Source: Haematococcus lacustris
Lineage: Eukaryota > Chlorophyta > Chlorophyceae > Chlamydomonadales > Haematococcaceae
NCBI GenBank assembly: GCA_030144725.1
Contig: JASKMD010000010.1
Location: 3,041,027-3,105,026, forward strand
DNA: 64,000 nucleotides
Direction of reading: 5' to 3'
Shown here: one piece after another, positions 1 through 64,000 of the stretch
Layout of the letters: each line of letters opens with the position of its first letter
How positions within the stretch are numbered: the stretch's first letter is position 1
Program-made: the position numbers and the translations under genes
The notes under the pieces: generated by a model
Database searches by the model: none
What the model was told of the DNA's origin: nothing
What the model saw: only the letters and a program-made list of their open reading frames with translations

Positions 1-680
1 ACCCCTGATGAGGGACCTGCCCCATTAGGCCCAGGCCCAGCTGTAGCCCTAGGAGCCTGGTCCTGGTCCATGGGGCCTGGGCCTTGGCCTTGGGCAGGGG
101 CAGGGGCAGGGGCTGAAAGCAAATGCAAGCAAGTTGCATCATGCATCATGCATTGACATGAGTTAGATGTATTTAAGAGCAAGAGCAAGAGCAAGAAATG
201 AAAGAAAACTTCCTTAGGCCTCACCCGCATTGGCAGAAGGAGGTTGCTCCATGAGGCGTTGGAGGTCGTGCCACAAGTGCCAAGCCAAGTGTACGGGGCT
301 CAGTCCAGCACACCTCTGCACCGCCTTTGCATGTGCTTTCAAAAGTCTGGTGTGGCGTGTGACTTTGCCTTGCACCTCGCTTGCCGTGCACCTCGCACCT
401 CGCACCTCGCACCATTCAGTGCCCAGCCACTGGTTCCTAGCGCTGGTCTCACAGCGCTGGTCTCCCAGCACAGGGCATTTGCAATGGTTCCCAGCACTAG
501 TTTCCTTGCTCTGGGAATCTCGCGCAGCGCACTCAGTAAATGCACACCGTTGCTGATGATTGCCACCGCTGAGCACTCACTCGCATGTCACACACGCAGT
601 CGGTTGTGTAGGTTGCGTCTCGATCTTACATGTGCCTCCAGCCCGGAACTTGACACAAACTACTCCTCCTCTCTTCACAA
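1..680. other. Upstream non-coding stretch
   Basis: I see no supportable gene here. The first 115 bases are a GC-rich low-complexity stretch built from GGGCAG/GGGCCT-like words. Around 405-500 short imperfect repeats of the type 'cacctcgcac' and 'cagcgctggtctc' occur. The last part may hold the promoter and 5' leader of the gene whose first ATG is at 681. No clear TATA box was found. Confidence 0.5.
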
Positions 681-3600
681 ATGGCAACCGATTGGAACGC
701 CTTCGTGCTCAGTGCTAATGAACAGGCTCCGACTCCGGCACAGTCGACAACGGTTACCAACATGACCGAGCCTACATTCCAATTGCTCGACCGCGGCGCC
801 CACCGCTTTGAGGACGTCAACCCTCGCGTGCCCATAACCCGAGGCGCATTGGACGTGAAATGCAGAGAAGCAAAGGCCTTCGAACAACAGTGGAGGGATG
901 CAGGCAAACCCGGGCGCCCAATCCAAGGTACGAGGCGACCTCGCACATGAGCAGCGCCTCGATATGCCTTGCCTCGACGCACGAACATACTCACACAACA
1001 TTCTAAGTCGCTGCTACGCTTGCGCAGGGTCCGCACTGTACATCATCCAGCAGACAGCGGCCCTGAAGGGCGTGGCCACAATCGCCCCCATCACCCTTCG
1101 CGAAAGCACACAGAAGGTGAACTGTGCGACGGTCACATATGTACATGTGCATTTCCCGCAAATGCCCACAACACCGTGTGGTCCTCAGACCTCTTCACGT
1201 CCACGTCTCGTCGTTTACACGTCTGACGTTGTTCTACTTGTCACGCAGGAGGCCATGGACGCATGGATCGGTCTTGTTGGCAACAACGGGCCCAAGCTAT
1301 ACGACGTAGCCAAGCTCGTGACCTGGTTCCAAGCCCCATTGGAGACCATGCTAAAATTGACTGGATCCAACAGCTCTGCAATGCTCAACACCATCAGAAC
1401 CAGCAGTGCACATGGTATGAGGCATGCAACCATTCACACCAAACATGTGCGCATGCTGTCCATATATCCTCATGTTCCACTTGCACACCCAAGCTGTATT
1501 GCTCCAACTGCAGGCGACATGATGCCTGGCAACAACACTCCTTCTCAGTGCACACCTTCGTCTCCTGCTGTGGTGAGCCATCCTTTCATCTGTGTACATG
1601 TGTCCACCATACACAATCAATTTTATAAGTACAACACGGGTCTCACTTCACAACATCCATACTACTGCATGCCTCCTGCTTGTTCACACACCTTCAGGTC
1701 CCACCACCTCCCAACTCCAACGTACGCCACGTGCAACGTCATGCACATGCTCTGCAAGACACGTATGCTATCAACGACCAGGTATGCTCAAGTACACATC
1801 CACATCTATCATCATGCCCCGTATTCTTACGCCAACAATGATGCATGCCACTATAAACGTGTGCATCATTTTGCAGTCGCCTCACCTTCAGCCTCTTCAT
1901 AGGCAACGCCTGTAGCCTTCTGTGGAGTCACTGCATCAGGTCAGCTACTCTTCCACTTGGACATGCCATCAATAACCCATGCAGCATGTTACACTTGACA
2001 TCTGTGCCTGTTACCTTGTCATGTGCCCCTGACCTGCCCTTCAGGGCCTGGCACCCAGCGAGATCAACCAACGCCATGAGCAACAACATTATCGCGCCAT
2101 GCGCAACATGTATGCCACTGACAAACAGGTATAGCCTCCTCTCATGTTGTTGTGAGCCAACGCTATTGCAATGTACTTCTCCCCTTCATGCTGAATCTTT
2201 CATTCCCATACTGGTCTTTCATGTCTTTGCAGAGTGCACTCGTTTCCAAGCAAAACTCCATTGAAGCCGTGGACAACATTGCGGATGGCTATTCAACTGA
2301 TGAGGTGAGTGCAACACCTTGCTATTTCACTCCTTCACTTCACACCATACCACACCTTGGTGCACTTGATACAACCAAGTAGGTCCAGCTCACATCAGCC
2401 ATGCTTGCTAGCCTCATGGCACTTGAGTACGTTTGACTGTTCCTCTACTAACACATGTGACCTTGCGTGTCGCTTGAATGCCATTTGCGACAACCTTTAC
2501 GACACTGATCTGAGACGATGCCTTTGCATGGCTGCCACCCCAGTAACATATGAGGCTACACTATTGCAGCTGTGCACAACCCATGCTGCCCCTTGGCTTC
2601 TTGGCCCCCTGACATGTGACTTAAGCACCAACCCACGCCATGTCGTCTCACCCATGTTTCCACTTGAACAGGATGAACCCTACGTGGTGTCTGCCGCCCG
2701 TCGCCGCTGCTTCGCCAAGATTTGCATGGACGGTGACGACGACCTTGACATGAAGGTGAACAGTAACACTACCGCATCTGCTAACTGCTGCACAACTCAC
2801 ACGTACCACTGTTGACTCTTGCACCAACAATGATGCATTCCATCATCCTTGTGCACATCATCCTTTGCAGCCTCGTCACCCTGAGCTGCTTTCTCGAGGA
2901 TGCCTGCAATCTACTCCCTCACCGCCATCTGACACCAACAAGCGTAGCGTGCAACAGCGTACCAACGCCATGCTCAACATGCACGCCGCTGACAAGCAGG
3001 TATGGCCTCCTCTTGTATGGCAATCCATAACGCCATGCGACCATGCTCAACATGCCATTGGTCCCTATCCCCACCTCATTCTTTGTTGCCTTTGCAGGGC
3101 ACACGTTCCTCCAAACCACATCTGGGTAAACCCATGGACAGCATCACTCCTAGTGATTCCACTAATGAGGTCAGTGCACAACATTGGTGTCCCAATAGTC
3201 GCTGCACACCATGCTGCACTTGCTCATGACCCTCACACCACATGACTTCACTTTCTCCAAGTGATGTCCCCACCATGTGCTTGTGCGTGTTCTCTTTAAT
3301 TAGGACTCAACACCACTTGCTGCCAACAAACGCCGCGTGCAACTGCGTACCCACGCCATGCACGACATCCACACCATAGACAAGCAGGTATGGTCATGCA
3401 GGCGCTCACACCTACCCAACTGGTGCCAAGCTGTTACAACAACAACAATACTCATCATTCTATGGTTCGTCCTTGCAGCAGCCTCATCTTCAGGCACCCC
3501 AACGGCGTAACCTACGGCCCAATGCGCCATCAGCACGCAAGGTGAGCTACATCCTCTCATCAGCCTGCACCTAATGCTACATACCATCACCTCTACTTCG

Positions 3601-4771
3601 CCACCTCACAAGTCTAAGTTCCACACAATGCTACATATTCATCTTTGCTATTCATGACCCCAAAAATGACGCCATTGTCCTAGACTCTGACACTGAGTCT
3701 GTGAGTACTTCATCACCCAATACTATTGTCACCATACTTCACATCATCACATGACATCTTGTACATCATCTACAGGAACCATTGAGCGCTAGCAACAACC
3801 GCCATTCTGATTCTGAGGATGCATCCATCATCCCACGCCGTCAAAACCCCGTCCCAGTGTCGCCGGTGCGTCATCTCATTCACTGCATGTACCCTTCACA
3901 TGAATTGCACAATGTCCTATTCTCACATGACCCACAATCCAAATACGCTTTTTTACTATTGCACAGGAGGCAAAGGACAATGACAGTGATGACTCAGCCT
4001 CACCTATCAACAAGTCTACCTCACCAAAGGAGGGGCCCCCTTTACCAAGTTCCAATTGCATGTACCTTTGGCCAGCTTGTTCACACACAACATCTGTTGT
4101 ACTACAGGCCTACCTTGTACCTTGAGTACAACAGGTCTGTGGATGCACAGACGAAAAAGTATCAGAAGTTCCACATCAAGGGTCTCATCAGCAAGGACGT
4201 CACCACAGCGCCAGCCAAGATTAAGGCATTTCTGCATAAGCAAATCAAGTCCAAGGGCGCAGCCCATGCCCCTTCCCGCGTGACATGGAGCGGCACCACC
4301 ATGTACAACACCAACAACACAAGTGAGTGCACCATTTCATAACCAAAGCTTTGTAGACACCATCATCAACTGCAGAAAAGGTGCCAGCAACGCATACCAT
4401 TCCCTCATCGTCTTGCTCCATGCTTGTTGCAGATTGACAACAACCTTTTGTGGTGTACAAGTTACGAGGATTCTTGACAATGTTATGTACATTGGAGTCA
4501 CTCAGAATCAAGACCGCCGCATGGGAGAACATGCCCGCAAATTCTGCCCAGCTCAGCCTTCCACTTTCCACACTCTGTTCTCCATGTCCATCTTGCACAC
4601 CACAATGGACAAGACGACTGCTCATATGCTGAAAGGATCATCACGGCATCACATCGTCACTGCAATCACATGCTCAACCATGCCCGAATAACAGGCCCGC
4701 CCAAGGGAGCCATCATGCATCACATCATCACCTGTAGGCGCAATTTCCACAAGCGCAACAAGCGCACTTGA
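681..4771 (+). CDS. Multi-exon gene with repeated micro-exons and a broken GIY-YIG nuclease-like C-terminus
   Basis: Unknown gene. Exon 1 (681-927) starts MATDWNAFVLS. In-phase exons follow at 1028-1116, 1249-1414, 1514-1572 and 1698-1781, each with GT/AG borders. A run of short exons to 3865 is rich in Asn, Arg, His, Asp and Ser and contains repeated modules (separate entry). A basic block near 4150-4322 (KKYQKFHIKG, KIKAFLHKQIKSKG) precedes a GIY-YIG-like domain at about 4455-4771. That domain shows VVYKLRGF in one frame, LDNVMYIGVTQNQDRRMGEH in a second, and AERIITASHRH with LNHARITGPPKG in a third. These match the family's GIY, YIG, Arg, His, Glu and LN elements. The three frames cannot be joined without one-base shifts, so the end is either decayed or mis-sequenced. 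The protein could be a domesticated or mobile-element-derived nuclease. The nuclease call rests on motif order only. Confidence 0.5.
1698..3387 (+). repeat. Array of duplicated phase-0 micro-exons
   Basis: Several exons in this stretch have identical lengths and related products. Exons of exactly 84 bp lie at 1698-1781, 2045-2128, 2672-2755 and 3304-3387. The 3' part of the 129-bp exon 2871-2999 matches the same module. Four of them end in DKQ or NDQ and are followed by a donor starting GTAT. They share a core like N-R-x-VQ-x-R-T-x-AM. Two 72-bp exons at 2233-2304 and 3098-3169 both end STDE or STNE and are followed by GTGAGT or GTCAGT. All begin and end in phase 0, so skipping one would keep the reading frame. 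Between them are introns of roughly 100 bp. A candidate exon at 1877-1939 contains an in-frame TAG and may not be used. Confidence 0.6.
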
Positions 4772-4883
4772 CGTCTTGCATCATTCTGGCCATCAACATC
4801 ATGACACTCGTGACTGTGTGCATCACCATTGCCTCAACCCCTAACCCTTCGTTGTCGTTCAGTTCCACTCCCCACCCCTGTAA

Positions 4884-5246
4884 CCCGAGCCAGGTTTGTC
4901 ACTACACAGTGACAGAGAATGTTAAGGAGTCGTGTCAGGTTTGTCTCTCCACAGTGACAGAATTTGCGTGTAAGCCGAGCCAAATCTGTCACTTCACAGT
5001 CACAGAATATGAGGGTAAGCCGAACCAGTTTTGTCACTTCACAATGACAGAATATGCGTCGGAGCCGAACCAGTTTGTCACTTCACTATGACAGAATATA
5101 CCTAGAAGCCGAGCCAGTTTTGTCACTACACAGTGACAGAATATGCGTGTAAGCCGAGCCACCTTTGTCAATGCACAGTGACAGAATATGCCCATGAGCC
5201 GAGCCAGTTTTGTCACTGCGCAGTGACAGAATATGCCTATGAGCCG
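4884..5246. repeat. 45-bp minisatellite, about 8 copies, each with a hairpin palindrome
   Basis: About eight units of roughly 45 bp, most beginning GCCGAGCCAG, carry the core TGTCACTACACAGTGACA followed by GAATATGC. The core is an inverted repeat, TGTCACT and AGTGACA around a 4-base loop. Units diverge by several substitutions, and the palindrome is intact in some but not all copies. The array lies just downstream of the GIY-YIG-like gene. Confidence 0.85.
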
Positions 5247-6346
5247 TTTTGTTCGGCAGGGGCTGGTGGGGGGGCTGTACGCTAGGACCCCTGACAGCTG
5301 GGGGGGTCAGCTTGAGTGAGGGGGCTGCACGGGGGGGGGGGGGGGCCCTGGAGCATTAGGTGGGGGTGCAAAGGGGGGAGGGGGGCTGGGGAGCATGGAG
5401 CTGAATGGTCGGGTGCTGGGGATGGGGGAGGTGGGCCGCAGCGCCCCGGGGGGGTGTGCTCCGCACTAGGCATCGCATCCTGTGTCGTCCTGTCAGTCCT
5501 ATCACGCGGGGTGAAGGGTGAAGGGGAGGTGGGCCGCTGCATGGGGTAGGTGCGCTTGGTAGCCCTGACCCTTGGGGAGGTGGGGACAACTGCTGCGCTG
5601 CGCTGGCTAACCCTAAGCCTAACCCTCAGCCTAACCTCAACCCGTCAAGGGTGCTGGGGAGGTGGGGGAGTGGAGCCAAGGCCGCTGTCAGCTGCTGCAA
5701 CTGCTGCAACCGCTGCAACTGCTGCAACCGCTGCCCCACACAGGCCGGGCCTGCAGCCTATTGTATTGTAGCCCTGATGCAGCCCTGATGTAGTCCTATT
5801 CTCAGGCAAGGCAAGCCTGAGGAGCCTCACAGCCCAGCCTGCCCTGCAGGTCAGGGGGGTCTGGCGCATGGCCTGGCTAGCTGGCCTGCCTGCTGCCCCT
5901 GACCCCCCTGACCTCTAGACGGGACAGGGGTTTGGGGGCAGCCAAGCGCTGCCGCAGTCACCCCTGCCACCGTTCAGGCCAGTGGCCCCTGCTCTGCCTG
6001 GCCTGCAAGCTGCCTGGACTGGGCTCCCCTGCCTGGCCTGCACCCCGTCCCCTCAATGGCCACTCCCTCCATGGCCTCAGCCCTCAGCCCCTGCTGACAC
6101 CAGGTCACGCGGGCTGATGGTGCTGCAGGCTGCCAGGCTGCCAGGCTGCCACCAGAGCCACTGCCGACCAGCAGGTCCTACGGCCTGGGTCCTGGGCCAC
6201 CTGCCCCCTCACCCTCTGACCTCGGGCTGGACTCCCGCAGTGCAGGCAGTGGCTGTGATGATCACCACCACTACTGTTGTTGCTGCCTTGCTGCTGCTGT
6301 TGCTGCCTCCCTGCTGCCTCCCTGCTGCTGCCCTGCTACTGCCTTG

Positions 6347-6385
<39 letters not shown>

Positions 6386-7000
6386 GCTCCTGATGATATG
6401 AAGTGCGGATTGCAGCATTGCTTCCCTAGAGTAGAGCAGTGAGCGCAACCCCCCTACCTGCCTACCCCTTTTACCCCCCCTCCCTGACATCTGATGTCAT
6501 ACAGGACGACCCCCCCTGCTGCTGCAGCCCTGCTGCTGCCCACACCCCCTCGCCTCTGATGTTGTGACGCCCTGAATGGCATGGGCCCAGCACCTGGCCC
6601 AGGGGGGGGGGGGGGGGGGCTGTGCATTAGGCTGCGCTGTGCTGCGGGGGACCTGTGCTGCCACTGCCAACCTGCAGGTCCTGATCTGCCTTGCAGAGCC
6701 ATGCATCAACCCCAAGGTCCGTCAGGCTCACAGTGCGGGTGAGACCTGTGCGGGGGGCCTGTGCTGCCACAGCCACTGCAGCGGCCTTGCTGTAGCCGCA
6801 GCCCTGCTGCCTAACCGGCTGACACAGCACTGCTTGATCCTCAGCAGTCACCCTCCACCCCCCTCACTCTTCCACCTCAACCATTGGACCTGGCACACAC
6901 CACCACACACCCCACTAACCTGCCCTGCCGCCCTCATTTATCATACTTATCACACTTATCACACGTATGCCCTGCCCTGCCCCACCCCACCCGCACCCAC
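5247..7000. other. Low-complexity stretch without a supportable gene
   Basis: I see no conserved protein. The stretch holds G-runs (5330-5345 and 6602-6620), imperfect CCTAA-type repeats (5607-5640), a short CTGCAAC repeat (about 5692-5740) and a CTG run (6341-6383). The later exons expected for the aminomutase fragment upstream on the minus strand were looked for here and not found. Confidence 0.5.
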
Positions 7001-7921
7001 CTGGGGAGTCGGGCAACCCCAGGGTGGCCACACCGGAGCCTGCCTTGACAAGGAAGGAGTCGGCGTGGCCGTGGTAGCAGCCCACAAACTTCAGGATCTT
7101 CTCGCGCTTGGTGTATGCACGCATGAGGCGCAGGACACTCAGGCAGGCCTCCGTGCCGCTGCTCACGAACCGCACCATCTCCACGCTGGGCACGCGCTCA
7201 ATCACCATCTTGGCCATCACGTTCTGTCGAACGCCCACACACCCAAAAACAACAGCAACAAGTTGCCTATCAGTCACAGACCTACCTTGTCAGCACAGCT
7301 CTGGCACAATCCTATCGATGCACTGTCAAGACCAACAGCTGCACCAACACACAAAGTCCTCCAGTTGTGGTGCACCGCATGTGGTGCTTGCACGGCTGGT
7401 TTGTGCAGGCTGCAAGCATGCTAGGTCGTCAAGCAGCTTGTCAGTTTCTTGCACACCTCCAGCTCGCAAGGCGCGCCGAAGCTGGCGCCCTTTTGCAGTT
7501 GCTTGATGACGGCCTCGTTGACCTCGTCGTGGGCGTGGCCGACGATGGCTGGACCCAGCTGCCCACATAGTCGATGTATTTGTTGCTGTCGACGTCCCAG
7601 GCATAGGCGCCCTTGACACGGTCGAACACAATGGGCTGGCCGCCAACTGAGCGGAAAGCTCGGACTGGACTGTTCACACCACCAGGAAGAAGCGTCTGGG
7701 CCTCTTTGAAGATCTGCAAGAAGGGGGCGATATCGGCTAGCATGATAGCCGTCCATATTTTGCAGCTGACATCCTGCTACAGCAGGCACCTCATCGGAGC
7801 GCTTGGTGACGTGCTTGACAAGCGGCTCCGCAATCGCATTCACTCGCACGTTTGCCTGGCGGGACGGCTTGGCAGTCCCGAAAGCCTGAGCGCCTGCAAC
7901 CTTGCTGTGCATCATCTGCAT
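7001..7921 (-). pseudogene. GSA: Glutamate-1-semialdehyde 2,1-aminomutase, 5' fragment with a frameshift
   Basis: This enzyme is PLP-dependent and converts glutamate-1-semialdehyde to 5-aminolevulinate in the plastid, the entry to tetrapyrrole synthesis. Exon 1 (7921-7790) encodes a transit-peptide-like start [15 protein letters not shown]. Exon 2 (7713-7457) has [16 protein letters not shown] and later [11 protein letters not shown]. Exon 3 (7223-7001) has [20 protein letters not shown] and [19 protein letters not shown], the region around the PLP phosphate site. All borders are GT/AG. Exon 2 is one base short: after YVGSW the frame changes before GPAIVGHA, at a G run (complement of 7554-7556). 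The exons carrying the catalytic lysine and the rest of the fold are not seen down to about 5250. Either the gene is a truncated copy or its 3' part is missing from the assembly. Confidence 0.9.
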
Positions 7922-9150
7922 TTTTGCCTGAAGCTCAGCGGGGGCGTAACTAAGAAGGCCGTGAGATCGCAATTCGTGATCCTGTCGAAGATCCCGTCAC
8001 TTCTCATTGACCACCGTTTACTCATGTAGTGAAAAGCTGCAGTCCCGACTGTGGCACTGTGCCTTGCCACCACAGCTTATGCGCGTGGCCGCCTGCCTCC
8101 TCTCCTGTCTTAGTCGGTGAAGGCTTAATCCATGAATGACGTTGGGAGTTTGAACCCAGCTGAAGGTCTGGCTGCTGAGGCATACGCCCCAACAATGCAC
8201 CATGTCATCACTCATGCCAGCTCATGTTGACGAGGTGACAATGCACCACCATGCACTGCCATGTAAGACTAGAGGCCAACACTCCATCATACTGCCGCCG
8301 GGCCAGGAGCTGCCACCAGATCCAACAAGTCTAGGTACGACTCTTATCAAGGTGTGAAGGACAAGTAAAGGACAAGTGGCCTGACACCAGCTCCAGAAGA
8401 GTCTATGAACCAACTGGGACATGCCAGGTCCAGCCCAGTCCCTTATGCTTCCGGGTCTTGCTGAGGACTCCTGCAGGTCTTGCTGAGACTCCACCTCAAA
8501 GCCTCCACCTCATCATTCAACTCCCAACCCCCCAAAAGTCAAGCAGGAGCCTTCTAGGTCACAGCTGCCTGGAATGGACAGGGTAGCGCACCTCATTCGA
8601 CATCCTTAAACCCCACCCGAGACTCACCCCCCCTGCCTGACACCCCCCACCTGAGACTCCCACCCCAGTCAGGAGCCTCCAGGAGCATGCAGCCTTCAAG
8701 CAGGAGCCTTTAGGTCAACAGGTCTGGCAAGAGCCAGAGTGGCAAGAGCCGCATCTGTACACCTCTCAGCAGCTGCAGGTGCACCTGCTTGTGACAGGTA
8801 GAGTGACGCATTTTTTTCAACTTTTTCAACTTTTTCAACCTGGCGGTCTTGCCGAGACCCCACCTCACACCTCACACCTCTACCTCAAAGCGACCTCGAG
8901 CCTCCACCCCGAACCTCAGTCAGGAGTGCAGGAGAGACTCCACCTCATGAGTCAAAGGCCGCCTCTCGGGTTTCCTTTTTCTCTGTTCTCTCCTTAGTCT
9001 TTTACCTTAGGAGGTTGGCTTGTATGCACCCAAGCCCTACCTCCTTAGTGTAACAACTACTACGACCCGAGTGTCGCCGCCTCCCCTCACGCGCTGCAAG
9101 GCGGCAGCCACAGTAGGCCCCTCTGCCCCCCTCCCTCACCACACTGCACC
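7922..9150. other. Intergenic stretch with repeat fragments
   Basis: I see no gene. The interval contains a LINE tail (listed separately) and repeated phrases around 'agcaggagcctt' and 'gagactccacct' between 8460 and 8960, probably decayed repeats. A pol III B-box-like word, GGTTCAAACTCC on the minus strand near 8138-8150, might be a SINE relic. Confidence 0.4.
8971..9064 (+). mobile_element. LINE 3' tail, severely 5'-truncated copy
   Basis: These about 94 bases match the 3' untranslated end of the LINE at 52020-52112 with only a few mismatches, including the blocks TCTGTTCTCTCCTTAGTCTT and CCTCCTTAGTGTAACAACTA. No coding part remains. Severe 5' truncation is typical of target-primed LINE insertion. 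The two copies have the same orientation in this window. Confidence 0.85.
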
Positions 9151-11277
9151 TCACGCACACCGCACCTCAAACATCGCAGGGGCTGCAGAGCAGCAGGCGG
9201 GGCGCCCAGGCCCTGTGATCCACTGAGGCTGCCGCCCTCGCCCCTCACCATGGCCAGGCTGCTGTGCCCGGGTCACTGCCAGGGTACCTTGCCTGATCAG
9301 GCTGCCGCTGACCGCCTCATGCCGCCCTCTGCCCCTCCCCCGCCCCCCCCCCTCCCCCCCTGCTGCTGCAGCCTCCTGACGGCCCAGGTGGTAGAAGGGC
9401 GAGCTGGAGCCCATGAACAGGTTGATGGTGCTGGGGGTCACCTGCAGCCAAGGGGGGGACAGGGCAGCGGTGAGGGGGAGGGCAGCAGGGCGTGGCAGGG
9501 CAGAGGTAAGATGCAGGGCAGCGGTGAGGGGGAGGGAGAAACCCGTGCCTACACAACGGTGACGATGGTGGGGGGAAAGCTGCTGTGGTGCTGGTGGGAG
9601 GTGGTGGTGGGGTCCCCCCTCCCCCCCCCGGCCGTGCCCTGACCTTGATCAGGCGGGCAGGGATGGTGGCGCTGCCTAGCCGCTGATGCGCCTCCCAGCG
9701 GTGACACCCTCCTGCAGCCCGCAGCCACCCTCAGCCACTCACTGCCACAGCCACACTGCTGCCCTCCTCCTGACCTTAGCTGCCCTTGACCTCATCCCCA
9801 CCTGACCTTGGCTTCGTGCAGGAAAGAATGACTACACCCATACCAGGTGTGACAACCCTGAACACAGCAAGCCAGGGGCACTGGTGGAAGGAGTGGGAGG
9901 GGGGAGGAGGGACACCCCCCACCCCCACACCCCTACCTCTGCCACCCCACCCTGGCTGCAGCCCCCTGGTCTCCTCTGACCACCCAGGTCACTCACCTGT
10001 GGCAAAGTAGTAGTGTGACCCAGGCGGGTGCTCCACCCACATCACCTCGACTGCATGGCAACACACCACCATGAACAGAGGCAAGCCAGCAGGCAGGGAC
10101 AGCAGCTGGTCAGGCAGCCTCAGCAGCATGCGCAGTGATGCCTCGCCCCAACCACCCAATACTCTGCCGGCCTGCCATGGCCCCAGACCCCGGACCCGAC
10201 CCTGCCCTGGCCTGCCCCGCCTGGCCTGCCTGGCCTGCCTGCCCCACCTGCCCTGCCTGGCCTGCCTGCCCCACCTGCCCTGCCTGCCTTGCCTGCCCTG
10301 TCTGCCTTGCCTGCCCTGCCTGCTGCCCTGCACTGGGACCCACTGGGGGTGAGGTCCTGGCCCGCCTGGATGTCGCGCACGAAGGTGCACACCTGCAGCA
10401 GCCCAGCAGCAGGCGGCCTGGCCTACTCCCTGCACCCCCTACACCCCCACCACCCCACCACCCACACCCCAGCCCTGCTGCCCCTGCTGCTCATCCCTCA
10501 ATTGGCGGCCCTCCTACCAGGTTCTGGGCTGCTGCCCTTGTATAGTCTGCCCCTGCTGCCGCTGCATGACTGCTGGCTGCCCTCCTGCTCTTGCACTGCA
10601 CGTGGCTTCTCTTCCTCCTGCTCCTGCCCTTGTTCATGCTGCTTCTCTTCCTCCTGCTCCTGCCCATGTTCATGCTGTTTCTCTTCCTCCTGCTCCTGCC
10701 CTTGTTCATGCTGCTTCTCTTCCTCCTGCTCCTGCCCTTGTTCATGCTGCTGCTCCAGCGGCAGCCGCACCTGTTGCTGTGGCTGGGCAGCGTGAACAGC
10801 TGCTGCTTGCTGCTGATGCCCTTTCCTACACCGCCTCTGCCCCCAACAAACACATGAGCTTTGATCCCAGCGCTACATGCTGGCCCTCCGGCTGCTGTCT
10901 TTCCCTACACCGTCCCTTCGGTGGCTGGAGCTGCTGCTCCTGCAAGACTGCTACTGCAGCAGATGATATGTTTGCTGCTCCTGCTCCGGCTGCAGCTGAC
11001 CTTGGTCTCGTCAAGGACCGATGGAATGGGTCGCCGGATCACTGAGACGGGCACCTGGTGAACCTGGCAGCCATCAGGAAGGCAGCAGCAGGCATGTGAC
11101 AAAGCAGGCAGGCAGGCAGGCAGACAGGCAGTGGCGGCAAATGGTTAGCTGCTGCAATCCAGCTCGTCCCAGGCTTGCATCCTGGCGGCAATATAGGGGA
11201 TGCGTCACGGATCACAGTATTACCTCGGCGGAATCGTTCACGAAGATAGAGCGCGGTAACTCATCGTCTGCAGCCAT
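9151..11277 (-). CDS. SRX: Sulfiredoxin
   Basis: Sulfiredoxin uses ATP to reduce the over-oxidised cysteine sulfinic acid of 2-Cys peroxiredoxins. Six exons read through in phase: 11277-11224, 11054-11001, 10392-10344, 10050-9997, 9711-9644 and 9441-9151, 189 residues in all. Visible family blocks in order are VPVSVIRRPIPSVLDETK, FVRDIQAGQDLTP, IEVMWVEHPPGSHYYF, then GGCHRWEAHQRLG with the catalytic Cys, then VTPSTINLFMGSSSPFY. The core is complete. A tail of about 75 residues, rich in Gly and Arg, follows the usual end and comes from a G-rich stretch, so a homopolymer error could have extended it. The start is the ATG of MAADDELPRS. An upstream minus-strand frame near 11376-11567 looks like a basic transit peptide, but I could not join it. 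Organelle targeting is therefore open. Confidence 0.9.
10593..10752 (-). repeat. 36-bp tandem repeat in a sulfiredoxin intron
   Basis: Four-plus copies of a 36-bp unit (plus-strand words CTTCTCTTCCTCCTGCTCCT and TTGTTCATGCTG) lie in the 608-bp intron between exons 2 and 3 of the sulfiredoxin gene. Because 36 is a multiple of 3, the minus strand reads as repeats of QGQEQEEEKQHE. This is a frame-preserving minisatellite, not evidence of a coding exon, since the flanking exons join in phase without it. Confidence 0.8.
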
Positions 11278-11617
11278 TCTCAGCTGGCCAGCAGCAGGGG
11301 TTACTGCGCATTTCTCGCACGTGGGCCTTCGTCACACGCCTCACACCTGTGGAGATGAAAAGCCGCATGGGCGCTTCACAGCAGTGGCGACACAGTGAGC
11401 AGCTGCTCGGTACCAAGACGCGGCCTTGGCAGTTTGCGAAACCGACGCTTTAGCCGTGGGAGGGCGAAGGCAATCCAGCCCTGCCCCCAAACCATGCTTG
11501 CTTTCATGTCAGCTTGTGCGACAGGCAGGAGTCGGGAGTATGGTTCTACAAGCATCGGGTTGAACAAGCACGAGGGAGGAGGGCCTGACCTAGTTGCCTT
11601 GACATAACTGTTATTTA

Positions 11618-11622
11618 TTACA
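11618..11622 (-). terminator. Candidate TGTAA polyadenylation signal of the ECD gene
   Basis: TGTAA is the usual polyadenylation signal of Chlamydomonas-type green algae. On the minus strand it occurs about 180 bases after the ECD stop codon, a plausible 3' UTR length. The pentamer is short, so chance occurrence is possible. Confidence 0.45.
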
Positions 11623-11799
11623 CAGTTGACTCCGTGTTGCCGTCCGATGCAATTCCATCTGTGCGGACAATCAAACCTCGTGTCGAAATGTCAAGAGACC
11701 CCACATGGCATTTTGTCACAGAGTTGTCCGGACATCTTGAGCACGCGTCAGAGTTGCAGCGATCCATGTGTCACGCCATTCACTTCGACACGGCTGCTA

Positions 11800-14700
11800 T
11801 CATTGCGCCGCATCCTCCAATGAGCCAGCTGGCAGCACTACGCCCAACAAACCTGCTAAGTTACTGGCTGGCCCAGCATGCCCCTGTTGCGAGGCTACAC
11901 TGCGCATCAAGCTACGGACCAGGTTAAAGTCCAAGTCTACCGGCTTCAAGGCGGGCTCGGCACCCGCGGTGCTGTGTTCATCGCCCGCCCGCGCTGCCTC
12001 CTCAGCGTGCTCGAAGCTCTGCCCCAAGGTCGTGCCAGCGAGCTGTTCCTCCAGCTCGTGCGCGTACATGGACATGAAATCCGAAGCCCGCCGCTGCTTG
12101 CCCGGCCCTGGCAACGCCGGCCACCTATGCTTCCCGGCTGTACTGCCGTTGTCCGACCCGCTGTCGCTGCCTGACTCGTCGGTGCCGGGAGTGGAGCCGC
12201 CCAAACCAAGCCCCTCCTCGTCGCTCCCACTCGCCCCGCCCCTCCTATCGTCGTCGCTGTCCGTTGCCGTCCGCACCTCCCATCCCTCCTGCAGCTGTGC
12301 GAATGCCGCAGCGGCCTTACTGGCCGCACTTGCGTCGCAGCCTGCATCCCATCTGCTCCGCGGGGCGTCTTGCTGCTGCCGCTGTTGGCGCCGCTTATCA
12401 GAGTGAAACACAGCCGCTGTATCAAGCAGGAAGGGCTCCCCACTCCGTACCCCTTCTTCACCCCCCTCACCCTCATCACTCCCATCACTCCCATCCTCAT
12501 CCTCGTCGCTCTCATCTGAGAAGAACGAGGACCCTTCCTCCGAGGAGGTCTCGTCCTCCCCATCCTCCTCCTGGCCCCAACCCTGCTGGACCCATGGCGG
12601 CGCACCAGCTGCTGCTCCACCAGCAGCACCTGCTTGGCTGCCTCCTGTGCCTGTTGGCCCAGCCCCCTGGCCTCCTCCCCCACCCCCCAGCCCCAGCTCA
12701 GCCACCAGTGAGCCAAGCAGGGAGGCAGCCAGGCCAGCACCCTGCAGACCCCCCACCGCTGCCATTAGCTCCTGAGCCAGCCGTGACTCATCGAGCTGCA
12801 CTGCAGCCCCCTGCTGCCCTGCCACCCCCTGCTGCCCTGCCACCCCCTGCTGCCCTGAGCTCACTGGCCCTGCTCTGCCACCACCTGAGGCCTCACCACC
12901 GGGGCGCCTACCCCTGGCTGCCCCTCCCCCCCTCCCGCCCCTCCCTGCTGCTGCTGGCGGCGCTGCAGCCCCCCCGGCCACTGTCCCTGGTGATGCTGAT
13001 GCCGCTGCCTCAGAGCTGGATGCAGCGGCAGGTGCAGTTGGCAACGTCATCCCTGCCACAGCTGCTGCTGTGGTGCTGGAGGCGCCTGCTGCAGTGGGGG
13101 CAGCGCTGGAGGTGTGCAAGAGCTCAGGCACCTGGTCAGGGGTCAGGGGTCAGGGGTCAGGGGTCAGGGGTCACCGGGTGGCACCGGGCAGCCAGGGAGC
13201 TACTTTTAAAGGCAAGCATGTCTAGCACAACGAGCTGCTCTGAGGCAAGGCACAGGGGCCATGACAGGCAGCAGTAACCTGGCACAGGCAGCCAGGGCAT
13301 GGCAGAGCTTTGGGGCTGACCTGTCCCTTGTCCTGGCCTCCCTTCACCCTAGCTCTGAACGGAACGGCCCACCCCTAGCCTCTAGACCTGCCTTTTCACA
13401 GGCAACAGGAGCGACAGCAACCCATATGGAGCAAGCCATGTGCACCATCACGTGATGCTGGCATAGCGAAACATAAGCGGTGGGGCTTGACTAAGGCTGC
13501 AGTCTGCTTCGACTGCAAAGGTACGGTAAAGCAGCCACGACGACATCGACAGAAAACATGCTCGTCTCCACCTCAGCGCCTTGCAGGCCCGACGTGTCGT
13601 GGTCCAAGAACTCTCGGAACCGGGATGCAACATGTGCCGCGTCCACCAGCACTCCTCCGCCCTCCCCCGCGTGCCCCGCGGGGTCGCCGGATACGGCGGG
13701 TCGCCCCACTCCCGCGCCTGTGCTCGGCGGTAGCATGCGCGCGCTGGCATGTGATGAGCAACCAGCGCGGTGCATGTCCAGACAGACGCATCCACGACAG
13801 CATACGACGCAGCAGCCAACAATGCACCTACCTTGCTTTCGTGCAGCACGGCGTGCGCCCGCATCTTCAAGCTCCGTAGTGCGACGTTGGAGCTCTGCTT
13901 CTAGAAGCTGCCCGGCAGCTGCCAGCCAACTGTCATCGTCACTCTGCTCACTCCCGGCGTCACTCAGCGGTTCCGCCGCAGTGCCCGAGGCCTGCTGCTG
14001 GAGCAGTGCGGCCAGCTCCTCCCCAGGACCGGCAACCAGGTCCCAGCCCCGGCGCCAAGCGGGGCTGGCAGTAAAGTCACGAGCCGCGAGCCGCCGCAGC
14101 TGTTGGTACCTGCACGATCAAAGCACAGACATCTTGACGCCCCCCTGTGGTTGCAGGCCAGGTTGAAGTCAGGCTGGTGCAGACGGGGCAGGTAAGGGGC
14201 TGGGGCAGGGCTGGGAGGCCAGGTCAGGGCAACCAGGTCAGGGCAGCCGGTCAGGGCAGCCAGGGCAGGGCAGCCGGGCTGGGCAGGGGCTGGGCAGGGC
14301 AGGTGGGGGTGGGCAGGGTGAGGGGGTGTGTATGATGGTAGGCTTACCTGCGGCTGCCAACGGCCTCGCCCTGGAAGAATCCCAAGGCGGTGAGGCGGTC
14401 CAGGAACCTTGGCCACAGGGGATGCTGCACAGCCCGCTCCACCTCATCAGCTCCAGCGGCCGCATCAGGCTGGCCATTGTCTAAGGGGAGCTGCCCCTCC
14501 TGCTGCCCCTGCTGCTGCCCCTCCTGCTGCCCCGCCTGCTGCCCCTCCTGCTGCCCCTCCTGCTGCCCCTCCTGCTGCCCCGTCTGCCCTGGCGGCCCCG
14601 ATTGTTGCCCTGGCTGCTGCCCCTTGCCCCTCGCCCCCTCCGCCCGCGCTGCTCTGCTCAGCAGTATCTCCGCCCCTGCGCTGACTTTCAGCCCCCTGGC

Positions 14701-17621
14701 CGCGGCCTTCTCCAGGGGGTGACCGGGAGGGGGCAGCTGCCAGCCCCTGGGCGGGTGGAACTGCTGGCTGGCCAGCTGTGCAAACTGGCAGCGGTTCGTG
14801 GGCAGCAGCAGGGTGGTGCGGGGCAGGCTGGGGTGCAGGTGCGCCATGCGGCCCTGCCGCCTTCATGTCCTGTTGGTCCCGGGTGAACCAGGCGTCCACA
14901 CAGGAGGACAGCAGCTGGGGCCGCTGGGTCAGGGCAGAGGCCAGGCAGGAGGGCAGCTGCATGCGGCTCAGGTGACAGCCGGCCTGCGCTTGGCGGGGGC
15001 AGAGGGCGCCCAGGGGCAGGAGCAGAGGGCAGGGGCTGGGTTCAAATCAGGGTCAGGCCGGGGGGAGGGCTGATGAGTGGACGTGGTCAGGGGGGGGGGG
15101 GCAAGATGGGATGGGAGGGCGTGGGAGGATACACAAGGGCTGCCCCTGCCCCTGCCCCTGCCCCTGCCCCTGCCCCTGCCCCTGCCCCTGCCCCTGCCCC
15201 TGCCCCTGCCCGCCCCTGCCCCTGCCCCTGCCCCTGCCTCACCTGCAGTGCAGCCTCAGGATAGCCCTCCATGCGCTGGTGCAGCTGGGCCATGATGGCG
15301 GGTGCGGCAGTGTCCACTGTCTGGCTGCGCAGCACCTGCACTCACAACAGCCAGCCAGCAGTGCAGTAGTCAGAACCCAGGGTCAAGTGAGAAGGGGTGG
15401 GGTGGGTGGGTGGGTGAGGTGGGTGGGTAGGTGGGTGGGTAGGTGGGTGGGTGGGCCAGCCAGCACCTGACCGCCATGGCTGCCGCTGATGGCTGTAAGA
15501 GTGGCTCTTGAGGAGGAAAAAGAAAAAAAGAAAAATGGAAAAAGGAAAAGATATAGAAAGCCGTTTTCACTGGTTACAGGGACAGAGGCTGCGGCTGTGA
15601 GAAGGAAGGGGCAGCAGAGGAGGCCGCCCTCATGGGTGTTTGGGGAAGCACAGGGCGCAGCCTGCCACCAGCAGCCCCCTGCTTGAGCTGCACGCTGCCC
15701 TGGCAGTTACTGAGGGGTCCCTGGTAGACTAGAGACCAACAGCCTGGCGGCAGCCTGGCCAGTGGACCAGAGCTCTGACTGTCGGGGCAACACTTACGAC
15801 AAGGAACACCAAAACCTGCACCCACCTCCCCTCCCCTGCCTGCCCCCTCTCACCTGCCCGCCCCACCTCAATTGCCGCCCCCCTTCCCTGCCCACCCCCC
15901 CTCCCTTTTCTCCCCATCTCCTCCCCCCCTCCCCCCCCACACACACAGCCCCGCCCCCCTCCCGCCCACCTGCAAGGCCTGGCGTGTTGAGGGGAAGGCG
16001 GGCAGCTGGGGGTGCTGGGCACTGGGGGGCGGCAGCAGGTGCAGCGTCCCACCCCGCAGCCACACGCGGTTCACAGCCGCCTCGGGCTTGAGCCAGCGGG
16101 GCAGCGCGTACGCCGCCTCTATCAGCAGGAACTCGCCGTCATTGTCCCACACCTGCCACCACCACCACCATCACCACCACCACCACCACCACCATCACCA
16201 CCACCGCTGCCAACTGCCAGGAACAGCGGGCAGTAGAGCAAACACCAGGTCCCCGCAGCAGCAGCAGCAGCCCTGGCAGCCGGCAGGGGCGCCAGTACCC
16301 ACCCCAGGCAATGGCACCTGGGGCATGGGGCACTGCAGGCTGCAACCACCACCGCTGTCATCGCCATAGAGCAGGAGAGAGGCAGGAGAGAGGCCGGCAT
16401 CAGGCTACCTTCCCTTGCTGCCCCCCCTTGCTGCCCCCCCTGCTGCCCCCCCTGCTGCTCCCCCCTGCAGGGTCAGTCATGGCCCCACTCCCCCCCTGCT
16501 GCTGCCCACCCACCCTTGCGCTGATGTGTGGCATCGCCCTGGTGGCCTCCAGCAGCAGGTGAACCACCAGCCACTCGTCCTCAACATTGTCGCCCCACCG
16601 CAGCTGACCCCACAAGCAGGCTGGGCTGGGACCTGCACCGCCCTCCTTGCGGCTACTCTCACCTGGTTGGGTAACAGGGGGGGAGGGGGAGGAGGGGAGG
16701 GGGGAGGGGGAGGGGGGAAGGAAAGGCCTGTGGGTTGAGAGCAGGACCTGGGTGATGGATCCTGGAGGGGAGGGGGAGGGGGGAGGGGGGAGGGGGGAGG
16801 GGGGAGGGGGGAGGGGGGAGGGGGGAGGGGGGAGGGGGGAGGGGGGAGGGGGGAGGGGGGAGGGGGGAGGGGGGAGGGGGGAGGGGGGAGGGGGGAGGGG
16901 GGAGGGGGGAGGGGGGAGGGGGGGAGGGGGGAGGGGGGAGGGGGGAGGGGGGAGGGGGGAGGGGGGAGGGGGGAGGGGGGAGGGGGAGGGGGAGGGGGGA
17001 GGGGGGAGGGGGGAGGGGGGAGGGGGGAGGGGGGAGGGGGGAGGGGGGAGGGGGGAGGGGGGAGGGGGGAGGCGGGAGGCGGGAGGGGCCACGCCACTGT
17101 TGCTGCTGCTAGACTCACCTGCTGCCAGTCCATTTGCCCCACTCTGTGCACGCGACTGCTTGCTCTTCCCTTGCCCTGCCCATGGCTGAGGGCACACACA
17201 ACTGGGCTGCAAGTCAAAAGCCTCCTTCTGCCAAATGTAGCACCGCTGCCTCCTCCTTGCCCTCTGCTGCTGTGCTGTGCAAGGCAAGGAGCCCGGGCAC
17301 TGATGGCACTGCTGCCGCTGCCCCTGGGCTGCAGGGTACTGAGCTGCTGCTGGTGGTTGGTGCTGAGGAAGGGGGAGTCGAGGGCTGCAGCAGGGGCTGC
17401 ACCACACTTTGCATGATGTGGCTGCGTAATGCAAGCAGGTCGGCCAGGTCTGCAAGCACGGGGGGGAGAGCAGCAGCCAGCACAGTGACGGTTTGCTGGG
17501 GGTAGCAGGGCGTCGCGAGTTTGATGGCACCTGCGTTCTCGTCGTCCAGGTACACCTCGCAGCACACGAAGTTGTCCTCCTCGGCCTTGGGGCCGAGCCC
17601 CAACGTCGCAAACAAATCCAT
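11800..17621 (-). CDS. ECD: Ecdysoneless homologue (ECD/SGT1 family)
   Basis: ECD proteins act in pre-mRNA splicing, cell-cycle control and transcription in animals and yeast; the algal role is unknown. Ten exons: 17621-17531, about 17449-17406, 17245-17119, 16632-16514, 16152-15970, 15335-15243, 14983-14348, 14109-13832, 13717-13572 and 13131-11800. The product is about 1,015 residues (human about 644). Blocks in family order are CYIWQKEAFDLQ, WGDNVEDEWLVVHLL, VWDNDGEFLLIEAAYALPRW, MEGYPEAAL, HPLWPRFLDRLTALGFF, VLVDAAHVASRFREFLD, an acidic DEDEDGSD stretch, FMSMYAHELEEQLAG, and the C-terminal VDLDFNLVRSLMRS with AGPASNLAGLLGV. Exon 7 holds an in-frame GQQE repeat insertion. It also needs one G fewer (complement of 14852-14854) to join DMKAA to GRMAHL; exon phases independently require this. 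The end of exon 2 is the least certain junction. Confidence 0.9.
13138..13172. repeat. Short AGGGGTC tandem repeat at an ECD splice acceptor
   Basis: About five copies of the 7-mer AGGGGTC lie directly upstream (in the transcript) of the last ECD exon. In the transcript they supply a CTGACCC-type pyrimidine-rich tract before the AG at 13133-13132. Confidence 0.8.
14495..14590 (-). repeat. Coding GQQE minisatellite inside ECD exon 7
   Basis: The plus strand shows CTGCTGCCCCTC-type 12-bp units. On the coding strand they encode repeated GQQE and GQQ. The insertion sits between the conserved segments AEILLSRAARAEG and HPLWPRFLDRL, so it likely forms a flexible surface loop. Confidence 0.8.
15142..15240. 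repeat. CCCCTG hexanucleotide repeat in an ECD intron
   Basis: About sixteen units of CCCCTG, with one interruption (CCCGCC near 15209), occupy most of the ECD intron after exon 6, ending at its donor. The coding strand is therefore CAGGGG-rich. Confidence 0.9.
16156..16208. repeat. CAC/CAT trinucleotide repeat
   Basis: An imperfect run of CAC with occasional CAT lies in the ECD intron next to the acceptor of exon 5. On the coding strand it is GTG/ATG-rich and so does not provide a normal pyrimidine tract. Confidence 0.85.
16761..17080. repeat. GGGGGGA heptanucleotide satellite in an ECD intron
   Basis: About 44 near-perfect copies of the 7-mer GGGGGGA, with one G-run variant near 16920 and a shorter variant near 16980, fill much of the 486-bp intron 17118-16633. 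The coding strand is pure pyrimidine C with single T. The G-rich strand can form G-quadruplexes. Confidence 0.95.
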
Positions 17622-17713
17622 CCTGTTCACCACAGCTGTCAGCCTCCGACCGAGCAGCTGGGTCGCGACGAACGCTGCAAAACTAAACCTCACTCATTAG
17701 CTGCAAAAAAATC

Positions 17714-18157
17714 CCAGCTGATCAGACAATATGGGTCCCACGCGCCTAGGGTAATGAGCCCGGCCTGCACTTTGGCAGAAAACCACAAGTGCGACGAAGG
17801 TGGGCGCGCGAGCCAGGGGCAGGTGTACAAGAATGGGGAACTGACACTGTAGCTACCACCTGGATGAGCCATCTGGCCCTGGTGACAGAACTGGGCACGG
17901 CATGACCGACAGAGTAAGCCCCGAACTTCCCATCTAAGTAGTACAGTACTACCACGCACCAGCCATGGCCGACCCCAGCAGACCACGCTATGTCAAATCA
18001 CCAGAAAGGCGGTGGTATGCGCATACCCACCCCCTCATGGCCCTCATGCCCTACCGGCCCTCTTCCCTAACCTTGCAGAAGTGCCCTACTGAGTGCTGAG
18101 CTGTGCTCAGATGGGGCAGGTCCACAGTGGCATACCACGCATTGCCCAGGCCCCCCC
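17714..18157. repeat. Dispersed repeat R1, copy 1
   Basis: About 440 bases match copy 2 at 22737-23166 in the same orientation, from CAGCTGATCAG through GGGTCCCACGCGCCTAGGGT to the G/C-rich end CCCAGGCCCCCC. Differences are small insertions and substitutions. There is no coding capacity. Copy 1 starts about 93 bases upstream of the ECD start codon, so it may lie in that gene's promoter or 5' leader. It is probably a non-autonomous mobile element. Confidence 0.9.
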
Positions 18158-19754
18158 TTCCCGCCACCCGCACCTCAGGCGACCCCAACTAACAAAAAAT
18201 GACAGGAAATGATAGGAAACCGACCCCTGGTAATCAAAACGACGCCGCGTCTCAGCCACGTGGTTTCTATTTATGTTTTGCACATGCCTGGATAGAGGAC
18301 TCCGTCAGCTATGCGGTGAAACATGTATCAATAAATATTGTGCATTGTGCTGAGTGCTAAGGCGGCTCAAATCTTGACATTCAAATGCATGCCAGTTTTG
18401 CTCATGCGGGCCTCGCCGCGACCGACCGCCGCGACCGACGTGGCCCAGTAGCCTCTGCAAACAGTCAGGGACAGTCGCCGCAGTCAAAACAATGCACATG
18501 GCACGCCAAACCGATGTAACGACGCCCCTCAACCCATGCTCGGAAGTATACAAGGCTGCTGCATTGCTTGACCGCTACGTGAGTAGTACCTACTACCTGG
18601 CCACTCGGTAAGGGCACTCAAGGTGTGTAGGACATTGCTACGTTACCTTGCTCGATATGTTGGGTCCGATCCCTCCCGCCCGCCCTCCGCTTGCGTGTCG
18701 AGCTTGTGTCCAACTCCGCCCTGACCCCCTGCTGCTCAGCTGGAGGGGTGGGCAGCCCAGGGGGGGGAAGCACCAGCACCAGCTGCCTGCTGCTGCCAGG
18801 GGGGTGCAGCAGGAGGGGGGGGCAGGTCAGGGGCGGCACCAGCACCAGCTGCCTGCTGCTGCCAGGGGGGTGCAGCAGGAGGGGGGGGCAGGTCAGGGGC
18901 GGCACCAGCACCAGCTGCCTGCTGCTGCCTGCTGCTGCCTGCTGCTGGGACTCATGGGTTTGCGTCTTGCAATGACTTGCTAGGGCCAGGGGGCGACATT
19001 GAGAGGGGCTGGGAGGGGGTGGGAAGGGGTGGGAGGGGGTGGGAGGGATCGGCGGGGCAGTGAGGGGGCAGTGAGGGGGTGGGAGGGGGTGGGAGGCTTC
19101 TGCGGGGGCTGGGAGGTGGTGGGGCTGCAAGGGGGTGCGAGGGGGCAGGGTCCAGGCGGTCGGAGTAGGCTAGTCAATTCTGCAAGGCAGAGTCGGGTCA
19201 CGCCAAAGGGTGAGGAGGCGGCCCTGGTTAATGTATTGCCGTGCTTTCTATTCCAGCAGCTGTGTCGTAGAGTTACGAACAGAGTAATGACTCGAAATTC
19301 TAATAACTCAGAGTGGTCAGCTCACAACATGCCGATTTGTGCAAGGGGGTCCCTTTTTCTGTGTGGCTGGCTAGAGAAACCGCTATCCATTCGCACCTCG
19401 CTGCAATGTCGAGTCATTACTAGCCCCACGATGGCCCTCCAACACCGCCTGCACCAATGAAAGGCTCGCGGAGCAAGCCTGGCGGGCTGAACATTGATTG
19501 TACTTCAGGCTCGATGCCAAGCGCAGTTCGCTCATTGGTGCCGCTACTCACCACTAGAACAATCGATAGTGAGCAGCTGAGGTGTGTCCGCGCACGCTTG
19601 CGCCGGCATGGGCTCCGATGCAAGGATTAACTCGCCGCTTGCCAGTAGATGCGGAGTAACTCGCAGGTGCCAATGCAACAAACGCTATCGCAATCGGTGC
19701 ACTGTGTAGCGAGTACTTGCATGAAGATTACCAACCCCATGTTGGGACATCCTG
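18158..19754. other. Intergenic stretch without a supportable gene
   Basis: No conserved protein was recognised. The interval includes a tandem repeat with a 66-bp period (18769-18935) and a G-rich GGGAGGGGGT repeat (about 19005-19100). Short open frames have no recognisable domains. Confidence 0.5.
18769..18935. repeat. 66-bp tandem repeat, about 2.5 copies
   Basis: The unit begins GCACCAGCACCAGCTGCCTG and contains a long G run followed by CAGGTCAGGGGC. Two full copies and a partial third are nearly identical. Confidence 0.85.
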
Positions 19755-20027
19755 ACTTAATTCTCAATGCTGAATTCATTTTTACCGGGTGACTTAATTC
19801 TAAGGAGCGGTTCTGGCTCGACTAATGAGAAAACTAATCTCATTAGATTAGTCCCGGTCGTATTAGTTATTAGGTCGTCTATTAGTCGGCGTTGATTCCA
19901 CATTAAGCGGTTTGATCGTATCCGTGCGGCCCCAGCGCACTGGTCGCATCCGCAAGCGCGTCACATTTTCATTGGCCAATCCGGCTGGCCGGCTGGTCGG
20001 CCGCGGCTAGCAAGCGGTCAGGTTGCG

Positions 20028-21859
20028 ATGTTGTTACAATGGTACAATAAGAAACAGCTGCCGCCGTCTGTGGTGATGAAAAAAGCGGAGGCGAGCAAGT
20101 TCAAGGACACTTGGGAGTTCCAGTACGGTTCGGATGGGTTGGTATACGCCCATTGCAAGGCTTGCCCGCGGGAAGACGGCGATGGACGTGATGTCTCGAA
20201 CATGAGCCAAACAAGCAGGCAACATGTCTGCAAATCCCAAAGCGCCTGCCCTGCCCTGCCCCGCCCTGCCCTGCCCTGCCCTGCCCTGCCCTGCCCTGCC
20301 CTGCCCTGCCCACCCTAGCCCTGCCTTGCCCTGGCGTGTGATGCACAGGCGGTGATGCGGGGGCAGGCAGTCATGCTTGGAACACCACCAGCCCGGGAGG
20401 GCAGGCCAGGCACGCGTACTTCTGTGGAGGATTCCTCGGTGGCCCACATCCTGGAAGATGTCAAGGTCAGGCTAACCTGCCACGTGCCATGAGCCTGCCA
20501 CCTGCCACCATTAGGAAGTGCCTGTCACCAATGCCATGGGCTTCCCACCTTGCAGTTGGCCGGCTTGGTGGCTGGAGACTGTGAAGCCATCCGCATGGAG
20601 TTGGCAGATCAGCAGATGAAGATGCACGTGCGCAATGTGCACTCCATCCGCGCCAACAACCCTACAAGGTGTGCTTGTCCTCATGCCTACGAGCCCAATC
20701 CTCCATGCTATTCATATTGCCATATATGTATCACGGCTGCAGGTTTGCCGGTCTGCTCCTTATGGCCAAGGACATGCAAGTCATCATGGGTGCCATTGTA
20801 GGCATGACGACCAGTGTGTCGTGGGAGCAACTGAGGAGCAGCAGCGTGAATGCCACTGTGTTTGACAGGCTGACACGTGAGTTAATGTGTTAGTTAATGT
20901 GTTGGCATTTGCAACAGCAGCCATCCTTGAGTTATGTCATTGTGAAGTCATTGACCTGTGGGTGCATGTAGCTGCTTGGTGGAAGAGGCTGAACCTGGTG
21001 GTGGATCTGATGGAGCCGATTGGCAATGCCATCCACAGGCTAGAGGCTGACATGCCCTAGTTTGCATGCATGCATGACTATAGGTGCATTCGTAACAATA
21101 GTGAATGCATGCATAGCAATAGTTTGCATGCATGCATGACCATAACTGCATGCGTGATCACTACACTTGCATGCATGCATGAACCTCACCGCAGGTGTTG
21201 CCCACCTGGAAGGCCCTCGTGACCCATGCCGAGACGTGGGAGGCAAAGCTGCCAGCAGGGCATCCATTGGCCCTAGGAGTGGTCGCTGCCTTCAAGCGTC
21301 GAGCGGAGATGCACTATGCTCCAGTCCACGCTGCAGCCTATGTCGTGGACCCAGCCCACTTCAAGCCTCCAAGGGCCGGTGTCCATGCGCGCCCCCCCTT
21401 TATGGACCTCACACCAAAGCAGCTGGAGGACACCATTGAGACTGTGGCACGCCTCAGCAAAGCCTCCACCGCAGCAGTGAGGAAGGAGCTGACCGACCTG
21501 AAGCTTGGCGTGTGGTCGGATGACATGGTGAGAGATGTGGCAGGCATCCAGGAGCAAACGCGCACATCGGAGGACGGCAAATCTGTAGCAGCAGACATCA
21601 GCGTGCGACGTGGCCTCTGGGACTTCACTGCCCGAGAGGACTACCCCTGTTCAGTGAGGCAGCTACACGCTTGTTGTCCATGCACATCACAACAGCGGCG
21701 GCGGAGCGCAATTGGTCAGCTTGGGGTGACACCTTTGAGGCGGGACGGGCACAGCTCGGGATCAAGAAGGCGGAGATGATGGTGTATATCGATGCAGATA
21801 TCCCAAAGGGCGCATCTACAATGCCCTCTGAGCTTGTGGCCCTTGGCATCACCACGTAA
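20028..21859 (+). CDS. hAT family transposase, multi-exon, frameshifted
   Basis: The N-terminal part has a BED-finger-like pattern: FKDTWEFQYGSDG, HCKAC, then SRQHVCK. Middle exons encode LAGLVAGDCEAIRMELADQQ, FAGLLLMAKDMQVIMGAIVG and WKRLNLVVDLMEPIGNAIHR, and a long exon from about 21195 has WKALVTHAETWEAKLP. The C-terminus carries the hAT dimerisation signature LLSMHITTAAAERNWSAWG. The last part is in another frame. After AREDYP one C is missing from the run at 21644-21647, and restoring the count would read on into LFSEAATRLLSM. The element is therefore either inactive or mis-sequenced. The catalytic Asp residues were not assigned. The intron near 21060-21180 is full of GCATGCAT words. Confidence 0.8.
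20246..20312. repeat. CCCTG pentanucleotide repeat
   Basis: About thirteen copies of CCCTG lie inside the hAT element, in what is probably its first intron. Confidence 0.85.
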
Positions 21860-22470
21860 GCCACCACCCTTCCAATAGTACCATCTGATAATCGGCCAAC
21901 ACCTCACCCACATACAGAGCACATGTCTTTTTGTGTGTGGCACGGATGAGCTTGTCAATGGCACAGGCACATGCACGGGGACGGACACGAGCAGCTGAGT
22001 ATACTTCGATGTATGTAGCTGGCTTTTTTAGTTTAACATAGAAGTAGGTTGCGGCCCTCGGGAATCGAACCCCGGTGGGAACCTTGTCCAGCTACGACTA
22101 ATATCAGACTAATGAGACGACCTAATGAGGCACATTTGACTAATATTAGATCTCATGAGAACTAATGAGAAAAACCGCACCCTACTTAATTCTTAATGCT
22201 TAATTCATTTTGCCAGCGACGGCAGCGGCAGCAACATCGTGACTATGCGCAAGGCGCGGGGTAGTCGGCGGTCGCGGGCCGCCAAAAGGGGTCCATGCAG
22301 CTTCGGTGTTACCACTGCTGCTGCTGCTGCTGTTGGGCCGACTGTCATCGGATGAGATTTATTGCAATCGGCGCACGCAGAGAAATGAGCGAAGAGGTTG
22401 GTCAAAATTTATACACCTCGCCTCTCCTCGCTGCATTGGAATCGCAAAATTCAAAAACGCCACATGCAGC

Positions 22471-22711
22471 CTCGCCTCGCCTCGCCTCGCCTCGCCTCGC
22501 CTCGCCTCGCCTCGCCTCGCCTCGCCTCGCCTCGCCTCGCCTCGCCTCGCCTCGCCTCGCCTCGCCTCGCCTCGCCTCGCCTCGCCTCGCCTCGCCTCGC
22601 CTCGCCTCGCCTCGCCTCGCCTCGCCTCGCCTCGCCTCGCCTCGCCTCGCCTCGCCTCGCCTCGCCTCGCCTCGCCTCGCCTCGCCTCGCCTCGCCTCGC
22701 CTCGCCTCGCC
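22471..22711. repeat. CCTCG pentanucleotide satellite
   Basis: About 48 perfect copies of CCTCG lie between the hAT element and R1 copy 2. They translate into repeating SPRLA on one strand and EARRG on the other. Both are repeat artefacts. Confidence 0.95.
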
Positions 22712-22736
22712 CCATTGGAATAGCGCCCTTATCTGC

Positions 22737-23166
22737 CCAGCTGATCACTGATCAGACCAAATGGGTCCCACGCGCCTAGGGTAATGAGCCCGGCCTGGTT
22801 TTGGCAGAAAACCAAAGTGCGACGGAGGTGGGCGCGCGAGCCAGGGGCAGGTGTACAAGAATGGGGAACTGACATGTAGCTACAACTGGATGAGCCATCA
22901 GCCCTGGTGACAGGACTGGGCACGGCATGACCGCCAGAGTTAAGCCCTCTACTACCACTCACCACGCACCAGCCAGCCGACCCCAGCAGACCACGCTATG
23001 TCAAAATCACCAGAAAGGTGGTGGTATGGATACCCACGCCCTCATGGCCCTCATGCCCTACCGGCCCTCTTCCCTAAACCTTGCAGGAGTGCCCTACTGA
23101 GTGCTGAGCTGAGTGCTCAGATGGGGAGGTCCACAGTGGCATACCAGGATCGCCCAGGCCCCCCCC
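22737..23166. repeat. Dispersed repeat R1, copy 2
   Basis: This is the same-strand partner of the copy at 17714-18157. It shares GGGTCCCACGCGCCTAGGGT, CGAGCCAGGGGCAGGTGTAC and CCGGCCCTCTTCCCTAA. It has an extra ATCACTG near its start and small deletions elsewhere. I see no coding capacity. Confidence 0.9.
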
Positions 23167-24845
23167 CTCCCGCCGCCCGTACCCCCCTCTGCATCGCTGC
23201 CACCACTATCTGCCCACCAACCTATGTGTGGCCAGGCTTGCCAGCAGGGTTGGGACTTTGCGTTCTTTCACTTTTGCACTCTTGCATGCAATGGATGAAA
23301 TTACAATGCAAGAATGAAAGATTCAATGCAAGAATGCAAGACCTACTGGGTGCTGCCGGGTGCAGGGGGATACCGGGATTGCATTCTTGCAGTTGAATAA
23401 TCTCAATCCAGCATGGAAAGAAAAACTGCAATTTCCAAATAAAAAGGTTGCTTGCCAGGCATGTGAGCCCCTGCTGTCAGGCCACGTCATCGTCAGCTCA
23501 GCACACCGGCTGGTTGTTACGCTGACTGTAGCTAGCTGCTGCCGCTGCTGCTGGCACTGCTGCAGCTGCTGCTGGTGCTGGCACGGCTCTTGCTGTTGTT
23601 GCAGCATGGGTAGCTACTGGCTTTGGTGTCTCAAGTAAGGAACAACAGATACCAGCCCGCCGGAACCCAAGGCGTCCCCGTCACTAGGTTGACTTGGTGA
23701 CGAATCTGATGGCGGTCTTAAGCTCGGACACTTTTGGTTAAGCCCAGCCTGCGCTTCATCGACCCGTTAGTAATCTCAGTCGTGGTCACACATAACTACG
23801 CAAAGTCACACGCGCCGTCCGAGCCCTGTATGCCTGATCCTCATGAAGACCAAGCAAAGCCACGAACACATCAGCAAGCCAGCCGCTGAGCCCGGCCCTG
23901 GAGTTGATGGGGGGTTGGGCAGTGGCAGTGGCAGTGGAGGCTGTGATGCTTAAAGCGTGGATCATGGCCTCCACCCAGCCCGCCCTTGCCCCCACCAGTG
24001 GAGCCCAGCAGCAGGCTGCCAGGCCAGCACGTCACAGTCAGCAGCAGGGGCCACCAGGGCGGCTTCATGGGTCCAGGCGGTGCTGCTGCCACCAGTCTGT
24101 CCAGGGCTGCAAAGTCCAGCAGCCAGCGGTCCACCCAGCCTCCACCCAGCTTGCCCCGCTGCTAGTCACCTTGCTGACAGCCTGCCTGACCCGCTGCAGG
24201 GCTCCAGCACTTGCCAGGCCTGCCTGCCTCACAGGATTGATAGCCAACAGCGCTGCTGCTGCCGGCCTTGCTGCTAGCGGTGCGAGTGGATGACGAGCAG
24301 CGCTCCCCCTTTGGGCTAGCCTGCTTCATGGCTTTGCCCTCTTAAGGCCCCCACTGGCCCGCACTGCCCCCACTGCCCGCACTGCCCCGCACTGCCCCTG
24401 GTGCACAGCGCCCCCTGGCCTCCTAGCCTGAGAGCATCTTCCCAGGGTGAGGGGCAGGGGATGCAGCGGGGCGGCCCTGGCCCTGCCCCTGGCACCATCC
24501 CTGCTGCTAAGGCTGGCACGGCTGGCACTGCTGGCACCCAGCGCCCTGTAGCCCCCTGGCTCATGTCTGCCCCGCTGCACGACAGCGTCCCGCGCTGCTG
24601 ACTGCTGACCACCAGACCCTGCCAGCCTGAGGCTGGAGTGTGAGCATCTTCCCCGTCACACTGGCCATGAGTGACACCATCGTGGCATTGTCATCACCAC
24701 TGTCACCACGGCCAGCCTAGGCGCTCCAGATACAGTCCAGTGCCCACCCCCTGCCCCCACTGCCTTGGCTGCCACGCGCTCCCGCTGCAGGCGGCCAGCC
24801 TGAGCAGGTGCCGGCCCCTGCTGGCTGCTGTCACTGCAGCTTCAC
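23167..24845. other. Stretch without a supportable gene
   Basis: No conserved protein was recognised with confidence. A short word TGCAAGAATG is repeated near 23298-23340. A minus-strand segment near 24185-24215 reads ALQRVRQAVSK. It could be a later uS7m exon, but the diagnostic SRRVGG-type block is missing, so I do not claim it. Confidence 0.4.
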
Positions 24846-25971
24846 CTGGCCCACAGTGCCCTGCAGGATGCGGCGCTGGATGATGTCCAGGGCCTCACGG
24901 AAGATGCGCTGCAGGGGAGAAAGGTGGCAGGGGTTGAGGTGGAAAGGTGGCAGGGGTTGAGGTGGAAAGGTGGCAGGGGCTGGGTGAGGCCTGGGGCAGG
25001 GGAGGTGAGGGCAGGGGTGGGGGCAGCAAGGGGGGGCAGCAGAGCAGAGGAGCAGGAGGGCGGGGGGGGACATCAGGGGAGAGGGCGGCAGGGCAGGGAG
25101 CCATCAGGGCAGAGTTGCGTCAGGACAGGGGGCCTGGAAGGGCAGGGGGGCCCCATTAGGGGAGAGGGCGGCAGGGCACGCGGCAGCAAGGGTGGGCTAG
25201 GTGGCCTGCCTGAGGGTCAAGACATGGGTTATGCCGGTCATGGGTGCATGGGTGCATGGTGTGCATTGGCCAACACCCATGGTGCTACCAGGGCAGGTGG
25301 GGTTAGGCTGACGTTGATGAAGCCAATATCAGAGTGGCCCATTGCAGCAGTGCAGCATGTGCCTGGACGGTGTCTTGCTGAGTGGTGTGGTATGCTGTCT
25401 GGTGTGTGTCACCACTATCACGGCAGCCGGTCATCACCGTCAGCATCCTGACACTACCAGCCTAGACAGCACGAAGTGCAGCAGTGCAGCAGCCTCCGCA
25501 GCAGCAGCCGGCGCCCACCTGGGCAATGGTCTTCCTGCCATCCTTAGTGAGTCCGCCCACAAACCTCCGCAGCACGCTCAAATCCTTTCCACTCAGCCGG
25601 CTCCAACTGGCAGCTGGAGACCCTGCCACCTGCTGCGGCTGAGGCTTGCCATACAGTGTCTGCTCACTGGGAAGAGGAACCTTGAGCCCCTGCTCTTTCA
25701 ACTTGGCAGCTGCGCTGGGCGCAAGTGTAGCACGTTGGCGCTGTGTATTGACTGAAAGCTGGCTTGAGTCTGGACTGGGTCTGGGCTGTTTTGGCTGGCT
25801 TGTCTGGGCCGCTGCTGCGCAACCCGGCCCTCTCGAGCCGCTGATCAGCCTAACCGCGAGACAGTATGAATCGCCGACGGTGTGCCTGGTGGCAGCCTTG
25901 GCGAGCCCTAGCAGCATGCCCTGGCTGACAGTGGGTTGCAGGTGAACTTGCCAATGCACGCTTGCCATCAT
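24846..25971 (-). CDS. Mitochondrial-type ribosomal protein uS7, N-terminal part
   Basis: uS7 binds 16S-type rRNA in the head of the small ribosomal subunit. Exon 1 (25971-25519, 151 codons) starts MMASVHWQVHLQPTVSQG, an Arg/Ala/Ser-containing leader that fits mitochondrial import. It ends LSVLRRFVGGLTKDGRKTIAQ. Exon 2 (24908-24846) continues in phase with RIFREALDIIQRRILQGTVG. Together they match the uS7 signature in which a DGKK-S-A element is followed by an ALDII helix. The remaining two thirds of the domain were not found downstream. Either the rest lies in exons I failed to see or the copy is truncated. The mitochondrial assignment is inferred from the leader. A plastid S7 would normally be plastid-encoded. 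Confidence 0.75.
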
Positions 25972-26409
25972 TTATAAGTTCCCCATGCATACGTTACTGG
26001 CAACGCAGCACTGTGAGTATACACGCTACTGTCATATCGTGCAAAACATCGTCAGCCACAATACTGTAATACGGTATCAGAGGACATAGCGGGCCATGAA
26101 CTTCCTTAGAATGCGTGTATCAAACCAATCAAGCAAGTGTTAAAGTGCTTTGCTCATGCTCCTATGCTCATAGGAAACAGCAAAAGTTGACAGTGTGGAG
26201 TTGGTGCAAGTAGCAGTACTATGGCAGGAACCCTTACATGGCACACTGCGCAGTAGTGGGAGAAGTGAAGGGTTAGCTTATTTTGAGCAATGAATCTGAG
26301 TATGCATTTCAGCTGCTCCATGTCGAAGTTTGACTGCGTTGACCTTCGTTGACTGATGCGAGGCTGCTTGGCCGATGTGAGGACGCATCGAGTTTGGACC
26401 ACGAGCCGA
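25972..26409. promoter_or_regulatory. Divergent intergenic region, possible shared promoter
   Basis: This interval separates the start of the uS7m gene (minus) from the start of the Pro/Ala-rich gene (plus). It is clearly less GC-rich than its surroundings. I found no definite TATA box or known motif. A bidirectional promoter is inferred from geometry only. Confidence 0.35.
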
Positions 26410-29400
26410 ATGTCGCTACGCGCGAAGCAGGACAGCAAGAAAAGCCATCCCGTATCAAGAGTAGCCGTGCAGAAGCGACGAGCCTGGACTGTTACTCATG
26501 AAGGCAATGACGTCGATGATAAAGAGAATGGGAATACGGTGCCAGCGGCTAAGTTGGACATCAAGCAAAAGGCCAGTGCCATGCCACCAGGCAAAGGTGA
26601 GGTGATTACAATGAGACATAGGCCGATCCAACAACTGCTACACACATTACCACTATCCCACCGCCCCGTGCTAATTCAACACACCTGCGTTCCCCACCGC
26701 AGCTTTGCAGCCCTGGAACATTGGAACCCGCAGCACTTCGTCCCGGGCTGCACCCCAGCCTGCATCCCTCAAGGGAACAACCAAGCCTGGCAAAGCTCAC
26801 TGCCAGCAGCCCCCGATTAAAGACAGCCACGGGCTCCCTCACGCCTTACCAGCTCTTGCACCCCTCCCCTCCACACCCATGGCAGTCCTATCCCAGTGGG
26901 TCACTGACCGGCAAGGCCAGCTGGCGGCCTCCCCCCTGCTGCCGCGTACCTGGCTGTCCCCCGCCCCCCCTTGGCTGGACAGCACCCACACCCCACTTGC
27001 CCCCTCAGCTCATGAAGCCACAGCAGCTTGCAGCGGGTGCACGCCCGCAGCTGCTGCAGAAGACCCCCCCAGCAGCCCTCAGTGGCGGCCTCTGGTCTCT
27101 GCCACGCCCAGGCCTGCCCACCAGGCCACCCCCCCTGCTGCCACCCCTGCCTCTGAGGCCCCCATAGCCTGGCTGCAGCAATGCCCGCCCCTGAACTCCA
27201 GCGCCCATTTGTCACCGCTAGCCGCACCCTGTTTGGCCTGCATCACTGGCCTGGGGTGACCCGGGGAGCCCCCTGCTGCTCTGCGCAACCCACCCTGCAC
27301 CTCAGCTGTGCGCCCTGGTGGCAGCACAGGAGGCAGCACCACTGGAGGACGTCCCAGATCAGCAGGGCCCCTCTGCCCCTCAGCCCCTCACCACTGCACC
27401 CGGCAGCCCCCCTGCTGCCCCTCCTCCTCCTCCCTCTTCCTCCCTCAACACCGCTCACTCCCCTGCCCCTTGCCAGGGTCTAACTCCTTGCCTGTTCGAT
27501 GCCTGCTCAGGCAGCGGACAGCCTGAGTCGCCCTCCCCCCTGACCCCCACCTGCCTCACTGCAGGGGCCAGCGACTTCAGCCTGGCCTCCCTGCAGGCCA
27601 CCCCTGCCGTGCTCCCCTTTGCCGCATGGCAGGCAGAGCTGGACGCAGCAGCTTCACCTCCCGCCAGCACGGCCAGGGGCAGCCAGCAAGGGCGTGCAGG
27701 GGAGCTCTCGCCACTGTCCCCCCTCCCCCCTGGCGGGGCCCTGTACCCCCTGGCTGCCCCCCGGGGCCGACTGCCAGGCAGCAGCCAGGCCACTCCCCAA
27801 CACGGGCTGGCCACGCCTCCAGGGTCTTGGTCTGGCCACTTTGTGTGCAGCACCAACCTGCTGGCGGGCAGCCCCACACCCTCCCTGGGCTACCAGGCAG
27901 CCGCACCCGCCACCCCCCCTGGCCTGCAGCTGTCCCCCCCCGCAGCCATGCCCTCTCAGGGGGACTCACCCACCCCCACCCCTTCCACCCTAACCACTTC
28001 ACATGACTGGCCCACAACCACTTCTCCTGCTGCTCCTGCTACTACATTATCCACCACCTTCTTGCCAGCTTCTCCTTCCCCCGTCAGCCCGGTCACACTG
28101 CCTCACAGCTCCCCTGCAGCCGCGCCCCTGCGCCTTGCTCAGGTCAACAGCCTGACCAGCTGGGCAGCCGACCCCACCCCTGTCCAAGCCAGCAGTGGGG
28201 GGGAGCGCTGCAGAGCCGTGTTGGAGCATGCGGCCCCTGTGCAGGCCACCAGTGGCAGGGCCCTGGAGGAGGAGGAGGCAGCCAGCTGCTGTGCGGGCCA
28301 TGGGCCTGCAGGGCAGGGGGAGGGTGCAGGTGCCGCTGCGTTTGGGGAGGAAGCGGCTTGGCAGGTCACGGGGGTCACGGCACAGCTGGCCGCTCCTGAG
28401 GCTGCGATCATGGCCGAGGCTGATGTCCAGGTCGGGGCCTTGCAAGGTGTTGGGCCGAGTGCAGCGCCACAGCCGCTCCCAGCTACCCGCTGCCCAGCTC
28501 CTAATCAGGCGCCAGGAGGGTGCGCAGTGGAGACCACGGCCCAGGGTGAGCTGCAACACGCAGCAGGGGCCAGCCCAGCGGGGGCAGAGCAAGCGGCAGC
28601 GTCCAGTAGGGGGGAGGCTGCAGCTGCCCAGGAGGAGCTCCCCGCCTGCAGCCCTCAGCTGCCTCAGTGCTCGGGCTGCCCTGATGCAGGGCTGAGGGGC
28701 AAGCAGGCGGCGCCAGGGGGCCTGCGCTGCATCGCCCCGGCTGGCGTAGAGGAGGGCAGGGCGGTGCAGCCTGACAGCCCAGGCGTGAGGGCTGGCTGGC
28801 CTGGGGTGGAGGCAGATGAGGGGGAGGGCGGTCCGCAGCAGCCTGATGGCGGGGCAGGGCAGACCCCCCCTGGCCTGGAGCAGGCTAGAGAGTATGCCCC
28901 CTCCTCAACGAGCCAAACGCCCGGCAGCCTGCAGCAGCTGGGGGACGAAAGGAGGGGTTGGGTGTCGGCTGCATGTGCGGTGGAGCTGGGTGGCAGCTGG
29001 GCTGCACTGGACCCGGCCCTAAGCTCCCTCCCCCCCCCACAGCAGCAGCCCCGGCTTCTTGACCCCGCTGCTGGCCTTCACCCCCACTGCCACTGCCTCT
29101 GCTCCTGACCCCGCCACAGCCTTCTTCACTGGTGCCAGCACCTGCTCCGCCGCCGCCCCCTCTACAACGCCCCGCCTGCACACTGCCCTGGGTGGGGCGG
29201 TCGGGCGGCAGCTGTACCTGACCCCCCACCCCACCCCACCTTCACCTCCCACCCCCCACCTCCAGGTGGGCCCAGCAGGGGGCCCCTCACCACCCTGCTG
29301 GCAGACCTCCCCCTGCTGGCAGCCGCCACACAGCCCCCCAGGCACCCCACCCCACCCCACGTCCGGCCCGCCACCTCCCCCCTGGGGGTCTGAGTCAGAT

Positions 29401-31532
29401 CCGGCAGCGCGGAGCCAGGAGCAGCCTGGCAGCCGGCCCCTGCTGGCTGCCCCTGCCGCCACCCCCCTGCCCGCCCTCATGGCTCAACTCACCCTCCATC
29501 AGCCACACAGCACACAGCAGGCTGAGGCCCCCCTCCCTCTCCACCAGCTAGCCAGCCCAACCGCCAACCACCACCCCCACACCCAGCCAGTGGACCCAGA
29601 CACGGCCCAGGACTCAGCCTCCGCAAGCCCTCCGCCCCGCACACCCCCCGGCACTGCCCACCCCCCCAGTGCCAGCGCCTGGCCCACGTCCCCCAGGCCC
29701 AGCATCTACCAAGGCGTGTCCACCCCGGCCACTGGCGACACCCACATCCTTTTCCAGGGTGTGACCACCCCCCTGACCCCCCTACCCCCTGGGCTGCCTC
29801 GCCCCACACCTCCCCCCCTCCTGGCAAGGCCCTCCCCCTGCCCCTGCCCCTAGGATCCAAGTACTGGAGCCCTGACCGCCCCTGCGCCAGCAGCCCGGGC
29901 AGCGGTGCCTGCCTGCCTGGCAGCACCAGGGTGGTGCTGCGGGGGGCAGGCAGCGGGGCGGAGGGGGTGCGGGTGGTGGCCCCCGCTGACCTGCTGTTGG
30001 ATGCTGCGGGCTCGCCTGCCCGCTCATCCCTCACAGCCGGCTGGGGCGCGCCTGGCTTCACCTTCCCCATCGCCCAGCAGGGAGGCAGGCCCAGGGGGGG
30101 TGCAGCAGGCAGTGCGCAAGGCTGCAAGGGCCCGGCTGCTGCTGCTGCTGCTGGTGAGGGGGTGAGGGAGGTGTTACGTCACACTCAACAGGGCTTGCAT
30201 GGCGGGCACGTCACCCGCCCAGGGCTGCAGCCCCGCCTGCTTGTGACCAGGGTGGTGGGTCGAGGAGGGGGAGACGCTGGCAGACCCGCAGCAGGCAGCT
30301 GGGGTGGCTGGGCAGCAGGCAGGGGGGGACGACCTGCAGCACGATGATGTGCCGAGGGGCCAAGCGGCCTGACCAGAATGAGGACCGGGGTCAGCGCCAA
30401 GGCCAGGGTCACGGCAGCGTGTGCTGTGGCCCCCACAGCCTGCCTAGCCTCCAGCCTGAGGTGCAACATGGCGGTGGCCAGGCGGGGGTGGGGCCTGCCT
30501 TCAGCTTTCCCCAGGTAAGGGGGTGGCAGGGTGTCAGCAGGGGAGGGGGGGGAGGGGGAGGATCAGGCCAGCTCTGTAGGGAGAAGGCTTGCACCTGGTA
30601 GACAGGGTGGGGAGGGGTGGCTGGACAGCAGTGGGGGGGCTTGTTGCGGTGATGGGGGGAAATGTCACGAGCCTCCCTCTCCCCTGGGCTTAGGCACCCC
30701 CGTTCTTGAGTGTTGGCCAGGCTGGGTTGCTCTGAGTTGGAGGGAATGGCAGCGAGGTCAGCAGCGGCAGTGCTCCCGTGTTGTGAGTCAGCAGCGCTCC
30801 TAGCCGGCCAGATAGCAGCCCATCAGCAGTTGGGCTAGGCAAGCCTCAGCCACCCTGCCAGGCCACTGACACAGCAATGCCTGCACTGCAAACACAGGCA
30901 TGCAAGAGACAGTACAGATAGCTGTGAGGTGTACCGGGGCAGCAACTGAGCAGCTTCCAGCCACTGCCACTGGACACTGCCCCCTCTGCTCCTCACATCT
31001 CCGCCACACCGCTGTCACGGACTCTGTCTCAGCAACTGTATGTGGTGGGATGTCCAGCTGGGTTGAGTTGCTGGGGTCTGTCGGCTGCCCTGCGGCCGGT
31101 GCAGGTGCAGGCTGCTTCGGAGTCTGTGGAGCTCAGCCAGCTGTTCAAGCCGCATGGCGTTAAACCGCGCGAGCAGGTCGAGGAGGACGCGAGGCCAGAG
31201 GGCAGGACGGAGCCTGACGACGCCCAGGACAAGGTGGGCGGACCGCGGCTTGACAGACGAACGCCGCATGCAGCACGTGCCGCTGCTCCTTGCGCTAACC
31301 CTGGATTCTATTGGAATTGAGTGGGTTTACAGCCGGTGACAGTTGTGTGACCGCGGGCTAACTGCACGTGCAGACCGCGACTGCCAAATCTCGGGCCTGG
31401 CGGCGCGGCATCTCCGTCAGCCAGGAGCGCGAGGTCAGGCGGCGAGCTGCGGCACTGTCCATCCGTGTGTCGCCTTACCTGCGGAAGAAGCGCGCGACGC
31501 GCGGTGTTGAGGAAGGCGCGTTGGACGACTAG
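26410..31532 (+). CDS. Large Pro/Ala/Ser-rich protein, unknown function
   Basis: I do not recognise this gene. The first exon (26410-26596) begins MSLRAKQDSKKSHPVSRVAV and contains DVDDKENGN, a KEN-box-like motif. It joins in phase to ALQPWNIGTRSTSSRAAPQ at 26703. A long open frame (27318-29108) and the next frame (29059-29853) are almost entirely disordered Pro, Ala, Ser, Gly and Gln sequence with TP and SP sites. The last exons are 31111-31233 (VELSQLFKPHGVKPREQ, then acidic) and 31374-31532 (AKSRAWRRGISVSQ, REVRRRAAALS, then a basic tail). The frame changes near 29030 (next to a run of C) and 29850 are either unrecognised introns or indels. Treating all of this as one gene is an inference; two genes are possible. 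An upstream in-frame ATG at 26356 is the alternative start. Confidence 0.45.
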
Positions 31533-32626
31533 TCGTCCATGCACGGAGATGGATACGAGTGGGCCTTGGAGGTTGCATTGTGTTCGGCAGTGTGGAGGGC
31601 ATTAGGTTTGCAGCTGATGCCAGGAGCGGTGTTAAGGGTTGCCCCAAATGTGAGAAAAGAGGCGCAGAGTCGCGCTGTTTGCAGGAGATGGGATGGTTTA
31701 ACCTATGCATGTTCAACACACCCGAGCTGAAGTGAACTGAACAACTGCAATGTTCATAACCAGCAAAAAGCACCAGCCGTAAACACTTACAACACCAGGC
31801 AGCGCGTGGTCGGTCTTTAACTCAACCGCTATGCTGCGGGTAGTAGCCAGCTAGTGGCAAGCCGTGCGGAACTCCTCCGGCCATGGTCCTTGGCTAAGGC
31901 GCCTGCCGCCCCTTGATACCGGTGAGGCCTGCTTCCTCGGCGACCACCTTTGCCAGCGGCAGAGCGTGTTGCGAACCCGGCTCAAACCAGCTCGCACAAC
32001 AGGCGTCGCCCGCGCTTCAGACGCTCACAAGCCCAACGCCTCATAGTCCTGCGTCAGGCGGCAGGTCGGGCCGGAGGGAGTCGAACCTTGGACCTTTGGA
32101 AACAGCTTGTACGCTGGTGGGGATGAGATGGGTTAGCGTCAGACCGTCCAACAAAAACACCCTGGGTTGGTGTGCAGTGGCACATTGGGTCGAACCATGA
32201 ATGCGGTCAGTGACGATGTTGAGGGAAGGTTAAGGTGAGAGTGGGGACTGAAGGGCAGTCAGGGCACCCAGCATCCTCCCAGCGCTGCTTGCAGGCTGGC
32301 AGCCCCACATGGCTGAGTGCTCAGGCCATGTTCAGTGAGACCCTGACCAGGTGGCACCTCAAACCTTCCACCCAGCCCCGCTCTCAATGCTCACAGCCTG
32401 ACCCAGCCCGGCAGACAGCTAGTCGACCACACAGCCACAGCACATCCGCACATCATCACAATGACCGCCAGCACAGATTCCCCATCTAGTCAGGGGTCAG
32501 GCAGAGGACGCGAACAATGCGGAGGTCAGGCACAGGACGGGCAAAGGGCGGGCAAAGGGCGGGCAAAGGGCGGGCGGATGGCAAGCGGAGGGCGGGCAGA
32601 GGGCGGGCGGGCGGGCGGCAGCTTAC
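31533..32626. other. Intergenic stretch with one tRNA-like B box
   Basis: No protein gene is supported. On the minus strand a perfect pol III B-box word, GGTTCGACTCC, lies at 32077-32087, with tRNA-like sequence on either side but no complete cloverleaf. The 32520-32620 stretch is a GGGCAAAGGGC-type imperfect repeat. The last short exon of the aldo-keto reductase may lie in this interval. Confidence 0.45.
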
Positions 32627-35600
32627 CTTTGCCCAGTACAGGCGTAGCTTGTGTTGTGCGCCCAGCCTGCTGATGTCATCCACCTGCAGTGCAGCCCGCC
32701 GCCAGCAGGCCTGTCCACCTGGCCTGGACCCCCCCTCACCCCGCCTCCCCAGAGCAAGGCCACAAAGCACACAGCACAGGCTGACAGCGCTCTGCCGCCC
32801 CCTTGGCCGGCAGTGCAGTTGCAGTGCAAGCTGGTCCCCCGCCTCCCCCTCCCCCCACCCAGCCCCCCTGCCCTGCCCCAGCCCCCACCCCATGCAAACC
32901 AGGTGCACCCAGCCCCCCTCCACACCGCCTGCCCACCCCTTGGTGCCCTCCACCCCCTCCGCCCCTGCTGCAGCCCCGCCCACCTCGTCCTGGCTCAGTC
33001 TGAAGCCAGCGTCCAGCCCCCCCTGCTGCCCCCCAGCCAGCTCAGGTGGGCCTGCGGGCGCCGGGGGGGGTCCCGCCTGTGCTGCTGCCAGGTACTCCCT
33101 CATGCGCTGTGGGCTGCTGGTGGTGGTGATGGGCACGTAGCCCTGCTGGATGCTCCAGCGCAGCAGCACCTGGCCTGCGGGCGATGCTGGCCACAGGCTG
33201 GGCGCTCACCCCCCCCCACACACACACACACCCACCCCCACACCCACCTTCATCATCACCTGGCCTGCGGGCGATGCTGGCCACAGGGTTCAGGCCACAG
33301 GCTGGGGGGTAGGCAGGGGTGGGGCAAGGGGACAGAGGGGGGTAGAATGGGGGAGCGGGGAGGGCAGGGGAGGTGTCAGGGCAGGGTGCCTAGGCAGGCA
33401 GGTTGAGAAATGGGGGCAGGGGCTGTCCCTATCACTCTGTACATGCAGCGCTGTAACTCCACTTCCAGCAGACAAGTGCTCACCCCCCCCCCCCCCCGCA
33501 CACACACAGCCATCACCACCCCCACCATCACCCACGCCCACTCAACACCCTGGACAACCTGCACTATTTAAATTAGGGAACGCAGTTATATGCTTGGTGT
33601 GACATCCCTGCTGAGGAGAGTGACTTGCCTGGTGTGACAGAGTGAGTTTCTGCCAGGCGCTGCAGCAGCTCCCTCAGCGGCAGCGCCCCTGCCGGCACCT
33701 CCTTGATGGTGAGGGGAGCCTGGGGGCTGTAAGCACTCACCACCACGCCTGCAGCCAGAGGCCCGACAAGAGCAGCAGGCAAGGCCTTGAGTGCAGGCAG
33801 TCAGGTTAGTAACAGTGGCTACGTCTGATTGACAGCAGGCCAGGCCAGGGCCAGGGTAGAAGGCAGTGGGTGCCGGATCAGGCTCAACGACCAGTGCCCT
33901 TGGCAGTGCCCAGTCTGAGCTCTCAACCCCGCCGCTGCCCTCCCCCCAGGGCCTCAGCAGCCAGGGTGGGGCGTGGGCCGGGAACTGCTGCAGGGGCTGG
34001 GCAATGGGGCCTGAGCAGGAAGGGGAGGGGGCCAGGGGCTGGGCCCAGCAGACAGCAGCAGGGGGGGCGAAGCGAAGCAGGACGGAGTGGAGGGCCCCCC
34101 CAGCAGCAGCAGGAGGCTACTCAGAGCCGCGGTGCCACTGCCCCTCTACCCCTACCCCTAAGCCTAAGCCTAATTCTAACCCCTGCCACTCCACCCTGCC
34201 ACTGCCCCTCTACTCTCAACGCCCCTCTCTCCCTCCCTCCCCTTGCCCTCTTGCCCTCTTGCCTGCCAACCCTCAGCTTCACTGCAGTGCCGCCTGCACT
34301 CCACCCCCTGCACCCACCCTCACAGCCTCCTGCTATGCCCTGCCCTGCCCCCTGCCTGCAGGCCTGCCCACCTGCCAGCCCCCTGCCCTGCTGGCCTGCC
34401 TGCCTGCCTGCCTGCCTTGTCACCGGCCCTGCCCCCGCACCGTGCTGGCGGCAGACCTCCCGCAGCTCCGGCTGCTGTAGGTGTGGGTGCGCCTCCACCT
34501 GGTTCACGGAGGGCTGCAGGCAGGCGGTGGTGGGCAGGCAGCAGGCAGGCAGGCCAGGAAACTCTGGGAGCCAGCCAGGGCGGCAGCCGGGGAGGAGGAG
34601 CAGCAGCAGAAACGGCAGGAGCAGGAGCAAGCAGCAAGGAAGGTCAGCTTGGCAAGAAGGCGCAGCAGCAGCAGGAGCAGCAGGCAGCAGACAGAGTAGG
34701 GTTAGGGTTAAGGTTAGGGTTAGGGTCGGACCACCAGGCAGCACAGCCACCGCTGCCACTGGTGCAGAACCCAGTGCTCTCTCCTCCCCCCTCCCTCCCC
34801 CTCTTTACCCCACCCCCCGCCCAGCTGACCCCCTCCCTCCCCCAGCACCCTGGCCCCCCCCGTGGCTCTGACCTTGATGCGAGCATAGCTCATGAGCTCC
34901 GTCAGCTGCTGCGCCGTGTAGTTGCTGACGCCAATGCTGCGGGCCAGGCCCCGGTCTACACACGCCTCCATGTCTGCCCACACCTGGGGTGGGGTGGGGT
35001 GGGGTGGGGTGGGGTGGGGTGGGGTGGGGTGGGGTGGGGTGGGGTGGGGTGGGGTGGGGTGGGGTGGGGTGGGGTGGGGTGGGGTGGGGTGGGGTGGGGT
35101 GGGGTGGGGTGGGGTGGGGTGGGGTGGGGTGGGGTGGGGTGGGGTGGGGTGGGGTGGGGTGGGGTGGGGTGGGGCGAGAGGGGGCCTGCTGATGCTGGGG
35201 TGGTCATAGAGGTGTCCAGGTTGGTGGGGTGGCCCCCTCACTATACCCTGCTGCAGGTGACCAGCTGCTCTCTTGCGCCTGCTGATGCCCCTGGCCTGCT
35301 GTCATGTCTGCTGCCCCCCACCTTGCGGTAGTCCAGGTCAGGCGTGAAGGGGGAGTGCACCAGCAGCAGGTCCACCTGATCCAGGCCAAGGCGGCTGAGG
35401 CATGCGGGCACCGCCTGCGGGGTGTGGCGGCAGGCTGGGCGAGCACTTGTCCAGCAAGGTGGTGAGGGGAAGGTGCGGATCCACGGGCCAGCCACTCAGG
35501 GATCCAGTGAAGTCCCCCACACCCCACACCCCTGCTTGCCGCCTCCCACCTTGGGCACATCTGCCAGGCCTTTGAACAGCTTGGTGGTGATGAACAGCTG

Positions 35601-36112
35601 CTGGCGGCTGGCCCCAGGACGCGCCAGGAAGGTCCGCAGCGCCACCCCCACCTCCCTCTCCGTGCCGTACCTGGACCCACACAGCGCAGCCGCAGCCCCC
35701 CAGCTCATCAGCATCCAGGGCTAGGCGGGAAGCAGGGACGCTGGGAGTCTGCTGCCCTCACCCCCTGCTCCTGCCCCTGCTCCTGCTCCCTGCCCTCGCC
35801 TCGCCTCACATCTCCGCCGCATCAATGTGGGTCAGGCCGCAGTCCAGGGCGCTGGTCACCGCTGCCACTACCTCCTGGGACAGGGGCAGTGCCTCGTCGT
35901 TGGTGTCCACACCTGCTTGCAGCAACGGTACACCACATGCGCTGCCTGTATGGCACAGCCCGTGTGGTGCCACCTGTGCTACTGCCCACTTCCCAGTTTT
36001 CACTCAAACCATGGTCAGTCACTTCATGGATGCTGATGTGGCAGCACCTTTGAAGACATCTCTGTTGAAATGCTTCGTTCCCGTACCGAAGCCTACGATC
36101 GGGATACACGGC
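32627..36112 (-). CDS. Aldo-keto reductase
   Basis: This is an NADPH-dependent oxidoreductase of the AKR superfamily (TIM barrel); the substrate is unknown. Nine exons join in phase: 36112-36048, 35912-35810, 35670-35550, 35414-35322, 34983-34873, 34513-34441, 33748-33629, 33174-32984 and 32683-32627. Blocks in order are IPIVGFGTGTKHF, CGLTHIDAAEMYGTEREVG, QQLFITTKLF, QVDLLLVHSPF, RSIGVSNYTAQQLTEL, NQVEAHPHLQQPEL, VVVSAYSPQAPL, QVLLRWSIQQGYVPITTTS and FRLSQDE. The catalytic tetrad Asp, Tyr, Lys and His is visible in the second to fourth blocks. The usual Lys of the IPK-type cofactor loop is replaced by IT. The intron after exon 7 has a GC donor (GCAAGT). The start codon lies upstream of 36112, in an exon I could not fix, and a final short exon below 32627 is likely. 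Confidence 0.88.
34697..34727 (+). repeat. Interstitial TTAGGG repeat
   Basis: About five units of (T)TAGGG with one variant (TTAAGG) lie in an intron of the aldo-keto reductase gene. Shorter tracts in the complementary form CCCTAA occur at 37846-37861 and 54749-54767, and degenerate ones at 5607-5640 and 34145-34175. Confidence 0.8.
34986..35175. repeat. GGGGT pentanucleotide satellite at a splice acceptor
   Basis: About 38 perfect copies of GGGGT lie in the aldo-keto reductase intron between exons 4 and 5. On the sense strand it is (ACCCC)n and ends exactly at the acceptor CCCCAG of exon 5, so the satellite itself supplies the pyrimidine tract. The G-rich strand can form G-quadruplexes. 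Confidence 0.95.
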
Positions 36113-36811
36113 CTGCAGCAACCAGCCGCGCATCACTGCTCCTTCGTGGCGCAGCGTGTCGAGGAGCGGCGTCAGCGCGGATGGTCGCGCGAGAGGCACC
36201 TGGGGGTAGATATCGACGCGAGAGGTAGACGGTGCATCTCTGAGTGTCGTCGGTCGTAATAGTGGAAGCGCGTTGCACGGGGAGCCGTGTGCTGATCTTT
36301 AAGAAGTCACTAAGATATGCCATGTCGATGCCGGGTTACCCCAGCAACGAAGTCGGTCCCAATGGCAGCCCAATCATAGTACCAAGGGTCAATGTAACCC
36401 TGCCCTTTTACGTTACATAAGGATTACAGGTCTAGGTGGTAGGGTGCGAATGCTGCCGCAGCGCTAGGCTGAACCTTTCCATAGGTAAACATGTTGCAGG
36501 GCACATTCAGCAGCTTGGGAGCGTTCCACCCCGATCGGTGCGAATAATTTGTCAGCCTGGAGGATCCATGTGGGGGTGTATTACTTGCGGCTGAGATTCA
36601 ATTCCACGAATTCGGAGCTGCCGGAGGTTCAGATGCAGCACAATTTGTAGTCGCTGCCTGCTTCACTTGCTGAGCTCCGCCGCTTAATCTGAAGAAATCA
36701 AAGTATCACTCTCGTTCTTGGCCGTTTTGAGCCACGCAAACATATCTAGTAGAGTTCCTCAGCCAGCTTATTTCCGCGGCTTACTCGTCGATTACCTTTC
36801 ACCTAGCTCGA
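36113..36811. promoter_or_regulatory. Divergent intergenic region, aldo-keto reductase / LHC-like gene
   Basis: The aldo-keto reductase (minus) and the LHC-like gene (plus) start on opposite sides of this interval, which also holds the unresolved first exon of the reductase. The part from 36320 to 36800 is more AT-rich than average. No specific motif is claimed. Confidence 0.35.
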
Positions 36812-39308
36812 ATGGCTGTACAGATGCTGAACCGTTCGTCTTGCCTGCGTGGTGTGGCCGCGCGGTCCCCCTCCTCCTCCACCTCGAGACGGAGTGTGGT
36901 GGCCCAAGCGCAGCAAGTTCCCAAGTTTGGGCTCGATGCTAGCGAGGGTATTTTCGGTTTTAAACCATTTGCCGAGGTAAGTTGAATAGAGGTGAATAGA
37001 GGGTGCACAATTGTGAGCTGTGAGAGTTTTGAGGTAGGGAGTCGGTGCGCCTGCGTTGGTGTATACCACTAAGCAGCAGTTTGCAATTGTAGTGAGAGGC
37101 GTAGTTAATTGAGCCGCTCAGCTGAGTCGAGTCGAGTGTTTACATGTTGCAGACTGCGCATGTCTTGCTCGATGTCAAACACTTGCTCTGCCTGCGCTGT
37201 GCTGTGACCTTGCAGTTGTGGACTGGTCGCCTGGCTCAGCTTGGGTTCGTGTCCTCCATGGTGGCTGAGGCCGTGACTGGCAAGGTAAGGAACTTGCACC
37301 TCCCAGCTGCTGTTGCTGTGCTGCTGCGCCATGACACTGCACCAACCACTTTTGTCCCGCACTGATGACAAGCCTTGCTGCCTGATGCCATGAGAGGCAA
37401 TGCTCGTGAATATGATTGAGCGTTGCAGAGGTTGAGGACTGTGCCTGGCTGTGCCATTGGATGTGGCTGCTGCAGGGCACGCTCGCACAATTGAATATCA
37501 TGGCCCCTGGGCAGCCTGACTACCTGGTGCTGGGGCTGCTGTGCGCTGTGTTTGGCGGCGCCACCCTGGTGGCCACAGCTGACACCCTGAACAAGCTGCG
37601 CAACAAGCAGCTCAGCAGCAGGTAAGGTGAAGTGAGCGAGAGCCGTCTCTCCCAAGAGTTTTCAGCCCCCCACTACACAGTGCTCTGAGTCAGGCTATAT
37701 CTCACACTCCTCACACCTTGTCACTGTCTAGAGTAGACCTCAGCAAGCCACTCTCATGCCCTCTCTCACGGCTGCACTGTGCCTTCTCAGCTGTGCGCCC
37801 CCTGCTGTCCTTTGTAGTGACATGACATGTCCTTTGCAGTGACATATCCCTAACCCTAACCTGACCTCAACCTTTTGCAGTGACATTGCGCGCTACAAGA
37901 ACTTCCTGGCTCTGAACAATGAGGCGGCCTACAAGGCCGAGGCCGCAGCCATGAAGGCGCGGGGCGACTTCACCTCCCTGGGCAGTGACGCCGCGGCCAT
38001 AGCTGAGGCCAAGGCAGCGGGCAGCCCGGTGGACTCCTTCCTCTCCACCAACGAGGTGGCTGAGGGCAGTGCGGCGGCAAGGTGAGGGTGAGGGTGAGGG
38101 CAAGGGGGTGAGCTGTGTGGAGGTGGGAGGTGCAGTGATGCCCATGTGACAGTGTTGACGCAAGGTGAAGGTATGCCATGTGGACTGTGTCATACATATG
38201 TATGATGGGTAGGGTGATGTGGGTGAGAGGGTATGTAGTAACTGGGCCGGGTGTCAATGGGTGGGCAGGTGAGGGCGACCAGAGGTGGGCTTTGCATTTG
38301 AGGTTTGGGAGCAACAGGAGAGTGGGTCGGCCGCTGCTGGTTATGCTCAAGGATGAGGGGCGCAGGGGTAGGTCATGGGTTTGAGTCAGGGGCTGATGGG
38401 AAGGGGACAGCGTCCAGGTGAGATAAGAGCTGTTGCTTGCCAGCGAGTTGTCGTCCACCTGGCCTGCTGCTGTTGTCCCGTCTGCAGGGAGATGAAGGCC
38501 AGCAGCAGTGCTGAGGCACCCAAGAGGGTGAGAGCAGGGCTGGCCAGTGCTTGTGCTGTCAGGAAGGTCACTTAGTTTGGACTCTTCATTGTGTGTGTGG
38601 CATAGCCATGATCAAGCTGTCAACCACACCATCAGCCTGGTGTGTTGGCCAGGGGCCCACTGACAGGGGCCAGGGCTTGCTTGGGACCCATCTTGCCATA
38701 AGCTGGCAGTACTGACTGCTGTGACATCCTCTGTCTTCCCGCCTGAGCCTGAGGGCGCTAAGCAGACGGCCTACTGCCTACACCCCACATGCAGGATGTG
38801 CTGGATGAGCTGATGATGTCGCCTGGCAGCGAGTTCCGCTATGCCCAGGAGGTTGAGATGAGGAATGGGAGGTGAGGGGGAGGGTGCACCAGCAGGGAGC
38901 ATACCAGGGATCGGGCAGGTCTGGGTGGGGCGCTGCTGGCAGAGTGTTGCGGTGCGGGTGAGCCCCACAGTACAAGCCAGGGGGCGTAGGAATGGGGCTC
39001 AGTGTGGTTGGCCAAGTGCTGAGCCTGCCTCCTAGCGTTGGCCAGGGGCTGTGGGGCTTGCCTGACCCAGCCCTCTTGGCCGTGTACGCTGCCTCACCGC
39101 ATTCCTTGCCTCCGCCCCTGACCCTTACCCTGACCCTTCTAAGGCACATCAAGCCACCCTAGCCCTTCCCCTCTCCCCCTCCAGGTGGGCCATGTTGGGC
39201 TTCCTCGCGGCCATTCTCGTGGAGGCCGGCACTGGGTCGGGCATCATAGGCCAGTGCATCATGTACCTCAAATGGGCAAACATCCTAGGGGCTGACTCAG
39301 GCTTCTGA
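36812..39308 (+). CDS. LHC-like (PSBS/SEP-type) thylakoid membrane protein
   Basis: Members of this superfamily bind or manage chlorophyll and carotenoids in thylakoids and are often tied to photoprotection or photosystem assembly. Seven exons join in phase: 36812-36976, 37216-37284, 37476-37621, 37881-38081, 38488-38527, 38795-38871 and 39185-39308, 273 residues. The first about 33 residues (MLNRSSCLRGVAARS) look like a plastid transit peptide. Next comes a PSBS-like helix, GFKPFAELWTGRLAQLGFVS then EAVTGKGTLAQLN, and a second hydrophobic segment, YLVLGLLCAVFGGATLVATA. A charged linker follows, then a C-terminal LHC helix with the motif EVEMRNGRWAMLGFLAA and GTGSGIIGQ. The conserved Glu and Asn/Arg pairs typical of LHC helices are visible. 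It is not canonical four-helix PSBS. A stress-enhanced or photosystem I maintenance-type LHC-like protein is possible. Confidence 0.85.
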
Positions 39309-39420
39309 CCGGCTCCAGAGTCCCTGACGCTCCAGGGCACTGAGCGCCCGCAGCAAAGCCAGGGCGATACTGGGCTGACTCCGGAGCATGAGGGCGCTGG
39401 CCTGCTGGTGGTAGCCTTGG

Positions 39421-39452
39421 CCCTGTACAGGGTCACCACCACCCTGTACAGG
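39421..39452. repeat. Pair of CCCTGTACAGGG palindromes
   Basis: Two copies of the perfect 12-bp palindrome CCCTGTACAGGG lie about 20 bases apart, just after the LHC-like gene (39421-39432 and 39441-39452). They could form hairpins in the 3' end of its transcript. Confidence 0.7.
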
Positions 39453-39737
39453 GCCTGACAAGCTGGGTAGTGACGCCCTGGCAGCATGGCAACACAGCTG
39501 GCAAGCCCTCATCCCTGGCCTGGGGGAGAGGCGACCATCGTTGCCACCAGGGCCCAAGGGCTGGGCTTGCGCCAGTCAGACCAGCAGGTGGAAGGGAGGG
39601 TGGCGCTCACAGCACCAGCTGCTGCTGATAGCAAGCAGCCAGGGGTTACTGACCACGAGACGAGCAGTGGCTGTGGAGTGTACGTAAGCATGTTAATTCA
39701 ATGCTTGACTGCAACAGGTGATGCACTAGTGCTGCAT

Positions 39738-40237
39738 NNNNNNNNNNNNNNNNNNNNNNNNNNNNNNNNNNNNNNNNNNNNNNNNNNNNNNNNNNNNNNN
39801 NNNNNNNNNNNNNNNNNNNNNNNNNNNNNNNNNNNNNNNNNNNNNNNNNNNNNNNNNNNNNNNNNNNNNNNNNNNNNNNNNNNNNNNNNNNNNNNNNNNN
39901 NNNNNNNNNNNNNNNNNNNNNNNNNNNNNNNNNNNNNNNNNNNNNNNNNNNNNNNNNNNNNNNNNNNNNNNNNNNNNNNNNNNNNNNNNNNNNNNNNNNN
40001 NNNNNNNNNNNNNNNNNNNNNNNNNNNNNNNNNNNNNNNNNNNNNNNNNNNNNNNNNNNNNNNNNNNNNNNNNNNNNNNNNNNNNNNNNNNNNNNNNNNN
40101 NNNNNNNNNNNNNNNNNNNNNNNNNNNNNNNNNNNNNNNNNNNNNNNNNNNNNNNNNNNNNNNNNNNNNNNNNNNNNNNNNNNNNNNNNNNNNNNNNNNN
40201 NNNNNNNNNNNNNNNNNNNNNNNNNNNNNNNNNNNNN
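39738..40237. other. Assembly gap of 500 N
   Basis: Exactly 500 unknown bases mark a scaffold join of arbitrary length. Sequence order across this point rests on scaffolding, not on read-through. Confidence 0.99.
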
Positions 40238-41120
40238 GACCGTGTTGCGCAATAGTCGGTGGCTGCAGCCTGAGGGCACCGTCCTGCCCAGCCTAACCCT
40301 TGCTCCCCCAGCACCCGGCCAGCGGCGCTCAGCGCGGTTAGGTCATGGCGAGAATGTGGGCCTGGCCGTGGCATGTGCATGCCCTGACTCGCATGGCATG
40401 GCACTATGGGCCTGAGGGTACCAAGGGGTGAGCCATTGGCGACTAGCGCCACCCTTGGATTCTTATCCTCAGTATCGCGGGGAGCCCAGGCTTGGATGGG
40501 ATTAGGCCCACCTTGTCCTGCCCGTAGCGAGTCTCTAAGTGCCTTGACCTGTGTTGCCATGTGCTGTGACCTACACTTTCACGTAGTGCGCCTCAATGCT
40601 GTACCACCACCTTGCGCACTGGGGGGAAGTTAGTGCCAGGTCCCAGCGCATGCTTACAGCGCGACAGCTGTCACAACACACAAGGTGACCGGACATAATG
40701 CGTAACAAGGGCGGGTGCCTCTCATGTTGTTAACTCCTTAGCCAGATTAGGCGCAATTGTGGCGTTGTGCGCAGACTACATCTCTAGTTTAGGTGTTGTG
40801 GCGAGGGCTGATCATTGGTGCATGTTGATTGGTTCCTTGATGCTGATTGGCCGTGCTGACTCAGACGGCAGTTACATTACCCTGGATCTCCACACTTGCT
40901 AGGCACTTAAGGACTGAGTTGTTGCTGCTTCAGCAGCTTGAGATACCTCATTGTAACCCGCCAGTCTACCAAGCGTCGAGGCACTCCCCAAGCCCAAGTC
41001 GTAAAGGGAACCGTGTGGATTGAGCCCACGTCTTTCCTGTCCCCCTGCCCCGTCTGCAACATCAGAGGGCCAGCTAGGGCGGACGAAACACTGCCTATCT
41101 CAAGCTTATCCTGACGTGGC
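40238..41120. other. Intergenic stretch after the gap
   Basis: No gene was recognised. It contains the first copy of a 27-bp direct repeat (40640-40666) whose second copy lies at 41520-41546. Confidence 0.5.
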
Positions 41121-41546
41121 ATGAGCGCTATGTCCGTCGACGGTGCTTCGAACGCCGGCGACGCGGGCGGCTCGAGTGGCATCCCCACCTACGGCTCCCG
41201 CTTCAGTTCCGCCACCTCGTTCGGCGTCAAGCACCCGCTGCCTTCTTCCGGTACAGTGCTGTCGCCTTATGAGCTGGATCGGTCTTTTCAGTGCGTTCAG
41301 AGCGCGCTTCATGTGCTCTGCGACGATGCCGAGCTGTCGAGCGACCGCGCTCTCGCGCTTGTGCTTCGTAAGCTGCCCAGCCGCGCGGCTGCGGCATTCA
41401 GCGATGGTTATGTAAAGCATTCTGTCATCCAGGAGTATCAGGCCCGGTACGAGGAGCTCGACGACGAGAGCGCTTTGGACTCCGCCCAATGCATTGAGAT
41501 GTTCCTGGCTATCGTCCGCGTCCCAGCGCATGCTTACAGCGCGACA
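40640..41546. repeat. 27-bp direct repeat pair, 880 bp apart
   Basis: The word GTCCCAGCGCATGCTTACAG plus GCGACA occurs at 40640-40666 and 41520-41546. The second copy is at the end of the open part of the first exon of the unknown gene and directly abuts repeat R2 copy 1. Confidence 0.9.
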
Positions 41547-44500
41547 TTGTTGTTGTTTTTGTTTGCTGACAAGGAGCTGATGGGTGGTTTACCCTCACAT
41601 ACGACATGACCCTCAGCACTTGATGATGCTGAATATCACATTATTACGTGTGCGTGATGCTCCTAATGTTCAACATGGCCTTGTATTGACCAACTCATAT
41701 GCTTGTTTCCACATGTACCGGCAGCTTCTGTACCCTACAGCTCTCTTGCTACTTTAGGTTGAAACAACATGCAGAGCGACCGTCTACGGAGTGTGTTTGC
41801 CGTCGTGAATATGTTGACAAATCAGTCCAGCATGCAAATCCATTGGCCAACATAGTTTACAACATCGCGCATGACATCTTGGTAGTCTAGCCGATTACAA
41901 AAAGTGCCACAGGCGCCGTAACACCTGCTCTAATATTGAGAGGCCCTCCACCAAATCCCAAACATATCGCGGATGATGCGGCGATGATAGATGCCGTGCT
42001 GCAGCTCGCGGGGCCAACCTACACATCGCAGGAGCAACCTGGTGTGTGCCGCATTGGCCGCTTGTCGTGCACATGCAATATGACGCTGTTACCACGCTGA
42101 ACTAAACTTGCAGACGGCTATGTACGACGCCTGGAGGCTGCCTGCCAGCTGCTGCATGAGGGACTAAGGCCACCCCGGGCCACGGGTGCCCAGACTGCCT
42201 CCTCTGGCTCTGCTGCCCACAATGTGTCTCCAGCTGCTTCACCCACACCCTCAGTAGCGGGCAGCATCTCAGCTGGGGAGTTGTGTACGCTGCTGCTGAC
42301 AGACCAGGAGCTGCTGGATGTGGTGCTGGGACTACATGACGTCAGAGCCGTACAGCTTTGCCACCTCATGCCCTGGTCAGAGTCACATGCGCTGAAGCTG
42401 CCTCCTCCCAGTGAAGCGCTGGCTCAGCAGCTCAGTCAAAGCCTGTGGTCAGTGCCAGGGAGCCAGCTGCTGGCTTTCGTCACAGCCCTGGATGATGACA
42501 ACAGCCGGGAGGTGAGCTCTGCCACTGCTCCTTGCCTAATGCTTGTTCCTCTTGCTGTGGACTCCTTGTTGCTTGCAGCTAGACTGGAAGGCAACCAATG
42601 TAGATGCTTGCCTGTTATAGGCTGCAGTGCGATAGAGAGTAAAACCCTGGAGGCTTTACTATCCTGTCCAGCATGGGACTATAGATTGCCATTGCCATTG
42701 CCTGTTGCCCCTTTTAGCTCCCAATTGATGTGGCTGGGTTGCACCTTTACATGACCAGATTGAGCAGCCCATGTGCCACCTTGGACTAGGAAGATTGTAG
42801 TGCCACAAGCTCTTCACACATCCTTCAGGCAAAGCTGCTGACAGCGCAGGAGGTTGGCACTGGCAGTTCCCGTTGCACGATTAAGGCACACACGCATAGC
42901 AGCTTGTCGCTGCTGATGCGACAGAAATGCCTGACTGGTGGGCTGTCAAAACTGATAGCTTCATGCTTGATCGGTTTGGCTGCGAGTTGAAGGAGTCATC
43001 TTGTGTGGGGCCCACCTCCACCTCGCAGCTAGCTTGACAGGCTTTGGCCCTGAGCCCTGGCTTTGGCTGGAGCTAGACAACTGGCCTGACCCAACAGCTC
43101 AGCCCCCCTCTCTATCACACTTCCTCAGCCTAAGCAAGCGCTCAGTGCCAGGCAGCCAGCTGCTCTCAATTGTCCAACCTGCTTGTTGGTGTGCTGCACA
43201 TGCAGGGTGACCCTCTGCTGGATGTTTGGGACAGCATGCACCGCACCATGCTGCTGGTGCTGGCAGCCTTGCAGTCACTCCCCATCCGCCCTCACCCTCA
43301 GCACCCTGACCCTGCTGCCACCACCCACACCTCCACCACAACCCAGCTGCCACCTGGCTACCACCGCTGCAGCGCCTGCCTGCTGCTCAGCCTGCGCCTG
43401 TCTATCTGCTTGGCCAGCCACTGTGTGGAGAAGCACCAGCCAAACAAGGACCTAGCCCTTGCCCGGCTGCACGCCACCCTGCCTGGGCTGCTGCTGGGGC
43501 TGAGCACCGCAGTGACGGTGATGCAGGCAGCAGGCCACCCTGAGGCACAGGCCCAGCGTGTGCAGTTTGTGCGCTGCATGCTGCACCTAGGACTGAAGCT
43601 AGGCACGAGCGTGATAAAGATAGACCGCAAAGCCAGCAGCAACAGCAGCAGCAGGGGCCAAGCCAGCAGCAGCGGTCCCTGTAGCGACACAGGTCAGTCT
43701 GGCGCTGCCCATAGCGCTGGTGACAAGCTGCATGCACTGGCTGTCAACATGTACGGCTACCTGGCTCAAGCGCTGTGTGATGTTTTGGGGCGCCAAGAGG
43801 AAGCGTATGCCTTTGAGGAGGTGATCACCACATGCCAAGAAGAAGGTAAGCCAGGGGCATCTCATGTGGATCATGGGGCTCAGTGTACAGCCTTGAGCAT
43901 ACAACCTTCACTTACGGAAGATACGAGCTTATCAACATGTACAACATTCACTCGTGTAAAGGGCTTATCGACCCTGGGGCTGTCCAAGGCTTGCATCTAG
44001 GATGTAGCGCTCCCAAGGCCGCACAACAACAAAAAGTGAGCCTGTGACTAGAAACAATGAGGAATGGAGCCTATGATCATTAGCCTTGATCTCATGATCT
44101 CATTAGCAAGTCATCCTGGATAGGGTTGCACAGGGTTATCCTGCACAAGTCTCTGACCGAATATATACCTCAGTTCATGTATGGGGCTGTCACTAGGCGC
44201 TTGGGGCCAACTCATTGTCACCCGCTCACACGCTGCCACTCAAGTGCAAGCAGGGTTGCCGATACCTTTCTGCCATGATGAGTGTTTGACCAAACCGTCC
44301 TGTCATTTCATGTTTTGTCGTAAATTGTGTAAACTGTAAATTGTCAAACGAAAAAATCGTAAATTGCAAAACGTTGATGACAATCAAATGAATCGTGGTG
44401 AATCGTATTGATGACATGTGTCGACCCCACTGACTGCCATGTGTCTTGGTGCATCACGTCAATGACGCCCAGGTGCAGGGCTGGGTAGCATCGAGGAGCT

Positions 44501-46201
44501 CTGCAAAGATGTCATCAACTTTGGGACGACGACATTGACGGTGACGTCCCAGCAGTACATCGACCTGCAACAACCCCTGAAGGATGCAGCCATGGCAGCA
44601 CTTCGCAACAGTGCTAGGCTTGCCGCCCTTCCGCCCATCCGCAGCCGCAGTCAGTACGCGGCCGCTGGTGTCCGACATCCTCAAATTGCTTGCCCGCTGC
44701 CTTCCGGGATTCCAAGCTGCCGTCGTGGCTGCCAAGCTCGCCGTGACAGCAGCAATCGTTAATGAGAGCATAGCTGTCAGTCAAAAGATGCCGAGGCTCT
44801 TCCTTAGCAGCCTCTCAGCCACATTCCTTGCACTATACCCGAACGTCGTGAAGTTGGCGCGGTTCATGCCAGACTGGAGGCGCCGGCCGGCTGTATTGCG
44901 CACCGGCTTGCGCATCGCTGCCGCTGGTTCGCTTGCACACAACACCATGGTGGTGTTGCTACATGACGCGGAGCACATGAACAGAACGCTGCACACAAAC
45001 CTAAAGCAGCGCTCGCTGCCCGCTTTGGTGCAGCGCTTGCCGGAAATCGAAGAGAAACTCAGCGATGTGTTTATCCACACAATCCACATATGGAGCCTGG
45101 TCCTCGAGCAAGATGGCGTGAACGAGCCACCAACAGGACCTTACCAGTTAGATAACGATTTCTTCTACCGCATGACAATTGACAGGGTGGCTGTTCTTCC
45201 CTCTCCATCCTCACCTCAGCTGGCGCCCTTGGCTCTGGACCTGGTGCTGGGTATGGAGAACACGCTGCAGGTGAGAGGCATCATTGTTGTATGTGTGCAA
45301 GCATGTGTGGTGCAGGCATAGAGTCAAGGCAGCTGAGGTAGGGAGGCCTCCTCAGTGATGCTGACACCTGGCTTGAGGGCTCCCTTGCTTGAGAGCACAA
45401 TGCAACTGCACCAGACTGCTGCTATGCCTGCTGACCTGGTATCAAGCTATTGTGTGGTGATTGTCACTCCTGGCATGCCTGTTGCAGATGGTGATGCAGC
45501 ATCAAGACATGATGTGGAAGTTGCCATTTTGGAATGATGGCAATCTTGTGCAAAGCCTCGCGGACGGCTACAGAACTCTGCTGGCCTTGTTTGGGCATGT
45601 CATCGAGGTCCTCGCAGAGCCTGCTGCAGTGGGTCCTGCTGGCTTGGCTGCCCAGCCTGCCTCTTGGCTGCCCTGCGGCAACAGCCTGGTGGAGGTCTGG
45701 TGCACCAGGCTGCTGGCAGGGGTCTGCAAGCTGATGTGCATCGCCACCCCAGACTCAACAGCCGTACCCATCCCCTTGAAGATCATGCTCAACCGAAGGC
45801 TTCAAGGCAGCTACAAGCTCTTGCTACGCGGGCAGCGTCAGGCTCCCCCCAACATGTCCCCCGAGGCTGAGCGGCTGCTGTCCTGCCTGACCCTGGTGCT
45901 CACAGCCATGCTGCCGCAAGACCTGTGCCTGGCACTAGCGCAAGCCCCAACAAAGTTGGGGCGGAGATTGGACACAAGGGAGGAGGAGTGCACCATGAGG
46001 GTTGCGTTGTCGAAGCTGCAGCCTGAGCAGGTGTGGACCTGGCAGGCGCTGGCCGCTGGCACCCCGGCTGAGGCCACCCTGCAGGGTCTGCTGCCGGCAC
46101 TGGCCTCCTTCTTCCAGGTGCAGGGCCTGGTCACGCCCATAGCACCAGGGTGGCGCCATCAGCGCCTGACGCTGGCCTTGGGTGAATGGCATGTGTCATA
46201 G
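41121..46201 (+). CDS. Unknown Leu-rich, probably helical protein
   Basis: I do not recognise this family. A likely first exon starts at 41121 (MSAMSVDGASNAGDAGG; later SVIQEYQARYEELDDESALD). Its 3' end is unresolved because it runs into a repeat. Exons 42114-42511 (DGYVRRLEAACQLLHEGL; LCTLLLTDQELLDVVLGL), 43206-43845 (GDPLLDVWDSMHRTMLLVLA), 44479-45270 and 45488-46201 (MVMQHQDMMWKLPFWNDGN to LALGEWHVS) join in phase with GT/AG borders, about 970 residues in all. Inside 44479-45270 the frame shifts once between about 44584 and 44655, and the phases imply one extra base. I see no signal peptide, clear transmembrane block or catalytic motif. Long Leu/Ala-rich amphipathic stretches suggest a helical repeat fold. 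It could be a lineage-specific family. Confidence 0.6.
41552..41718. repeat. Dispersed repeat R2, copy 1
   Basis: About 167 bases match 46638-46802 in the same orientation at roughly 95% identity, for example GCTGACAAGGAGCTGATGGG and ATGACCCTCAGCACTTGATG. Copy 1 interrupts the unknown gene just after its first exon. Copy 2 lies about 440 bases after its stop. Confidence 0.92.
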
Positions 46202-47415
46202 TGCAAGTGTGCAAGGGGGTGAGGAACCCCCAAGGCTAGTCCGCCACAGCTAGACCACTCGTCCAACTGGGACTTGTTGCAAGGTTCACACAGGTCACTG
46301 ATGTGACCTAAGGAGCAGGCTCTGGCTGGATCTGCCAGTTCAGCCTGACCCAGCCCAGGGCTTTCGGGCTGTCCATAGCTTTGTGCAACATAGTGCAAAC
46401 ATGCATGCTCAGTTGTCACGGGTATGCCTCCAGGGTGTGCAGCTTTCTGTCAGGCTCTATGGTGCTGCACACTACTGCCTTCAATAGCCTGCGGGTTGGG
46501 GAGCATAGTGCCAAGCATCACTGCCTCCCTGCACCCACCAATGGACTGCTCATGTGGGTGACCCAGGTACTGTAGAGGCAGGCAGTGGCTGTGTAGTGTG
46601 TTGGAGTTTTTGCTTGCTGTTGGTTTTGTTGTTTGCTGTTGTTTTTGTTTGCTGACAAGGAGCTGATGGGTGGGTTACCCTCACACACGACATGACCCTC
46701 AGCACTTGATGATGCTGAACATCACATTATTGAGTGCGTGATGCTCCTAATGTTCAACAAGGCCTTGTATTGACCAACTCATAGGCTTGTTTCCACATGT
46801 ACAAATTAGCACGAGGTTTAGTGTAAGGTGGTGAGGAACTCACCAGGACGGGCTGGCACGGACAGAACTGGGACATCAATTGCACTGCTGCATTCTTATC
46901 GTTGTTGAATGGTTTTGCCGGTGAGCCAAACTGACAGCGGCACACTATGTGCAATCAGCAGCTCTAACAGCCATTTGTACATTTCACACACCCATGGCTG
47001 TGCCTAACCTTCTAGAAACTAACCAGGACTACCCATGACACTCACACACACAACATGATCATGGGCACCTGTCGATGCTAGACATTCTATCTTCGAGTGC
47101 GCTGCCATGAGGCCCATCAGGAAACAGCCGGAGGTTGTGCTGACTCTTTTGAACACCCCTTCTTTTTCAGCCCATGTGCACCTTTTTGTTGGTCCAATGG
47201 TGACATCCAAGGGCGGTTAAGCAGCCAGACTGCTGATGCCTGTGTTAGTCATACGGGGAGAAACAATTTTAGACCACGTGTCACATCGACACAGTTTTTC
47301 AATGTGGTGAAGAAGTAAAGCTCTTGTCATTACGCCTTATCAAGACTTCATGCGCGACTCTCAGATCATCAGGTGAAAACAAGGCATTGCCCTAAGCAGG
47401 ACGTCCGGCCGCCCG
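46202..47415. other. Intergenic stretch without a supportable gene
   Basis: Apart from R2 copy 2, I see no gene or known element between the unknown gene and the CCCCG satellite. Confidence 0.5.
46638..46802. repeat. Dispersed repeat R2, copy 2
   Basis: This is the partner of 41552-41718, both starting GTTGTTTTTGTTTGCTGACA and ending TTGTTTCCACATGTAC. The two copies bracket about 4.9 kb containing the main exons of the unknown gene, like the ends of a composite or LTR-type element. No terminal TG...CA or target duplication was established. Confidence 0.92.
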
Positions 47416-49400
47416 CCCCGCCCCGCCCCGCCCCGCCCCGCCCCGCCCCGCCCCGCCCCGCCCCGCCCCGCCCCGCCCCGCCCCGCCCCGCCCCGCCCCG
47501 CCCCGCCCCGCCCCGCCCCGCCCCGCCCCGCCCCGCCCCGCCCCGCCCCGCCCCGCCCCGCCCCGCCCCGCCCCGCCCCGCCCCGCCCCGCCCCGCCCCG
47601 CCCCGCCCCGCCCCGCCCCGCCCCGCCCCGCCCCGCCCCGCCCCGCCCCGCCCCGCCCCGCCCCGCCCCGCCCCGCCCCGCCCCGCCCCGCCCCGCCCCG
47701 CCCCGCCCCGCCCCGCCCCGCCCCGCCCCGCCCCGCCCCGCCCCGCCCCGCCCCGCCCCGCCCCGCCCCGCCCCGCCCCGCCCCGCCCCGCCCCGCCCCG
47801 CCCCGCCCCGCCCCGCCCCGCCCCGCCCCGCCCCGCCCCGCCCCGCCCCGCCCCGCCCCGCCCCGCCCCGCCCCGCCCCGCCCCGCCCCGCCCCGCCCCG
47901 CCCCGCCCCGCCCCGCCCCGCCCCGCCCCGCCCCGCCCCGCCCCGCCCCGCCCCGCCCCGCCCCGCCCCGCCCCGCCCCGCCCCGCCCCGCCCCGCCCCG
48001 CCCCGCCCCGCCCCGCCCCGCCCCGCCCCGCCCCGCCCCGCCCCGCCCCGCCCCGCCCCGCCCCGCCCCGCCCCGCCCCGCCCCGCCCCGCCCCGCCCCG
48101 CCCCGCCCCGCCCCGCCCCGCCCCGCCCCGCCCCGCCCCGCCCCGCCCCGCCCCGCCCCGCCCCGCCCCGCCCCGCCCCGCCCCGCCCCGCCCCGCCCCG
48201 CCCCGCCCCGCCCCGCCCCGCCCCGCCCCGCCCCGCCCCGCCCCGCCCCGCCCCGCCCCGCCCCGCCCCGCCCCGCCCCGCCCCGCCCCGCCCCGCCCCG
48301 CCCCGCCCCGCCCCGCCCCGCCCCGCCCCGCCCCGCCCCGCCCCGCCCCGCCCCGCCCCGCCCCGCCCCGCCCCGCCCCGCCCCGCCCCGCCCCGCCCCG
48401 CCCCGCCCCGCCCCGCCCCGCCCCGCCCCGCCCCGCCCCGCCCCGCCCCGCCCCGCCCCGCCCCGCCCCGCCCCGCCCCGCCCCGCCCCGCCCCGCCCCG
48501 CCCCGCCCCGCCCCGCCCCGCCCCGCCCCGCCCCGCCCCGCCCCGCCCCGCCCCGCCCCGCCCCGCCCCGCCCCGCCCCGCCCCGCCCCGCCCCGCCCCG
48601 CCCCGCCCCGCCCCGCCCCGCCCCGCCCCGCCCCGCCCCGCCCCGCCCCGCCCCGCCCCGCCCCGCCCCGCCCCGCCCCGCCCCGCCCCGCCCCGCCCCG
48701 CCCCGCCCCGCCCCGCCCCGCCCCGCCCCGCCCCGCCCCGCCCCGCCCCGCCCCGCCCCGCCCCGCCCCGCCCCGCCCCGCCCCGCCCCGCCCCGCCCCG
48801 CCCCGCCCCGCCCCGCCCCGCCCCGCCCCGCCCCGCCCCGCCCCGCCCCGCCCCGCCCCGCCCCGCCCCGCCCCGCCCCGCCCCGCCCCGCCCCGCCCCG
48901 CCCCGCCCCGCCCCGCCCCGCCCCGCCCCGCCCCGCCCCGCCCCGCCCCGCCCCGCCCCGCCCCGCCCCGCCCCGCCCCGCCCCGCCCCGCCCCGCCCCG
49001 CCCCGCCCCGCCCCGCCCCGCCCCGCCCCGCCCCGCCCCGCCCCGCCCCGCCCCGCCCCGCCCCGCCCCGCCCCGCCCCGCCCCGCCCCGCCCCGCCCCG
49101 CCCCGCCCCGCCCCGCCCCGCCCCGCCCCGCCCCGCCCCGCCCCGCCCCGCCCCGCCCCGCCCCGCCCCGCCCCGCCCCGCCCCGCCCCGCCCCGCCCCG
49201 CCCCGCCCCGCCCCGCCCCGCCCCGCCCCGCCCCGCCCCGCCCCGCCCCGCCCCGCCCCGCCCCGCCCCGCCCCGCCCCGCCCCGCCCCGCCCCGCCCCG
49301 CCCCGCCCCGCCCCGCCCCGCCCCGCCCCGCCCCGCCCCGCCCCGCCCCGCCCCGCCCCGCCCCGCCCCGCCCCGCCCCGCCCCGCCCCGCCCCGCCCCG
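47416..49400. repeat. Perfect CCCCG satellite, 397 copies (1,985 bp)
   Basis: Every unit is CCCCG with no visible substitution or indel. The other strand is (CGGGG)n, with G runs separated by single C, a strong G-quadruplex former; the C strand could form i-motifs. It also has one CpG per 5 bp. Long open frames exist on both strands only because 5 is not a multiple of 3 and no unit contains a stop. They are not genes. Confidence 0.98.
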
Positions 49401-50316
49401 CCCTCTGAGGTGAGGACAAAGGATGGTGGGTTGTAATGGATGGCTGCTACACCTGACCCTCCATCTGCTAGCTCTACATCTCCCTACTCTATTTGTGAGT
49501 GCATCCAGTACCCATGTCCCATGTTTGCTTCCGTTGACAAATCGTCACACCGTTGCCGCAGGTCTTGTGCGCCAACACCTGAGACTATCAACGCCCTCCC
49601 TCCCTTCTTCCCCACTTCTCTCGCCCCCCCCATGGACCTCCCCTTCCCTTCCCTCCCCTTCTTCCTCTACCTCCCCTCCCCCACTTCTCTACCATCCAGT
49701 CCCCCTCTGGGTCCTATTACCCCCTCCATTACCAAGCAACAGCAGCAGCCTTCCTCCCCCTCCGCCTCCTCACCCTCATCATCTACACACATATACACCA
49801 CACTACAGCAAAAGGTGAGTGCAGGTATGTGGCACCCTGTACCTACCTTCACCGCTAGCATGCCCCTTGTCCCGCTGCAGGATTGATCGTCACACCCTTC
49901 CCCATCCCATTTTCCTCCCCTTTCCCACGCCCACCACCAACGCCCAGCCTTGTCGTCCCTACACTTCCACCTCTACCCACCCCCCACTTCCCCCCTCCCC
50001 GTCACCTCTCCCCTGACATCCCAGCAGCCAGGAGAAAGCCCCACCCACCCACCCTCTTCCCACCACCACCACCACCCCCTCCCTTCCCCCCTCCCACCAT
50101 CCCATACTTGTCAAGCCTCCCCTTCCCCTCTTCCACCCTTCGATTGACGTGGCATCGCAGCCCCCACCTCACCCCACCTTCCCTTCCCTACACCCTATAC
50201 TCCCCACCGCAGTCCCACCCCACTGGTGCATGGGATATGTTGCCTGGTGTGAGCAGGTAGGAGGTGATAGCTAACACAGTGCCCAGCCTGGTCACCCTTC
50301 ATCACGTGCACGCCCC
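49401..50316. other. C-rich stretch upstream of the LINE
   Basis: The sequence is strongly C/T-rich with many CCTCCCC and CACC words. It may be decayed upstream sequence of the LINE, but no reverse transcriptase motif (such as YADD) was seen. Confidence 0.4.
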
Positions 50317-52130
50317 TTGATTGCAGGTCTGATGGGCACCTCCCCTTCACTTTCCCTACTCAAGAACCTCCCTTACCCCCTAGCCATGGGCCGTCCTGCT
50401 GACGGAGGTTTTGGCCTCCTACCTCTAAGAGAACACATCCAGGCTCGGCACGCCGCCATGGCTACACGGCTTCTACACCACCTCATCAATGACCACGCCT
50501 ACTCCACCCTTCCCTCCCCGTCCCCCCCACCAGCCAATCCCACCCTTCACCCCCCCCCCACTACCCGCCCTACACCTACCCGCCCCTTCCTCTCTTTTAT
50601 CCTTACCTTCCTTTCCAAACTCTACCACACCCTTCTCTCCCTCTTCTCCCGCTTCTTCACCCCCCTTCTCTCCTCCAGCCTACCACCTAGCCCCTCCCGG
50701 GACAGCCCCTCCCACCCTACCCAGCCTTCTCCTACCAACCCCAACACCCTCCCCACTTCACCAACCCCCCCAACCCCCTCTCAATCATCCCCTTCATGGG
50801 TCCCTCTAGCAGCCACCCTCCTCACCCACGCCTGTCCCTCTCTCCACCCTGCTCACACCCTCCTTCTCTCTACCCAAGCCACCGTCCCTGACATTACTCG
50901 AGGCATCATAGGGCTCCCCTCCCTCCACCAACCCCACCTCCTCCCCCAAGGCATCCTTACCCTCATGTGCCAAGCCCTCCAAGCCCTCGGCCCTTTATCC
51001 CTTCCCGCTACCTCTCCAAACCAACCCCTCCCAGTTACACCAGTCACCCTCCAACACCTTACCTCCCTCTCTTGGTCCTCACCCACCACCTCTACCCCTC
51101 GGGTCTTCCCCACCCTCATTGGGACCCCTGTGAGGGTCTTCACCTCCATGCTCACCCCCCACATCAACTCCGCCCGCAAGCAGGCCCACCTCTCTTACAT
51201 CACCCAAGCTCTATCCACACCTCACCCACCTACCACTCGAGCGCTAGCCCTTCAAGCTTTCACTACCAACCTTAACAAAGCCTGGAAGATTCCTTGTTCC
51301 AACCTCCTTAAAGAGACCCTTTGGCGCTTGAGCATCAATGCCATCCCTGGGAGCCGCATCACCCCCTGGTCTTGCCCTTGCGACCCCTCTCACCATCCCC
51401 GTCACAGCCGCCAACACAGCTTCTGGAGTTGCCCCATCGCCATTACCATTAGACAACAGCTCTCCCTCAGCCTCGGCACCCAAGTTCACCAATCCTCCCT
51501 CTGGTGCCTCATCCCCCCCTCCCCTACCTTCCCTCCTTCCCTCTGGAGCCTGGTTTGCATGGCTGCCCTTGATGCGATGGACTTTGGCCGTCGCCGTCTC
51601 TGGGCTCTCACCCATCACCCCACCTCTCAAGCGACCGCTCCTACCACCCTTTCCCCCATTTCTGCAGCCAGCCAGCTTGCTATCTCTACCTTTTGGCTTC
51701 ACCTACAAGACTTCACCCTAGCCCATCCCAACCCTCCTGGCTGGAACCTCCCCCATCCCCATCCCTTCATCTCTACTCAAGACGGATCCCTTAGTGTCAC
51801 TTTCCCGGTTACTCCTCCTCTGGCTCATAACGTGTTTCACTCACCTCTCCTATCTAGCCCTCCTAGCTTTTGCGTCCTTTCTAGCCCTCCAACCTTTTGC
51901 GTCCCTAGCTCCTCCGCTTCTCTGGCTTCTCCGCTTCTCGAGGTCTCTCCCCCGCTCCCTTAAGCTCCCTTCCCCTTCCTTCTCTGAGTTCTTTCTCTCC
52001 TAGGTAGTTCCCCTTCTCTTTCCCTTTTTCTCTGTTCTCTCCTTAGTCTTTTACCTTTGGAGGTTGGCTTGTATCCACCCGAGCCCTACCTCCTTAGTGT
52101 AACAACTACTACTACCACTCACGATAAATA
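50317..52130 (+). mobile_element. LINE (L1-like non-LTR retrotransposon), 3' end, 5'-truncated
   Basis: The open frame 50317-51963 matches the part of plant and algal L1-type ORF2 that follows the reverse transcriptase. It shows GRPADGGFGLLPLREHIQAR with AMATRLLHHLIN near the N-terminus. It then has LLKETLWRLSINAIPGSRIT, CPCDPSHH and HSFWSCPIA, which form the Cys/His motif near the ORF2 end. A Pro/Ser-rich spacer of about 120 residues lies between. No endonuclease or reverse transcriptase domain is present, so the copy is not autonomous. The 3' UTR (about 51964-52130) includes the tail shared with 8971-9064 and ends near ACGATAAATAAGG. There is no long poly(A). Confidence 0.8.
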
Positions 52131-52493
52131 AGGCCGACGCGACTGTTTTTTTAAGCAACCACACCCTCCCAATTCATCCTCCCCCTTCCCCGCCCCCGCT
52201 CCCTCCCCCACCCCCACCCCCGCCCATGCCCCCAACCCATGCCCCCACCCAACCCAACCCATGCCCCCAACCCAACCCACCCCCGCCCAGCCCAACCCGG
52301 TTGGGCCTCCCGCCTCCCACCTCCCTACCTATCGCCTCCCCGCCTCCCGCCTCCCTGCCTGCCGCCTCCTGCCTTCCACATCCTACCCCCCTCTCCGCCT
52401 TCACTCCTCCACTCCCACCCCCTTCCCAGCAGCCGTCATCAAGCAGCCAAAAGGTAGGTAGGTGCTACAGTGCCCCTACTATATCTGCTGCTG
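52131..52493. other. C-rich linker between LINE and CTG repeat
   Basis: CCCCCAACCCATGCC-type and CCGCCTCC-type imperfect repeats fill this stretch. No gene is seen. Confidence 0.5.
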
Positions 52494-53563
<1,070 letters not shown>

Positions 53564-54980
53564 CTACAGTACTGTACTCCTAGAACTTAATCCCTGCATT
53601 TGTCCCTGCATATTTGACCAACCTTGTCCGATCGGGCTGAAATTGTGATAGATGAGGTTTTGCAGAAATTACAACATATCGAAAAAAAACCAAGAATAGT
53701 ATGTGTTATTCTAGGCTCGCCCTTTGGCTCCCACTAGTCACCACCACACCTTAGCCTTGCACCAGTGCACCCAGGGGCCTCACCCCAGGTGACCCACACC
53801 TGACCTGCTCCACTCCCCCCCTTATAACTCTGCAATCACTTGGCGAATGGCTGTCAAACAACTTACAGCGTGTAGCGTGTAGTCCAGCCTAGCAGCCTAC
53901 CGAGTTACAGCTCACTTCCGTCACATTTTGTGCACTTTACCTCATCCGATAGGTCCTAACTTTGAACCGAGCTTTGATACCCTAGAGGGTTAGGCCGTTT
54001 GGCCTGATTTCTGCACCAATCGACGGCATTTTGCAAGGCGCATCCAGCAATGTGCTCCGCGTGGGCCAAAACTCAAAACGCGCTTTCTACGGCCCGCCAA
54101 AGTTTGGGGTGTGCACTGAGCTAGGCTGAGGGGGGCACAAGGCGGGTGGGGGCGGTGGGGAGGTGAGCCACACCTGGTGCGATGCCATGGTGGAGGTGAG
54201 AGGGAGCTACGCACCGAGCTACGCACCGAGCAGCGGGCGGGGGGGTTCACCTACGTGGGGGACCCTCCCTTGTGGGTGGGGGTGTGCCAGGCTGGGTGGC
54301 GCACGGGACTGGCTCCACGCGCGAGCCGTGACCTCCAGCGACCGGCCGGGACCCCCGGGCCCCGTCACGGCCCTTGGACCGGCGCGGGGTGGTCAAAAGT
54401 TACACTTGAGTGAGATGGCTCCGACATTTTTTAGTATTCTGCGCCTGGCGCGAGTCGAACCCCGCTGCTTCGGCCTGCGGGACGGTGCCACGTGTCATGG
54501 CGACGCGGGAGGCCCGGGGGTGGGCGGCTCAAGCGAGCCCAAGGGCGGTATCCCGTGTGTGAGAGATGTACACACTGAGAGACGCGCACAAGTGTGACGC
54601 GCGAGGGGACCTCACTCTCAGCCCGGCCCGCCCGAGGCGCGCATGGAGGCCAGGAGCCATGCAAGCCAAGTTTGATATTATTCCATGCAGCCAGAAAAAA
54701 AGATATGGCATAAACAATGGAGGCAACAACAGGTGTGAAGGTTATAGCTAACCCTAACCCTAACCCTCGGCCCTCGGCTATACAGAGTGCGCTGAGCACA
54801 GTTGCCGTGGGGTTGCAAATGTAGACATAGATGTCGCTTGACTTGAGATTAGAATAAAGGACTCTATCAACATCGGTCGCGGGTGGGGTAACTTCCTGTT
54901 ATCGCCAAGGCTCGACAATGCAATGACATCTAGCCCCAACAAAGAACATCAGTACTTCAGACTCTTAGGCCACGTCTCTT
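53564..54980. other. Intergenic stretch without a supportable gene
   Basis: No conserved protein was found. A tRNA-like B-box variant, GGTTCGACTCG on the minus strand, lies near 54452-54462 next to a GC-rich stem-forming stretch, but no full tRNA folds by eye. A (CCCTAA)3 tract is at 54749-54767. Confidence 0.45.
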
Positions 54981-57900
54981 TCACCCAAGGGATGCATTTA
55001 GTGACTTAGTGTCACTGCTGGGGGTACGGTTATGGTTAGGACGTGGCCTTGCGAGGCTTCCGTACCACCAGGTCTTCACGACCCAACTCACCAAACCTAA
55101 AAGGCAAGTCAGGAAAGCATTAGTCAGCGCCACTGCAATGGCTGGCAGAAAGCACATCGAGCAGCAAGCAGCCCACCTTGAGAATAGCATCAAGAGCACA
55201 GCCGCTGCCACACAGGCTGTGGCACCGCCAGCAAAGCACCCAACGTTCCCCAAATTTGCTGTTCGGGTCATGTCCGATAGCACACCAGCCATGGTGTTGC
55301 TTGCAGCCAAGATGAACCCTGCAAACATGGATAAGTAAGCACCAGCTCACCCTCATGCAGCTTACCCTCACAAGCTCACCTTACCCTTACCAGCTTACCT
55401 TACCCTCACCCACATCCCTTTACCCACATTACTCACAGCCAAAAGCCGTGGTTGTGCCCAAGAGCACTCCTAGCCCTTTTTCCCCAGCAGCCCTCACCTA
55501 GCAGCAGGTCCGTGAAGCTGACAGCAGTGCCGCTGATCTTGCCCAGGCCAGGCACTTCACCGGTGGGCATGTAGGACGCAATCATCGACACCTGTGCCGT
55601 GAAGGCAACTTGGATCAAGTCCAGCCGCCCATCAGGTGCACAAGGGGGGCGTAATCATCATCAATACCACAAACAACATCAACACACGGCAGTCGCCTGC
55701 CGGCATTGCTGCAACACACATGCTCATAGACTGGTTAGGTCATGTTTGAGCAAAGGGGTGGTGACTAGGTGTCCTGGCTGTGTCAGGTGCAGGCACACGC
55801 ACCGTGATGGAGTGGGTGAGGGCCATGTGCAGGCCCAGCAGCCCTGCTCCTAAAAACATGCCTGGGGCAGCAGAGCAGCAGGGCACGGGGTGAGGCAATG
55901 GGGCAGCAGGTGGGTTCCCTGCACATGCTGCTCAGCCGTCTGAAGCATGATGTGTCACGTTGTGCACGCACCCCACGCATTGGCAGTGATAGGTAGGGCG
56001 AAGCAGGCATTGCACGCGATCATGGCCAGGAAGCCCAGCAACAGCAGCTGGTTGCGCGCAGCCACGCTTGAGCCTGAGTAGCGGGCAAGAGGGGCCGTGA
56101 GGACGACCTGCAACCAGAAGGCAGGGCAGGGAGAGGTGCAGGCAGGGGCAGGCCTTGAGCTTGAGGTGGTGCTGCTGGCCTGATAGGGAAGGTGCATCCC
56201 CCCACAGTACCCACAGCCACAAGGGGACGGACAGCAAGGCGGACGTGAGGCCAGGCAGCCAGCTCACCTGTATCAACATGTTGACTAGGGTCAGCATAGG
56301 CAGCGCGGCCTTGCTCATCACCTGCAAAGACGGTGCACCGAAAGGCGGTCTGGGCTCTGCAAACCAGCTTGGTTATCTTGAGCAGGGCCAGGTATTCGAA
56401 TGGCTTGATGTGGACATGCTCACCACTGGCGACGTCCCAAGGCTCCCCGGCCCCCACCTGCTTTGCTCTGAGACTGAGGAACGCGGCGTCAAAGCGCGCG
56501 AAGTACAGGACAGCCACAACCACCAGGGCCTGTGCGGGCAGCAGACACAAGCAGCCTGCTGGGGCTCACACTGAGGGATGGAGGGTCATGCTTGGGGCAG
56601 GGCAGGGCTGGGCAGGGCTGACACAGGGCTGCAGTCAGGGTAGGACGCTGTCAGGCTGTTGGTGGGGGCAGCCCCAGGTCGTTGGCATGAACAGCAATGT
56701 TAGGCGGCCCAGGCGGCCCCTGCTGCCCTGCTGCCCTGCTGCCCTGCGATGTCACCCAGAGTGTGCATGTGCCACCCAATGCTCCAGATGCATGCCAGCC
56801 TGCGCTATGGGTCTCCACCTGTCCTGTGGGGCGGCTCACCTGCCAATAAGCCGGCTTGAAAGCTGTGACCAGCAGCTTGGCCTTGCCCAGCAACCCCAGG
56901 GAAGGGGCCGCTGCTGGCTGACCACCGTCACTGGTGCTGGCTGCTGCTGCTGCTGGAGTGGACCCTGCGGCTGTCTTGCTGCTGCCTGCTGCCCCACTGC
57001 TAGCTGCGGGTGTGCGTGCGCCAAACAACTCGTCCTTGAAGTTCTGCAGTCAGGGCCAGGACCAGTGCGGGAGGTGAGGGGCAAGAAGGACTGAGCAGGA
57101 GCTGCTGGCATGCTTTGCTCTGAGTTTGGCAGGTCCGTGTGCCTGCCCTGATGCCTTGGGAACAGTGCAGCATTGCTAGCATAGCAGGCAGGACAACACT
57201 CCTCAGTGCCGGGAACCCTGATGTTGGGCTGCTACTGTCTCCACCCCTCACCCACCTGCACCATCCATATGAGGGCCAAAGCCGGGAACACCGCAGCCAC
57301 GCTGAAGGTCAGGACATAGTTCTGCTTGGTGAGTGCAAAGGTCAGGGAGGCCACGGTGCTGCCCAGCAGCATACCGGCTGTGGCCAGGCTTTGGCGCAGC
57401 CCTGCAGCCATTGAAGAACCAAGGCAGCAGGGGGACAAGGGGGGGGCTGGGCCAGACAGGCGGGCAGTAGGGCCAGGAGCGTGAAGGGCAGTTAGTGGGT
57501 GTGACGATGTAGCCGTGGGTGGGACGACCAGATGAGGTGAGGGAGTGAGGTGTGAGCGGTGAGGGAGGGTGCAAGGTGAGAGCCTGAGGTGTGAGAGGGA
57601 GGAAGTGCGCTTGTGTGATACCAGGCTGCAAGGGCGGCGTGCATCACACATGGTCAGGGTGATGAGGGAATGGCAAGTCAGGAGAGTGGGGCTGTGTGGG
57701 GTTGGCAGGCAGGGGCACCACAGCATGGAGGTGGCCCGCTGAACCAGCACCAGCCCTGCCTCACCATATGCAGCGTCCGGCGCATCGCCTGATGCGCGAG
57801 CCAGCTCATTCATACACGCCTTAGTGGGCGCCTCACGTATGCCCTGCAGCGCGCCAGTCGTGACAGCAGCAGCAGCAGCAGCAGCAGCAGCTCACGAAAT

Positions 57901-59811
57901 GGCCACTACCCCAGCAGAGTGGCTGAGGGGCCTCATGCAGTGTCAGCTGCTGAGCGCTGGGTCCCCCTGCCAGCCTGGCCTGGGGCTGTGATTGCCAGTG
58001 CCCCTGCTGTCCACCCTCAGCACTGCCTCACAGCCATCCAGCGGCACCTTGCTGAGCCGGTCCATGAGCTTGGCCGCAAAGAACCAGTACAAGCAGGCAG
58101 TAAGGCCAAACACGCCGTACACACTGCAGCAGCAGCGGCAGCAGCAGCGGGCGGGCAGCTGCAGCAGTGCAGTGCGATACAAAGTACAACACAGGTGTAA
58201 TACAAAGTGCGATACAAAGTGTGATGCAAAGTGCGATACAAAGTGTGATGCAAGTGCGATGAGATGGCAGTGCCCCTGTCCCCACAGAGGCTAATGAGGT
58301 AGGCAGCCCTGTGTGCCACTCTTCGAGGCAGTTTGCAGGTTGGCTGGCAAAGCAGCTGCTCTTTGCAGCCATGCCCTACCCTACCATAACCAGGGGTCAG
58401 CCTCCAGCCTCCCCTCAGCGCACATGACCCTCACCACCCTGGACCAAATTAGCCCCATCCGGACCCTGCCTGGACAGCATTGCAAACATGGGCTTGCACA
58501 GCAGCGTAAGGAAGGTACCGAACACCAGCACCCGGATCTGTGAGCCAAGCAAGTCCCCGGCGATGCCGCTCACGCCTGCACTTGCACCGCAGCCAGTCAT
58601 GGGGCAGCAGCAGTTGTCTGTTAGCTGAATCACTCGACCGCAGGTATGTCTACAGTTACAAACTCAGCCTAACAGCACCACCAAGGCAGGAGGTAAGCCT
58701 AGGAGGCTGAGAATGCTCCCAATGTGACAAGGTGTGCTGTGAGGGTGATCAGGGAGGTGTTGAGGGTGATCAGGGGAGGTGTTGAGGGTGATCAGGGGAG
58801 GTGTTGAGGGTGATCAGGGGAGGTGTTGAGGGTGTCAGACCACCAGGAAGGTTGGAGCCAGGGCGCAAGGGCGGTGCCAAGAGCGACTGTTCCACATGCG
58901 CAGCAGGCCACTCTGCAGCAGGCACGTCTCAGGGACAGTGCCCACTCACCCTTGCTGATCTGGCATAAAAACTGTGCACCACCTTGGACAGCTCCAATCT
59001 GCGGCAGCAGGGGAGGAGGGCCCAGCAGGCTGGTCAATGAGCTCTGCTGGCCGCAGTGGGGCCTGGCAGCTAGCCAAGGCACCTGGGCCTACAGGCTGGC
59101 CATTGGAGGCGGTGAGTGGGTGGGGCTAGGTGTGGGGCTAGGCGGCAGGGCGCTGCACACCTTTGTTGAGCTCAGGCCCAACTCGTCTTGCACGTACACA
59201 GGTAGGTAGGAGTCGTGGATCAGTGTAGCCACAGAGCACAGCATCTGACCTCTGCACACCACAGCAGCAGGCACCACCCAATGAATCTACCAGTATGTGT
59301 GGCAAAAGAAAGTGCTGCTGCTGCTGCTGATGATGATGATATGATATGAATGATGATATGAACGCTATACATGATGATGAGCCACCACTCTGCATTGCTA
59401 CGCCACGACCAGTGCTGGCTGATGTACCTGGGACAGAATGTGACACACCCTGACAAGCTGACTGTGGTATAGGTCAGGCCTGGCCTTCATCCCTGGTGCT
59501 GTAGCATGCCGGCTACTGCTGCCAGGGCCAGGACCCCTCAGACTGAGCACCACCCACACGGCCAGGGCGATGAGCTTGGAATTGGCGGCCTCGTCACTGA
59601 ACACATTAAACAAGCCCTTCACGTGGCGGAGCAGCCCGGTCGCCTGCTTTGCCGGCTCCTGGGGCAAGTCGCCTGCCCCAGTGCGGGTAATGGCTGCACG
59701 GGGCACGGTCCTCCTGGCGCGCTGAACGCGGGGGCTTCCAAGTGCTCGCGAGTCGACCCATGTCCTGTTGAAGCGGGACACATGGCCCGCAACGTTGCCT
59801 GCGAGCTTCAT
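54981..59811 (-). CDS. Major facilitator superfamily transporter
   Basis: This is a secondary membrane transporter of unknown substrate. Fourteen or so exons. Those I could fix in phase are 58998-58950, 57843-57765, 57401-57256, 57043-56840, 56529-56458, 56321-56268, 56107-55972, 55861-55803, 55591-55498 and 55318-54981. Exon 1 starts at 59811 (MKLAGNVAGHVSRF, Arg-rich and possibly a transit peptide), and exon 2 (about 59251-59161) has LIHDSYLPVYVQDELGLS. The loop FFAAKLMDRLSK plus GIREAPTKACMNEL matches the MFS signature seen in bacterial permeases (DR-x-GKGIR-x-AP). Next come LRQSLATAGMLLGSTVAS and about six more hydrophobic segments, ending with FILAASNTMAGVLSDMT. A poorly conserved Ala/Ser/Thr stretch (57000-56900) is the central loop. 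The total is about 590-600 residues. Junctions of exons 1/2 and 4/5 are unresolved. Confidence 0.8.
58159..58262. repeat. GTGCGATACAAA-type tandem repeat
   Basis: About eight imperfect units of 11-12 bp (GTGCGATACAAA, GTGTGATGCAAA) lie in an intron of the transporter gene. Confidence 0.8.
58739..58832. repeat. 22-bp tandem repeat with GATC
   Basis: About four copies of GAGGGTGATCAGGGGAGGTG plus TT lie in a transporter intron, almost perfect. Confidence 0.9.
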
Positions 59812-60280
59812 TGCGCTGAAGGTATGCAGAACTATGGCTGAGCAGGAGGTCGCCCGTGCGCTCGCCGACGAGAAACTGGGGTTTGCACGGCAAGGTATAC
59901 GATGCGGCGTGAGAGTGCCCTGCTCACTTAGAGGCACTGGCAGGTGGCTTACTGATAAGACCGGGCCTGGCCGGTGAGCGCATGCGCTTGTTTAAAGTCG
60001 CATAGGTACTGATTCTTGTTCATGCACTGCAAGTGATCTGCAAAGAGGTTCATACACGTATGTGTCATCTCTCTGACGCTTGCCTGAGGGTGTAACTCTT
60101 GGCTTGCCAGGGTAGTTGCCTAATGGTGGGGAGAAAGCACCACCTTCGGCATTGGTGCAATCAGGTGTCAGGCATACACACGACAGTCCTGCAATGCCAG
60201 GCTCAGCAAACTACCTGAAGAACTGCCTTCAGTGACATGCGAGTATTCTATGCGATGTATGTAAGACGCGCTGGCGTGCA
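59812..60280. promoter_or_regulatory. Divergent intergenic region, transporter / Tim21-like gene
   Basis: Only 469 bases separate the two start codons, which point away from each other, so both promoters must lie within or overlap this interval unless 5' leaders contain introns. No motif was identified. Confidence 0.4.
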
Positions 60281-63200
60281 ATGGCCCAAAGCAAAGCGCA
60301 GTACCTTGTTACTTTGGCACGTCAGCTCTGGCATGCAGGAGCCCGCCAGTCGGCCCGCGCAACAGGCACATCGCACGGCCGTCAGGTCATTAGCATCAGC
60401 ACTAGGGGTCCGCTGCTGTCGGACTCGTTCCAGGAACAGTCATGCAGGTTCAGCAGCACCCCGGCATGGAGAGAAGCTGCATCGGCCCTGGGGCCTCGGC
60501 TGGCCTCTGCGGCCTCCCTGCACCTGAGTGCAGCATGGCAGGCGCATAGACCCAAGGTCAGCCCTGGCTGGTTGCAAATGACCGGCTGTAGTCAGAGTCA
60601 AACCCTGGTGGCTTGGCTGGGTTAGACCCTGTTGGCTGCAGGCTCCAGCACTGACCGCAGACAGGGCTGGCCTGACCTAGTCAGCCTGACCTCACACAGC
60701 ACCAAGCCAGGAAGAGCAGGACACAGCAGCGGGGGGAGCAAAGGGCCAGCACCTGGCAGTGCTGAAGAGCAGTGCTGCCTGACAGTGACTCATGTGATGC
60801 GCCTCTCGCGCCGCCTCAGCTGCCTGGCCCATGCCAGCCTGCTGCTGGTCTGCTGGCTGCAGGTGTATGCTGTGGCTGCAGGGCTGAGTGTGGTGATGCT
60901 GTGGCGGGCCAGCTGCTGGCTGAGCTCCACCTCGGCCCTCATGAGCCGCAACCTGGCGGAGTGGGGGCTGTTGGTGAGCCCTAGGGGGGCAGCAGGGGCA
61001 GCAGGGGTAGCTGCGGGGTGGCAGAGGCAGGCACAGCGCAGATGCAGCGGAGTGAGCAGGCGCAGTGTGGCCGGCATGGCTGCGTGCTGCTCGGCTGGGC
61101 AGGAGGTGCAGAAGGAGGGGGGCAGGCAGTCGGGTGGCCAGGGGGCGGAGTAGTGCAGCGCTACGGGTGCAAGTGCAGGGAGAGGGACAAGCTCTTGCCT
61201 GCAGCCTTGACCTGGCTGATGACCACAGCCTCCGGCCTGCTGACCCCCAGCTGCTGCCTGCTTCCCCGCAGAGCCTGGCCGTCTCACTGGTGCTGCTGGG
61301 GGCACAGTACCTGCGCTGGCGCTCAGCCATCCACCCTGCTGCTGTGTGAGTGCAGCAGGCAGGCAGCAGCACAGCCTGGCAGCCACTGCCCTGGCCCTGA
61401 CACAAGCACTGGGACTCAGCCAGGCCCTAAGTCAGTGGAGCGGCGGAGGCGGCCCTGGTCCTAGGCTGGGCCCCGCAGTGTTGGGCCTGTGGGACCCTGG
61501 CGGCCTGCAGGGGGCGCAGCAGCTCAGCTTCCTGACAGCAGGAGGTGGGGGGCTAGCACGGCAGGCAGGCAGGCAGCACCAAGCTCGCCCTGCAGCTCCT
61601 GGTCTCCCTGCCCCCCTCCCCCAGCCGCCCTGTGTGGCCTGCTGCTGCCATGCAGGTACCGGGCGGCCATGATGCGCCTGCATGCAAGCCCAGCGGTGCT
61701 GGAGGTGCGGGCCAGGCCAGGCCAGGCCACAGAGGATGTCCTGCTGAGAGCCCAGGCTAAGGCTAGGGGAAGGGGCAGGTGCAAGGGAAGGGGAAGGGGG
61801 GGCAGCACATGGACAGGCATCAAGGGCTGGCCTCCACACTGGATGTCCTGAGGGCAGGGGAGCACAGCGCCCGCTGCCGCTGTCAAGCTGGGTGGTGCAG
61901 TGGTGGGGGGAGTAAGCCCAGTCCTGACCAGGGCCCAGGGCTCCACAGCTGTGCTGCTGCTGCTGCTGCTGCATCAGGTGCTAGGGCCCCCCCTGCGGGG
62001 CTCACCGCTCACCGCCTCCATCATCACTGGGGGGGGCGTGTACCGCACGCCAGGCTCAGGCTTCTGGCCCCAGGCAGGTGCCAGCAGGCCTGAGGGGGCG
62101 GCTGCTGCCTGGACTAGCCAGTTCGACCTGCTGCTGTGGACCTGGCTTTGTGCGGGGCAGGGGCAGGGGCAGGGGGGCTGCCAGCTCTGATGTGCATGAT
62201 CCGCTGCCCTGCTCTGGTCCGCCCTCATGAACAGCCCCAGCTGCCCAACAGGCAGGCCACACAGGGGGAACCCCAGCCTGTGTGTCCCTGATGCCCCCTG
62301 CTGCTCCCGCACTGGATGCTGCCGTGGCCCTGAGCAGCAGACAGGCTGCCTGCTGACTCCAACCCAGCCCAGCCCACCTGGTCTGAACCTGCTGTCCGCT
62401 CAGTCACCTCAGCCACCTCAGTGAACCCGGCTCATGCTTGTGCCTGACCGCTGCTGCTCACCTGGGCTTCCCATGGCCCGCCTGCCCGCAGCTTCGCAGT
62501 CAGCGCATCCAGATGCTGTTCCCCCTGCAAGGCTCGCAGCGGCCTGGCCTGGTCTGCCTTGAGGCCAGGAGGCGGGCAGGCGCCTACGCCTTCAAGCTGC
62601 TGGCAGTGGACGTGGCGCCGCAGGGAAGCACGTCATGGGCGCTGGCAGCCGCAGCAGCCCAGCCGCAGGAGGGGACGCGCGTGTATGTGCAGGTGGGTGC
62701 CGGGCTGTGGTGCCAGGGCTGGGAGGCAGCAGGGGACGGCGTGGCTGGCGGCTGACGACCAGGCGAGTAGTGTGCCAGCACCTCCCACAGCAGCCCCTGT
62801 TAGGGGCAGGAGGATGGCTGGCGCCTGACATGACGCTGGCAGCACAGCAGAGTCTTGCCGCAGCCCGCCCCAGCAATACCTGACCAGGGCAGCGGAGCAG
62901 GGTGACACCGCCGAGCAGCCCGCCCTTCCCTTCAGTTCAACTCCCCTCCTGCCCTGTCATGGCCGGGGGTGCCGCCTAGGTCTACCCCAAACCGCAGGGC
63001 TTGGACAGCAGCCCTTCAGGGTGAGGTGCGGGGACAGGGTGCCAGGGCTCTGGCTGACTGCGCGCAGGGCAGTGCGGCTGAGTACCGGCGGGGCGAGGTG
63101 CTGGTGGCGCTGCGGGAGCCCTTCCTCAGGGTGGGTGGCAGGGGCACTGCCTAGGGGGCAGCGTGGGTGGTGGGTCCCCTGGAGGGGGGAGGGCGCAGGG

Positions 63201-63561
63201 TGGGGTGGAGGCCGCAGTCCCAGCAGGACGACCAGCCAGTCGCTTCGGGGCAGTCCCTTGGCCTCAGCAGCTGTTTAGCCCCGCCAGCGTGCTGCTCTGC
63301 TGCCCTGCTGCTCTACTGCAGGCTGTGAGCAGCCAGGCGGCGATGGATGCAGAGGAGGAGGCAGAGGTGGCAGCGGAGGAGGCGGCCAAGGCGTTACAGG
63401 CCAGCAAGCAGACTGCCGGCCAGCTCCCAGGCAGCAGTAGAAGTGGCGGCAGCGTCCTCAGCACCTGGCTGGACAGCCTCGCCAGTGGGTGGGCTGCCAA
63501 GGCTGGCCCTGACAGTGCCAGTAGCCCTACCCACAGCAAGGCAGTCACCACCTCTGGTTAG
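60281..63561 (+). CDS. Probable mitochondrial membrane protein, Tim21/Coa1-like
   Basis: Eight exons join in phase to 369 residues: 60281-60556, 60863-60973, 61272-61345, 61656-61704, 61978-62073, 62492-62692, 63068-63130 and 63322-63561. The N-terminus (MAQSKAQYLVTLARQLWHAG, later CRFSSTPAWRE) is a typical mitochondrial presequence. Two hydrophobic segments follow (VYAVAAGLSVVMLW and LAVSLVLLGAQYL). Then comes a soluble module, YRAAMMRLHASPAVLE, LGPPLRGSPLTASI, LRSQRIQMLFPLQGSQRPG and AYAFKLLAVDV. This resembles the Tim21/Coa1 pattern, in which a helix with SP-x-V and LG-x-P/PL is followed by strands carrying a G-W/Y-F-K-L-L-V-D element. A matching plant family of unknown role probably exists. 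The C-terminus is acidic and Ala-rich (EEEAEVAAEEAAKALQ). Exon 5 ends in a GC donor (CAG then GCAGGT). The exact subfamily is uncertain. Confidence 0.65.
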
Positions 63562-63873
63562 GGAGGGTGTTCCAGCTGAGAGTTGCTAGGGCCATGCTGA
63601 AGGATGTTGGGTTACGTTTAATCAAGGTCATCAGTTGGGGTCGACAGAGCCAGCGTCAAACACAGACAGGTGTTAGTGCCATTGCTTGGACCACAGCACA
63701 GGTAGTTGTGTACCAGTCCTGTCCAGTGCTAGCATGAGGCAGTTGAAAATGCTTTGACTGTAGCCTGGTCTAAGCAAGTCAGTACAACAGCTCGACTCGT
63801 CAGCAGCACAGGGGTAATGACATTCGCATCCTATTTATCTAAATACAAAGAGCGCGCACACTGGCTGGCTACT

Positions 63874-63878
63874 TGTAA
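63874..63878 (+). terminator. Candidate TGTAA polyadenylation signal
   Basis: TGTAA occurs about 313 bases after the stop of the Tim21-like gene, on its strand, inside a locally AT-rich stretch. This fits a green-algal 3' UTR, though the motif is short. Confidence 0.45.
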
Positions 63879-64000
63879 GTATTAGATTGTGTTCTGTCTT
63901 CTGATAGTCTGTTTTGAGTCTGAATTCCTGCATGGCTTGCACACCTCCTTCACTGACGTCGCACGCGAACTAGTTCTACTGCGGTGCCCAATACCTCAGC
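63879..64000. other. Terminal stretch, nothing recognised
   Basis: I see no gene or repeat in the last 120 bases. Confidence 0.5.

Follow-up and report, generated by a model that had tools for sequence, protein, structure and literature searches.

Tandem duplication of exon blocks and frame-neutral modules in a predicted gene family of Haematococcus lacustris

A predicted gene of Haematococcus lacustris contains blocks of short exons that have very probably been duplicated in tandem together with their introns, frame-neutral modules having been added, fused and lost across the copies of the gene; these modules likely form a linker. The window, which is the whole stretch of DNA that was analysed (64,000 nucleotides), corresponds to C2:3041027-3105026 within the 308-Mb genome of this alga, and positions given without a contig or locus name refer to it. 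The gene model, a predicted multi-exon gene on the + strand, extends from an ATG at 681 to a stop codon ending at 4771. Exon use was inferred from borders, conservation and deposited models. The conserved N-terminal part starts with the predicted exon E1 (681-927), which is open in 4/4 copies and has eight deposited relatives in H. lacustris. It is followed by the predicted exons E2 (1028-1116), E3 (1249-1414) and E4 (1514-1572), which were compared across copies, E4 being the last one before the array. All exons of the gene, intron w, the three duplicated blocks and the 45-bp satellite at 4881-5246, described below, are listed on the + strand.

A DNA search of the genome returned the window copy, the L007 copy on the same contig (98.7-99.4% identity), and the L009 and L008 copies (88% and 82%), which form a head-to-tail cluster on contig C1. 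Exon 1 is matched at 16 or more loci, the distant ones being located on contigs C22, C476 and C90 and elsewhere on contig C2.

The array is composed of nine predicted exons that add up to 735 nt, in the order A1 (84 nt, 1698-1781), B1 (63 nt, 1877-1939), A2 (84 nt, 2045-2128), C1 (72 nt, 2233-2304), E10 (84 nt, 2672-2755), B2-A3 (129 nt, 2871-2999), C2 (72 nt, 3098-3169), A4 (84 nt, 3304-3387) and B4 (63 nt, 3479-3541). Since every length is a multiple of three and 9/9 exons are at phase 0-0, modules can be added or lost without a frameshift. The frame neutrality claimed in an earlier, sequence-only reading of this DNA thus holds as a matter of arithmetic, and whole-module differences do exist between paralogues. 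The four exons of 84 bp, two of 72 bp and one of 129 bp that it had listed, all at phase 0 at both ends, were found at their positions, open and bordered by AG and GT in the predicted model. Its account of the array was nevertheless incomplete: the two 63-nt exons (1877-1939 and 3479-3541) and a dead 45-nt exon (3656-3700) had been missed. These exons are short, as the term "micro-exon" implied, but the word is strong for lengths of 63-129 nt. The match that had been proposed between donor and exon classes is borne out: A1, A2 and A4 are followed by GTAT, C1 by GTGAGT and exon C2 by GTCAGT. Over four gene copies GTAT is found after 14/15 A-type exons and after 0/19 other array exons, a count in which L007 nearly repeats the window copy. 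The introns of the array measure 91-134 nt, with one of 367 nt (intron w, 2305-2671). The content of T is 17.6% in E1-E4 and the array exons versus 28.3% in introns. In frame 0 the array contains one stop, versus a mean of 8.0 in shuffles (P=0.003); frame 1 also contains just two, so that open frames alone are weak evidence for the array exons.

Downstream of the array lies the dead 45-nt exon E15 (3656-3700), whose acceptor is present in L009 and C476 and lost in the window copy and L007, a loss that leaves the frame of the rest untouched. A third C-type exon was considered at 3629-3700, the place of this dead exon, and discarded, its identity (31-32%) not being above background. The conserved tail includes E16 (3776-3865; 90 nt, phase 0-0, and 93 nt in L009) and E18 (4108-4322), for which omega ranges from 0.12 to 0.43 in four comparisons. 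Exon E17 (3967-4058) is predicted between them; its GTAAGT donor, found in L007 and L009, is lost in the window copy. The last exon (4433-4771) encodes the GIY-YIG part. Its frame is broken in the window copy, whereas L009, C90 and two copies on C346 have it open.

The module classes are supported by two comparisons. The A-type modules, aligned in register, show 56-75% DNA identity in their six pairs, the mean elsewhere in the region being 26-27%; the corresponding values are 57% versus 25% for C1/C2 and 54% versus 26% for B1/B4. In a local-score test against dinucleotide shuffles, five of the six A pairs (z from 3.8 to 13.7) and C1/C2 (6.8) pass z=3.5, and A1/A3 and B1/B4 do not. Homology within a class is therefore indicated by both tests for A and C and by in-register identity only for B1/B4; B4 also matches a B-type exon of C476 (52% identity). 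The sequence-only reading had treated the 84-nt exons as related, which stands for A1, A2 and A4. It fails for E10, which has no detectable kinship to the other three and represents a second 84-nt class: its ungapped identity to them is 29-40%, and the highest value (40%, with A4) is reached by 0.5% of positions. The possibility of E10 being a diverged A module was considered and set aside (profile permutation P=0.034, hhalign probability 0.4%), and E10 was kept as a separate class. This exon matches six modules of the paralogue C90 (z=8.2), in which its class has multiplied, and C1 and C2 match 72-nt exons of C90 and C476 (P of 0.002 or less for each of three).

Tandem duplication of multi-exon blocks together with their introns is strongly supported. 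The first block (1825-2355) contains part of intron x, B1, A2, intron z, C1 and the start of intron w, and self-alignment pairs it with a second block (2817-3219): 189/285 positions are identical between 2060-2355 and 2931-3219, and 68/97 between 1825-1921 and 2817-2915. A third block (3323-3550), consisting of A4, an intron and B4, shares 139/227 positions with 1717-1948. In each of these three alignments 0/200 shuffles were as good, and all three cross exon-intron borders; a blastn self-match over 70 bp likewise spans the border between an intron and an exon (E=5e-5). Alignment does not extend to all intron pairs, three of which pass z=3.5 in the local-score test. The starts of introns w and u (those after C1 and exon C2), taken alone, give a match that is reached by 12/200 shuffles; with its first ~50 nt, intron w closes the aligned block 2060-2355. 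The earlier proposal of a duplication of exon-plus-intron units, for which introns that do not align would have been damaging, is thereby strongly supported, as introns were duplicated with exons in these three blocks, and C90 multiplied another exon with its flanking introns. The second copy of the block lacks the intron between B and A, so that a 63-nt-class and an 84-nt-class exon make up the single 129-nt exon B2-A3. That this exon ends in the 84-nt module had been correctly seen, and it is a fusion of modules of the 63-bp and 84-bp classes, whose counterparts in C476 are separate exons of 63 and 84 nt.

The copies of the gene show how such modules vary. L007 and L009 have the same array exon lengths as the window copy (9/9), and in L009 all nine exons are open over about 12% divergence. 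L008 lacks A2 and C1 (window positions 2026-2580 are missing) and keeps E10, B2-A3, C2, A4 and B4 at unchanged lengths; its A1 is damaged rather than cleanly removed, which leaves the whole out of frame, and its B4 has an acceptor other than AG. B1 is open in L007, L009 and L008, its in-frame TAG being found in the window copy alone (1/4 copies). In the more distant paralogues the predicted arrays, also at phase 0, run 72-84-63-84-63-45 nt in C476 and 72-78-84-72-84-84-84-84-84 nt in C90; the second 72-nt exon of C90 has a stop in that copy, and the deposited model P0008 ends the last module of C90 otherwise. C90 has seven units of the E10 class, of which 12/21 pairs beat at least 99/100 shuffles; 11 of these 12 alignments are in register and extend into the introns (for instance, 160/229 and 141/209 identical positions in alignments across introns). 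Thus, two subfamilies multiplied different modules. The sizes 84, 72 and 63 recur in distant paralogues, the same size classes being present in at least three divergent subfamilies.

According to the explanation that we prefer, the array has grown by tandem duplication of blocks of predicted exons along with their introns. Two exons, one of the 63-nt class and one of the 84-nt class, have fused into one of 129 nt, and from one gene copy to another whole modules have been gained, lost or decayed while the remainder stays in frame. The modules likely act as a flexible linker of variable length between the conserved N-terminal part and the conserved tail with the GIY-YIG domain. Comparison of the window copy with L009 gives omega values of 0.15 for the N-terminus (P=2e-7), 0.56 for the array (P=0.024) and 0.12 for E18 (P=1e-4), from which the ends of the protein appear to be tightly held and the array loosely. 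The weaker selection on the array fits a linker, and it would suit one in which length and charge count for more than the exact sequence. Identity to L009 is nearly the same in exons (91.1%) and introns (89.0%), which also indicates that constraint on the array is weak. Several results count against the preferred explanation: the array omega of 0.98 against the broken copy L008, the damaged A1 and the non-AG acceptor of that copy, the small number of array changes relative to L007 (omega 1.5), the stop in one C90 module, the different end of the last C90 module in P0008, the sub-threshold GIY-YIG match of the window copy and the possible allelic status of some copies. The structure model of P0001, which was aligned with five of seven deposited relatives, is too poor for judging the linker (mean pLDDT 41, pTM 0.18).

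These values also bear on the possibility that the array is a neutral by-product only, i.e. that symmetric exons are tolerated, that the repeats are functionless and decaying and that the window copy is a pseudogene, which we regard as doubtful although it is the strongest of the alternatives. The window copy indeed accumulates damage (the TAG in B1, the dead E15 acceptor, the lost E17 donor and the broken GIY-YIG frame, the latter broken also in L007), and the array omega of 0.56 against L009 and 0.98 against L008 goes in the same direction. The comparison with L007 involves just six array changes (one silent, five not). The window copy looks to be decaying and likely makes no full-length protein, and more intact copies exist. 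For instance, L009 keeps 9/9 array exons open at the same lengths over its divergence, the same sizes persist in the arrays of C90 and C476, and the array omega against L009 is below 1, all of which speaks against neutrality alone.

A further alternative, compatible with tandem block duplication and a linker, is that of a combinatorial splicing cassette, in which regulated inclusion and skipping of exons would provide many variants from one gene; we consider it unlikely. All nine array exons are frame-neutral, and deposited gene models omit single modules. P0001 carries six array modules (A1, A2, C1, E10, B2-A3 and C2) with lengths unchanged, but has no 63-nt module B1 between its first two 84-nt modules, although B1 is open in the related copy L009. 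Neither window positions 1-6000 nor L009 yielded a match to the C-terminal 14 residues of P0001. P0002 maps with 324/324 residues onto C476:17928754(-), with array exons of 72, 84, 63, 84 and 45 nt bordered by AG and GT. The model leaves out one 63-nt exon, which reads open in the gene of P0002 itself and is flanked by AG and GT in a sister copy. We take the genome assembly of P0002 to be the one described in PMC10400597, the genes of which are stated to derive from RNA-seq and from homology to eight further species, combined with Maker. Since relatives of the gene were found in H. lacustris only, P0002 probably rests on RNA-seq, that is, on transcripts. Strain Liv1 was annotated with Trinity and Iso-Seq (PMC12613990), and the V8C86 models may be those of this strain. 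As part of the preferred explanation, single modules, above all those of the 63-nt type, are likely skipped in some transcripts. However, gene models can omit exons by error, intron retention is given as the main alternative splicing in Haematococcus pluvialis in a review table (PMC12702839), and the module sets of paralogues differ by DNA changes, which produce variety without regulated splicing. The difference in modules between P0003 and P0004, which come from contigs of equal length, was not counted as evidence of skipping, as P0004 reads exon 4 in another frame. Nor does the array behave as a mutually exclusive exon cluster of the Dscam type, since the gene model P0001 carries A1, A2 and A3 together. 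In intron w, a stretch at 2498-2596 resembles the coding end of the deposited P0003 and P0004 (44% over 34 residues), and its counterpart in C90 has stops.

The C-terminal exon scores above the Pfam PF01541 cut-off (22.6 bits) in L009 (29.1) and C90 (30.3), and below it in the window copy (20.9 and 21.2). In L009 and C90 it keeps YIG, RRM.EH and a downstream LERR, residues that have roles in the GIY-YIG domain, and the family is predicted to comprise GIY-YIG nucleases. The 578-residue conceptual protein that precedes the GIY-YIG part in the predicted-exon model has no Pfam match. An in-frame TGA (4435-4437) is located between E18 and the GIY-YIG frame; together with TGACAACAACC it is unchanged in 6/6 copies where it was found (the window copy, L007, L009, L060 on contig C90 and two of L059 on contig C346). 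A scan of two C476 stretches, in which the GIY-YIG part is degenerate, did not return the TGACAACAACC motif. If E18 is spliced to the nearest acceptor in the predicted model, the GIY-YIG frame is entered with the TGA alone in between. Purifying selection acts on the frame that follows (omega 0.19 between L009 and C90, P=1e-10), which makes this TGA a candidate site of stop-codon readthrough. No SECIS was found in four loci, and 29 RNA-family matches at E up to 1 included none at gathering score. The conserved TGA makes the joining of the GIY-YIG domain to the array a prediction, which counts against the preferred explanation. In a more ambitious interpretation, this would be a lineage-specific nuclease family with a splice-programmable array, class-specific splice signatures and a GIY-YIG domain made only by UGA readthrough; splicing and readthrough together would then set the reach and activity of the enzyme. 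We consider this interpretation improbable.

The GIY-YIG domain, the presence of several copies and the 45-bp satellite found beside copies on contigs C1 and C2 could also suggest that the gene belongs to a mobile element, such as a GIY-YIG-bearing transposon, the array being variation among its copies. This is very unlikely, because the 578 residues before the GIY-YIG part match no Pfam family, none of the 17 inverted pairs in window positions 1-6000, which are short or local, brackets the gene, the copies on contig C1 form a head-to-tail cluster, and the upstream flank is common to the window copy and L007 over about 6 kb. Penelope-like retroelements combine a reverse transcriptase with GIY-YIG, and the conceptual protein, as built from predicted exons, does not fit this combination. 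A search of a viral collection with the C-terminal and the N-terminal piece returned no relative, and NCBIfam gave no match at cut-off; two weak, unrelated matches (E about 0.05) were obtained among solved structures. None of seven other ORFs of the window has a Pfam match at E 0.01, and the window holds no RNA family at gathering score and no tRNA. Finally, that the array exons match by chance through composition only has practically no likelihood: they are short and C-rich and A1/A3 and B1/B4 fail the local-score test, but dinucleotide-shuffle controls, position controls and conservation in paralogues oppose it.

Tandem exon duplication copies an exon with intron sequence, and only symmetric exons keep the frame. 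The predicted array agrees with such duplication in class homology, common phase and introns duplicated with exons, and goes beyond it in that multi-exon blocks were copied, the amplified class differs between paralogues and two exons were merged into one. Some modules of the titin PEVK region are about 28 residues long. In vertebrate TTN, this region has been described as a set of short, highly repetitive, alternatively spliced exons, with length and exon structure varying between species (PMC6469411). The Haematococcus array similarly is a run of short repetitive exons that can be omitted; however, titin is a spring of animal muscle with about 100 PEVK exons, whereas this is a nine-exon array with several module classes beside a nuclease domain. 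The micro-exon genes (MEGs) of schistosomes also contain runs of small symmetrical exons, mostly multiples of three, that are said to give splice variants; these exons are of 6-81 bp, mostly 15 bp, the introns reach about 5 kb and the products are secreted (PMC4350168, PMC10526429). Symmetric exons in runs are shared with the array, but the Haematococcus exons are of 63-129 nt and the array introns of 91-367 nt. The window gene is a member of neither titin PEVK nor the schistosome MEGs. With the GIY-YIG family (PF01541) it shares the C-terminal exon, and it differs in the N-terminal part without a Pfam match and in the module array in between. The family thus combines such an N-terminal part with a GIY-YIG domain that follows a conserved in-frame stop, and it offers a natural record, in a single-celled alga, of frame-neutral exons letting a gene family grow, fuse and shed modules.

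A protein search, which detects only relatives sharing short exact words, returned eight relatives at E up to 1, all of them from H. lacustris (8/8). The portions available of the literature on Haematococcus with exon duplication or GIY-YIG hold nothing on this nuclease family, the GIY-YIG reports concerning organelle genomes. Family members occur in mirrored inverted pairs on contigs C90, C476, C22, C89 and C2; these may be true palindromes, or else two haplotypes that the assembly sets next to each other. Alleles rather than paralogues may account for some of the copies, since H. lacustris has been reported as diploid with a heterozygosity of 1.5%, with a 151-Mb assembly (PMC7617258). Another assembly has 291.5 Mb (PMC12613990), and a further one, called haplotypic, is reported at 316 Mb.

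Other features accompany the family members. L007 (C2:3403500-3411500) carries a 280-bp insert at the place of window position 2033 and a 1.4-kb insert within exon E17. Inside the C90 gene, an ORF (L060:2194-2751, - strand) has an HTH_psq match of 17.5 bits, below the cut-off of 20.4, and is likely a nested transposon. Upstream of the gene lies a coiled-coil-like ORF (L014 4245-4895, - strand) that resembles by eye the second half of the deposited model P0006; this model fuses that ORF to exon E1 and is likely to have combined two neighbouring genes. The gene on contig C2 is flanked on both sides by a 45-bp satellite with a hairpin core, present as a tandem repeat of 8.2 copies adjoining the gene (4881-5246) and as 28.3 copies at L014 5431-6694, and the same satellite is found downstream of the gene cluster on contig C1 (C1:2294016-2294270). 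The window also contains perfect 5-bp satellites, namely 398 copies of CCCGC (47412-49403), 48.6 of GCCTC (22469-22711) and 38 of TGGGG (34985-35174).
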